This document shows, in pieces, positions 1-37,267 of a DNA stretch of 37,267 nucleotides. The notes beneath the pieces are model-generated. The model did no database searches, was not told the origin of the DNA, and saw nothing but the letters and a program-made list of their open reading frames with translations. The stretch's first letter is position 1. The number at the start of each line of letters is the position of its first letter. Made by a program: the position numbers and the translations under genes. This DNA is from a virus: positions 1-37,267 of the IMG/VR virus record IMGVR_UViG_3300046747_000355; one strand, 5' to 3'.

Positions 1-1988
1 GGGACGAGTCGTTCCAAGGATACTGGTGTGGCAACCGACCGATATGATCCGGCTTGTTCACCCTGCCTTTCTTCAGCTTGGCCCCATCCGTAGTCTCGGC
101 TGAATCGCTGATTGACCGCGCGGATCCGTGGGGCGAGTGTACTTTCAGCCCACCCAAGGATATCCCCGAATCCGGCGTCAATGGCCCTCGATCGATAACT
201 TTCACCGTTTGGGTTCTCCTTCCAGTCGTTGCTGACAATATTACCATCGGCAGCGAAGTGATGCAGTTCAGCTGTGCCATCGCCGAGCTTCTCGACCGCG
301 TCACGAACCATGCCATGCAGCTCGACATTTTTCAGCTGCGAGAGGTTCGCCGGCTTGATGACCCGAAACCCAGTCGCCGTATGGATCGGTGCCAGCAGTG
401 CCGATTCTTTGTACGATAGACCGGCGCGCTGGCCCATCTCCATCAGATCTTTGTAGAGCGATTGTGCCTCGCTGTGAGTGAGTCCGCGGCCGAGCTCGAC
501 GTGCATGCCGTTCGAGTCCCGCTTCGCGGCGCCCCAGAACGGCCGGTGCCACGCGACCGCGTCCTGCTTCAGCAGCGAGCCCATGATCGCGGAGTACACA
601 TCGGCGAGCGTACGCGTCTGATCGGACACCTTGTTCTTGGTGCCCATGCCCTTCGGTGGCGCCAACACTTCTGTTTGGCCGCCGTGACCGATGACGTCCG
701 CCCACGCGGCCGGACCGTCGATCGCGCCGTGCTGCAAGAGACCGAGCTGCAGTGCGAGCAGATCGTTGCCACGCTCGTCGGTCAACGCCATCGAGGTGGC
801 GAGCATATGCTCAGCCTTCTGATGCAGCGGTGCGCCGTGCGCGCCGGGCAGCTCGTCCGCATCGGTCGACGGGATTGCTTCCCACGAGACCTGTGCCATG
901 TGGTCTTTTAGGTTGGCCGCGAAGTCACGGCTCGACTTCGAGGCTTCCTGCGCACCGGCCGCCATCGCGTGCTGGTACATCATCTCGTTGTACGCGACCC
1001 GATCATCGACGATGAACTTGCGCCCGCCGCCCCTGACGTCTTCGTAGTGGGCGATGTCTTCATCGAGCGCGGTCTGATGTACGACGTCCTGCACGACATC
1101 TTGCCGTGCCTTCATCGCGACCCAGATCGCGGCCTGCACCTGTTGCGGCTCCCAGCCGAGTTTGTCGGAGAGTCGCATCGTCAATTCATGGGCAAACTTA
1201 TATTGCGCGCCACCGCTCGCGGTCTTGTCGTTGAAGTAGCCGAACGCGCGCAGCATCCAGACATCGATCGTGACACCCTGATCGTTTTTGATCTGCTCTT
1301 CGGTCATGCCGAACGTCGGATCGCGCAGCACCCGTCGCATCAGGTTGTTGTAGAAGTTCTGGACCTTCTCACCCGGCGGCAGCACGCCGCTGTTGAGCCA
1401 CTCGCGCGCGGTGTCATCGCGCAGCCCGGTGCCGGCGTCGATCGGCTCACCGGCACGCCACTGGTTCCACGCCTTGAGCGCCATCGTGGTGTTGGCAGAC
1501 ACCGCAGTGCCGGGCGAATAGATCGCGAGCATCCCGGCCAGTTTGCTGGACATCTCGGGATCGCCGCCGGTGGCCTGCAGGATCGCGTCACCGCTGTTCT
1601 CGTACCAGTAGCGACCGTACTCGCCTTCTTTCGCGAGCTTCGTCAACCGATTCATCAAACCATCGAGCCGGGTCTCCCCCGCTGGCGCGCCGCGGTACTG
1701 TCCCTTCATCGGGCCGCTGCGGTACTTCATGAGATCACCAGCGCGCTCGCGGCGGCTCAGCCGGGTCTCACCGATATCTTCAGGGCGCACCCCTTGTTTT
1801 TTCAGTTGGGAGATCATGTCGGCGCGCTCGTCTTGGAGCAGCGACAGATGTTCGTCGATGGCCGCTTTGGCTGCTTCGGTAGCGGTCTTACCGTCCTTGA
1901 TCAGCTCGTCTTGAATCTCGCGGATCGACTCAGCGTCGTCACCACTGAGCGCCTTGCCCGCTTTTTTAATGCAGGTAATCAGACTCAT
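1..1988 (-). CDS. Large polyvalent phage protein, C-terminus beyond left edge
   Basis: Reading the minus strand from the ATG at 1988 gives 662 codons without a stop, up to the window edge, so the gene is partial. The start overlaps the stop of the upstream 715-residue gene as ATGA. The N-terminus (MSLITCIKKAGKALSGDD) leads into a charged helical stretch. Around residues 120-290 there is YWYENSGDAILQATGG, then a segment about not exhausting targets (LAGMLAIYSPGT), then DVWMLRAFGYF and WEPQQVQAAIWVAMK. From memory, this order resembles a conserved region of large multi-domain phage proteins of unknown function. The rest is rich in charged residues with no catalytic motif that I recognise. It is probably a virion-associated or injected protein; that role is inferred from its place in the structural operon. 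Confidence 0.8.
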   Translation of the reverse strand, partial: MSLITCIKKAGKALSGDDAESIREIQDELIKDGKTATEAAKAAIDEHLSLLQDERADMISQLKKQGVRPEDIGETRLSRRERAGDLMKYRSGPMKGQYRGAPAGETRLDGLMNRLTKLAKEGEYGRYWYENSGDAILQATGGDPEMSSKLAGMLAIYSPGTAVSANTTMALKAWNQWRAGEPIDAGTGLRDDTAREWLNSGVLPPGEKVQNFYNNLMRRVLRDPTFGMTEEQIKNDQGVTIDVWMLRAFGYFNDKTASGGAQYKFAHELTMRLSDKLGWEPQQVQAAIWVAMKARQDVVQDVVHQTALDEDIAHYEDVRGGGRKFIVDDRVAYNEMMYQHAMAAGAQEASKSSRDFAANLKDHMAQVSWEAIPSTDADELPGAHGAPLHQKAEHMLATSMALTDERGNDLLALQLGLLQHGAIDGPAAWADVIGHGGQTEVLAPPKGMGTKNKVSDQTRTLADVYSAIMGSLLKQDAVAWHRPFWGAAKRDSNGMHVELGRGLTHSEAQSLYKDLMEMGQRAGLSYKESALLAPIHTATGFRVIKPANLSQLKNVELHGMVRDAVEKLGDGTAELHHFAADGNIVSNDWKENPNGESYRSRAIDAGFGDILGWAESTLAPRIRAVNQRFSRDYGWGQAEERQGEQAGSYRSVATPVSLERLV

Positions 1989-4132
1989 TCGAACCACTCC
2001 GGGGTCACGGTATCGAGGATAACGGCAAGAACGGCTTCATCTTCGGCCATAAGCTGACGACGAATCTCTGGTGGGTATGATCTATGCTTTTTGTGGTGAC
2101 CGCCATGGTGACCGTGGTGACCATGGCTGCTGTCACCGCCACCGGGCGGCGGTTCCGCCACCGGCGAACCTTCCGGCGGGATCAGAACGAAGATGCGTGA
2201 ATGCGTCAACTGGTCGTAGAGCACGCCGTCCAGTTGCTCCGACGCATACAGCCGCTGAATGAGGATGTTGTCGGGCGGCGGCGACGGTGGTGTCCATAGC
2301 AGCGCGCCTTGGTTCGCTCCTTGAACGACCGAATCGTATTGGGCCGGCCGGATGTCGTCTTGCGGCACCGTGGCAACACGTCGCACCGTGAGTTCGGCGA
2401 TCCGTGCGTTGTCGGGCGGCGGCGGAATCGACACATGCGAGTCGTACTGCGCCGGTCGCGTGTCGATCTGCGGGACCGACGCCACGCGGACGATCTGAAT
2501 GTTGATCGGCGGCGGGATGATTGGGAACACCGCACGCGCAAACATCTGACTGCTGTTGGTGTTCGGGTCGCTCTGCGGCGTCATCTGCACGCGCCGCTGC
2601 ATCAACTCCCATTCGAATTCCGCCGTCAGGCCGACGATGAGCGAGTAGTTCGTCGTGTCGTAAAGCTGCTCCTGCTGCAGCGGGAAATTCGTCGTGATGA
2701 CGTCAGGCTGTGGCTGTTGGAGGAACGACGGCGGCGGCTTGTGATAGATCCGCCCATAGCCGGGGTTCGACTTGATAACGAGTTCGTGCCCGCCGTATCG
2801 GTACTCCGCCTTACCGAACCAGTCAGAGAATGTGCCCGCCGCCGCCGATGCTGGCGGTGCGTGGTAGGTCGCTGAGTAGCTCGTGGTATCGAACGCCTGC
2901 GGTGGCGCGTTGACGCGTTCGATTTGCAGCGCCGCAGGCATCGCCGGCACGCCCGGCTGTTTGTGGTAGACCGCCGAATGGTCCGCAGTGTCGTACGCCT
3001 GCGGTGGCGCGTTGAGGCGCTGCGTGCTCTGTGCGAGCGATGGCGGCGCTGACGGCGCCGGTTGCTGCCGGAACACCACCGAGTGATCGGCAGTGTCGTA
3101 GTCCTGCGGCAAGCCGCGTACGGTGTTGACGACGATCGCGTCCGCCGGGCTGCCGGCAGGTTGCGGGAAGACCCCGCGCCAGATCGCCGACCGGTTGTCG
3201 GCGTTGCGCACGTGCAGCTCGTGCGTACCGAACTGCGTTTCCGCGCCGGCCGGCGTCGGTGGCGGCGTGATCAGGAACGCCGCACCTACGCGGATCGCAC
3301 CATAGCCGGCGCGGTTGGGCGCTTCCTGCTCAAAGGCGGCGATTGCCTTGCGCGGCCGCGGCACATGCCCCGGCATGACCGTGTGCACGCTGCCATAGCC
3401 GGCGCGGTTGGGCGCCTCCTGTTCCTGTACCGCGATCGAGTGCCGCGGTGGTGCCGTCGCTACCGCAGCGAATAGCGCCGCGGTGGCGGCGAGGATGACG
3501 CCGTAGCCGGCGCGCTCACGCCAGCTGCTGATGTTCTGCTCGTCGGCCGCGACACGCCCGCCGCCGGGAAATGCCGCCGGTACATCAACAATCTGCAGAT
3601 GCGAAAGGGCGGTGATATCACCGACGCCGAGTGCTGCCGGATCGCCGATGTCGATCTTGAATGTCGTCGTCGCGAACGTGTACGTCGCTTCGACGTTGTT
3701 GGTGACCCAGTCCGTTGGCGACGTGCGTTCGACGTCGGTCGCGTCGAACCAGTGCGAGCCGGCCGTTGCATCGAGGTAAGTGCCGGTGTGCAGCAACGTC
3801 GTGTTGTCGTAGATCCGATAACACTGGTTCAGCTTCGCGTAGTTGAAATCGCCGAGCGCGATGCGGATTTTGTAGGTGCCCGGCGCCGGCAGCTGCACGA
3901 TGAACTGGTTGGTCGCGACGTTGTCTTGCATGAACGCAAAACCCGCCAACCGGACGTCGGAACCGTTGTTCCGATCGCGATAGTCCAGATCAGACGTGCG
4001 CGCCCAACCGTAGCTGTTACCGTCGACCGGATGTGTTTGCGGGTAGGCGCTCTTACCGCCCCATAGCGCGCCGGCCCCGTCGGTGACAAAGCCGACGGTG
4101 TCGCGAAAGTTGTATTTCTGGTTAAACGACAC
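1985..4132 (-). CDS. Repeat-rich surface or tail protein with carbohydrate-binding-like N-terminus and His-rich tail
   Basis: This protein has 715 residues and a GTG start that overlaps the sulfotransferase stop by 11 bases. Residues 1-185 read as a beta-sandwich (YNFRDTVGF, then GYGW-like GWARTSDLDYRDR, then FIVQLPAPGTYKIRIALGD). This resembles the galactose-binding or malectin-like modules at the N-terminus of some polysaccharide enzymes, by pattern only. Residues about 200-300 hold three RAGYG units, two of them EQEAPNRAGYG. Residues about 340-620 hold about seven degenerate units built on Q-x-YDT-x-x-x-S, spaced 34-35 residues where clearest, with proline-rich linkers. Near residue 670 there is a His-rich run (HGHHGHHGGHHKKH) that could bind metal. 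I see no signal peptide. The position among host-surface genes suggests a tail appendage or adhesin; this is inference. Confidence 0.75.
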   Translation of the reverse strand: MSFNQKYNFRDTVGFVTDGAGALWGGKSAYPQTHPVDGNSYGWARTSDLDYRDRNNGSDVRLAGFAFMQDNVATNQFIVQLPAPGTYKIRIALGDFNYAKLNQCYRIYDNTTLLHTGTYLDATAGSHWFDATDVERTSPTDWVTNNVEATYTFATTTFKIDIGDPAALGVGDITALSHLQIVDVPAAFPGGGRVAADEQNISSWRERAGYGVILAATAALFAAVATAPPRHSIAVQEQEAPNRAGYGSVHTVMPGHVPRPRKAIAAFEQEAPNRAGYGAIRVGAAFLITPPPTPAGAETQFGTHELHVRNADNRSAIWRGVFPQPAGSPADAIVVNTVRGLPQDYDTADHSVVFRQQPAPSAPPSLAQSTQRLNAPPQAYDTADHSAVYHKQPGVPAMPAALQIERVNAPPQAFDTTSYSATYHAPPASAAAGTFSDWFGKAEYRYGGHELVIKSNPGYGRIYHKPPPSFLQQPQPDVITTNFPLQQEQLYDTTNYSLIVGLTAEFEWELMQRRVQMTPQSDPNTNSSQMFARAVFPIIPPPINIQIVRVASVPQIDTRPAQYDSHVSIPPPPDNARIAELTVRRVATVPQDDIRPAQYDSVVQGANQGALLWTPPSPPPDNILIQRLYASEQLDGVLYDQLTHSRIFVLIPPEGSPVAEPPPGGGDSSHGHHGHHGGHHKKHRSYPPEIRRQLMAEDEAVLAVILDTVTPEWFE
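2155..3530 (-). repeat. Coding repeats: RAGYG units and YDT units
   Basis: Inside the 715-residue gene, three RAGYG-encoding copies lie near 3300-3335, 3396-3432 and 3506-3530. YDT/S-encoding copies lie near 3080-3100, 2975-2998 and 2870-2895, with weaker ones down to about 2190. Copies are clear in protein but diverged in DNA, which suggests old duplication kept by selection rather than recent slippage. Confidence 0.65.
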
Positions 4133-4661
4133 GTGCGGTCAACCGGAGTGCCGTGTCGGCCGCGTAGTAGGTGCGCAGTTCGGTGATACGGTACGTCGTG
4201 TCGACGACGAGCGGCCGTGACTGGTGAAAGTGATTGATGCCGGGGATCAGCGTCGGCAGCTGTTCGAACTGCCAGATTTCCGTTGGCTGCACCAACGCCT
4301 CGTCGATGATCGTCGCTTGCGGTAGCCAGTGTGGATCCACCGGCAGGAACGTCGGTTCACCGACGACACGCCCGCCAAGGCGCGTCTGGTTGTTGTAGTC
4401 GGAGCCCTTCGGCTGATCGAGGATGCGATCGATCCACGCTTCCCATGTGGGGGCGTAGCGTGAGTCGTTCGGGTATTTGTGAAAGAACTGGTACCCGCTC
4501 TGACAACGTGCCAGAGGGGTGCGGACGAACGCGACGACGCGCGGATAGTTCAGCGCGACGTCGCGCGGTGTTAGGTGAGTACCGCTGGCGATCGACTCGC
4601 TACCGCACCGAGGGATCGCGAGCACCGCGAAGTCTTGATGCCGGTAATAGAAATTGTACAT
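4122..4661 (-). CDS. Sulfotransferase (PAPS-dependent, Sulfotransfer_2-like)
   Basis: This 179-residue protein would move a sulfate group from PAPS to an acceptor, probably a sugar hydroxyl. Residues 16-24, IPRCGSESI, match the 5'-phosphosulfate loop (usually IPKTGSTSI). Residues 45-57, FVRTPLARCQSGY, match the 3'-phosphate motif (usually V-R-x-P-x-x-R-x-x-S-x-Y). Residues about 109-115, DPHWLPQ, match the conserved H-W-x-P-Q of carbohydrate sulfotransferases, and the end (LRTYYAADTALRL) resembles the family's Y-x-x-D close. The protein is short for the family. The usual loop lysine is replaced by Arg18. It starts one base after the upstream stop and overlaps the next gene, between two proteins that look carbohydrate-related. 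The acceptor could be host capsule/LPS or a virion glycan; the sequence does not decide. Confidence 0.8.
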   Translation of the reverse strand: MYNFYYRHQDFAVLAIPRCGSESIASGTHLTPRDVALNYPRVVAFVRTPLARCQSGYQFFHKYPNDSRYAPTWEAWIDRILDQPKGSDYNNQTRLGGRVVGEPTFLPVDPHWLPQATIIDEALVQPTEIWQFEQLPTLIPGINHFHQSRPLVVDTTYRITELRTYYAADTALRLTARVV

Positions 4662-4662
4662 T

Positions 4663-6378
4663 TCACGGCGTAACGGTCACGTGCAGACACGGATAGAACC
4701 GCACCCCGTCCGATGTCGTGTGGATCTGTTCGGGTGCGCGCCATTCGAGCTTCAGCTCACCGGCTTGATCCATCTCGATGAGGAGCGGCCCAGCCTTGCG
4801 CGCTTTAACGGTGATCGTTTTCACGCCGGGGTTGTCGGGTCTGGTGTAGTCCACTTCGTGTGGCTGCACACCGCCAGTTCCGTCATCCGGCAGTCGTTGC
4901 CAGAGTCCACCCGGGGCGGACTCGTAACAGTGAAAATAATACCCATGCGCGCCGTTGGGTTCGGTGTCGGGGAAGAACTTGAGCGTGTAGGTGGTGTTGA
5001 CCCCAACCTGTATGGTGTCCGGCCCAACGAGCTCGAACTGGGGCGTGATCTTGCACACCTCGAACGATTGCATCGGGATCATTTGCAGGTTCATCAGGTC
5101 TGCGTTGTCGTAGCGGTCGTCGCTGATGCCGGTGAGGAACCCCATGCCACCGATGTCGTCGTTGATCAGGCCGTAGTTGCGCATGCAGTCGAGGAACACG
5201 CGAGCGTGGGTACCGACCGCGAACTGCGGGAGTGCCTTCAGTCGGTCGTACTCGGACAGTCTCAGCCGCAGCCGGGTACCGTATGCCAGCCCGTCGGTGC
5301 TGCTGCCGTCTGTCGTGCCGTGGCGGGCAGGGTAGACATAGCGATTCCGTTGGGCACCGACGTTGAGCGTAATGCAGAGCGGGTGGTGGATCGCGCCCGA
5401 CATCACCTCGTCGTAGGTCGCCATCTGCGGTAGGCGCGGTACGCCACCAGCGGTCGACGACGTCCAGCCATCCCAGCGCGGCTTGCCGTTGATTGCGAGT
5501 TCGCGGGGGCCGCTGTTGCCACCGTTGGACTTGATGCCCCACCACGACAGTTGGGCGCATGACCACTTGCCGGCATTGAGCATGGGCGAGGCGATCTCGA
5601 ACAGCTCATCGATCTCTCCGGTTGTCTCGTTGCGGACGTAGATCAAGCAGTGGTGGTCGTCGTGGTTGCCGTAGTCGGACGGCGGCTTGTCGCTCGGCCA
5701 CCCCTCGATGGACGGGTTTGACGGCATCGGCACATTTACTGGGTCGGACTGGTCGGCGTACTGCGTCACCGTCATCGCCACACGAGGGGTATCTCCGCGC
5801 ACGATGTTGTACGGGATGCCGAAGATCTTGCCACCCGTGTTCGAGGTGACGTTGCCGTTGTCGTCGCGGATGCGCCCGTCACCGTAGCCGGCACCGAAGA
5901 AGTCGATGTGGATGTTGGCACCCCCAACGAGTGACATCAGGTGCGCAGAGTTCGGGTCCACCTCGTCCTGCACGACGGGGCGCAGGACCTCCTGCCAGTA
6001 GGGGGTCGCCGCATCCGGTAGATGACCGTTGAGTGACGGTCCCTTACGCACGAGGCCGTTGGGTCCACCGATGGCCGAGCCTCCGATCTCCATGAATCCA
6101 GTCGGATCTGGCGGCGGATCCGGTGGGTCGACGGGGTCCGGCGGGTCAACCGGCGTGCCGGCCAGCGCGGCGACGTCGGTGCGCAACTTCTCCATCCTCA
6201 TATCGTTCTGGTCGAGGATGTCGGCCTGCGCCTGTACGATCAGCGCGTCGACCGCTGCGGGGTCGATCCCGCCAGTAGTCGGCGGCACTGCTTCCAACCG
6301 CGCGATTTCGCTCACCGCTGCCTCCACGGCGGCACTGTTCGCCGCCGCCGCCTTCGTTGCGTCGTCAGATACACTCAT
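4663..6378 (-). CDS. Virion or host-surface protein, shares C-terminal region with the beta-helix protein
   Basis: This protein has 571 residues from the ATG at 6378, which has GAGGG eight bases upstream. An alternative ATG at 6432 overlaps the previous stop as ATGA and would add 18 residues; given how common that coupling is here, it is not excluded. Residues 1-90 are helical and Ala-rich, followed by a proline linker (PVDPPDPVDPPDPPPDP). Residues about 115-571 align by eye with the last roughly 440 residues of the gene at 8098-11868. Shared points are DHH-x-x-I-x-x-RNE-x-TG, WTS-x-x-A-G-x-PRLP, YDE-x-x-x-G-x-x-x-HPL, R-Y-x-x-PARH, MRNYG and NGAHGYY. A similar His/Arg-rich region occurs, from memory, in bacterial secreted proteins of unknown activity. 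The Ig-like final 100 residues end in DGVRFYPCLHVTVTP. Confidence 0.75.
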   Translation of the reverse strand: MSVSDDATKAAAANSAAVEAAVSEIARLEAVPPTTGGIDPAAVDALIVQAQADILDQNDMRMEKLRTDVAALAGTPVDPPDPVDPPDPPPDPTGFMEIGGSAIGGPNGLVRKGPSLNGHLPDAATPYWQEVLRPVVQDEVDPNSAHLMSLVGGANIHIDFFGAGYGDGRIRDDNGNVTSNTGGKIFGIPYNIVRGDTPRVAMTVTQYADQSDPVNVPMPSNPSIEGWPSDKPPSDYGNHDDHHCLIYVRNETTGEIDELFEIASPMLNAGKWSCAQLSWWGIKSNGGNSGPRELAINGKPRWDGWTSSTAGGVPRLPQMATYDEVMSGAIHHPLCITLNVGAQRNRYVYPARHGTTDGSSTDGLAYGTRLRLRLSEYDRLKALPQFAVGTHARVFLDCMRNYGLINDDIGGMGFLTGISDDRYDNADLMNLQMIPMQSFEVCKITPQFELVGPDTIQVGVNTTYTLKFFPDTEPNGAHGYYFHCYESAPGGLWQRLPDDGTGGVQPHEVDYTRPDNPGVKTITVKARKAGPLLIEMDQAGELKLEWRAPEQIHTTSDGVRFYPCLHVTVTP

Positions 6379-6428
6379 AGGATCGCCCTCGTGAAGCGGT
6401 GTCGCGCTGCCAGAAACGCCGCTGCCGA

Positions 6429-6899
6429 TCATTCTTCCCAAGTAACGCCGTAGCTCGACAGCGACGCTTCCGCACCGGCGATGTTGCCGCAAGCGATCTG
6501 GTTGTACGCGGTACCGAGCGCGCCGCCCGTCACCATCCACTCGCCGCCGATCGGCAACACGATCACGCCGCCGCCGCCGAGTGAGTTCCAGTCCTGCGCG
6601 TGCAGCGCCACCGGATCCGCCGCCAGCGTCGCCTGCGTCGCGTAGGTGTTGACCGTGGCAATCGCTGTCGTGCCGGGGTTGGTGGAACCTTGGGACAGCG
6701 CCGTCGGCGTTGCCGGCGTGTTGTTCACGCGGCCCCAACGGGTGCGATAACCGGTCGACGTGGTCGAACGTCCGCCCCACGTGATCATTTTGACTTTGCC
6801 GATCTGACCCGCGGTCAGAACTGTCAGCACCCAGTTGTCCGCCTGCGTCGCGTGCGCGACTGGTGTGAACGAACCCCGTTGAACCGAATACTGAGACAT
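6429..6899 (-). CDS. Unknown structural-type protein
   Basis: This is a 156-residue protein with a strong Shine-Dalgarno (CAGGAG, eight bases before the ATG). It is rich in Gly, Thr and Ala, with beta-type patterns (MSQYSVQRGSFTPVAHAT, then GGGGVIVLPIGGEWMV). There are no catalytic motifs, signal peptide or membrane segments. It sits between a small zinc-binding protein and the paralogous surface protein, inside the host-surface module. I do not recognise a family; a minor virion or decoration role is possible. Confidence 0.7.
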   Translation of the reverse strand: MSQYSVQRGSFTPVAHATQADNWVLTVLTAGQIGKVKMITWGGRSTTSTGYRTRWGRVNNTPATPTALSQGSTNPGTTAIATVNTYATQATLAADPVALHAQDWNSLGGGGVIVLPIGGEWMVTGGALGTAYNQIACGNIAGAEASLSSYGVTWEE

Positions 6900-6921
6900 G
6901 CAAACGCTCCTGAAGGCCTAG

Positions 6922-7227
6922 TTAGATTCCCGCCACGCGCCGATACTGCGCGCGTCGCTCCGCTTTTTCTAGCTGTTGGTGCAGCCAGTCTTCAAAAGGC
7001 AGACACTCTGCCCCCTTGAAAATCTTCATCGCGCAACCGTCGCACAACGGTCGGTGACATCTGCCGCCACATATGGCGCCGTCCTTCGACCACTGCTGCA
7101 TCATCAGCACTTTCTGGCAGTGGCTACACGTCTGCACGTCGGCCTGCAGCAGCTTGCCGCCGGACGCTTGATCGTCGTTGCGGTAGTAGCCGGCGCCTTT
7201 GGTGTATGGGGTGATGATCGCGACCAT
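6922..7227 (-). CDS. Small zinc-binding protein
   Basis: This 101-residue protein has three Cys pairs: CSHC, then CGGRC, then CDGC. That pattern suits one or two structural zinc sites. The start MVAIITPYTKGAGYYRNDD and the C-terminal helix (FEDWLHQQLEKAERR) match, as far as I recall, a small phage protein family with the same cysteine spacing. TGAGGT lies just upstream of the ATG at 7227. Role unknown; zinc-ribbon proteins of this size often act as adaptors. Confidence 0.7.
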   Translation of the reverse strand: MVAIITPYTKGAGYYRNDDQASGGKLLQADVQTCSHCQKVLMMQQWSKDGAICGGRCHRPLCDGCAMKIFKGAECLPFEDWLHQQLEKAERRAQYRRVAGI

Positions 7228-7236
7228 TGGTTTACC

Positions 7237-8097
7237 TCACGGAAGTATGTAGATCCGATTGCCTTGGTTGACCGCGGTGGATGCCTGCGCGGTTGAAAAC
7301 TCGACAGTCACGCCGTTGCCGTTGGCAGTCGTGCTGTTGGTGTTGATCGTTTCCAGATTACCCGCGAGATTCACCCCGAACACAGTCGCGGCGGTTTTCA
7401 GCTGTGCCGCACAGACGATGTTACTGGCGCCCGTCGTCTTGACCGCGTTGCCCGCCGCCGTATAGCCGCCGCTAACGTCGTTAGAGGTGAACGTCCAGCC
7501 CGCGCCGGTCGTCGCCTTGGCACTGAACTGCATCGCGAAGCCGCCACCAACGACCGTCAACGCCGGGTAGTTCAGCTGCGTTGCACTTGAGATATTGTCT
7601 TCGCTCGATGACAGCACTCCGTCGCCATCGGCGGCGATCGTCGGGAAGATCCCGCCGGTGATGTCGAGCACGGTGATAAACGCGCCGCCTTGCGCGATCG
7701 AGGTATTGAAATTGACGGTGGGCGTGGGTTCCGCGGCTTCGCCGTTTTTGATCCAGACCGAACTGAGCCAACTGGTCGAATACTTCTTCGCGAGGAAGTA
7801 CGTCGCGCCGGTGACGCTCGATATGGTCGGTGTCGCCGTCGACATGCCGACGAACATGACGACCAACTTGCCGAGGCAGTTCGAAATCGGCGGAACCGGC
7901 GTGAGCGACGTGACCGCGCCGCCGGTGACCCCGGTACCAATTGAATTGATCGTGACGGTAGCGAGTTCGATGCGCAGCCGGCGCGTTGGCCGGCAGTACG
8001 GACGGAACGGTTTGTGCCGCAGCCAGAACGGCGACTGCCAGCGCAGACTGGTGCGCTTGTCGAAGAAACTACCGGCCGGGCGGGCGATGTCAGCCAT
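7237..8097 (-). CDS. Unknown beta-rich structural protein
   Basis: This is a 286-residue protein whose ATG directly follows the stop of the beta-helix gene (TGAATG on the minus strand). The first 45 residues are basic (RLRIELA after an Arg-rich stretch). The rest is Thr/Ser/Gly/Ala-rich beta sequence, such as LVVMFVGMSTATPTI and GAFITVLDITGGIF. I see no catalytic signature. Composition and position suggest a tail or surface protein. Similar beta-sandwich proteins of about 200 residues occur in prophages, but I cannot name a family. Confidence 0.7.
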   Translation of the reverse strand: MADIARPAGSFFDKRTSLRWQSPFWLRHKPFRPYCRPTRRLRIELATVTINSIGTGVTGGAVTSLTPVPPISNCLGKLVVMFVGMSTATPTISSVTGATYFLAKKYSTSWLSSVWIKNGEAAEPTPTVNFNTSIAQGGAFITVLDITGGIFPTIAADGDGVLSSSEDNISSATQLNYPALTVVGGGFAMQFSAKATTGAGWTFTSNDVSGGYTAAGNAVKTTGASNIVCAAQLKTAATVFGVNLAGNLETINTNSTTANGNGVTVEFSTAQASTAVNQGNRIYILP

Positions 8098-11000
8098 TCA
8101 GTTTGCGGTCACCGAATAATATGGGTACGGACCCCTCACACCATCCGTCGTCGTGTCGAGTGTCACTTCATCGGTCCACGCTAATTTTTGTTCACCCGCT
8201 TGGTCGACTTCGATCACGTACTGCCCCGGACTGGGCGCTACGAACGTGAAGTGGGGATCTTGATTTGATCCCACCCCCGGCGTGAGGGTGATGTAATCGA
8301 GTTCGTGCGGCAGCACGCCAGAACTTCCGTTGTCAGCGATGCGCGCCCAAGTGACGCCGTCAGGGTTTTTCTTGTACGCGTGCAGATAATACCCATGCGC
8401 GCCGTTTTGTTCCACGGCCGGGTTGTACACCATCGTGTAAGTGTTAGTCGCGCCGGCCGTCACTGTCGTCGGTCCGGTTACCCGGAACTGCGGCGTCATC
8501 GTCAGCACTTCGAACGCGGTGTTGGGTATGTTCTGTAACGACAGCAGGTTGGCGTGGTTGAAACGGTCGTCGCTGACGCCCATTAAAAAGAGGTTTCCGC
8601 CAATGTCAGTGTTCATCACACCATAATTTCTCATGGCTTCAACGATGATCCGCGCGCAGCCGGTGAAATCGTCTTTGTGCGCGTTGTAGTACGTCGAGGT
8701 CAGGCGCATCCGCGCACCGAACGGTAAGCCATCGCTGCCGCTCGCCGCGTGTCGCGCCGGCCATAGGTACCGCGACATCACGTTGCCTTCGCTGAACGTC
8801 ATCGCGAGCGGGTGCCGCATGACGCCGGCGGCACATTCGTCATAGCGCGGAATCAACGGCAGCCGCGGCAAGCCGGCGGCGTCGGTCGACGTCCAACCTT
8901 CACGTCGCGGTACTCCATCCGGCGTGAACAGCGACACTTGTCGCGCGTGCCAAGTGGTGCCGTCCCAGTAGGGTTTCGAGAGTTCGTATAGATTGCCCGC
9001 GCCGCCCGTCGCTTCATTGCGTTGGACGATGAACATATGGTGGTCGGTGGATTCGCTGGCGGTGATGTCCGCCAGCGTGATGTTGGTGTTGTTCGGCGCG
9101 GCCCCGATCACGTTGCCCGCGGTGTAAATCCAGCCTTCAACCGCCGGCTTGTTCGGGATCGGAATTGCGAGCGGCGCGTCGGATTCGTTCGGGTAGCCAT
9201 CGGGTACGTCGACCATATAGGTCGACGCGGTGCCGGGCACGGTGTTGATCGGCAGCCCCCAGTACGGCGCGTCATGGTCCGGTGTATCGCCCGCGAAGAA
9301 ATCGGTGTGAACGCTAAGCCCGTTAAAGCGCGCGATCAGCGCCGCCGACTTCGGATCGACGGTGTCGGAAAGCACGGTGCGGCTCAACTCGGCCCACAGC
9401 GGTCCCTGACTATCGAACATGCCGTGGCTGTGAAAGTCCGGCGTGGTCTTATGCGGTGCTGTCGAACGGTATCCCGAGTCGCCAATCTCGATCGGCAGCG
9501 ACGCCACATTGAGCGCGCCTAAGCTTGGCGTGACGACATCTCGCGTTACGCACACCGCGTCGATCGCCGAACCTTTCAGATCGAACGTCGCGCACGGATA
9601 AGTGATCCCGGTGTACTGCGGATAATCGGTGGTCGACAGCAGTGTCAGCGACAACGGTATGCCGCCGATCGCGCCGGGCGAACCGACTTGCAAGCCGAAA
9701 TCTGCCGGTACGACGATCCGGTTCGTCGAATTCGGACTCGTCATCTTGGCGCCGGTGCCGACGGTCGTCGACGTCGCGATCGTGTCGTGCGTGCCTTTGC
9801 AATAACCGTACGGACTGTTGACCGTCGCGACGTTGAGGTTGGCGCCGACGTTGAGATTTTCACCCGCGGTGAGCACGCCCGACGCGCCGGTGAAGCTGAG
9901 TTTGCCCGACGCAGTGCCGGCGGCGAATGAGCCCCCGGTGACGGTGACCACCGACAACACGCCGGTTGCACCCGACGTCGCGCCGGTGATCGTATCGCCG
10001 ACGAGCATGACGTAGGTGCCGCCCGAGGTGTACGAAACGGTGACCCGCGGTATGGCGTTCCACTGGTTGTAATCGAACGTCGGCGGCGTCAACTGGGGAG
10101 GTACGCAGGCATCCGGCCCCGGCGCCGGTGAGCCACCGGTACCACCGGCGAGCGTCAGATCAGTTTGAAAAATGTTGTCTTTGAACTCAAACGCGTTGGT
10201 GGTCGGCAGACTCGCCATGCTGATGACGGTACCGAACGCATTGAAACAGCTGTTGTTGTAGATCCGCCCGGATTGAATTTCCGCCGCGGAGCCAAAGCCA
10301 CCGAATTCGAAGCACCCCATCGTGCCCGTCAGCATGTTGCCGCGGGCGATAAAGTCCGTTAGCGCGACCTTTTGCGCATTGGCGCCGGCGCCGAGGTTTT
10401 CGTATGTGAAGACGATGCCACGACTGCGATATACCTGCTGCCCTGCATCGGCGAAACCGCCGCCGTAACAGAGGTTATATTCGACCACGATGTCGTCGCC
10501 GTCGTCGCCGTAGATACACGGGCGGTTTGACTGAATATCGCCGATCCGGTTGCCGCGGATGATGATGCCCTTGGCACCGTAAAATGGTTGAATGCCGCCG
10601 CCATACGACTGCGCGAGGTCGTTGCCCTCGATCAGATATCCCATGAATTGCAGCGTATGGGCGTTGCTGAGGGTCACCGCTGCCGGGTTCGCCGCACTAC
10701 AGCTGACGCCACAGTTGTCGGGGAAACCGATCGTCGCGATGTGGCGGAAGACCGAATCACGCAGCGTCATGTACTGCGTCAGGTAGAACCTGACCGCCGA
10801 GTTGAGGGTGCGGTCGGTGTACACCCGCTTGACCATGATGTCGTGATACAGCGGTACGTTGGTGTCGACCAGAATGCCGTAGCCGGCGGAACCGTAAATC
10901 TTGAGATCTTGAAACGTGATGAAGTTGGCATGCGCCTCCACCAAGCCGCGGTTCCACGTTTGCGGTACCTGTGATCCATCCGTCGCGTCACCCGGATAAA

Positions 11001-11868
11001 TGCCACCGGGGTGCGTGGCGTCATTGGTGCGACGAATGCAGAGCGGATCGTCCCATGCGAGTGTTTCGCAAGTGCCGTCGATCTGCGGAATCGTCACGTT
11101 GTAGGTGTACGCGGTCGGCCATGCCGTGGGGTTGATCGGGGTGTTCTGATATGCCACGCCACCCGACACGTAGTAGCTGCCGACGACGACGGGATCGGCT
11201 GTGGTGCCGTTCCAATCGATGATCAGCTGCTGATTGGCGCACGCGGCGGTGCCGCCTTTGATCCAGACGTCGACACTGGTCAAGTTGACGGTTGAATTGA
11301 CCTTCGCGAGCGTGCCCCACGGTGATAAGTACGACGTGCCGTTGTTGCTGTCATAGCCATGGGTCGGGTCGCTGATGCCGCCGTTGGTGCAGTCGACGTA
11401 GTAGCCGACCGCCGGCACCGGGCTGGGGCCGCCGCTACCGATCTGCCAGTTGAAGGTGACCGAATTGGAGCCTGAGGTATTGGTCGCGGCGCAGCTGGCG
11501 GTCAGGGTCGCGGTCTGTAGATTCGTGCACTGGTAAACGCCGGTCTTGACGTCCTGCAACGTGCACTGCGCTGGCATCACGCTCGCTGAATAGTTCGGGT
11601 TGCCGACGGCAGAACCCTGCGACGTGGTGGCAGGTAAATAATAGAAGCAGTTGAACGTGCGGTTGTCGCCTACGTTGTTGGTGAGCGCAGGCGGCGTACC
11701 GTGTGCCGGTGTAGGAGCGAATAGACCGGTATCACCGGTCACCGGCATCGCTTCGTCGGGAACCTCGACGACGGGCACCGGCAGTGTGAATGTTGGCTCG
11801 TCGGCGTGCCGGGGTAAGCCGGAACAGCCAGCGAGGAACGCAAGCAGCAGGACGGCGACGCGCTTCAT
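8098..11868 (-). CDS. Lipoprotein-signalled right-handed beta-helix protein (tailspike or lyase-like)
   Basis: This protein has 1256 residues and its start overlaps the previous stop as ATGA, so the start is well supported. Residues 1-20 form a lipoprotein signal: MKR, a hydrophobic run, then the lipobox LAGC-S. Residues about 60-150 are Ig-like. From about 160, YYVDCTNGG and SYLSPWGTLAKV open a right-handed beta-helix of the pectate-lyase/polysaccharide-degrading type, running to about 590 (FITFQDLKIYG, IIIRGNRIGDIQ and similar turns). Around 620-690 is a VTGATSGATGV module also found in the tail hub. Residues about 815-1256 are shared with the gene at 4663-6378. Known beta-helix phage proteins are tailspikes, but those lack export signals. 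Either the protein is anchored on the host surface or it is a virion protein with a misleading N-terminus. Confidence 0.8.
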   Translation of the reverse strand: MKRVAVLLLAFLAGCSGLPRHADEPTFTLPVPVVEVPDEAMPVTGDTGLFAPTPAHGTPPALTNNVGDNRTFNCFYYLPATTSQGSAVGNPNYSASVMPAQCTLQDVKTGVYQCTNLQTATLTASCAATNTSGSNSVTFNWQIGSGGPSPVPAVGYYVDCTNGGISDPTHGYDSNNGTSYLSPWGTLAKVNSTVNLTSVDVWIKGGTAACANQQLIIDWNGTTADPVVVGSYYVSGGVAYQNTPINPTAWPTAYTYNVTIPQIDGTCETLAWDDPLCIRRTNDATHPGGIYPGDATDGSQVPQTWNRGLVEAHANFITFQDLKIYGSAGYGILVDTNVPLYHDIMVKRVYTDRTLNSAVRFYLTQYMTLRDSVFRHIATIGFPDNCGVSCSAANPAAVTLSNAHTLQFMGYLIEGNDLAQSYGGGIQPFYGAKGIIIRGNRIGDIQSNRPCIYGDDGDDIVVEYNLCYGGGFADAGQQVYRSRGIVFTYENLGAGANAQKVALTDFIARGNMLTGTMGCFEFGGFGSAAEIQSGRIYNNSCFNAFGTVISMASLPTTNAFEFKDNIFQTDLTLAGGTGGSPAPGPDACVPPQLTPPTFDYNQWNAIPRVTVSYTSGGTYVMLVGDTITGATSGATGVLSVVTVTGGSFAAGTASGKLSFTGASGVLTAGENLNVGANLNVATVNSPYGYCKGTHDTIATSTTVGTGAKMTSPNSTNRIVVPADFGLQVGSPGAIGGIPLSLTLLSTTDYPQYTGITYPCATFDLKGSAIDAVCVTRDVVTPSLGALNVASLPIEIGDSGYRSTAPHKTTPDFHSHGMFDSQGPLWAELSRTVLSDTVDPKSAALIARFNGLSVHTDFFAGDTPDHDAPYWGLPINTVPGTASTYMVDVPDGYPNESDAPLAIPIPNKPAVEGWIYTAGNVIGAAPNNTNITLADITASESTDHHMFIVQRNEATGGAGNLYELSKPYWDGTTWHARQVSLFTPDGVPRREGWTSTDAAGLPRLPLIPRYDECAAGVMRHPLAMTFSEGNVMSRYLWPARHAASGSDGLPFGARMRLTSTYYNAHKDDFTGCARIIVEAMRNYGVMNTDIGGNLFLMGVSDDRFNHANLLSLQNIPNTAFEVLTMTPQFRVTGPTTVTAGATNTYTMVYNPAVEQNGAHGYYLHAYKKNPDGVTWARIADNGSSGVLPHELDYITLTPGVGSNQDPHFTFVAPSPGQYVIEVDQAGEQKLAWTDEVTLDTTTDGVRGPYPYYSVTAN

Positions 11869-12185
11869 AGCGTGATGCTCTTGGTGCCGCGCTCAACGAC
11901 GCCGGTGTTCGAATGCAACAGATTCCACGTGATGGTGTAGCTGCCCGCCGGCCCTGACGGAATGAATCGACCGCCCGGGAACTCCGCGAGCGTCAGGCGA
12001 CTGTAGGGATCGAACCACCACTTATCTGCAAACACGATGTCGGAGCGGCCCGCGAAGACGCCGTTAGGATCAGCCGCGGGGCCATAGCCGAGGTCTTCGT
12101 TAGCGGGCCCGAAGATCCGCACGAACGCATCCGTTCGTACGGGTTGCCGCTTGTTGATAATCCGGGTTTCGAAGAACGATCTCAC
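11865..12185 (-). CDS. Unknown small protein (106 residues)
   Basis: The GTG start at 12185 overlaps the upstream stop as GTGA, which ties its translation to that gene. The sequence is a beta-type single domain (DAFVRIFGPANEDLGYG, WWFDPYSRLTLAEFPGG, AGSYTITWNLLHSNTG). It lacks signal peptide, membrane segments and catalytic motifs. The SYTITW ending suggests an Ig-like or jelly-roll fold. It may be a tail adaptor, judged only from position between the ejection cassette and the beta-helix gene. Confidence 0.7.
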   Translation of the reverse strand: MRSFFETRIINKRQPVRTDAFVRIFGPANEDLGYGPAADPNGVFAGRSDIVFADKWWFDPYSRLTLAEFPGGRFIPSGPAGSYTITWNLLHSNTGVVERGTKSITL

Positions 12186-12649
12186 TTTGCAGGCCCACTT
12201 ACTCGGGTGGATACGACCTCTTTCAAGAGCCCATTCGGTGCGCGATCGGTGAAGTCGTGCACGATTCGGATGCCGTTAAAATTCGATACCACGCGCTCCA
12301 GCATCTTAGTTTCTGAATCACGCTCGATGGTGTGCACGACGCGCTTTGGATAAACGACCCCGGCTTTTTCCTGACCCACCGCTGCGAGCTGGGCGATGGT
12401 GCCGCGGTTTGCTCGCGAACGAATGGTCTCCAACGAGGCCGCGTACGCCGTGGTGCCCTCGTCAGCGGCTGGCTCTGGTGCCGGCGCTGCTTCTGCTACG
12501 GGCTCTGCTGCCGGTTCTGCCGTTGCCTCGACTACCGGCTCGGGCGGCGGCGGCGGCGGCGGCGGTGTCAGCTCGGGATCGGCCGACCCGGCGATCGAGC
12601 CGCCTTGCTTCTTAAGCTCAGCGAGTTGCGCCTTGGTCATCTTCTTCAT
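12182..12649 (-). CDS. Unknown protein with polyproline segment
   Basis: This is a 155-residue protein. I place the start at the ATG at 12649 because it overlaps the stop of the 1143-residue gene as ATGA; a GTG at 12655 would add two residues. After a basic start (MKKMTKAQLAELKKQGG) come eight consecutive prolines and an Ala/Glu/Pro-rich linker, encoded partly by a run of CGG triplets near 12540-12563. Residues about 90-155 form a compact basic domain (VVYPKRVVHTIERDSETKM). The function is unknown; the linker suggests a flexible arm on an assembly. Confidence 0.75.
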   Translation of the reverse strand: MKKMTKAQLAELKKQGGSIAGSADPELTPPPPPPPPEPVVEATAEPAAEPVAEAAPAPEPAADEGTTAYAASLETIRSRANRGTIAQLAAVGQEKAGVVYPKRVVHTIERDSETKMLERVVSNFNGIRIVHDFTDRAPNGLLKEVVSTRVSGPAK

Positions 12650-15600
12650 AGGCACGCCTTCAGCTGACGAATTACGCTCATGCGTTTGTCGAGCTGCCGC
12701 AGCGCGATGTGCGCTGGCTCTTTGATGTTGACGATTTCACCGGTCTCAGCAACCTGCACTTCCGACTCGACGTGCAGCTTCTCGATCGGTTTGCCTTTCA
12801 GGGACCGCGCGGCTTCGCGCAGCAGCGCGCGGATGTCGCCGTCAGTCCACTCATGCACCACACCCATTTTGCGGAGCTGATTACGCACCCAAGAGTAGAC
12901 CCTTTGCAAGACATTATCGGGGTCACCGCGCTCCGACAGGTGCGCCATGAACTCCTCGGTGGCTTCCCGGCGGCCGGCATCGGTCGTCATGTCGAGCTCG
13001 TACTTGTCACCGATGTCGTGGATCTGCGCTTTGTCGCCGCCTTCGTAGACGCGGTCCAACAGATTGTCTAAGACGCGTTCGTCGCCGCCGGTCAGCACCC
13101 GCAAACCGTGGTGCGTCACGCCCTCGTGCAGCACGGCCTGCATCACCTCTTTCGGCGTCGCGTGGTTATCCGCGAAGACGTGCACTTCACCGTTGTGATA
13201 GATGCCGTTGAGGTCTTCGTACTTCTTGCCGAGCCGGTCCAGCGCCGCCTGTAGCTTGGCCGGCACAGCGTCTTTACGGGTGACGCGCGCTCGCAGCGCC
13301 GGCATCGCTTTATTGGCGGCGCCGACGACCTCGTCCGCGCGGTTCTCTTCGCGGCGGCGGGCTTGGATCGCTTCCGGCGAGTCAACCCACTTCTGCGTCT
13401 TCTTGTCGAAGACCTTGCCCGGCACCTCGATCCAGCGTTGCCGCAGGGTGTCGAACATCTTGGTCGCGGTCGGGGTGTTCTCTTCACCCTTTGCGTACGA
13501 GTAGCGGGTCACCCCTTTGTCGCGTCGTGGGCGGCGCGTAGCGGCCCGCTCTTCGAGGTGGGCTGCCTCTGCCGGGCTGACGACGTGATGTGGCGCTGGT
13601 GTCTCGGGATGTAGCCCAACGTCCTTGTTACCCTTGGTCAGCGCCCACTCTTTGAACTCGGCCGCCGACATCTCGGTAACTTTGCCGACCGGATGCCCTT
13701 TCGGGTAATTCGCTTTGTACGCCCGGATCGCTTCCAGATTCGAATGGAAGCCGATCATCGCCTTGTGTTCGTCGAACGCACCGGTTGATGGATCCACCGC
13801 ATCAACCACGAACACCCTATCGCTGGTCGGATCCGGGCCGAGGAAGGTGTCGAGCTTTTCCTTTGGCCCCTCAGCAGAGTCGGTCAGGCGAATGTAGCCG
13901 TAGTGGTTGCGCATCTTCTGCGACCACGCATTGCCGAGCTTATCGACCCCTTTACGAATCGAACCGGCCGCGTTTTCGATCGAGATACGAAGACCGTTCC
14001 ACGTCGCGTGGCCTTTCTGGTAGTTGCCGGCTTCCGCCTGCGCGGGCGTCGCTTCGTGGCCCCCCGCTTGCTCGGCGGCCGTGTCGATCGCCGCGGTCTG
14101 CGCTTCCTTCTTCGCTGCAACTTCTTCAGCGGTCGGCAGCCGTTTCAGCTGGAAGCCCGGCGCACCGGGTTCTTCCTCTTCAGTGATTGCCGGCACTTCT
14201 TCCTTGCCGACGGGTGCAGCTTCAGGTGTCTCAGCTCGGTTGCCGCGCGCCGCGCGCTCGGCGCCGAAATACGGGGACCCGGGCTGCTCGCCGGGTTGTA
14301 CCTGCACCGCTTTTGCTTCCGCGGCTTTCTGCTCAGCCGCGAGCTTCTCTTCGTGCGATCGCACCACCTCGGACGGTTTGTACCCGGCCGCGATCATCGC
14401 CCGCGCCATGGCCGGGTTGATCGGGCGCTCGCCTACGGCTTTAGCCGCGGCCTCCTGCGCGGCGGTCTCGGTTTCCGCAGCCGCGAGTCCGGGTGCTTCT
14501 TCGGCGTTGCGCTGCGCGACCGTGCGGGCGCCATACATCTGATCCGCTTCCGCGGTCGCGATGTCACCGGCAATTCGCTGGCGCGCCTCGTCTTCACGTT
14601 GCTGGTGCGCGAGGTCGACTTCACCTTGGAGTTTGCCGGGCTCGGTGCCGGTGCGCTCCATCTCAGATAACGTCTCGTTGGCAATCTGCTCGTCGAGCAG
14701 CGCCTGCTGATCAGCATCACTGGTGCGATCGAGAGAGGTGTTGAGTTTCGCGAACTCAAGCACGACACCTTGTGCCGCGTGCAGCTGATCGAGTGAGTCG
14801 CCGCCCGCCTCGGCCGCTTGTTTGCGGGCTGCCTCTTCCATCTCGGCAGCCATCTTCAACAGATCGGTCTGCTGACCTTGCTGGCGCTGGAACTCTTTCT
14901 TGCCGCGGTACGCGCCCGGGCCGCCGAGCAGCAGGCCAACACCGAAGTTGGTGAGCCCTTCTTTCCCGAGCTCCAGCAATCCTTCGGGGGTCGCCATTGC
15001 CGACATGGCGTCCTTAAACGAAGCGCCCGGCTTGAACAAACCGGCGTCGAGACCGGTTGCAAGGATGTGTGACGTAACACCCGCACCGGCCTGACTGAAG
15101 CCGGTCTTCATCAGGTTCTTGATGAACGATGGCCCGACAACCTCGCCGAGCAGACCGGGGATCGGCGCTGCATACGGTGCAGTGGTTGCGAGCGTCAATA
15201 TCCCTGCACGATCGGCCGCGGTCTCTTCGTCGAGACCCATCTCGCGGCCGTCAGCGAGCATGTCGCCGTACTGCTGCCCTCCCAGCACACCCATCGTCAG
15301 CGCCGTACTGACGAGACCCGCGCCGCCCGGCACTTCGCTCACAACCGCACCGAGGCCGAGCGCGGGTGCGAGCGTCAGACCCATCTCGGTGATCTTGCCG
15401 AGCCAGTTCAGTGTCTGTTCGTTCTGCTGCGCGTAACGCCCAGCTTCCTTGCTCTTTTGCAACGCCGCCTGATAGTCCGGATCGCCGAGAATGTCGGCAT
15501 CACGCCGCTGACGCTGATCAGGGCGCATCTCGGCGAGCCAGTCCCCGAGTGTGCTCGGCCGTGTTTTCGGCAACGGCTGCGGGCTAACGAGATCACTGAG

Positions 15601-16077
15601 GGAGGAGGGTTGCTCAGGAGCCTGCTGGTGCACCATCACCGGCACACGGCCGGGCAGCACCTCCATCGCATCCGGTCGCGACTTGATGTCGTCGATCTGA
15701 CTCTGATCTAGGTACTTGTCGACCCCGAACTGGGTGCCGAGCCGCAGCTTGTTGCGGATCTCGTAATACGCTTGATCCCAGCGTGCGCCTGACGCATGGA
15801 ACGCCGCACCCATCTGATCCAGCGGACCCATGTCGGTACGATCGGGCGCTTTGCTGGCGTCGAGGTAGTCGTCGATCTCGGGCGTGCGCCAGTAGCTCGG
15901 TGACTCCTGCGCCGGGGGTGGCGCTCTCCCCTCAGCGGGAATGTTGGTCAACGGCGGCGGCGTATCGACGGTCGACGCAGCAGCCGGCGCAGGCGTGACC
16001 TGTCCCTCATCGTCGGACGACGCCCCTAGGTAGGCTTCAACCTCGGGCGTACGCCAGTATGCTGAGCTGTTAGCCAT
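12646..16077 (-). CDS. Large internal-virion/ejection polyvalent protein with InPase-like and HExxxH peptidase-like regions
   Basis: This protein has 1143 residues; its start overlaps the upstream stop by eight bases (ATGGCTAA). The N-terminus carries the same motif twice, about 55 residues apart: AYWRTPEVEAYLGAS and SYWRTPEIDDYLDAS. Residues about 230-330 contain hydrophobic helices (LTLAPALGLGAVV, GILTLATTAPYA), as in ejection proteins that cross membranes. Residues about 390-620 are Ala/Glu-rich coiled coil. Residues about 684-800 (NYQKGHATWNGLRISIENA, KMRNHYGYIR, DRVFVVDAVDP, DEHKAMIGF) match the pyrophosphatase-like domain known from large polyvalent phage proteins. Residues 984-989 are HEGVTH in HEGVTHHGLR, the HExxxH variant seen in such proteins, with a candidate third ligand at E1041/E1042. 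The protein is probably injected with the DNA; activity is inferred. Confidence 0.85.
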   Translation of the reverse strand: MANSSAYWRTPEVEAYLGASSDDEGQVTPAPAAASTVDTPPPLTNIPAEGRAPPPAQESPSYWRTPEIDDYLDASKAPDRTDMGPLDQMGAAFHASGARWDQAYYEIRNKLRLGTQFGVDKYLDQSQIDDIKSRPDAMEVLPGRVPVMVHQQAPEQPSSLSDLVSPQPLPKTRPSTLGDWLAEMRPDQRQRRDADILGDPDYQAALQKSKEAGRYAQQNEQTLNWLGKITEMGLTLAPALGLGAVVSEVPGGAGLVSTALTMGVLGGQQYGDMLADGREMGLDEETAADRAGILTLATTAPYAAPIPGLLGEVVGPSFIKNLMKTGFSQAGAGVTSHILATGLDAGLFKPGASFKDAMSAMATPEGLLELGKEGLTNFGVGLLLGGPGAYRGKKEFQRQQGQQTDLLKMAAEMEEAARKQAAEAGGDSLDQLHAAQGVVLEFAKLNTSLDRTSDADQQALLDEQIANETLSEMERTGTEPGKLQGEVDLAHQQREDEARQRIAGDIATAEADQMYGARTVAQRNAEEAPGLAAAETETAAQEAAAKAVGERPINPAMARAMIAAGYKPSEVVRSHEEKLAAEQKAAEAKAVQVQPGEQPGSPYFGAERAARGNRAETPEAAPVGKEEVPAITEEEEPGAPGFQLKRLPTAEEVAAKKEAQTAAIDTAAEQAGGHEATPAQAEAGNYQKGHATWNGLRISIENAAGSIRKGVDKLGNAWSQKMRNHYGYIRLTDSAEGPKEKLDTFLGPDPTSDRVFVVDAVDPSTGAFDEHKAMIGFHSNLEAIRAYKANYPKGHPVGKVTEMSAAEFKEWALTKGNKDVGLHPETPAPHHVVSPAEAAHLEERAATRRPRRDKGVTRYSYAKGEENTPTATKMFDTLRQRWIEVPGKVFDKKTQKWVDSPEAIQARRREENRADEVVGAANKAMPALRARVTRKDAVPAKLQAALDRLGKKYEDLNGIYHNGEVHVFADNHATPKEVMQAVLHEGVTHHGLRVLTGGDERVLDNLLDRVYEGGDKAQIHDIGDKYELDMTTDAGRREATEEFMAHLSERGDPDNVLQRVYSWVRNQLRKMGVVHEWTDGDIRALLREAARSLKGKPIEKLHVESEVQVAETGEIVNIKEPAHIALRQLDKRMSVIRQLKACL

Positions 16078-16849
16078 CCGCCGCGTTCATGTCGTCAGCC
16101 AGAGTGCTGCTGTCATTTGGATCGGGCGTGTCGTCCTGCCGTGGCAGTTTCAGCGATGGATTCATGTTGCGGTGATGCGTCCACGGCAAAAAGCCATACG
16201 ATTTATAGAAGTCTTCGACCCCTTGCTGGTACTCCTTCGGATCGGTTTTATGCGCCAATGACATCTCGTTAACTTCCATTTTCTGCATCAACGAGTTGAC
16301 CGCAGCTTGGTACTTGACCAATCGATCCGGGTCTTGTGGCGGCGGTCCCAACAGGTGCGTCGGGGTGAATCCAAACGGCACCTTCTGATTGGTACCCGGC
16401 CATGCCTCCCAAGTGGTGCCGTCCGGTGCATTGATGACCGGTTTCTGCATCGGTACATACATGTTGTCCGGCGACGGTCCGCTGACCTTGCCGACACCGG
16501 GGGAGTCCCAAGTGATCGGCGGTTTGCCGTGGTACGTCGCACGAGATGCGGCCAGCGTCCCTGCGTTGGCTCTCGACGTCTTGCCGCGTTCACGTTCGAC
16601 GTCGAGCGCACTCTTTGCCCGTGCGTCTTCGATGTCTCTCTGCCCTTGGATCGTATCTTTCGAGCGCCCCTCTTCACCGCGCTCACGCATCGCCGCCATG
16701 CCCTGCTCGGCATCGATCCGATACTGCTGCAGTCGTTGCTCGCGCTCGAAACGCACCGCGTCCTCGGAGTCCTTGGCTGTCTGGTTGGCGTTCGCCACGA
16801 TGCCTTCGCCGAGACCGGCAATGGCGCCCCACTCGCCCATCTTACCCAT
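16070..16849 (-). CDS. Probable internal-virion protein, coiled coil
   Basis: This is a 259-residue protein with GGGAGTAGG before the ATG at 16849. Residues 1-20 are Gly/Ala-rich (GAIAGLGEGIVANA). Residues about 20-95 are a strongly charged helix (FEREQRLQQYRIDAEQG, AALDVERERGKTSR-like). The C-terminal half contains WDSPGVGKVSGPSP, TTWEAWPGT and FYKSYGFLPWTHH. No enzyme motif is visible. It sits next to the 1143-residue ejection-type protein, overlaps it by eight bases, and follows two other Ala/Gln-rich proteins. That is the usual context of podovirus internal core proteins. Confidence 0.75.
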   Translation of the reverse strand: MGKMGEWGAIAGLGEGIVANANQTAKDSEDAVRFEREQRLQQYRIDAEQGMAAMRERGEEGRSKDTIQGQRDIEDARAKSALDVERERGKTSRANAGTLAASRATYHGKPPITWDSPGVGKVSGPSPDNMYVPMQKPVINAPDGTTWEAWPGTNQKVPFGFTPTHLLGPPPQDPDRLVKYQAAVNSLMQKMEVNEMSLAHKTDPKEYQQGVEDFYKSYGFLPWTHHRNMNPSLKLPRQDDTPDPNDSSTLADDMNAADG

Positions 16850-16859
16850 GACCTACTCC

Positions 16860-17600
16860 CTACGCCGTTGGCGCGCCCCCGGGTTGTGCCGTTGGCGGTT
16901 GCTGAGCCGGGGCCGCTGGTTGCGCAGGCGGCTGTTGCTGCGCCTGATCCGGCGCTCCGCCGGCCGGTTGCTGCCCACCCTGTGGCAGTATTTCCTGCGA
17001 CATCTGGTTAGCTTGTTGTACCTGCCCCGGCTGCATGCCCGCCGTGGCTTTCGTGTAATCGTCTTGGATCGAACCGTCACCGCCGAACATTTTCAGCGCG
17101 CCCTGCCACGCGGCAGCGAGAATATGTTGGGAGTCGTCATTGGTGAACGTCACCCGCAATGTCGCTTCGGCGATCTGCATGACCTCTTCACAGGTGTCCT
17201 GCACGATCTGAGCGATGACTTCCTCGTTCATGTTGATCTGCTGGTCGACCAGCTTCAGCACCAGCAACACGGCGGCGACCACCGAGCCGACCTTGTCCTG
17301 CGCAGTGAGGGCTCCCTTGATCGCATGCGCGCTCTTCTCGTTCTTGTACAGCACGGTTTCCATCGCGCCGGCAGCACGCTCGTACTCCGCCTGCAGTTGC
17401 GGCGTCACGTTGGGCGCTGCGCCATCACCCGGATCCTTACCCGACAGCGCCCGCATCTTCGGCCGTGCTGCCGCACCCGGACTCGCAGACGCCGGGATGG
17501 CAGCCGGAGCTCCCGCGGCCGGGGCGGCAGCCGGATCTGGTGGCGCAGCAGCGGCCGCCGGGTCTGCGTCAGCAGCGGCAGCCTGTTTCAACATGGCCAT
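16860..17600 (-). CDS. Probable virion protein with Ala/Pro-rich ends
   Basis: This is a 246-residue protein with a strong Shine-Dalgarno (GGGAGGAG, six to seven bases before the ATG at 17600). Residues 1-60 are low-complexity Ala/Pro. Residues about 65-185 form a compact helical core (YERAAGAMETVLYKNEKSA, VLLVLKLVDQQINMNEEV, IVQDTCEEVMQIAEATL). Residues 190-246 are Gln/Pro/Ala-rich. This layout of a folded core between disordered arms is common in podovirus core or ejection proteins, and the neighbours agree. No family recognised. Confidence 0.75.
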   Translation of the reverse strand: MAMLKQAAAADADPAAAAAPPDPAAAPAAGAPAAIPASASPGAAARPKMRALSGKDPGDGAAPNVTPQLQAEYERAAGAMETVLYKNEKSAHAIKGALTAQDKVGSVVAAVLLVLKLVDQQINMNEEVIAQIVQDTCEEVMQIAEATLRVTFTNDDSQHILAAAWQGALKMFGGDGSIQDDYTKATAGMQPGQVQQANQMSQEILPQGGQQPAGGAPDQAQQQPPAQPAAPAQQPPTAQPGGAPTA

Positions 17601-17614
17601 GGCTTACTCCTCCC

Positions 17615-18565
17615 TCATGCGGGCGGCGAGGCGTACCGACTGCCGCCGCTGTAATTGGTGGTCTGTGGCGTATTGACGACATTCGCGCCATAACGATTCA
17701 GTTGGTCCGCTCGTTGCCCGAAGCCGGCCGGCACCGTTGCAGCACCAAAACCGGGTTGATTGTAGATCTGTGTGTTCGCCCACAGATCTTCGAACCGTTT
17801 GGCTTGTCGCTGCTGCTGATTGATCTTTTCACTCTCCATCTGGCCCGTGCCGTACCCTTTCAGCACGTTACCGACGATCTGACCGCCGCCGGCCGTGCTG
17901 GCGTAATTCGCGACACCACGCGCCGCACGACCGAGCAACCCGCCCGCTGCTTCGCCGATGTTGCTGCCCTCTGCGCCTACAATCGGCGCCCGCACGCCCG
18001 CACCCGAGCCGACACCCCGGAGAAAACCTTGCGCTTGCGACAACACACCGACGCCGGAAGTGGCTGCGTGCGCAGCGGCGGGCGTGGCTGCTGACAAATC
18101 CATAGTGCCGGCGCCGACCGGCCCGGCCGCACTTTCGAGACCACCCACTACACCCGGGGTACCGGGCGCGAGGCCCGTCATCCCTTGCGCAATATCGGAA
18201 ACGCCACCGCCAGCATTGGCCATGTTCAACACATCGGCCGGATCGGCAGCGGCAGTGGCAGTGGCAGCCGTGGCGTTGGCAGTAGGTGCTGCGGTGCCGA
18301 GCGCGCCGCCCGTGAGCGAGTTGACCATCGCGCTCGCACCCTGACCGAGGGCACCAATAAAATCGCCAGCCGGTGCTGCCGCCCATGCGGTGTATCCCGC
18401 GGCGAGCGCAGTGCCCATCGTGAAAATCCCCACGGCGAGCATCAGACCTTTGCCCCACGCAGAGTTCATGAACTTGCCGACCATGCCCATCACTTTCTCG
18501 AACACGTGATGCACACCGTGGATGATCGACTTACCAAACTTTTTGACGCTGCTGAGCAGGCCCAT
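17615..18565 (-). CDS. Probable internal-virion (ejection) protein with hydrophobic helix
   Basis: This is a 316-residue protein with TGAGGTG upstream of the ATG at 18565. The basic amphipathic start (MGLLSSVKKFGKSIIHGV) is followed by a hydrophobic helix at residues about 38-65 (KGLMLAVGIFTMGTALAAGY). A long Ala/Gly/Thr-rich stretch follows. A charged helix (QMESEKINQQQRQAKRFED) lies near 240-265, and the C-terminus is Gly/Asn/Tyr-rich. This resembles, in layout only, the gp14-like ejection proteins that form the outer-membrane part of a DNA channel in T7-like phages. Confidence 0.75.
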   Translation of the reverse strand: MGLLSSVKKFGKSIIHGVHHVFEKVMGMVGKFMNSAWGKGLMLAVGIFTMGTALAAGYTAWAAAPAGDFIGALGQGASAMVNSLTGGALGTAAPTANATAATATAAADPADVLNMANAGGGVSDIAQGMTGLAPGTPGVVGGLESAAGPVGAGTMDLSAATPAAAHAATSGVGVLSQAQGFLRGVGSGAGVRAPIVGAEGSNIGEAAGGLLGRAARGVANYASTAGGGQIVGNVLKGYGTGQMESEKINQQQRQAKRFEDLWANTQIYNQPGFGAATVPAGFGQRADQLNRYGANVVNTPQTTNYSGGSRYASPPA

Positions 18566-18573
18566 ATGACACC

Positions 18574-19002
18574 TCAGTTGAACAACAGGTACGACCCACC
18601 GCGCCGGTTGAACCCGAGCAGCTCCATCAGCTGCAAGGTCCGCTCGCCTAGATCCTCATCCGGCGAGAAGCCCGCCACGCGGATACCGCGGCGGTCCTTC
18701 AACCAACGCTTGAACGTGCGAACCAACGACACCCCTTTACCCGCTCGTTCACTCCACCACAGCAGGATATTCGCATGCCGGCGCTGTGCCCAGAGATTGT
18801 CGGAGACCATTGCCAGCAGTACCCCTCGAACGACGTCATGCTCGGTGCAGATCCAAGCGAAGTGCGACGGCGCGCTGATCAGCTCGATGAGCACCACACG
18901 CATGCGATCCCGATCCGGCCGCAACGGGTACCCCGCAGCGAGATGCAGTGCGATCTGCATCAGTTGCTCGATGTCATCCAGTTTTGCTGGGCGCAAGATC
19001 AC
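18574..19002 (-). CDS. GNAT-family N-acetyltransferase-like protein
   Basis: This is a 142-residue protein with a GTG start overlapping the previous stop as GTGA. MILRPAKLDDIEQLMQIALHL is a classic GNAT N-terminus (beta1-alpha1). The central strand HDVVRGVLLAMVSDNLW fits beta4, and ILLWWSERAGKGVSLVRTF fits the acetyl-CoA loop region, although the R/Q-x-x-G-x-G/A motif appears degenerate (R-A-G-K-G). The end, GERTLQLMELLGFNRRGGSYLL, matches the usual late GNAT signature. It sits inside the ejection cassette. Substrate unknown; it may modify a virion or host protein. Confidence 0.75.
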   Translation of the reverse strand: MILRPAKLDDIEQLMQIALHLAAGYPLRPDRDRMRVVLIELISAPSHFAWICTEHDVVRGVLLAMVSDNLWAQRRHANILLWWSERAGKGVSLVRTFKRWLKDRRGIRVAGFSPDEDLGERTLQLMELLGFNRRGGSYLLFN

Positions 19003-20189
19003 GGCGGGCCAGCCGGGAAACTGGTCGGGATGTTAGGCAACGTCGTTGGCGTCGGCGGCGTCGAATTTTTCCCTGCCTTGGTGTTTGCTATGTCATCGAC
19101 GATGGTGCCCGGCTGATTCGGCATGGTTGGTGTCGTCGTCGGTGTCGTCGTCGGTGTCGGCGGTGTCGCTGGATTGGATCCGCCGGTGGTCGGTGGTGCC
19201 ACTGTCGGAGGGCTGTTTTGGAAGTCCTTGAGATCGACACCCGAAATCGCATCAAGCGTCGCGAGCCCGCCACTCAGCATCGTCTGCAACACCCCGACAT
19301 ATGAAGCGATGGTGCTCGGCGTCATGCCCGGCACATTCATCGCCTGCCCGATCGCCTGCACCATGTTGTTGTACAGCGTTGACGCCTCAGCACTGTTCTG
19401 AATCAGCAGATCGTACTTTTTGCCGATCTGCTGCAGATCAAGTGCTTGGGTGCCCACCAAGAACTGCTTATTCAGGTCGGTGTTCATCGACAGGATGTTC
19501 GCCACCATGGTGTTCGCGGCGGCAGCGTTGGTCTTCGACGCATCGTAAGCCCGATCGGCGTTATCCTCGTTGACCTTGGTGGTCATCGCCGCATTGGCTT
19601 TGCTGACGTCAGTCGCGCCCTCCGCGTTGGTTTTGCTGACATCAGTGCCCAGCGCCGCATTGGTTTTGCTGACGTCGGTCGTCAACGTCGCATTGGTCTT
19701 GTTGACGTCAGTACCCAGCGTGGCGTTGGTGATGTCTGCTGTGTTCTTTGCACCCGTACTGAACTCGGCCGCTTTATTGATCGCCGCTTGGTTGTTGGTT
19801 TGCGCGGTGGCGTACGTCTGGGCGTCCTGCAGCGCCAGCGGCACAGCTGCTTTGGCCATCTCGGCTTCTGACGCACCGGCAGAGATACTGGAGTTCATCA
19901 AACCCCTCGACGCAGCCGTCAGCATGCCGCTGTTCTTTGCCTGCTGCATCAGCGGGCTATCCGTACTCATGATCTTCTGCGCCTGCCCGGCCGAGGTCGC
20001 ATCATTCGACACGTCGACTAGATTGGCGTCATAACCAGCCGCGCCCGCCTTTTCTGTACTCGCATCTCTGCTTGTGGCTCCAGCAGCCGTTGCGTTGGTG
20101 CTCGTAGCGTGCGCCGCTGCAGCGTTCTGTGCGGTCGCGTCCGTGGTGCCCGGGTTCTGGTCGTACAGAGAGTTCATATCGACTGACAT
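18999..20189 (-). CDS. Probable virion/ejection protein with tandem 11-residue repeats
   Basis: This is a 396-residue protein. The start is the ATG at 20189 with AAGGAG about nine bases upstream. Residues 1-110 are Ala/Thr/Asn-rich. Residues about 150-210 contain five tandem 11-residue units of the type TNAxLGTDVSK, a hendecad period that suits a long straight coiled coil. Residues about 215-330 are helical (LYNNMVQAIGQAMNVPG). The C-terminal 90 residues are Pro/Thr-rich (repeated PTTT). It is the first gene of the ejection-type cassette and is coupled to the GNAT gene downstream. The function is inferred from context. Confidence 0.75.
   Translation of the reverse strand: MSVDMNSLYDQNPGTTDATAQNAAAAHATSTNATAAGATSRDASTEKAGAAGYDANLVDVSNDATSAGQAQKIMSTDSPLMQQAKNSGMLTAASRGLMNSSISAGASEAEMAKAAVPLALQDAQTYATAQTNNQAAINKAAEFSTGAKNTADITNATLGTDVNKTNATLTTDVSKTNAALGTDVSKTNAEGATDVSKANAAMTTKVNEDNADRAYDASKTNAAAANTMVANILSMNTDLNKQFLVGTQALDLQQIGKKYDLLIQNSAEASTLYNNMVQAIGQAMNVPGMTPSTIASYVGVLQTMLSGGLATLDAISGVDLKDFQNSPPTVAPPTTGGSNPATPPTPTTTPTTTPTMPNQPGTIVDDIANTKAGKNSTPPTPTTLPNIPTSFPAGPP
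19571..19737 (-). repeat. 33-bp tandem coding repeat, about five units
   Basis: The repeat has a 33-base period, best seen from the TGACGTC/TGACATC core at about 19604, 19637, 19670 and 19703. Units differ at several bases, mostly without changing the T-D-V-x-K-x-N-A pattern. The core is the palindrome TGACGTCA in some units. Confidence 0.8.
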
Positions 20190-20200
20190 CACCGTGCTCC

Positions 20201-20794
20201 TTACGAGATACCAATACCGGAGATATACCAGTTGTTGACGTCGATCATGACCAGCGTCACGTCGCCCCCCACCGCGATTGTTCGGGTGCCGGTGGTGACC
20301 GCCGCACCGGTGAACCACGACAGCGTTACGCCCGCGCCCGGGGCTACACTCAACGTGCCGCCGGCATTACGGATGTTGATCCAGTATCCGGTCGGCACTT
20401 GGTTGGCTGCGTTGCTCGGGGTCGTGTAGGTGTGCAGACCACCAGCGGTGTGCAGCAATATCGATCCCATGATCAAAAGCGGAATGGTGTAGTTGGCGTT
20501 CTGCACCAACGACGGGCGAACACCAAGGCCCGCTGGCCGCAGTTGTCCTGCACCGTCGCTTATCTGCGCACCCGCGCCGCCGGTGAATGCAGAACTGATC
20601 GTGGCCGGGTCTACGGTTTTTAGCCTGATGATGCTGTTCTGGGAGATCTCGGCGGAATTTCCGTTAATGTTGTAGCAGACCGCCAGAAGATCGAAGCCAG
20701 ACCCCAGTGAGCCGAACTGACTGTTGACATCACCGGATTTCGCCAGCGTGCCCGGCGCCAACGGCACCGTGAAATTGTAGTAAGGGTTGCTCAT
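20201..20794 (-). CDS. Tail fibre or spike-like protein (short)
   Basis: This is a 197-residue protein whose ATG overlaps the tail-hub stop as ATGA. The N-terminus (MSNPYYNFTVPLAPGT, then SGDVNSQFGSLGSGFDLL) matches the start of many phage tail fibre proteins, where a conserved VN-x-x-F segment attaches to the tail. The middle and C-terminus are beta-rich and Gly/Thr-rich, ending in VTLVMIDVNNWYISGIGIS, a typical tip-like close. No enzyme motif. It is probably a short fibre, or the adaptor on which larger appendages sit. Confidence 0.7.
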   Translation of the reverse strand: MSNPYYNFTVPLAPGTLAKSGDVNSQFGSLGSGFDLLAVCYNINGNSAEISQNSIIRLKTVDPATISSAFTGGAGAQISDGAGQLRPAGLGVRPSLVQNANYTIPLLIMGSILLHTAGGLHTYTTPSNAANQVPTGYWINIRNAGGTLSVAPGAGVTLSWFTGAAVTTGTRTIAVGGDVTLVMIDVNNWYISGIGIS

Positions 20795-22893
20795 CGTTGC
20801 AGCCTGCGCATGTCGTAGTGCAACGTGATGCCCTGCAGCACAAAAGGCAGCACAGTCGCGGAGTGGTGGTAGATCAGGAAACCGATGTTGGTGCCGGTGC
20901 CGCCGAGCTCCGCACGCGCGGTTGAGATCGGCTGGCCGTCCCAAACGAACGAATCCCAGTTCGACACGTCCCAGTACCCGCCCCCTCCAAAAACTGTTGT
21001 AGTGGCGAGGGTGGTCGGTGTCTCGGGCGATCCGTAGCTCAGGTCAGCATAGAACTGAAGCGATAAGGCCTGCTGGGCCTGAAGCTCCACATCGGCGCGG
21101 CGGAACTTTTTCCGGTATGCGGGGGAGCCCACATGGTTGTACGCGGTGCGTAAGTACGCAACGATCTCGTTGCCGTTGAAGTTCTTGCTGCCCTGATCCT
21201 CGTAGACGTAACCGTCATCGGATGTGAAATAGATTCGTTCGACGCCATTTTCATCCTCCGTGTTGTACACCTTACGCACCACGCGATCGTAGAGCAGGTA
21301 ACCAAACTCAATTACGCGCGCCTGCCCGGAGCCGCCGCGCGACGCTTCGACCGATCCGACCGGCACATACATGACCAGTACGCTGCCGTCGTCGAAATAC
21401 AGTCGGTATTGATTCGACTTGCGGACAACCGTTGACGCGGTGACGTGCTGCCGTAGCGCATCAACGATCGGCTGCACCAGCTGCGACACTGTTGCGTTAG
21501 CGAAATCCCCGAACGCATCAGTGCGGTTGATCGACGTAATGCCGAGCGGTCCCAGCCCGTACACCGTGTCGAGCTTCTGGGTCGAATAGAGTTTGCCACC
21601 GGTGCGTTCGGAGATCGGCTTCATCTCCCAATCGGCCACCGTCTTGCCGTATAACCCGTTGGCCTTGTTCGCGGTCGTGATGATGAGCACACCACCAACA
21701 ACCGAGTTAAGGCCCGTCATCTCATCGCCCATGCCGAACGCACCGGCGGACAGGAAGCCGTTGAACTGCAATGGCACACCGGGCGATGAGTGCTGCACCA
21801 GCCCGCCGGGGTATGCGAGGAATAGATGCTCTCGATGTTCCGCGATCAGAAATGGCGTGTTGTTGACCGGCTGATTGCCAAGCGGTGTGACCGGAAGCAG
21901 GATCGGCGACACCACATTGCCTTCGCTGATCTCGAACGCCGGCCCGACACCGTTGCAGCCGTAGGTGCGCAGGTTCCCTGCGCCACCGTAAAAGTTGTGG
22001 TTGATAAACTGATAGGTGCCGCCAACCGGGAACGCGAACGTCGTCTGCGCACCGCTGCAAACCGCGATCACGGTGACGCCACGACGCAGGTTTTCCGCGG
22101 CTTGGAAGGTGCCGGTCGTGGCCGAGAACACCACATAGCCAACGGCAGTACCAGCCCATCCGCCCGAGTGCAGGATGACACGATGTACCACACCGGTTGC
22201 ACCGGAGGTCTGACCGTTGATCGTTTCGCCTTCGAGGAATGGACCCGTAGCGGCACCGGCCGTGAAGAAGACGTACTTGCCCATGACGTGAAGGCCCGTC
22301 GTCCAGCCGGCTGAATCGCCCACATACATCTGGCCGACACCGCCGTTATCGCGGAAAGCGTAGGGGTACTGATTACGACGCCATGCGCCGCGCACGGTAC
22401 CAGTGCCGGGTACGGTCGTGATGTCGTTGCGGTAGATGGTCTCGGCAGTTAGCAGCCATGCCTCTTTGAAAGCGACCGTCGGCGCGTCAAGCAGGATCGG
22501 TGCAGCGACGATGGTGCGGCTGCCGCCACCGTTCAGGGTTTCCCCGTTGAGAAATGTGCCAACGACTTTCGTGACCCCGATGTAGTTGCCCGCGCCGCCC
22601 CCGGCGCCGCATATGACGCCGGTTGCACCCGAGGTGGCGCCGGTAACAGCTGTGAACACGGCAGGAGGGCCACTGGATAACAACAGGCCAACAAACGACG
22701 CATCTGAGGGGCGCGGGCGGCCATCAAAGACTTCGAAGCCCGCGATGCGCCGATACCCGCCGCCCATATACGGCTCAAAGTTGACCATCGTCAACGCTTT
22801 TCCGGGGGCTACGTCGAGCGGCGGTGTGACGGCGTCAATGCCGCCCTCCAACGGGTAATACAGGGTGCGGGTCTGTTGTGCCGCGGGGGCCAC
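20791..22893 (-). CDS. Tail hub or DNA-stabilisation protein
   Basis: This is a 700-residue protein with a GTG start (22893) supported by a strong GGAGGA Shine-Dalgarno. The N-terminus (LYYPLEGGIDAVTPPLDVAPGKA, MVNFEPYMGGGYRRIAGFE) and the end (ATVLPFVLQGITLHYDMRRLQR) match large tail proteins of podoviruses with P22-type portals. In those phages this position holds a beta-propeller hub similar to P22 gp10. Residues about 80-290 contain two GATSGATGV/QTSGATGVV modules with GETLNGG/GETINGQ. The next gene downstream is a fibre-like protein and the gene upstream is the connector, which supports a tail-hub role. Confidence 0.8.
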   Translation of the reverse strand: MAPAAQQTRTLYYPLEGGIDAVTPPLDVAPGKALTMVNFEPYMGGGYRRIAGFEVFDGRPRPSDASFVGLLLSSGPPAVFTAVTGATSGATGVICGAGGGAGNYIGVTKVVGTFLNGETLNGGGSRTIVAAPILLDAPTVAFKEAWLLTAETIYRNDITTVPGTGTVRGAWRRNQYPYAFRDNGGVGQMYVGDSAGWTTGLHVMGKYVFFTAGAATGPFLEGETINGQTSGATGVVHRVILHSGGWAGTAVGYVVFSATTGTFQAAENLRRGVTVIAVCSGAQTTFAFPVGGTYQFINHNFYGGAGNLRTYGCNGVGPAFEISEGNVVSPILLPVTPLGNQPVNNTPFLIAEHREHLFLAYPGGLVQHSSPGVPLQFNGFLSAGAFGMGDEMTGLNSVVGGVLIITTANKANGLYGKTVADWEMKPISERTGGKLYSTQKLDTVYGLGPLGITSINRTDAFGDFANATVSQLVQPIVDALRQHVTASTVVRKSNQYRLYFDDGSVLVMYVPVGSVEASRGGSGQARVIEFGYLLYDRVVRKVYNTEDENGVERIYFTSDDGYVYEDQGSKNFNGNEIVAYLRTAYNHVGSPAYRKKFRRADVELQAQQALSLQFYADLSYGSPETPTTLATTTVFGGGGYWDVSNWDSFVWDGQPISTARAELGGTGTNIGFLIYHHSATVLPFVLQGITLHYDMRRLQR

Positions 22894-22895
22894 GG

Positions 22896-23567
22896 TTAGT
22901 CCTCCGTGGTCACTTCGAAGAACCCACCGGATCCTTTGAACCGGGCGTTCTGTTCTGTCGGCAGCTGATCGTTTTCGAGCCGCTCAAGGAACTCGGAATA
23001 GATCTCCGCGCCATCGGTCTTGATCTCTTGCGCAGCTTCAAAGTTGCCGTACATCATCATCGCGCGGCCGATGACCACGTTGTGGAACTGCACGGGGATC
23101 AACGACACATCATTGGCGGCAACCAACACGACCGGGACCTTGTAGAAGTCCGCTTGAAATGGATACGCCCCATTCGGGATCGGCTCGAACATCAGCGATT
23201 TGTCAGGCATCACGATCACGCGCGAGGGCTGCGCGCGAGATGTCGTATCAAGGATCTCACTGCGGATCTTCTGGTACTCGACGACGTCGTCGATCGACTC
23301 GCCGTTGATGCGAAAGGTGTCGAAGTCCCAGTACGCGAGTGTCGCTGGCTTCGCCAGCGTCGCGACGTTGTTCGTGGTGTTGCGGCCGGTGTCCTGCGCC
23401 CACAGGAACTTCCACGTCACCCACAGCAGCTGGATTTCCTGATCGGCGTCGATGATCCAGTTGACGAGCCGACGCGCCTCACCGGTCTGGTTGGTAACCG
23501 AGCTCGGCTGAGATCCCGCGCAACCACATTTGGCGTGGAGCTTCTGAACCATCTCAAGGAATGTCAT
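22896..23567 (-). CDS. Head-tail connector/adaptor protein (P22 gp4-like)
   Basis: This is a 223-residue protein that overlaps the upstream gene by 14 bases. The pattern TFLEMVQKLHAKCG, then EARRLVNWIIDADQEIQLLW, then WKFLW, then VIVMPDKSLMFEPIPNG and FQADFYKVPVVL, is that of phage adaptor proteins placed between portal and tail hub. The C-terminal helix (YSEFLERLENDQLP) also fits. It closes the head-completion set. Confidence in the role is fair; the exact family is recalled, not searched. Confidence 0.75.
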   Translation of the reverse strand: MTFLEMVQKLHAKCGCAGSQPSSVTNQTGEARRLVNWIIDADQEIQLLWVTWKFLWAQDTGRNTTNNVATLAKPATLAYWDFDTFRINGESIDDVVEYQKIRSEILDTTSRAQPSRVIVMPDKSLMFEPIPNGAYPFQADFYKVPVVLVAANDVSLIPVQFHNVVIGRAMMMYGNFEAAQEIKTDGAEIYSEFLERLENDQLPTEQNARFKGSGGFFEVTTED

Positions 23568-24063
23568 CGGCGAGCCTCTCCGCGGCTAGGGCGCGTGCGT
23601 TTTCTTTGCGGGCTTGTACCGTTTCTCGCGGCATCGTCGCGGGACCCAAATTGCCCAGTACACCTTCAGCACGCTGAGCGCGCTCCGTAAGCCGTGCAAT
23701 TTGATTGCGATGTCGAGCCGCGCTCGCCAAAGCAATAGACTCTTGCGGGGTGCGCTTGAGCTTGCCTCCGCAGGGCTTGAAGAGATGGTCAAAGAGCACC
23801 CCGTTCTGGTGGTAGCGCGCGACCGGATCGCCGTGCACCGTGTCGTACGGCTCGGACGATTTGAACGTGACCAGCAGCCACGGTTTACTGTTCGGAACCC
23901 TCGGTGGTTTCGGCGGTGCTGGCGTCGGATCCAGATTCTCCGGTTCCGGTGTCACCGGACTCTCCACCAGAATCGGCTCCATCAACAGGTCCGGGCGCAT
24001 CTTCAGCCGCGACCGCTGCAGGGCTTTGCCCGCTCTTCGGGATTTCCCAGTTGGTTGACTCAT
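23554..24063 (-). CDS. Unknown phage protein in a long overlap
   Basis: This is a 169-residue protein if the ATG at 24063 is used (GGTGACGG upstream). Internal ATGs at 24000 and 23982 would shorten it by 21 or 27 residues. All choices overlap the gene at 23885-24250 in another frame, by 98 to 179 bases. Residues about 60-100 (KPWLLVTFKSSEPYDTVHG, YHQNGVLFDHLF) form a small beta domain. The C-terminal 60 residues are a charged helix (RNQIARLTERAQRAEG). No known family. It is coupled to the connector gene. Confidence 0.65.
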   Translation of the reverse strand: MSQPTGKSRRAGKALQRSRLKMRPDLLMEPILVESPVTPEPENLDPTPAPPKPPRVPNSKPWLLVTFKSSEPYDTVHGDPVARYHQNGVLFDHLFKPCGGKLKRTPQESIALASAARHRNQIARLTERAQRAEGVLGNLGPATMPRETVQARKENARALAAERLADDIP

Positions 24064-24250
24064 CCACCGTCACCTTCACCGTCCGGCCTTCTTCGAGATA
24101 GAACACTTCGTACGGCTCGCGCGGTTTCACGGGCGCCGACGGCGCTGGCTGACCGGCGTCGATCGCCGCGACCTCAGCTTGCTGTTGCTCCTTCATGGCA
24201 GCCATCGACTCTTTGCTGCCGTCCATGCTGATGCCTGTTTTCTTCTTCAT
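23885..24250 (-). CDS. Unknown small protein with acidic low-complexity tail
   Basis: This is a 121-residue protein with the start at the ATG overlapping the previous stop as ATGA (24250). A GTG at 24259 would add three residues. Basic start MKKKTG; a short ordered part (PREPYEVFYLEEGRTVKVTV, NWEIPKSG) is followed from about residue 80 by an Asp/Glu/Ser/Gly-rich tail. The tail lies in the long overlap with the next gene. No family recognised. Confidence 0.65.
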   Translation of the reverse strand: MKKKTGISMDGSKESMAAMKEQQQAEVAAIDAGQPAPSAPVKPREPYEVFYLEEGRTVKVTVDESTNWEIPKSGQSPAAVAAEDAPGPVDGADSGGESGDTGTGESGSDASTAETTEGSEQ

Positions 24251-24540
24251 GCGAGCCACCGATGCGGAAACTTCCCGTTGTTGTTGAGTGTGGGCGCTGG
24301 CCCACCGTCATACGTCGTACGGTCGCTGCGCGGGTGGTCGATCATGTCTTCTGCGTAGGTTTCGAACTCGGTATCGATCGCCTTGCGGCCGTTGATACCT
24401 TCGCTCGGATCCGCGCCGGCCTTGAACTCCATCACGACAGCGGAGTCCAGAGAATCCTGATCTCCCTCGGTGGGGAGCAACATCGGGTCGGTCCATACTC
24501 CGTTGTTGGAGCCGGACACACTGACTGATTTGCCGTCCAT
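24247..24540 (-). CDS. Unknown small protein (97 residues)
   Basis: The ATG at 24540 has a strong AGGAGG eight bases upstream, right after the intrinsic terminator, so this gene opens the next segment of the minus-strand block. The protein starts MDGKSVSVSGSNNGVWTDP and is acidic, with SAVVMEFKAGADPSEGING and TEFETYAEDMIDHP. I recognise no domain. The strong ribosome-binding site suggests a fair amount of product, possibly a minor head protein. Confidence 0.7.
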   Translation of the reverse strand: MDGKSVSVSGSNNGVWTDPMLLPTEGDQDSLDSAVVMEFKAGADPSEGINGRKAIDTEFETYAEDMIDHPRSDRTTYDGGPAPTLNNNGKFPHRWLA

Positions 24541-24556
24541 CACAAACCTCCTAGAC

Positions 24557-24583
24557 GAGAAAACGCGGGGCCGAAACCCCGCG
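24557..24583 (-). terminator. Intrinsic terminator after the capsid genes
   Basis: On the minus strand, CGCGGGG and CCCCGCG form a perfect 7-bp stem around a TTTCGG loop, followed by TTTT. It lies between the stop at 24612 and the ATG at 24540. It may lower expression of downstream genes relative to the capsid genes. Confidence 0.8.
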
Positions 24584-24611
24584 CGTCTTAACCGCCTCGT
24601 CAAGCCCCGAA

Positions 24612-24896
24612 TCAGCGGATCGTGAACGAACCGAAACCCGGATGCTTCGAGTCTGTCACACCGTTTTCGACCTGCGGATTCTCGACTTCGCGCTGCGCGG
24701 CATTCCCGTTGACCGGGTTGACCGTGTAGTTGATGACGGGACCTACGTCGAACTCGCTGTCGAATTTCGAAATGTCGGCACAACCGGACGCGTACCCCGA
24801 GGTATCGCCGTCGTCCATGTTGACGCCTTGCTTCGTGTTCGACGTGTGTTCCGGGGCTTTCCAGTTGCCCGGCTGCCCTGCAATTGACTTATCCAT
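24612..24896 (-). CDS. Unknown small protein downstream of the capsid genes
   Basis: This is a 94-residue protein, ATG at 24896 with AGGAGG eight to nine bases upstream, one of the best Shine-Dalgarno sites in the window. The sequence is polar and probably partly disordered (MDKSIAGQPGNWKAPEHTS, then DVGPVINYTVNPVNGNAAQ, then DSKHPGFGSFTIR). Together with the capsid and decoration-like genes it forms a strongly translated group ended by the terminator. A minor head or decoration protein is possible. Confidence 0.75.
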   Translation of the reverse strand: MDKSIAGQPGNWKAPEHTSNTKQGVNMDDGDTSGYASGCADISKFDSEFDVGPVINYTVNPVNGNAAQREVENPQVENGVTDSKHPGFGSFTIR

Positions 24897-24934
24897 GCTG
24901 CTTCTTCCTCCTGCGAGTGTTGGCATGTTGGCTT

Positions 24935-25309
24935 TTAGTACCAGCCGATGACCGCGACGAGATCGCCCGCGCCGGCGGTTGCACCACCGCCCGAGCCGAT
25001 TTCATACATGGTGTCAGCCGTGATGATCGCGCCGGCCTTGAGCTGAGCTGCGGTGGCCGCCAGCCCCGTGTTCACGACCAGCGAGATCGCGACCGGCATC
25101 GTCAGGTTCGCCGTCAGCGTACCGCCGGTGCCCACCCGCATCGAGCTGGCGGCGACGGTGCACTGCGTGGTGATCATCACCAACGCATGCAACAGGCGAC
25201 CTTGCTTGCCGGGCGGACCTTGGAACCGCATCGAGGTCGCCGCCGCGATCAGCGAGAACGCCGCCGCTCGGTACGTCACCTGAATCGGGTTGTCATAGAA
25301 CTGAGTCAT
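24935..25309 (-). CDS. Probable head decoration or structural protein
   Basis: This is a 124-residue protein with a strong Shine-Dalgarno (AAGGAGGA) before the ATG at 25309. The sequence is a single beta-rich domain of Ala/Thr/Gly/Val (ITVTYRAAAFSLIAAAT-like start, MRVGTGGTLTANLTMPVAI, DTMYEIGSGGGATAGAG). Its place directly after the major capsid gene, its size and its composition fit a capsid decoration protein. I cannot match a named family. Confidence 0.7.
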   Translation of the reverse strand: MTQFYDNPIQVTYRAAAFSLIAAATSMRFQGPPGKQGRLLHALVMITTQCTVAASSMRVGTGGTLTANLTMPVAISLVVNTGLAATAAQLKAGAIITADTMYEIGSGGGATAGAGDLVAVIGWY

Positions 25310-25336
25310 CGAAGTTCCTCCTTGGGTGACGTCAGA

Positions 25337-26260
25337 TTAAGCGACCGAATCCCACTTGATGATGCGGGTCTGAGCGGCAACCGTGTGCACGATGCCATAG
25401 CCGAGCTCCGCAAACCAAGCGATACCGCGTGACCGACCGAAGTCCGTCGGAATCTTGCCGCGGATTTCTTCCGGGATCGCGATAGCCTCGACCACGGTGT
25501 CAGCTCCGAAGAAGAAGATCTCGTCAGAGAAACCCCAGCCCTTCGACGGGAGGTTCGTCTGCTCGATGTAGCGCACGCCTTCGAAACGGCCCTTCTCGCC
25601 GTTCATGATGACGTTCCAGCCTTCCGCGACGTACTGGTTGATGGCCTCCAGTTCCGTCTTGAACGGCCGCAGGCACGTCGGTCGCGCGATGGCCATGTAG
25701 TTGACACCGTCGAAGGTCGGAATATCACGTTCCGCCATCGTGTCGACCATGGTCCGTGCGTGCGCCTTCGTGTACACCCCGGTGTGGTTACCGGACGGCG
25801 TGCCGTTGGTCGTCAGCGTGAACGCCGTCGCTGAGGTTGCGGTGGCGCGCAGCAGGGTCGCGTTGAACTGGTTGTACGCTGCCGTGTCGAGCGCCTTGCG
25901 CGCGTCGTTCTTCAGCACCTTGTGAATCACTTCCGTGACCGGGTGCTCCGACAGATCGTCCAACTTCTTCGTGAAGGGGACGCTGTTGCCGTACTCCGTG
26001 ATCGTCAGGGCGGCCTGCGTGATCGTGAAGTTGGTTTCCGGCATCGATTGCGTTTCCAGCAGCGTGCCGCCGGCCTGCGCAACGTCCGAGTACACGTTCC
26101 AGTTGAAGGTGTCACCCTTGCCCAGCCCGAACGCTTCGCGGGCGTCGCAGAACTGGCGGTAACGGGTCATCGGCTGCAGCGCGGTGCGCAGCTTCCGGCT
26201 GAGGTTGGGCGCCCACATGTAACCGCCCAGAGTGTTGGTCGTCCACACTTGTCCCGACAT
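25337..26260 (-). CDS. Major capsid protein (HK97 fold, N4-gp56-like)
   Basis: This is a 307-residue protein with TAGGAGAAG before the ATG at 26260. The pattern TLLETQSMPETNFTITQAALTITEYGNSVPFTKK (here split: SMPETNFTITQAAL, then TITEYGNSVPFTKKLDDLS) followed by HPVTEVIHKVLKNDARKALD matches the N4-gp56 type of major capsid proteins. In these, a variable E-loop precedes a long spine helix. The later part (YMAIARPTCLRPFK, WGFSDEIFFFGADTVVEAIA) also fits. It follows the scaffold-like gene and precedes the decoration-like gene. The protein builds the icosahedral shell. Confidence 0.85.
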   Translation of the reverse strand: MSGQVWTTNTLGGYMWAPNLSRKLRTALQPMTRYRQFCDAREAFGLGKGDTFNWNVYSDVAQAGGTLLETQSMPETNFTITQAALTITEYGNSVPFTKKLDDLSEHPVTEVIHKVLKNDARKALDTAAYNQFNATLLRATATSATAFTLTTNGTPSGNHTGVYTKAHARTMVDTMAERDIPTFDGVNYMAIARPTCLRPFKTELEAINQYVAEGWNVIMNGEKGRFEGVRYIEQTNLPSKGWGFSDEIFFFGADTVVEAIAIPEEIRGKIPTDFGRSRGIAWFAELGYGIVHTVAAQTRIIKWDSVA

Positions 26261-26276
26261 CGAATCTTCTCCTACG

Positions 26277-27425
26277 TCATGTCGGCTGACCTCGTGCTCG
26301 GCGCATTTCTGCTAGCGTATCCTGCGGCGATTGAGCCTCTTCGATGGGCTCCGCTTCGCGGGTCGCGGTCCGAGCAGTCGGCATCTGCCGAAGCTCTTGT
26401 TTACGTGACGATCGTTCGTTCTCTGAGGCGTTGTCCTTCAGCGGGAGTTTCGGCTTGTTGGGCTTCGCATTGCCCTTCGCCCACTCCAGCGTCTGCTTGC
26501 CCGCCTCGTGCATGACCTGACTGGGGGTCCAGTCCGGATGCGCTTTTTCCACATCCTCGGTCAGGCTGTCCGTGACCGCATAGAGACGCTTGTCCGCCAT
26601 GATCTCGGGGTAGTCAGTTTTGAACTGTGCGAACCCCGTCTGAATATCTTCGTTGTAGCGGGCAACACGCTCCTGCTCGGTCTCGGCTCTCAACTGCTGC
26701 CGCACTGCTGTGGTCACTTGATTCAGGTCGACCGTTGGTGCCGTTGGAACGGTACCGCGCGTCTTGCGAATCAGCGCAACCAAACCCAGTGCTGCGTCAT
26801 CCTCCTCGCCTTTGTACAGGCTTGAAGTGATGGCTCTGGCATCCACCAGAAGGTCTCGATCGTCCACGTCCGGCGTAGGTGCGGATGGTGAACCTTGACG
26901 CTCTGCGCCCGGAGAGTTGATGCGGCCGGGTTGACCGGTTGGCTGGTTCAGGGCAGCTTCACGTTGCTGTACCTGAGCCTCGCGCTTGCCCAACTCCTCG
27001 TTCCAGAGAGCGGCGTCCTGCAATCGCTTGTCGGCCGCCTCATTCTTTTGTATCACAGCTTTTACCCTGTCGAAAGGGATCAATTTCTCGACCCCGTCGA
27101 CTTTGGCTTTCATCATGACGCCCTTATCGGTCACGACGAAGTGTTCAGCTAACGGATCCGCAGTGTCGGCTTTCGCGGCTGGATCAATCGTTTCACGGCT
27201 ACCCGCTCCGTCCAGATCTTGCGCTTCGGCGTCCCCTTCTTTGCCGTCAAGGGACGGCAGCGGATCGCCGTTGCGCGCGGCATCAGCGCGGGCGGCAATC
27301 CGCTCGACCATCGATTCGCGGTCGGGGTTGCCGTACTGCACCCGCGCGTCCGGATTGTTTTCTTGAAACGGTTTGCCATCCTGCAGACCGTCCTCTTGGA
27401 TGGGCCTGTCGACTACTTCACTCAT
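26277..27425 (-). CDS. Probable scaffolding protein
   Basis: This is a 382-residue protein; the ATG at 27425 overlaps the upstream stop as ATGA, so I reject a longer frame. It is acidic and helical, with a Pro/Asp-rich N-terminus, a coiled coil near 110-165 (AAVIQKNEAADKRLQD-like, LGKREAQVQQREAAL) and a helical basic C-terminus ending KQELRQMPTARTATREAEP and MRRARGQPT. Length, charge pattern and position between portal and capsid are those of podovirus scaffolds, which guide capsid assembly and leave before maturation. Confidence 0.75.
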   Translation of the reverse strand: MSEVVDRPIQEDGLQDGKPFQENNPDARVQYGNPDRESMVERIAARADAARNGDPLPSLDGKEGDAEAQDLDGAGSRETIDPAAKADTADPLAEHFVVTDKGVMMKAKVDGVEKLIPFDRVKAVIQKNEAADKRLQDAALWNEELGKREAQVQQREAALNQPTGQPGRINSPGAERQGSPSAPTPDVDDRDLLVDARAITSSLYKGEEDDAALGLVALIRKTRGTVPTAPTVDLNQVTTAVRQQLRAETEQERVARYNEDIQTGFAQFKTDYPEIMADKRLYAVTDSLTEDVEKAHPDWTPSQVMHEAGKQTLEWAKGNAKPNKPKLPLKDNASENERSSRKQELRQMPTARTATREAEPIEEAQSPQDTLAEMRRARGQPT

Positions 27426-27736
27426 GATCTGTAACTCTCCAGCTGTTGGTAAGCGGCTTCTCCGTTGGCGATCGCGTCTGCACACCATCGCATAAACGTT
27501 CGGGCGGTCAGCGAGCGCAAATGAATCTGCAGCGCCCGTTGCCGGTAATCGGGCGCGTCGAGTTCGAGCGCCATCAATTCGTCTTTCGCGTCCTCGTGTT
27601 CCTGCTTCGCACGACCGTGCAGCAGGCGGCCGACGTTACTCAGCAAAAACGTTCGCATCTCCTCGCCGAGGTGAGCTTCGGCAAAGTACAGGCGCTCCTG
27701 CGAATCAACGAACTGCAGTTCTTCTGCTTCGGCCAT
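27422..27736 (-). CDS. Unknown protein between portal and scaffold
   Basis: This is a 104-residue helical protein (LYFAEAHLGEEMRTFLLSNVG, HEDAKDELMALELDAPDY, LTARTFMRWCADAIANGEA). It starts three bases after the portal stop and is coupled by ATGA to the scaffold-like gene. Proteins of this size and helical make-up are common at this position in podovirus-type genomes, without known function. Confidence 0.75.
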   Translation of the reverse strand: MAEAEELQFVDSQERLYFAEAHLGEEMRTFLLSNVGRLLHGRAKQEHEDAKDELMALELDAPDYRQRALQIHLRSLTARTFMRWCADAIANGEAAYQQLESYRS

Positions 27737-27739
27737 GCA

Positions 27740-30019
27740 TTAGCTCGCTGAACGGATCGGTGAAGGGGCGCTGGGTTTGCCGGGCTGCTGCGGTTTCGGC
27801 TCCGCGCCCTTACCGTGCTTGAGCGTGATATCCAGCATGCGGTTGTTCTCGGCCGCGGCGGCGACGTCGCGCGTGGTCTTCGACTGCACACCGGAGGAGT
27901 CGGTCTTCTGCCGCGCGTTGATCTCGGCGACCTTGATCTGCGTGTCGAGATTGCCTTGGCCGAGATCGTGTTCGTTCTGGATCTTGGTCGTCTCGCGCTG
28001 GTGCCGCTGATCGGCTTCGTCTTTCTTGTCCTTCAGCTCCTGCTGCTTCAGCGCGATCTCCGGCGCCGGCTGCGGCGGGTTCTTCTTCTCGTACTCGGCC
28101 TGCTCCTGATCGTCGCGGAAAAACCGGCTGGAAGCCTTGTAGCCGAGCGAGGCGAAGATCTCGTCCGCGATGTCGGTCGACTTGATGCGTTTGGCCATAT
28201 CCGGCAGCCCGACGACATTGGAGACGCCGAACACCAGCCGCTCGACGCGACGCACGGGATCCGTGTTGCCCATGCCGATGTCGACGTTGAGCGTCAGCTC
28301 CTGCCGCAGCAGTTCGTCGGTTGCTTGATCGATGCCGTACTTCTGCCACGCATCCGACTGCTTGGTCGCAATGCCGAGCAGCACCTGATCGGTTTCGTAG
28401 TACTGCTCCAGCAACATCAGCTGCCGCAACGTCGGCTCCATCCAAGTCAGCGTGAACACCCGAATCGAGTAGTCGTTCACACCGTTGGCGTTCTGCGACA
28501 GCATGCTCATGCCGCCAACAGTATCGTTGAGGGACTTGTTCGACTGCACGGACCCTTGCGAAAACGAACCGACCAGTTCGTCCATCTCGACCGCGAGCCG
28601 GTCCTGTTCCTGATAGCTCGACGCCGTGACATCCGGCGTGTCGATGACCTTCGCGTCCTTGTCCGGGTCATTCATCATGACGCCGCCGCCGGGCGTGTTG
28701 CGGATCAGAGCTTCCAGATCCACCTGTGCGCCGCGGCGTACGAAGTAGCGTTTGTTCAGCACCAGCCGCACGTTGTCGAGCCGCTGGTTGGCGATCTTGT
28801 TGATCTCCTCCTGCAGCCCGGCCGCCTGCGCAACATCACCGTCGGGGTAGTTGCGGTGCGCCTCGACGATCGCAACACCCATCGTGAACGGCCGGGTGCC
28901 CCGCGGCAGATGCGGATACAGTTTCGTCAGTGGCTCGGGGTCGGTCAGCACCAGCTCGGTGCCGAGCGTCCAGTACACGATATCGACGCCATCTTCGCGG
29001 ACGACGTTCATGTGCGCCCACACGGTCATGAAATCGTCGAACGGCTGGTTGTCGGTCGGATCGACCCGCTCGTTGCCTTCGCGCGCCTGCCGGGTACGGT
29101 CGTAGGTTTTGCGACGGGTCGACAGAATCTCGGCTTTCGAATACTTCTTCCAGACCGGCTGGCCGGTCTTATCGTCGACCCGTTCCATCCGCTCCAGCAC
29201 TTCACCGACATACATCGGCATCTCGTAGATCAGATACGGCGACGTGTTGATTGGATCGCGCCAGTCAGCCATCGCGTCAAAGCGAAAGTTCTCTGGCGCG
29301 ATCAGATCGACGCACGGCTTGTCGACCAGCACGGTGACTTTCTCGCGCCCCATTGCATTGCCGTCAGCATCTTTGACCGGCTCGTCGTCATCGTCGAGCG
29401 CGGCCTCCATCTCTTTGGTGGTCTCGTAGCGCCAGTAGTTATGGCTGATGCAGAGTCCGTACACCTTGGTGTTCTGGTAAGCGCCCTGCACCGTCAAAAA
29501 CCACGGAATGGTTTTCGTCAGCCGGTACTGCAGCAGCGCGCGGGCGATCTGCGCCGACACCCGCTGCACTTCATTCAGCGGATCTTCGGCCGTCACCAGT
29601 ACCAACTGCTCGGACGAGAACGCCGCGGTCGCGAGCGCCGCTTCCTGCCCCTTCACGCTGGAGCGGGTCTTCGGCCGGAATACGCGCGAACGCTTGAAGT
29701 TCTTGCCGAGAAACGCCGAGCCCGGCGCGTGCTCGTTGCGGAAGTGCGATAGGTTGCGCTCCCACTGATTGGTGATGTTGGTGTCGAGATAGTTGGTCGA
29801 CGAGGTGTAGATCGTGCGGGCTTTGTTGATCAGCCAGTTGTTGAGATCGGCCGACGCTTTGGTCTTCGGATCCGGCGCCGAGGCCGCCATCCCGTCAGTC
29901 GGCGAATCGCCGGGGGTGTCGGCGCTGCGCGCACCGCGGCTTGCTTCGACCGCGGTCATGCCGCCCATGTCGTCCTGCTTCGGCCCGGAATATGTGGTGT
30001 CGCCTGCTTGCTTAGCCAT
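27740..30019 (-). CDS. Portal protein (P22-like)
   Basis: This is a 759-residue protein with an ATG at 30019 overlapping the upstream stop by eight bases. It forms the dodecameric ring through which DNA enters and leaves the head. Residues about 60-130 (TNITNQWERNLSHFRNEH, then FRPKTRSSVKGQEAALATA) and 195-250 (YGLCISHNYWRYE, DLIAPENFRFDAMADWRDP) match P22-type portals. The stem/wing region with LRQLMLLEQYYETDQVL follows. The last 140 residues form a long charged helix (ALKQQELKDKKDEADQRHQR), like the barrel of P22 portals. A 50-residue disordered start precedes the fold. Confidence 0.9.
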   Translation of the reverse strand: MAKQAGDTTYSGPKQDDMGGMTAVEASRGARSADTPGDSPTDGMAASAPDPKTKASADLNNWLINKARTIYTSSTNYLDTNITNQWERNLSHFRNEHAPGSAFLGKNFKRSRVFRPKTRSSVKGQEAALATAAFSSEQLVLVTAEDPLNEVQRVSAQIARALLQYRLTKTIPWFLTVQGAYQNTKVYGLCISHNYWRYETTKEMEAALDDDDEPVKDADGNAMGREKVTVLVDKPCVDLIAPENFRFDAMADWRDPINTSPYLIYEMPMYVGEVLERMERVDDKTGQPVWKKYSKAEILSTRRKTYDRTRQAREGNERVDPTDNQPFDDFMTVWAHMNVVREDGVDIVYWTLGTELVLTDPEPLTKLYPHLPRGTRPFTMGVAIVEAHRNYPDGDVAQAAGLQEEINKIANQRLDNVRLVLNKRYFVRRGAQVDLEALIRNTPGGGVMMNDPDKDAKVIDTPDVTASSYQEQDRLAVEMDELVGSFSQGSVQSNKSLNDTVGGMSMLSQNANGVNDYSIRVFTLTWMEPTLRQLMLLEQYYETDQVLLGIATKQSDAWQKYGIDQATDELLRQELTLNVDIGMGNTDPVRRVERLVFGVSNVVGLPDMAKRIKSTDIADEIFASLGYKASSRFFRDDQEQAEYEKKNPPQPAPEIALKQQELKDKKDEADQRHQRETTKIQNEHDLGQGNLDTQIKVAEINARQKTDSSGVQSKTTRDVAAAAENNRMLDITLKHGKGAEPKPQQPGKPSAPSPIRSAS

Positions 30020-30446
30020 TGCCTGACCCTTTGATTGAGTCGCGCAGATCGCGCGGAGCCGCCTCGATCTCGTCCAGCACGCCGGTGGACGCGATCGGCG
30101 AGCGGCTCAATCTGCCACGTTCGAGGATCTCACCGCCAACCCGTTTCATCTGCACCGAGAGATCGTTCAGCGTACGGCTGAGCGACAGCCGGTGGCCGTG
30201 CGTGGTCGAGACGTCCATGCATTGCACCGTGACGACACCGTTGCGGGCATCGCATTCGATGCGCCACTCGCGCCCCGGGTAGAACTTCAACAGCTCCTGA
30301 CCGAGTGTGGTCGCGACCCACATCTCGGTTTTCGCCAACGCCGCCTCAATGTCGTCGTCAGGTTGGATGTTGATCGGCGCCAGCGTGGCATCGGTCTGAT
30401 GCTGGCGAAACGGTACGAGAACTTGCGGGGCTTCCTTCACGGCCAT
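30012..30446 (-). CDS. Unknown phage protein upstream of portal
   Basis: This is a 144-residue protein. The ATG at 30446 overlaps the zinc-ribbon gene by 10 bases with GGAGG about ten bases upstream. The core, YPGREWRIECDARNGVVTVQCMD (split: FYPGREWRIECDA, then NGVVTVQCMDVSTTHGHRLSL), is a compact alpha/beta domain, followed by a helix (LNDLSVQMKRVGGEILERG). A similar small protein often precedes portals in related genomes, as I recall. Function unknown. Confidence 0.75.
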   Translation of the reverse strand: MAVKEAPQVLVPFRQHQTDATLAPINIQPDDDIEAALAKTEMWVATTLGQELLKFYPGREWRIECDARNGVVTVQCMDVSTTHGHRLSLSRTLNDLSVQMKRVGGEILERGRLSRSPIASTGVLDEIEAAPRDLRDSIKGSGNG

Positions 30447-30718
30447 CCGACCACCTCCTCACCACAGTTGCAGCAGTACGTTTCCATTTCAGTGAGATGA
30501 AACACTTCGGAGCCGCAGGCGCAGGTCCAGTGCGGCGTGTCGGTACGCACCGGGTGAACCAGCCGGCCACGTAGCAACGTGCAGCTCGGGCACTCCAACC
30601 ACAGAACGCCAACCGGGCAGACCGCCGCCCACTTGTGTTTGCAAGCAAAGCAGACCGCTTCGCCACCCAGATGCGGATCAGGCCGATGATCGTCGAGTTG
30701 AACGACTTCGCGAGTCAC
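30437..30718 (-). CDS. Small zinc-ribbon protein
   Basis: This is a 93-residue protein. The start is a GTG at 30718 overlapping the previous stop as GTGA; a much longer open frame upstream is not supported. Cys pairs are CFAC, CPSC, CAC and CCNC, enough for two zinc sites. KHKWAAVCPVGVLWLECPSC resembles zinc-ribbon proteins from phages. It sits between a short helical protein and the pre-portal protein. A nucleic-acid or protein adaptor role is possible. Confidence 0.75.
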   Translation of the reverse strand: MTREVVQLDDHRPDPHLGGEAVCFACKHKWAAVCPVGVLWLECPSCTLLRGRLVHPVRTDTPHWTCACGSEVFHLTEMETYCCNCGEEVVGWP

Positions 30719-30912
30719 GTGCTGCCTCCGCCGGCAATCACCTCGTCCAAGGCGATCGACATGATCTTGAACGCCTTGAATTGCAATGCGCCGATCGCTT
30801 CGGCTCGGCTGACCTTGCCGTCGTAATGCCGGCACAGAGCATCCAGCGCATCACAAAACGTAGTGATGGTCAGCTCTTTTGGCGCGAGCTCGACGAGGTT
30901 GAGGTCACTCAT
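30715..30912 (-). CDS. Unknown small helical protein (65 residues)
   Basis: The ATG at 30912 overlaps the membrane-protein stop by eight bases; a start at 30927 is possible. The sequence is helical (ELTITTFCDALDALCRHYDGK, VSRAEAIGALQFKAFKIMSIA) without motifs. It is coupled at both ends to its neighbours, so it is very likely translated. Function unknown. Confidence 0.7.
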   Translation of the reverse strand: MSDLNLVELAPKELTITTFCDALDALCRHYDGKVSRAEAIGALQFKAFKIMSIALDEVIAGGGST

Positions 30913-31147
30913 AGTGCGAGTTGGCAACCGGCAGCAGTGCTTCCTTGTCGATCGTCACCCGATCGATGTAGAGCACCGTCGGCCACATCATCGGCACCAG
31001 CAAAAGACCGAACAGTACGGCGACCAGTAGGTGAAAGTATTCCCACGCACCCTCCGGGCTGCGGGTTGTTCTTCCCTTCGACCGTGGGAAGCTGATAAAC
31101 ACGATCGCGCCAAAGAACCACCACACGAACAACAAAAAGAAGTTCAT
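30905..31147 (-). CDS. Small protein with two membrane segments
   Basis: This is an 80-residue protein, ATG overlapping the terL stop as ATGA. Membrane segment 1 is about residues 2-18 (FFLLFVWWFFGAIVFIS) and segment 2 about 39-60 (FHLLVAVLFGLLLVPMMWP). A short basic loop (RSKGRTTRS) joins them, and the C-terminus is acidic. Two-helix phage membrane proteins can be holins, but the position between terminase and portal and the lack of a lysin neighbour make that only one option. Confidence 0.75.
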   Translation of the reverse strand: MNFFLLFVWWFFGAIVFISFPRSKGRTTRSPEGAWEYFHLLVAVLFGLLLVPMMWPTVLYIDRVTIDKEALLPVANSHYE

Positions 31148-32658
31148 ATCTCCCCCTCGGCAATTTCCGGTTCGAAGTTGTCTTCCGGTTCAAACGAGTT
31201 CGCGCGCGGATCCCCCAACGGCTCAGCAAAGGTGTGCGCAATCGCATCACCCTCGTCCGGTGAGTCGAGACCGCGACGCTTCATGTCCTGCTTGCGTTCG
31301 AGCCGCATCCGCTCTTTGTCATCGAAGCCGTACTCGACACCGACCAGCGACGCGCGCAGTTCGGGATCGTGGTGCGGCAGATCGGCCGGGCCGGCGAGCC
31401 AGCCGCGCATGCCGTCCCACATCTCGGCGCGCTTGTTGTAGTACGTCACCTCGTCGTACGGTTTCGAGCCGGCGTTGACGCCGATCACATCGAAACCGAG
31501 TTGACGGAGCCGGTCGACGACGCCCGCCCCAACGCCCACTTCGTCCACGAACGTCGCCGCCGGATGCCATTCTTTGATCAACCCGCCAACCATATTGGCG
31601 AGCTGCATCGTGTCTAGCTCTCGAAACTTATACAGCTTGTGCAGCTTGCGGCCCTGCCGCACCGCGATCACGCTCTTGTCATCGCCGTAGCGCGCGACAT
31701 CGACGCCGAGCACGATCGGCATCAGGTAATACGCTTCGTACGGCGTGTCCATCGCGATCGCAAAGTCGACGATATCGGATGAGATGAACTGCAGGTTGCC
31801 GACGCGCGGGAACTGCCCTTTGACGCGCACCCTGAAGAAGTCAGAGTCGGCGCCGTAGGCTTTCTCCCACTCGGCGATCTCCTTCTTGTTGGTCATCTTG
31901 CAGGTGCGCGAGTCGATCTGCGTCGTATGCCAACGTGCCCGGTCGGACGAGAAACACTCGCGGAAGCGGCCGGTGTTCTTGGTCGGGTTGCCGTACACGA
32001 ACCACATCGCGCGCGGCGTCGTCATCGCGCCTTCGGACACCTCCCAGATCACATCCGGGATACCCGACGCCTCGTCATAAATCAGTAATACGTGCTGCGC
32101 GTGCAGCCCGGCGAACGCTTCCGAGTTGTGCTCGGTGTTCGGAATTGCCGCGCAGAACCATGTTTCCGGATGCTCGACGTGGAAGAACCGCGTTGCGGTC
32201 CACTTGAACCAGTGGGTGTTGATCGCGCGTTTGTGCCACAGCGCGAGTTCGCGCCACGTTTTGGTCGAGAGCTGGGTCGTCGTGTTGGCGGTAACGACCC
32301 CGTTGAGGTGCGGTCGAGTCGACATCGCCCACAGAATGATCCACGCCGTCTCGGTGCCCTTGCCGATGCCGTGGCCCGACGCGACCGCTTCGCGGATCGT
32401 CGTCTCGGGGTCCGCCTTGAACGCATCGCCAACCCGCTGCAGCTGCTCGGCTTGCCATTTGTCCGGCCCGTCGAAATCGGTGAGTTCACCGCTGCCCCAC
32501 GCAAAGGCGTAATGCACGAAGCCGACGGGATCGTCATAGAACTCGGCGATGTCTTCGGTCAGTCCAGCGTCAAAGTCGGCCTGCCCGATCGGCGTGGGAG
32601 CACGCTTGCGCTGGTGGGTTTTGACCCGCCGGGTACGCCGCGGCCCAACGTCATCCAT
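31144..32658 (-). CDS. terL: Terminase large subunit
   Basis: This is a 504-residue DNA-packaging motor with ATPase and nuclease parts. Walker A is SGHGIGKGT at residues 94-102, with Gly before the Lys-Gly-Thr end as in a minority of terminases. Walker B is LLIYDEAS (D195, E196). The coupling segment WFVYGNPTKNTGRF follows. Nuclease acidic residues are D320 (GVDVARYGDD), D372/E373 (FVDEVGVG) and D468/D471 (DSPDEGDAIAHTF). The C-terminus is acidic. It starts five bases after the terS stop and is coupled to the small membrane gene downstream. Confidence 0.93.
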   Translation of the reverse strand: MDDVGPRRTRRVKTHQRKRAPTPIGQADFDAGLTEDIAEFYDDPVGFVHYAFAWGSGELTDFDGPDKWQAEQLQRVGDAFKADPETTIREAVASGHGIGKGTETAWIILWAMSTRPHLNGVVTANTTTQLSTKTWRELALWHKRAINTHWFKWTATRFFHVEHPETWFCAAIPNTEHNSEAFAGLHAQHVLLIYDEASGIPDVIWEVSEGAMTTPRAMWFVYGNPTKNTGRFRECFSSDRARWHTTQIDSRTCKMTNKKEIAEWEKAYGADSDFFRVRVKGQFPRVGNLQFISSDIVDFAIAMDTPYEAYYLMPIVLGVDVARYGDDKSVIAVRQGRKLHKLYKFRELDTMQLANMVGGLIKEWHPAATFVDEVGVGAGVVDRLRQLGFDVIGVNAGSKPYDEVTYYNKRAEMWDGMRGWLAGPADLPHHDPELRASLVGVEYGFDDKERMRLERKQDMKRRGLDSPDEGDAIAHTFAEPLGDPRANSFEPEDNFEPEIAEGEI

Positions 32659-32663
32659 GTCGG

Positions 32664-33398
32664 CTATTCAAGTGGATCCACCGGATCTTCCGGATCCGGG
32701 GTACCCACCGGTACGGGCGCCGGCTTGGGCGCCGCCGGTTTGTTGCGCGCCGCGTGTGCTGCTTCCTTGCGTCGCCGGGCGGCATCCAACTCTTCGGCGT
32801 GATTGACCGTGACGGTCTGCTCGATGTCCTGCTGCACCCGATCGCCGTACTTCGCGTAGTTCATCTTCGACATGATCCACTGCCGGGTCTTGACCTTCAG
32901 CGCCGAGCGGTTGATCACGTCGAAATTGGTCTTCAGGCCGGTCAGGTCGCGGGACTTATCGTCCGAGATGTCGATGATGTCGTCGACCATGCCCTCGGCC
33001 TGAATCTGCCTGGCCTCGTCGTACATCTCGCGGAACGACGGATCGGCGAGCGTCAGCTTGTAGACGTCCTGCTTCTGCACACCGTGGTCGAAACACGCAT
33101 GGGTGACCGTCTTACCCATCGCGATGTCGAGGCAGATCGACTCGTACGTCTCATACGGCACCTTCGCGCGCAGAAACGTTAGCCGGGCCTCCTCGTACAG
33201 CTCGCGTTTGTCCGGATTGATCAGCAAAAACGCCTGCATCGCGATCGAGCCGATGTCGAGCGACGCCAGCGCCACCGTGCGCGGGGTCCCGGCGATGATC
33301 ATTTCCAGAAAATTCTTGAATTTGCCCTCGGTGATCGATTTTGCGGCCGCTTTGACCTGCGCATCGTCACCGGCAGCCCGTTTTTTGACGCTCGGCAT
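32664..33398 (-). CDS. terS: Terminase small subunit
   Basis: This is a 244-residue protein. Residues 90-150 (DIAMGKTVTHACFDHGVQK, SFREMYDEARQIQAEGM, IDISDD) and 160-200 (INRSALKVKTRQWIMSKMN, YAKYGDRV) match small terminase subunits of the Sf6/P22 type, which bind the packaging site and feed DNA to the large subunit. The last 40 residues are Pro-rich. The ATG at 33398 lies 12 bases after the parS palindrome and has only a weak upstream GTGGGG, so its start is somewhat less certain than its neighbours'. Confidence 0.88.
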   Translation of the reverse strand: MPSVKKRAAGDDAQVKAAAKSITEGKFKNFLEMIIAGTPRTVALASLDIGSIAMQAFLLINPDKRELYEEARLTFLRAKVPYETYESICLDIAMGKTVTHACFDHGVQKQDVYKLTLADPSFREMYDEARQIQAEGMVDDIIDISDDKSRDLTGLKTNFDVINRSALKVKTRQWIMSKMNYAKYGDRVQQDIEQTVTVNHAEELDAARRRKEAAHAARNKPAAPKPAPVPVGTPDPEDPVDPLE

Positions 33399-33412
33399 GC
33401 TAAAAACCCCAC

Positions 33413-33428
33413 TGTTCCACGTGAAACA
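33413..33428. promoter_or_regulatory. parS: parS site (canonical bacterial chromosomal type)
   Basis: TGTTCCACGTGAAACA fits the chromosomal parS consensus TGTTNCACGTGAAACA at every position, and as I recall it equals the spo0J parS of Bacillus subtilis. It is extended to a 20-base near-palindrome (33411-33430) with a single mismatched pair. It fills the gap between the 49-residue gene and terS. Sequence-specific ParB clamps load at such sites. No ParA or ParB gene is in the window, so the protein would come from the host or from elsewhere on the phage genome. Confidence 0.85.
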
Positions 33429-33430
33429 GT

Positions 33431-33580
33431 CTAACCGAACGGGTTGTGCTTGGGTTTTTCGTAAAATCGGCGCCGGCCGAACCGATAAACGGGGTACGGC
33501 TGCTCTTTGCCGTCAACCGCGTTCACCAAAGAGCGCATGTTGGTCTGTCGAGTCACCGGTTTGCGGGTTGAAACTGCCAT
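33431..33580 (-). CDS. Small basic protein (49 residues), first gene of the packaging block
   Basis: An ATG at 33580 with GGAG five bases upstream opens a 49-codon frame (MAVSTRKPVTRQTNM, then RSLVNAVDG, then YRFGRRRFYEKPKHNPFG) ending with TAG one base before the parS palindrome. About a quarter of residues are Arg/Lys, so nucleic-acid binding is plausible. It follows an intrinsic terminator by about 20 bases and precedes terS. No family recognised. The good ribosome-binding site and the tight fit to the neighbours are the reasons I call it real. Confidence 0.7.
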   Translation of the reverse strand: MAVSTRKPVTRQTNMRSLVNAVDGKEQPYPVYRFGRRRFYEKPKHNPFG

Positions 33581-33601
33581 TTTCACTCCATCCCGAGTCC
33601 G

Positions 33602-33633
33602 AAAAAGCGCCGGCTAGGATGCCCAGCCGGCGC
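33602..33633 (-). terminator. Intrinsic terminator in the minus-strand leader
   Basis: On the minus strand GCGCCGGCT and AGCCGGCGC pair perfectly (9 bp) around a nine-base loop, followed by TTTTT. It lies about 250 bases after the predicted minus promoter and before the first gene, so it would stop late transcription unless read through. An antitermination or attenuation step is the simple reading. Confidence 0.85.
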
Positions 33634-33813
33634 AGTGACCTTTGGGGAAGGTCGACGCTCGATGAAACGGCACTGGATCGGGGGGATTGACATGCCGTGA
33701 CATGCATTCGGGCGGCAGCCCTCGTGCACGGCGAGGTTACACAAACGCTGGGGTCTCGCAAGACGAAAAGGGGCGAGGGCGGGCGGGCCCGGCAGGCGAA
33801 TGCTCGTTCTGAT

Positions 33814-33874
33814 GGGTCCCCCTTCGGTCGTCAAACCCCTTAGTTCAGTTGTTAGAGCCGGTAAAAGGGGACCC
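33814..33874. repeat. Structured element 1 with tRNA D-arm-like repeat
   Basis: GGGTCCCC (33814-33821) pairs perfectly with GGGGACCC (33867-33874). Inside lies CCCCTTAGTTCAGTTG plus TTAGAGC (33836-33858), which looks like a tRNA 5' acceptor strand and D-arm with one loop G missing. CCCCTT can also pair with AAGGGG (33865-33870). No anticodon or T-arm follows, so it is not a tRNA. It lies just after the predicted minus transcription start. Confidence 0.6.
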
Positions 33875-33888
33875 GAAAATTCCAAAAA

Positions 33889-33917
33889 ATTATAAATCTC
33901 AGAAAACGAGGTGTCCG
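33889..33917 (-). promoter_or_regulatory. Sigma70-like promoter for the minus-strand block
   Basis: On the minus strand: CGGACA, 17 bases, then a perfect TATAAT, within the AT-rich patch. It would start RNA near 33882 and read towards the terminator at 33602-33633 and the structural genes. Confidence 0.55.
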
Positions 33918-34051
33918 CAGACGTGACATGGGACCGCTGCGCGGTCCGGAGTCCCGGTGACCGATCGTCTCAGCCGCCGAGAAAGGGACCCGTTGGCGGC
34001 GGCATTGGCCCGGGGGCTCGGCTGCCCAGCAGCTGACAGCCGTCGGCAGTC

Positions 34052-34166
34052 GCGCCCCTCAGCTCAGTCGTTAGATCGTCGGGATTTGTGTAAACCTAGG
34101 TGCCGCGCCTCAGTGAAGTTGTTGGGGTTACACCTCGGTTGCCGGGCCGCCCTGCGGCAGGGGCGC
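34052..34166. ncRNA. Structured element 2, cloverleaf-like, with D-arm-like repeat
   Basis: GCGCCCCT (34052-34059) pairs perfectly with AGGGGCGC (34159-34166). Between them are a D-arm-like hairpin (34062-34077), an arm pairing GTGTAAACC (34088-34096) with GGGTTACAC (34125-34133) with one mismatch, and GCCGC-CCT-GCGGC (34146-34158). The 23 bases at 34055-34077 match element 1 at 19 positions. There is no anticodon loop, T-loop or CCA. Whether it is transcribed is unknown, because both predicted promoters point away from it. Confidence 0.35.
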
Positions 34167-34282
34167 ACGGGGTGATTCGGCGCAGCCAGCGCAGATACTG
34201 GGCTGCAGCTGACGCGCACCCGAGTAGATCTGTTAGGGGTTATCCGAAGTGCCAGTTGCTCGGAATCCAGTGAATTCATTGA

Positions 34283-34310
34283 TGGACACCTGCAGGCGGT
34301 TAGGTATAGT
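34283..34310 (+). promoter_or_regulatory. Sigma70-like promoter for the plus-strand block
   Basis: TGGACA, 16 bases, then TATAGT, each one mismatch from consensus. It would start RNA near 34317, some 35 bases before the first plus-strand ATG. Confidence 0.6.
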
Positions 34311-34339
34311 TAGCGAACCACTCGATACCCGAGTGAAGA

Positions 34340-34353
34340 GGAGATCTGACATG
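34340..34353 (+). promoter_or_regulatory. Shared initiation cassette, copy 1
   Basis: GGAGATCTGACATG: Shine-Dalgarno GGAG, the palindrome AGATCT, then the start codon of the 43-residue gene. The same cassette precedes four other plus-strand genes. Confidence 0.8.
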
Positions 34354-34482
34354 TTCCTGAACCGATTCAACGAGTTGCCGTTCGCTGCGCGCTTCGGCTG
34401 CGCCATTGCCGTGTCGCTGGCAGTGCAGTTGGTGAAGCACGCCATTTCCGTGGGCGTCATTGTGTGGAGCGTGCTCTCATGA
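34351..34482 (+). CDS. Small membrane protein (43 residues)
   Basis: First gene of the plus block, too short for common length limits but well supported by the promoter, the GGAG site and ATGA coupling to the next gene. MFLNRFNELPFAARFG is a basic amphipathic start; residues about 17-41 (CAIAVSLAVQLVKHAIS, then VGVIVWSVLS) form one membrane segment. Function unknown. Confidence 0.7.
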   Translation: MFLNRFNELPFAARFGCAIAVSLAVQLVKHAISVGVIVWSVLS

Positions 34483-34883
34483 GCCGCACCGCGTCAGGCA
34501 ATCCCCGCACCGCTCTGCGGGTGCACCGCAACCTGCACGCCGCCCGAGCCGGCGGTCCGCAATGGGTCTCGACCGTGCGTGGCAAGGTCGCTGCCTACCT
34601 GCCCAGCGTGGCGCTGGAGAACGTCACGACCCGAGTGCAGCCCGGTGGCGTGGCTGCCTGCCAACGGTCCGGCGTTCGCTCGGTCGTCGCGTTCTTCGAT
34701 GGCCACGAGACTGACCCCGTGCACGTCTGGAACCTCGACAGCCCGGCGTGGCAGCGGGTGCAGTTCGACCCGCGCCACGACAGCGCATTCCGCGCCGGGG
34801 ATCGCATCTTCAACCGCGCCTCGGTCGCATGCCTTTGCGCCGATGGTTCAACGTACGTTCTCAACCCAACGTGGGAGATTTGA
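34479..34883 (+). CDS. Unknown protein (134 residues)
   Basis: The ATG overlaps the upstream stop as ATGA. Basic N-terminus (MSRTASGNPRTALRVHRNL), then a beta-type domain (VSTVRGKVAAYLPSVALENV, SVVAFFDGHETDPVHVWNL, FRAGDRIFNRASVACLCAD). The C-terminus WEI is encoded by the ribosome-binding cassette of the next gene. No motif recognised; possibly an early host-takeover protein, judging only by position. Confidence 0.75.
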   Translation: MSRTASGNPRTALRVHRNLHAARAGGPQWVSTVRGKVAAYLPSVALENVTTRVQPGGVAACQRSGVRSVVAFFDGHETDPVHVWNLDSPAWQRVQFDPRHDSAFRAGDRIFNRASVACLCADGSTYVLNPTWEI

Positions 34884-34887
34884 CATG
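34874..34887 (+). promoter_or_regulatory. Shared initiation cassette, copy 2 (one-base variant)
   Basis: GGAGATTTGACATG: one change (C to T) from the common form. It overlaps the end of the upstream gene and supplies its TGA stop. Confidence 0.75.
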
Positions 34888-35103
34888 ACCAAAGTCACCA
34901 TCAAACGCAACGAATTCGACGAGTACGAAGTGCCCACCGCGTTCCGGTTCATCCCCGGGCGCGGTCCGGGGCGCGGGGAAGTGCCGATCGAAAGCGCGAT
35001 CTACTTCACCAGCGACCGCGATGACGCTATCGCCACCGCGCAGGCTGCCTTCCTGCCCGAGACAATCGTTGTGCTCATCAAGCGCGGCACGTATGTGAAG
35101 TGA
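34885..35103 (+). CDS. Unknown small protein (72 residues)
   Basis: The protein starts one base after the upstream stop, with the shared cassette. MTKVTIKRNEFDEYEVPTAF, then IPGRGPGRGEVPIESAIYFT and AAFLPETIVVLIKRGTYVK: a small alpha/beta domain with a Gly/Arg-rich loop. No family recognised. Confidence 0.75.
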   Translation: MTKVTIKRNEFDEYEVPTAFRFIPGRGPGRGEVPIESAIYFTSDRDDAIATAQAAFLPETIVVLIKRGTYVK

Positions 35104-35160
35104 TTGCTGCCCGTGGGCGGTCGCGCGTCGACCGTCCAATGGTGCAATCCGCACTGAACT

Positions 35161-35174
35161 GGAGATCTGACATG
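35161..35174 (+). promoter_or_regulatory. Shared initiation cassette, copy 3
   Basis: GGAGATCTGACATG preceded by AACT, giving the start of the 57-residue gene. A 6-bp hairpin (CGGTCG/CGACCG, 35118-35134) lies upstream in the 68-base gap. Confidence 0.8.
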
Positions 35175-35345
35175 GCTCGCAAACAACTCACCCTCGCCGG
35201 CCGCCGCGCTCGCATCCGCCGCACGTGGAAGCACGTCTACATCGAAGTGTTCGCGGCCGATGGGCACATCAGCGACACGTTCGAGTTCAAGGGCACCACG
35301 CGCCTCGCAGTGGCCATCAACACCGCGCGGGACTGCCTCGCATGA
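35172..35345 (+). CDS. Small basic protein (57 residues)
   Basis: MARKQLTLAGRRARIRRTWK is very basic; KHVYIEVFAADGHISDTFEF and TRLAVAINTARDCLA follow as a short beta-beta-alpha unit. Its stop overlaps the start of the PP-loop gene as ATGA, so the two are probably made together and may act together. Nucleic-acid binding is possible. Confidence 0.7.
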   Translation: MARKQLTLAGRRARIRRTWKHVYIEVFAADGHISDTFEFKGTTRLAVAINTARDCLA

Positions 35346-36436
35346 ATCTCACCAACCCCAACCCGGGCGCACCGCTGATCGTCAGCTGCGGCCTCGGCGT
35401 TGACTCGGTCGCGGTGCTCGTCGCCTTCAAGGCGGCGGGCATCCGCCCCGATCTGCTGCTGTTCGCTGACACGGGCGGCGAGAAACCCTCGACGTACGCG
35501 TACCGTGACAACGTGCTGAACCCGTGGCTCGCGACGTGGGGCTGCCCGGCCGTGCAGACGGTCAAGTACCAGCCCCTCGAATCGACGCCGTACACGACCC
35601 TGCAGGGCAACTGCACGGTCAACGAGACACTGCCCAGTGTCGCGTTTGGCCTGCACAGCTGCAGCGTGAAATGGAAGATCGCGCCGCAGGACAACTTCAT
35701 CCACGGCGTGTCCAAAGGTCCCAACAAGCGTGCTGGGTGGCAACCCGCGCTCGACGCATGGGCGCGTGGCGCTGTGCCGGTCAAGGTGATCGGCTACGAC
35801 AGCAGCCCGGCTGACCGCAAGCGTGCCGGCAAGGTGCACGGCAAGGTCTACGACACGTCGCGTCCGTACACCTTCTGGTACCCGCTGCAGGACCTCGGTT
35901 GGGAGCGCCGCGATTGCATCGCCGCCATCCTCGCTGAGGGGCTGCCAGTGCCCGAGAAGTCTGCCTGCTACTTCTGCCCCAGCTCGAAGGTTTGGGAGCT
36001 GTGGTGGCTCGCTGGCGCGCACCCTGAGCTGTTCGTTGACGCCTGCCGGATGGAGTACGGCGCGCTCACCGGCCGGCACTCGCGCTGGGACTCGATCAAC
36101 TGGGGTGCGTGGGACTCGCACCTCGGCACCGGCAAGGAATTCCCCAGCAAGTCGCACTGCGGGCTGGGGCGTTCGTTCAGCTGGTGCAAATGGGGCTACG
36201 ACAACGGCGTGATCGATCTCGACCGTTGGGAAGTCATCGCGCCACCCGCTCGCTGCCTTGCTGAGGCAACGCGCCTGCGCGGCTACGACAACGCGGCCGA
36301 CGTACGCGGGTGCGCAACACTCGAACTTGCAGACGAGCCCGTCGAGGCGCGTCCGCTAGTGTGGGAACAGCCCAAGCCACAGGCTGCCGACCCATGGGCG
36401 ATTACGTGGCAACAACCCGTTCAACTGGAGATCTGA
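35342..36436 (+). CDS. PP-loop ATP-pyrophosphatase/PAPS-reductase-like protein
   Basis: This is a 364-residue protein. The ATP loop is VSCGLGVDSVAVL (residues 14-26), a variant of the SxGxDS PP-loop. LLLFADTGGEKPSTYAY follows, typical of the adenosine-phosphosulfate reductase/DndC-like superfamily. A GLHSCSVKWKIAP segment and a Cys pair ACYFCPSSK lie where these enzymes bind substrate or metal. PP-loop enzymes adenylate a substrate; relatives reduce PAPS, make phosphorothioate DNA, or thiolate/modify nucleotides. The full phosphorothioation gene set is not seen. The C-terminus LEI is encoded by the next gene's cassette. Confidence 0.8.
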   Translation: MNLTNPNPGAPLIVSCGLGVDSVAVLVAFKAAGIRPDLLLFADTGGEKPSTYAYRDNVLNPWLATWGCPAVQTVKYQPLESTPYTTLQGNCTVNETLPSVAFGLHSCSVKWKIAPQDNFIHGVSKGPNKRAGWQPALDAWARGAVPVKVIGYDSSPADRKRAGKVHGKVYDTSRPYTFWYPLQDLGWERRDCIAAILAEGLPVPEKSACYFCPSSKVWELWWLAGAHPELFVDACRMEYGALTGRHSRWDSINWGAWDSHLGTGKEFPSKSHCGLGRSFSWCKWGYDNGVIDLDRWEVIAPPARCLAEATRLRGYDNAADVRGCATLELADEPVEARPLVWEQPKPQAADPWAITWQQPVQLEI

Positions 36437-36440
36437 CATG
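36427..36440 (+). promoter_or_regulatory. Shared initiation cassette, copy 4
   Basis: GGAGATCTGACATG preceded by CAACT. The upstream stop TGA lies inside it. Together with copy 5 it is identical over CAACTGGAGATCTGACATG and on into ACGATT. Confidence 0.85.
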
Positions 36441-36830
36441 ACGATTGAAGCGAAGTTTTACCACTACGACCCCCTTAACCCGGCTCTCGGATACGTGGTC
36501 GAGATCAGCGAGACCGGCAATGTGCTGTTGACATCCGCGACCGATCCGGCCAACGGGGCAGACCTGCTTACCCCGAACGACTGTCTGCGCGTGATCTCGC
36601 AGTACGTAGTCGCGGAGCAGGGAGACCCCAAGCTGTACACCTTCGACGTCAAACTGCTCGCCACGGTCCGCGTGGTAGCGGCTGACGAGCCCACCGCCCG
36701 GGCACAGCTGCGCGACGCCCTCGATTGCGCGGATGCGAACTTTGGCGCGTGGCCAGACGGCAGTCCGATCCTCGCTGAGGCATCGATTGACGGGGACGCT
36801 GACCTGATCGAAGTCGAAACCCGGTTCTGA
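36438..36830 (+). CDS. Unknown acidic protein (130 residues)
   Basis: The protein starts one base after the PP-loop stop. MTIEAKFYHYDPLNPALGYV, then VLLTSATDPANGADLLTP, then KLYTFDVKLLATVRVVAADE and RAQLRDALDCADANFGAWP. It is an acidic alpha/beta protein; the stretch from about residue 65 resembles small strand-helix domains found in phage early proteins. Function unknown. Confidence 0.75.
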   Translation: MTIEAKFYHYDPLNPALGYVVEISETGNVLLTSATDPANGADLLTPNDCLRVISQYVVAEQGDPKLYTFDVKLLATVRVVAADEPTARAQLRDALDCADANFGAWPDGSPILAEASIDGDADLIEVETRF

Positions 36831-36841
36831 GTTCATCGCAT

Positions 36842-36866
36842 AGCCGGCGGGCTCGGTACGCCGGCT
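36842..36866 (+). other. Intergenic hairpin
   Basis: AGCCGGCG and CGCCGGCT form a perfect 8-bp stem around nine bases, between two plus-strand genes. No T-run follows, so it is not a standard terminator; it may protect or process the RNA. Confidence 0.6.
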
Positions 36867-36891
36867 TCACGATGCACTTCGCATCACAACT

Positions 36892-36905
36892 GGAGATCTG
36901 ACATG
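36892..36905 (+). promoter_or_regulatory. Shared initiation cassette, copy 5
   Basis: GGAGATCTGACATG preceded by CAACT, giving the start of the partial gene at the right edge. Here the cassette is fully intergenic, so its conservation is not due to coding. Confidence 0.85.
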
Positions 36906-37267
36906 ACGATTCACACGTTCGATTCAACCGGCGACGCCTACGACGCCTGCCAGACCAACATCGACATCATCGACGGCGACACGCTCGTGATCCCGTCCGA
37001 AGGGGTCGTTGGGCTCTCACACACGTGGCCGGTGGCGATCACGGCCGACGCCGGCCATCTGCACGCCGTGGCACCGGGGTACGCGCTCGACTACGTGGAT
37101 GCCTACGGTCCGCCGCCGTCTGTGGCGCAGATCCACGCCGCTGTGTGCGAAGCCCAGTCGCGCGGTTACGTGCTCGCCGGCTACACGCTCGACTATCTGG
37201 CGCGCTTCCCACTGGACGGCGTGCCGGCTGCCCCTGTGGCCGCACGCCCGGGCCTGTGCTTCACGAT
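36903..37267 (+). CDS. Unknown protein, C-terminus beyond right edge
   Basis: 121 codons stay open to the edge. MTIHTFDSTGDAYDACQTN, IDIIDGDTLVIPSEGVVGL, then WPVAITADAGHLHAV. This pattern recalls a small phage/plasmid protein family of unknown function. The next part is helical (QIHAAVCEAQSRGYVLAGY). It begins with the shared cassette, as does the gene before it. Confidence 0.75.
   Translation, partial: MTIHTFDSTGDAYDACQTNIDIIDGDTLVIPSEGVVGLSHTWPVAITADAGHLHAVAPGYALDYVDAYGPPPSVAQIHAAVCEAQSRGYVLAGYTLDYLARFPLDGVPAAPVAARPGLCFT

Follow-up and report, generated by a model that had tools for sequence, protein, structure and literature searches.

A large phage protein with a lipoprotein signal and a signal-less sister of its module in the same tail-fibre island

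The tail-fibre island and the start of P0001

The window (the whole stretch of DNA analysed here, 37,267 bases) is an IMG/VR record with matches to SU10-like portal, terminase and major head proteins, and its source is an uncultured podovirus-like phage. It was compared with five related IMG/VR contigs found via the portal protein. The gene order from the small terminase to an InPase-domain protein (12646-16077) is kept in the related contigs that cover those regions, most fully in contig G003, and the N-terminus of the G003 protein lying beyond that phage's fibre genes is matched by the window protein at 1-1997. Both border proteins are large; the domain of the former is inorganic pyrophosphatase-like, and the G003 protein matched by the latter has an LPD39 domain. 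No homologues common to window 1998-12655 and G003 37.2-41.1 kb were detected, and it is in this variable island that the gene studied here, P0001, is located. The features are as follows.

1998-12655, minus strand: variable tail-fibre island including P0001, bordered by the conserved InPase-domain protein (12646-16077) and the conserved protein at 1-1997
4663-6378, minus strand: 571-aa paralogue with a helical N-terminus, a proline linker and then the module in common with P0001; no signal
8098-11868, minus strand: P0001, whole open reading frame, 1256 aa, ATG at 11868 and stop at 8098
11865-12185, minus strand: 106-aa gene directly upstream of P0001, translationally coupled to it
11865-11868, minus strand: ATGA overlap of the P0001 start with the stop (TGA) of ORF 11865-12185, seen in the sequence
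11824-11868, minus strand: lipoprotein signal, residues 1-15, MKRVAVLLLAFLAG followed by C, with LAGC and S at +2, by the strict lipobox rule
11407-11823, minus strand: proline-rich linker, then a small beta-rich, cysteine-rich segment, residues 16-154, read from the sequence
10099-11406, minus strand: probable right-handed beta-helix with an entry cap, about residues 155-590, from a sub-threshold Pfam hit, rung motifs and a cap match
9472-10098, minus strand: glycine/threonine-rich region between helix and module, residues 591-799, read from the sequence
8503-9450, minus strand: module core, residues 807-1122 (about 315 residues), with DHH, GWTSTDAAGLPRLP, YDE and PARH motifs
8101-8496, minus strand: Ig-like C-terminal domain, residues 1125-1256, also in the paralogue, Z about 7 to Ig-like folds

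Several other genes of the window and its relatives have features of their own. The 715-aa protein encoded at 1985-4132 contains the short repeated motifs NRAGYG and QxYDTxxYS and gave no family match. A sulfotransferase reading of window 4122-4661 received no support from Pfam. The tail-fibre island of the related phage G003 has a sulfotransferase-family gene (L097:19199-20000, Pfam E 2e-21), which is adjoined by a small signal-bearing gene. Within the virion operon of the window, a small gene at 18574-19002 reads like an acetyltransferase (GNAT) and is kept in two related contigs at 46% and 40% identity.

The start of P0001 had been placed by the sequence-only reading through ATGA coupling, and this placement holds, as its ATG and the TGA of the upstream gene share bases. 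Overlaps of this type occur at three successive junctions of the operon. Apart from the start itself there is no in-frame ATG, GTG or TTG within P0001 before codon 31, and the next in-frame ATG is codon 41.

The signal and domains of P0001

Residues 1-15 of P0001 read MKRVAVLLLAFLAGC, in which K2 and R3 are followed by an unbroken hydrophobic core and by LAGC with C15, and S16 comes next. In the published description, the lipobox follows the consensus [LVI][ASTVI][GAS]C, and few phage genomes are said to contain lipoprotein genes (PMC6139136). All the sequence features of a signal peptidase II substrate, namely an N-terminal basic residue, a hydrophobic core and this consensus, are found in P0001. 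Signal prediction, proposed as a check by the sequence-only reading, was run with lipobox rules, and P0001 passes both a PS51257-type rule and stricter ones. Among random N-termini of the same composition as the phage, 15/300,000 pass the strict rule and 268/300,000 the PS51257-like rule; for internal windows of the phage proteins, the corresponding figures are 1/8,824 and 6/8,824. As random N-termini and internal windows so rarely pass, the lipobox is not expected by chance, and the earlier identification of a lipobox signal in residues 1-15 is thereby confirmed. P0001 is the sole passer among 27 operon genes tested, the other 26 failing. It also contains 21 cysteines, compared with 0-3 in most proteins of the operon.

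Beyond the signal, the make-up of the protein is mixed. Residues 16-154 gave no family match, and no conventional tail-anchor family was matched ahead of the helix, where an undescribed anchor is possible. Residues from about 155 to 590, roughly one third of the protein, probably form a beta-helix. Pfam Beta_helix aligns with residues 399-488 below its cut-off (E 0.019), residues 291-590 contain 7 rung-like motifs compared with 2.2 in shuffles (7/2000 shuffles reach 7), and an exported beta-helix protein from an Acidobacteriota genome (L108; E 1.1e-4 for one of 199 genomes) resembles the region where the helix begins. As such, the description of P0001 as a large beta-helix protein is probable for this stretch, at lower strength than the signal given the sub-threshold hit, and it does not extend to the C-terminal part, since about 450 residues there are module and not helix. 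AlphaFold, run on residues 1-835 with no relatives in the input, returned a pLDDT of 31. Residues 591-799 gave no match, and no catalytic family was found anywhere in P0001. A model of the module matched solved structures through the Ig-like end only (Z about 7, the Ig-like fold being a common arrangement).

The C-terminal region of P0001 (module and Ig-like end) is repeated in the 571-aa paralogue at 38-44% identity, and the two modules are sisters in the tree with support of 100/100. Their genes lie 1.7 kb apart in the same tail-fibre island. Full-length relatives of P0001 were found neither by tblastn in isolate phages and plasmids, nor in IMG/VR pattern scans and the related contigs found via the portal, nor in 597 sampled genomes of two phyla. 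These searches accordingly yielded no orthologue in which the signal is kept, and no homologue beginning after it, the refuting case named in the sequence-only reading.

The module in bacteria and in other phages

The module shared by the two phage proteins belongs to a family recognisable by the motifs GWTSADAAG, RYDE and PARH. Patterns made from the two phage copies alone did not open this family; adding Streptomyces-group members did, and the alignment used for the genome scan comprised the phage copies plus three such members. At least 529 loci matched; the best 80 (L016-L095) are spread over numerous bacterial phyla, with one archaeal MAG among their sources. The module is not represented by any Pfam or NCBIfam family. 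An HMM built from bacterial members only gives 168.5 bits for P0001 and 171.8 bits for the paralogue, and P0001 resembles the bacterial members both in this profile match and in being a signal-bearing carrier protein. Export signals, called by a simple rule-based predictor applied alike to control ORFs from the same loci, are present in 62/76 bacterial module ORFs compared with 76/255 controls, and lipoboxes in 25/76 compared with 6/255. Many of the bacterial members are lipoproteins, and the positions invariant in 50 aligned members are all present in P0001. In contrast to them, P0001 adds a probable beta-helix as well as the Ig-like C-terminal domain, which is seen here only in P0001 and its phage sister.

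Phage copies other than these two are scattered at several places among the bacterial ones in the tree, some on long branches. In isolate phages, distant copies are found in Gordonia phage proteins (Guacamole gp30 and relatives; PHROG 17388), several of which carry the annotation of minor tail protein. Like P0001, these are encoded with tail genes; unlike P0001, they are without a signal and have N-terminal tail domains of their own, and they have lost part of the module's motif set. A Microcystis phage protein similarly has a distant copy, the architecture of the paralogue and no signal. Because the module occurs in the Gordonia minor tail proteins and in this Microcystis phage protein, the product of 4663-6378 is plausibly a virion adhesin of the tail.

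In uncultured phage contigs from IMG/VR, module copies occur both with Sec signals and without them. In contig G613, the virion genes are followed at 19.6-28.5 kb by four adjoining genes whose products have Sec-like N-termini (L113; L122-L123), the third being counted by reading its downstream ATG, and one of the four encodes an SGNH/GDSL-like domain resembling a Klebsiella phage SGNH hydrolase. At 16-25 kb of contig G614 (L116; L124-L125), several signal-bearing genes are clustered with Ad3- and Hc3-like connector genes, and one of them encodes a beta-helix protein (Pfam Beta_helix E 6e-8). The signal predictor does yield false positives, because one flagged ORF of G614 is the Ad3-like connector itself. 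In contig G616, an 847-aa module protein (L121:4996-7539) has a hydrophobic, signal-like N-terminus, and its gene follows and overlaps a conserved phage gene (PHROG 1732) and is itself upstream of a major tail protein gene. Signal-bearing module copies beside phage connector or major-tail genes are established for G614 and G616. With signal-bearing genes also in G613, G614 and G616, export signals in tail-gene regions are not limited to this window. A further protein of 1774 residues (L120:4687-10011) has no signal and combines the module with a phage tail repeat and a stretch that reads like beta-helix.

Export, possible function and rival explanations

The sequence-only reading took P0001 to be exported and lipid-anchored, and suggested polysaccharide degradation or receptor masking as possible roles; this interpretation is partly supported. 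Independently of the signal itself, the exported module family, the 21 cysteines and the Sec-signal copies in other phages speak for export and anchoring, and the signal-less copies in the sister, Gordonia and Microcystis phage proteins speak against a simple version of the reading. Since most bacterial members of the module family are exported, often as lipoproteins, and some other phages have copies with Sec signals, export and lipidation of P0001 are probable. Its gene would be expressed late, along with those of the virion; the product would pass through Sec, receive its lipid at Cys15 and be cut by signal peptidase II, so that the mature form would be anchored in the host envelope. In hosts following the Lol rule, Ser at +2 would direct it to the outer membrane; that P0001 is in the outer membrane, sorted by Lol and exposed at the surface is assumed here. 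As its likeliest use, anchored P0001 may then bind, occlude or trim the surface structure recognised by the phage's own tail, and infected cells and debris would stop adsorbing sibling virions (superinfection exclusion).

The start, the lipobox, the paralogous module and the place in the variable island are read directly from the sequence; lipidation, the face of the membrane, a glycan target, masking and a virion adhesin role of the signal-less sister are inferred. Because a sister copy of the module lies in the same island, our best guess, although a doubtful one, is that P0001 masks a receptor or excludes superinfecting phages: known exclusion lipoproteins are small, and the signal-less sister indicates that the module is also used outside an export context. 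The explanation as a whole, in which lipid-anchored P0001 blocks re-adsorption via a module shared with the tail-fibre island, is put forward tentatively.

The main rival explanation makes P0001 a normal tailspike or fibre of the virion whose hydrophobic N-terminus is unprocessed, being either left over from a captured bacterial lipoprotein gene or used in virion assembly. The position of the gene among tail-fibre genes agrees with this, as do the signal-less modules of the Gordonia minor tail proteins and the paralogue and the make-up of the L120 protein. However, the lipobox still satisfies the strict rules and shows no trace of decay, a working signal would take P0001 out of the cytoplasm, where virions assemble, and the helix is not preceded by a conventional tail-anchor domain; we regard this explanation as unlikely. 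An exported surface enzyme or adhesin, acting on the cell's own or neighbours' glycans before lysis or altering the host in a resident phage rather than acting against superinfection, is a similarly unlikely reading. It draws on the likeness of the helix entry to an exported bacterial protein and on the module being an exported bacterial domain, and beta-helices are frequent in exported polysaccharide-active proteins. Against it, no catalytic family was found in P0001, and a module that recurs in another protein encoded in the tail-fibre island suggests a role at the structure to which the phage itself adsorbs. P0001 could also have both roles, being exported and lipidated and joining virions only at or after lysis, or bringing membrane lipid along with it. 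In its favour are the runs of signal-bearing tail-like proteins in G613 and G614, which may have a reason in common, but we know of no precedent in tailed phages, and we consider this quite improbable.

Two further explanations were considered. If the true start were downstream, for example at codon 41, the signal would never be translated, and the ribosome-binding site of the assigned start is indeed weak. This is very improbable, as ATGA coupling is usual at the neighbouring junctions, G+C at third codon positions is high already from the first codons of P0001, and a start at codon 41 would separate P0001 from the upstream gene by 117 bases in an operon whose genes overlap closely. A lysis role is also disfavoured and can hardly be credited, even though the best-known phage lipoproteins are spanins (PMC6139136). 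Spanins are short periplasmic proteins or, when unimolecular, have a second, C-terminal transmembrane segment, whereas P0001 has 1256 residues and no second hydrophobic segment (nothing else above KD 1.23); moreover, no i-spanin partner was recognised and the gene lies in the tail-fibre region.

The proposed lipid-anchored masking by P0001 can be compared with systems already described. T5 Llp is a superinfection-exclusion lipoprotein that acts from the periplasm, its gene being adjacent to and downstream of that for the receptor-binding protein pb5, and exclusion lipoproteins are likely to be common beside tail-tip genes (PMC9586334). Similarly, Rtp45 blocks LptD (PMC12685063). P0001 shares with T5 Llp, T1-type Cor and Rtp45 a phage-encoded lipobox signal and a gene in the region of tail adhesin genes, but those proteins are small; P0001 has 1256 aa and a probable beta-helix, and its module has a further copy in a protein that lacks a signal. 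It likewise resembles phage beta-helix tailspikes and depolymerases in its probable beta-helix and in the place of its gene, among the tail-fibre genes of a podovirus-like phage. It differs from them in starting with a lipoprotein signal and linker rather than a virion-anchor domain, with no tail-anchor family match and no recognised catalytic family. Phage lipoproteins are already known; what is new is such a large one, in a phage that also encodes a sister copy of the module.

The module represents a widespread exported domain without a Pfam or NCBIfam entry, which phages appear to have acquired repeatedly. A broader possibility, which we think rather unlikely, is that diverse uncultured phages export proteins of the tail-fibre region, by Sec or as lipoproteins, to serve at the surface as decoys that are independent of the virion but have modules in common with its adhesins. 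The present phage, with a lipidated copy of the module beside a signal-less one, would then be the clearest case, and G613 and G614 would be further ones. The exclusion lipoproteins known so far are small, each plugging a single receptor. If the masking explanation is true, this phage instead places on the infected cell a copy of a module that is related to its own means of attachment. Superinfection exclusion would then reach as far as glycan-binding phages, and the export signals on some tail-region genes would be accounted for.
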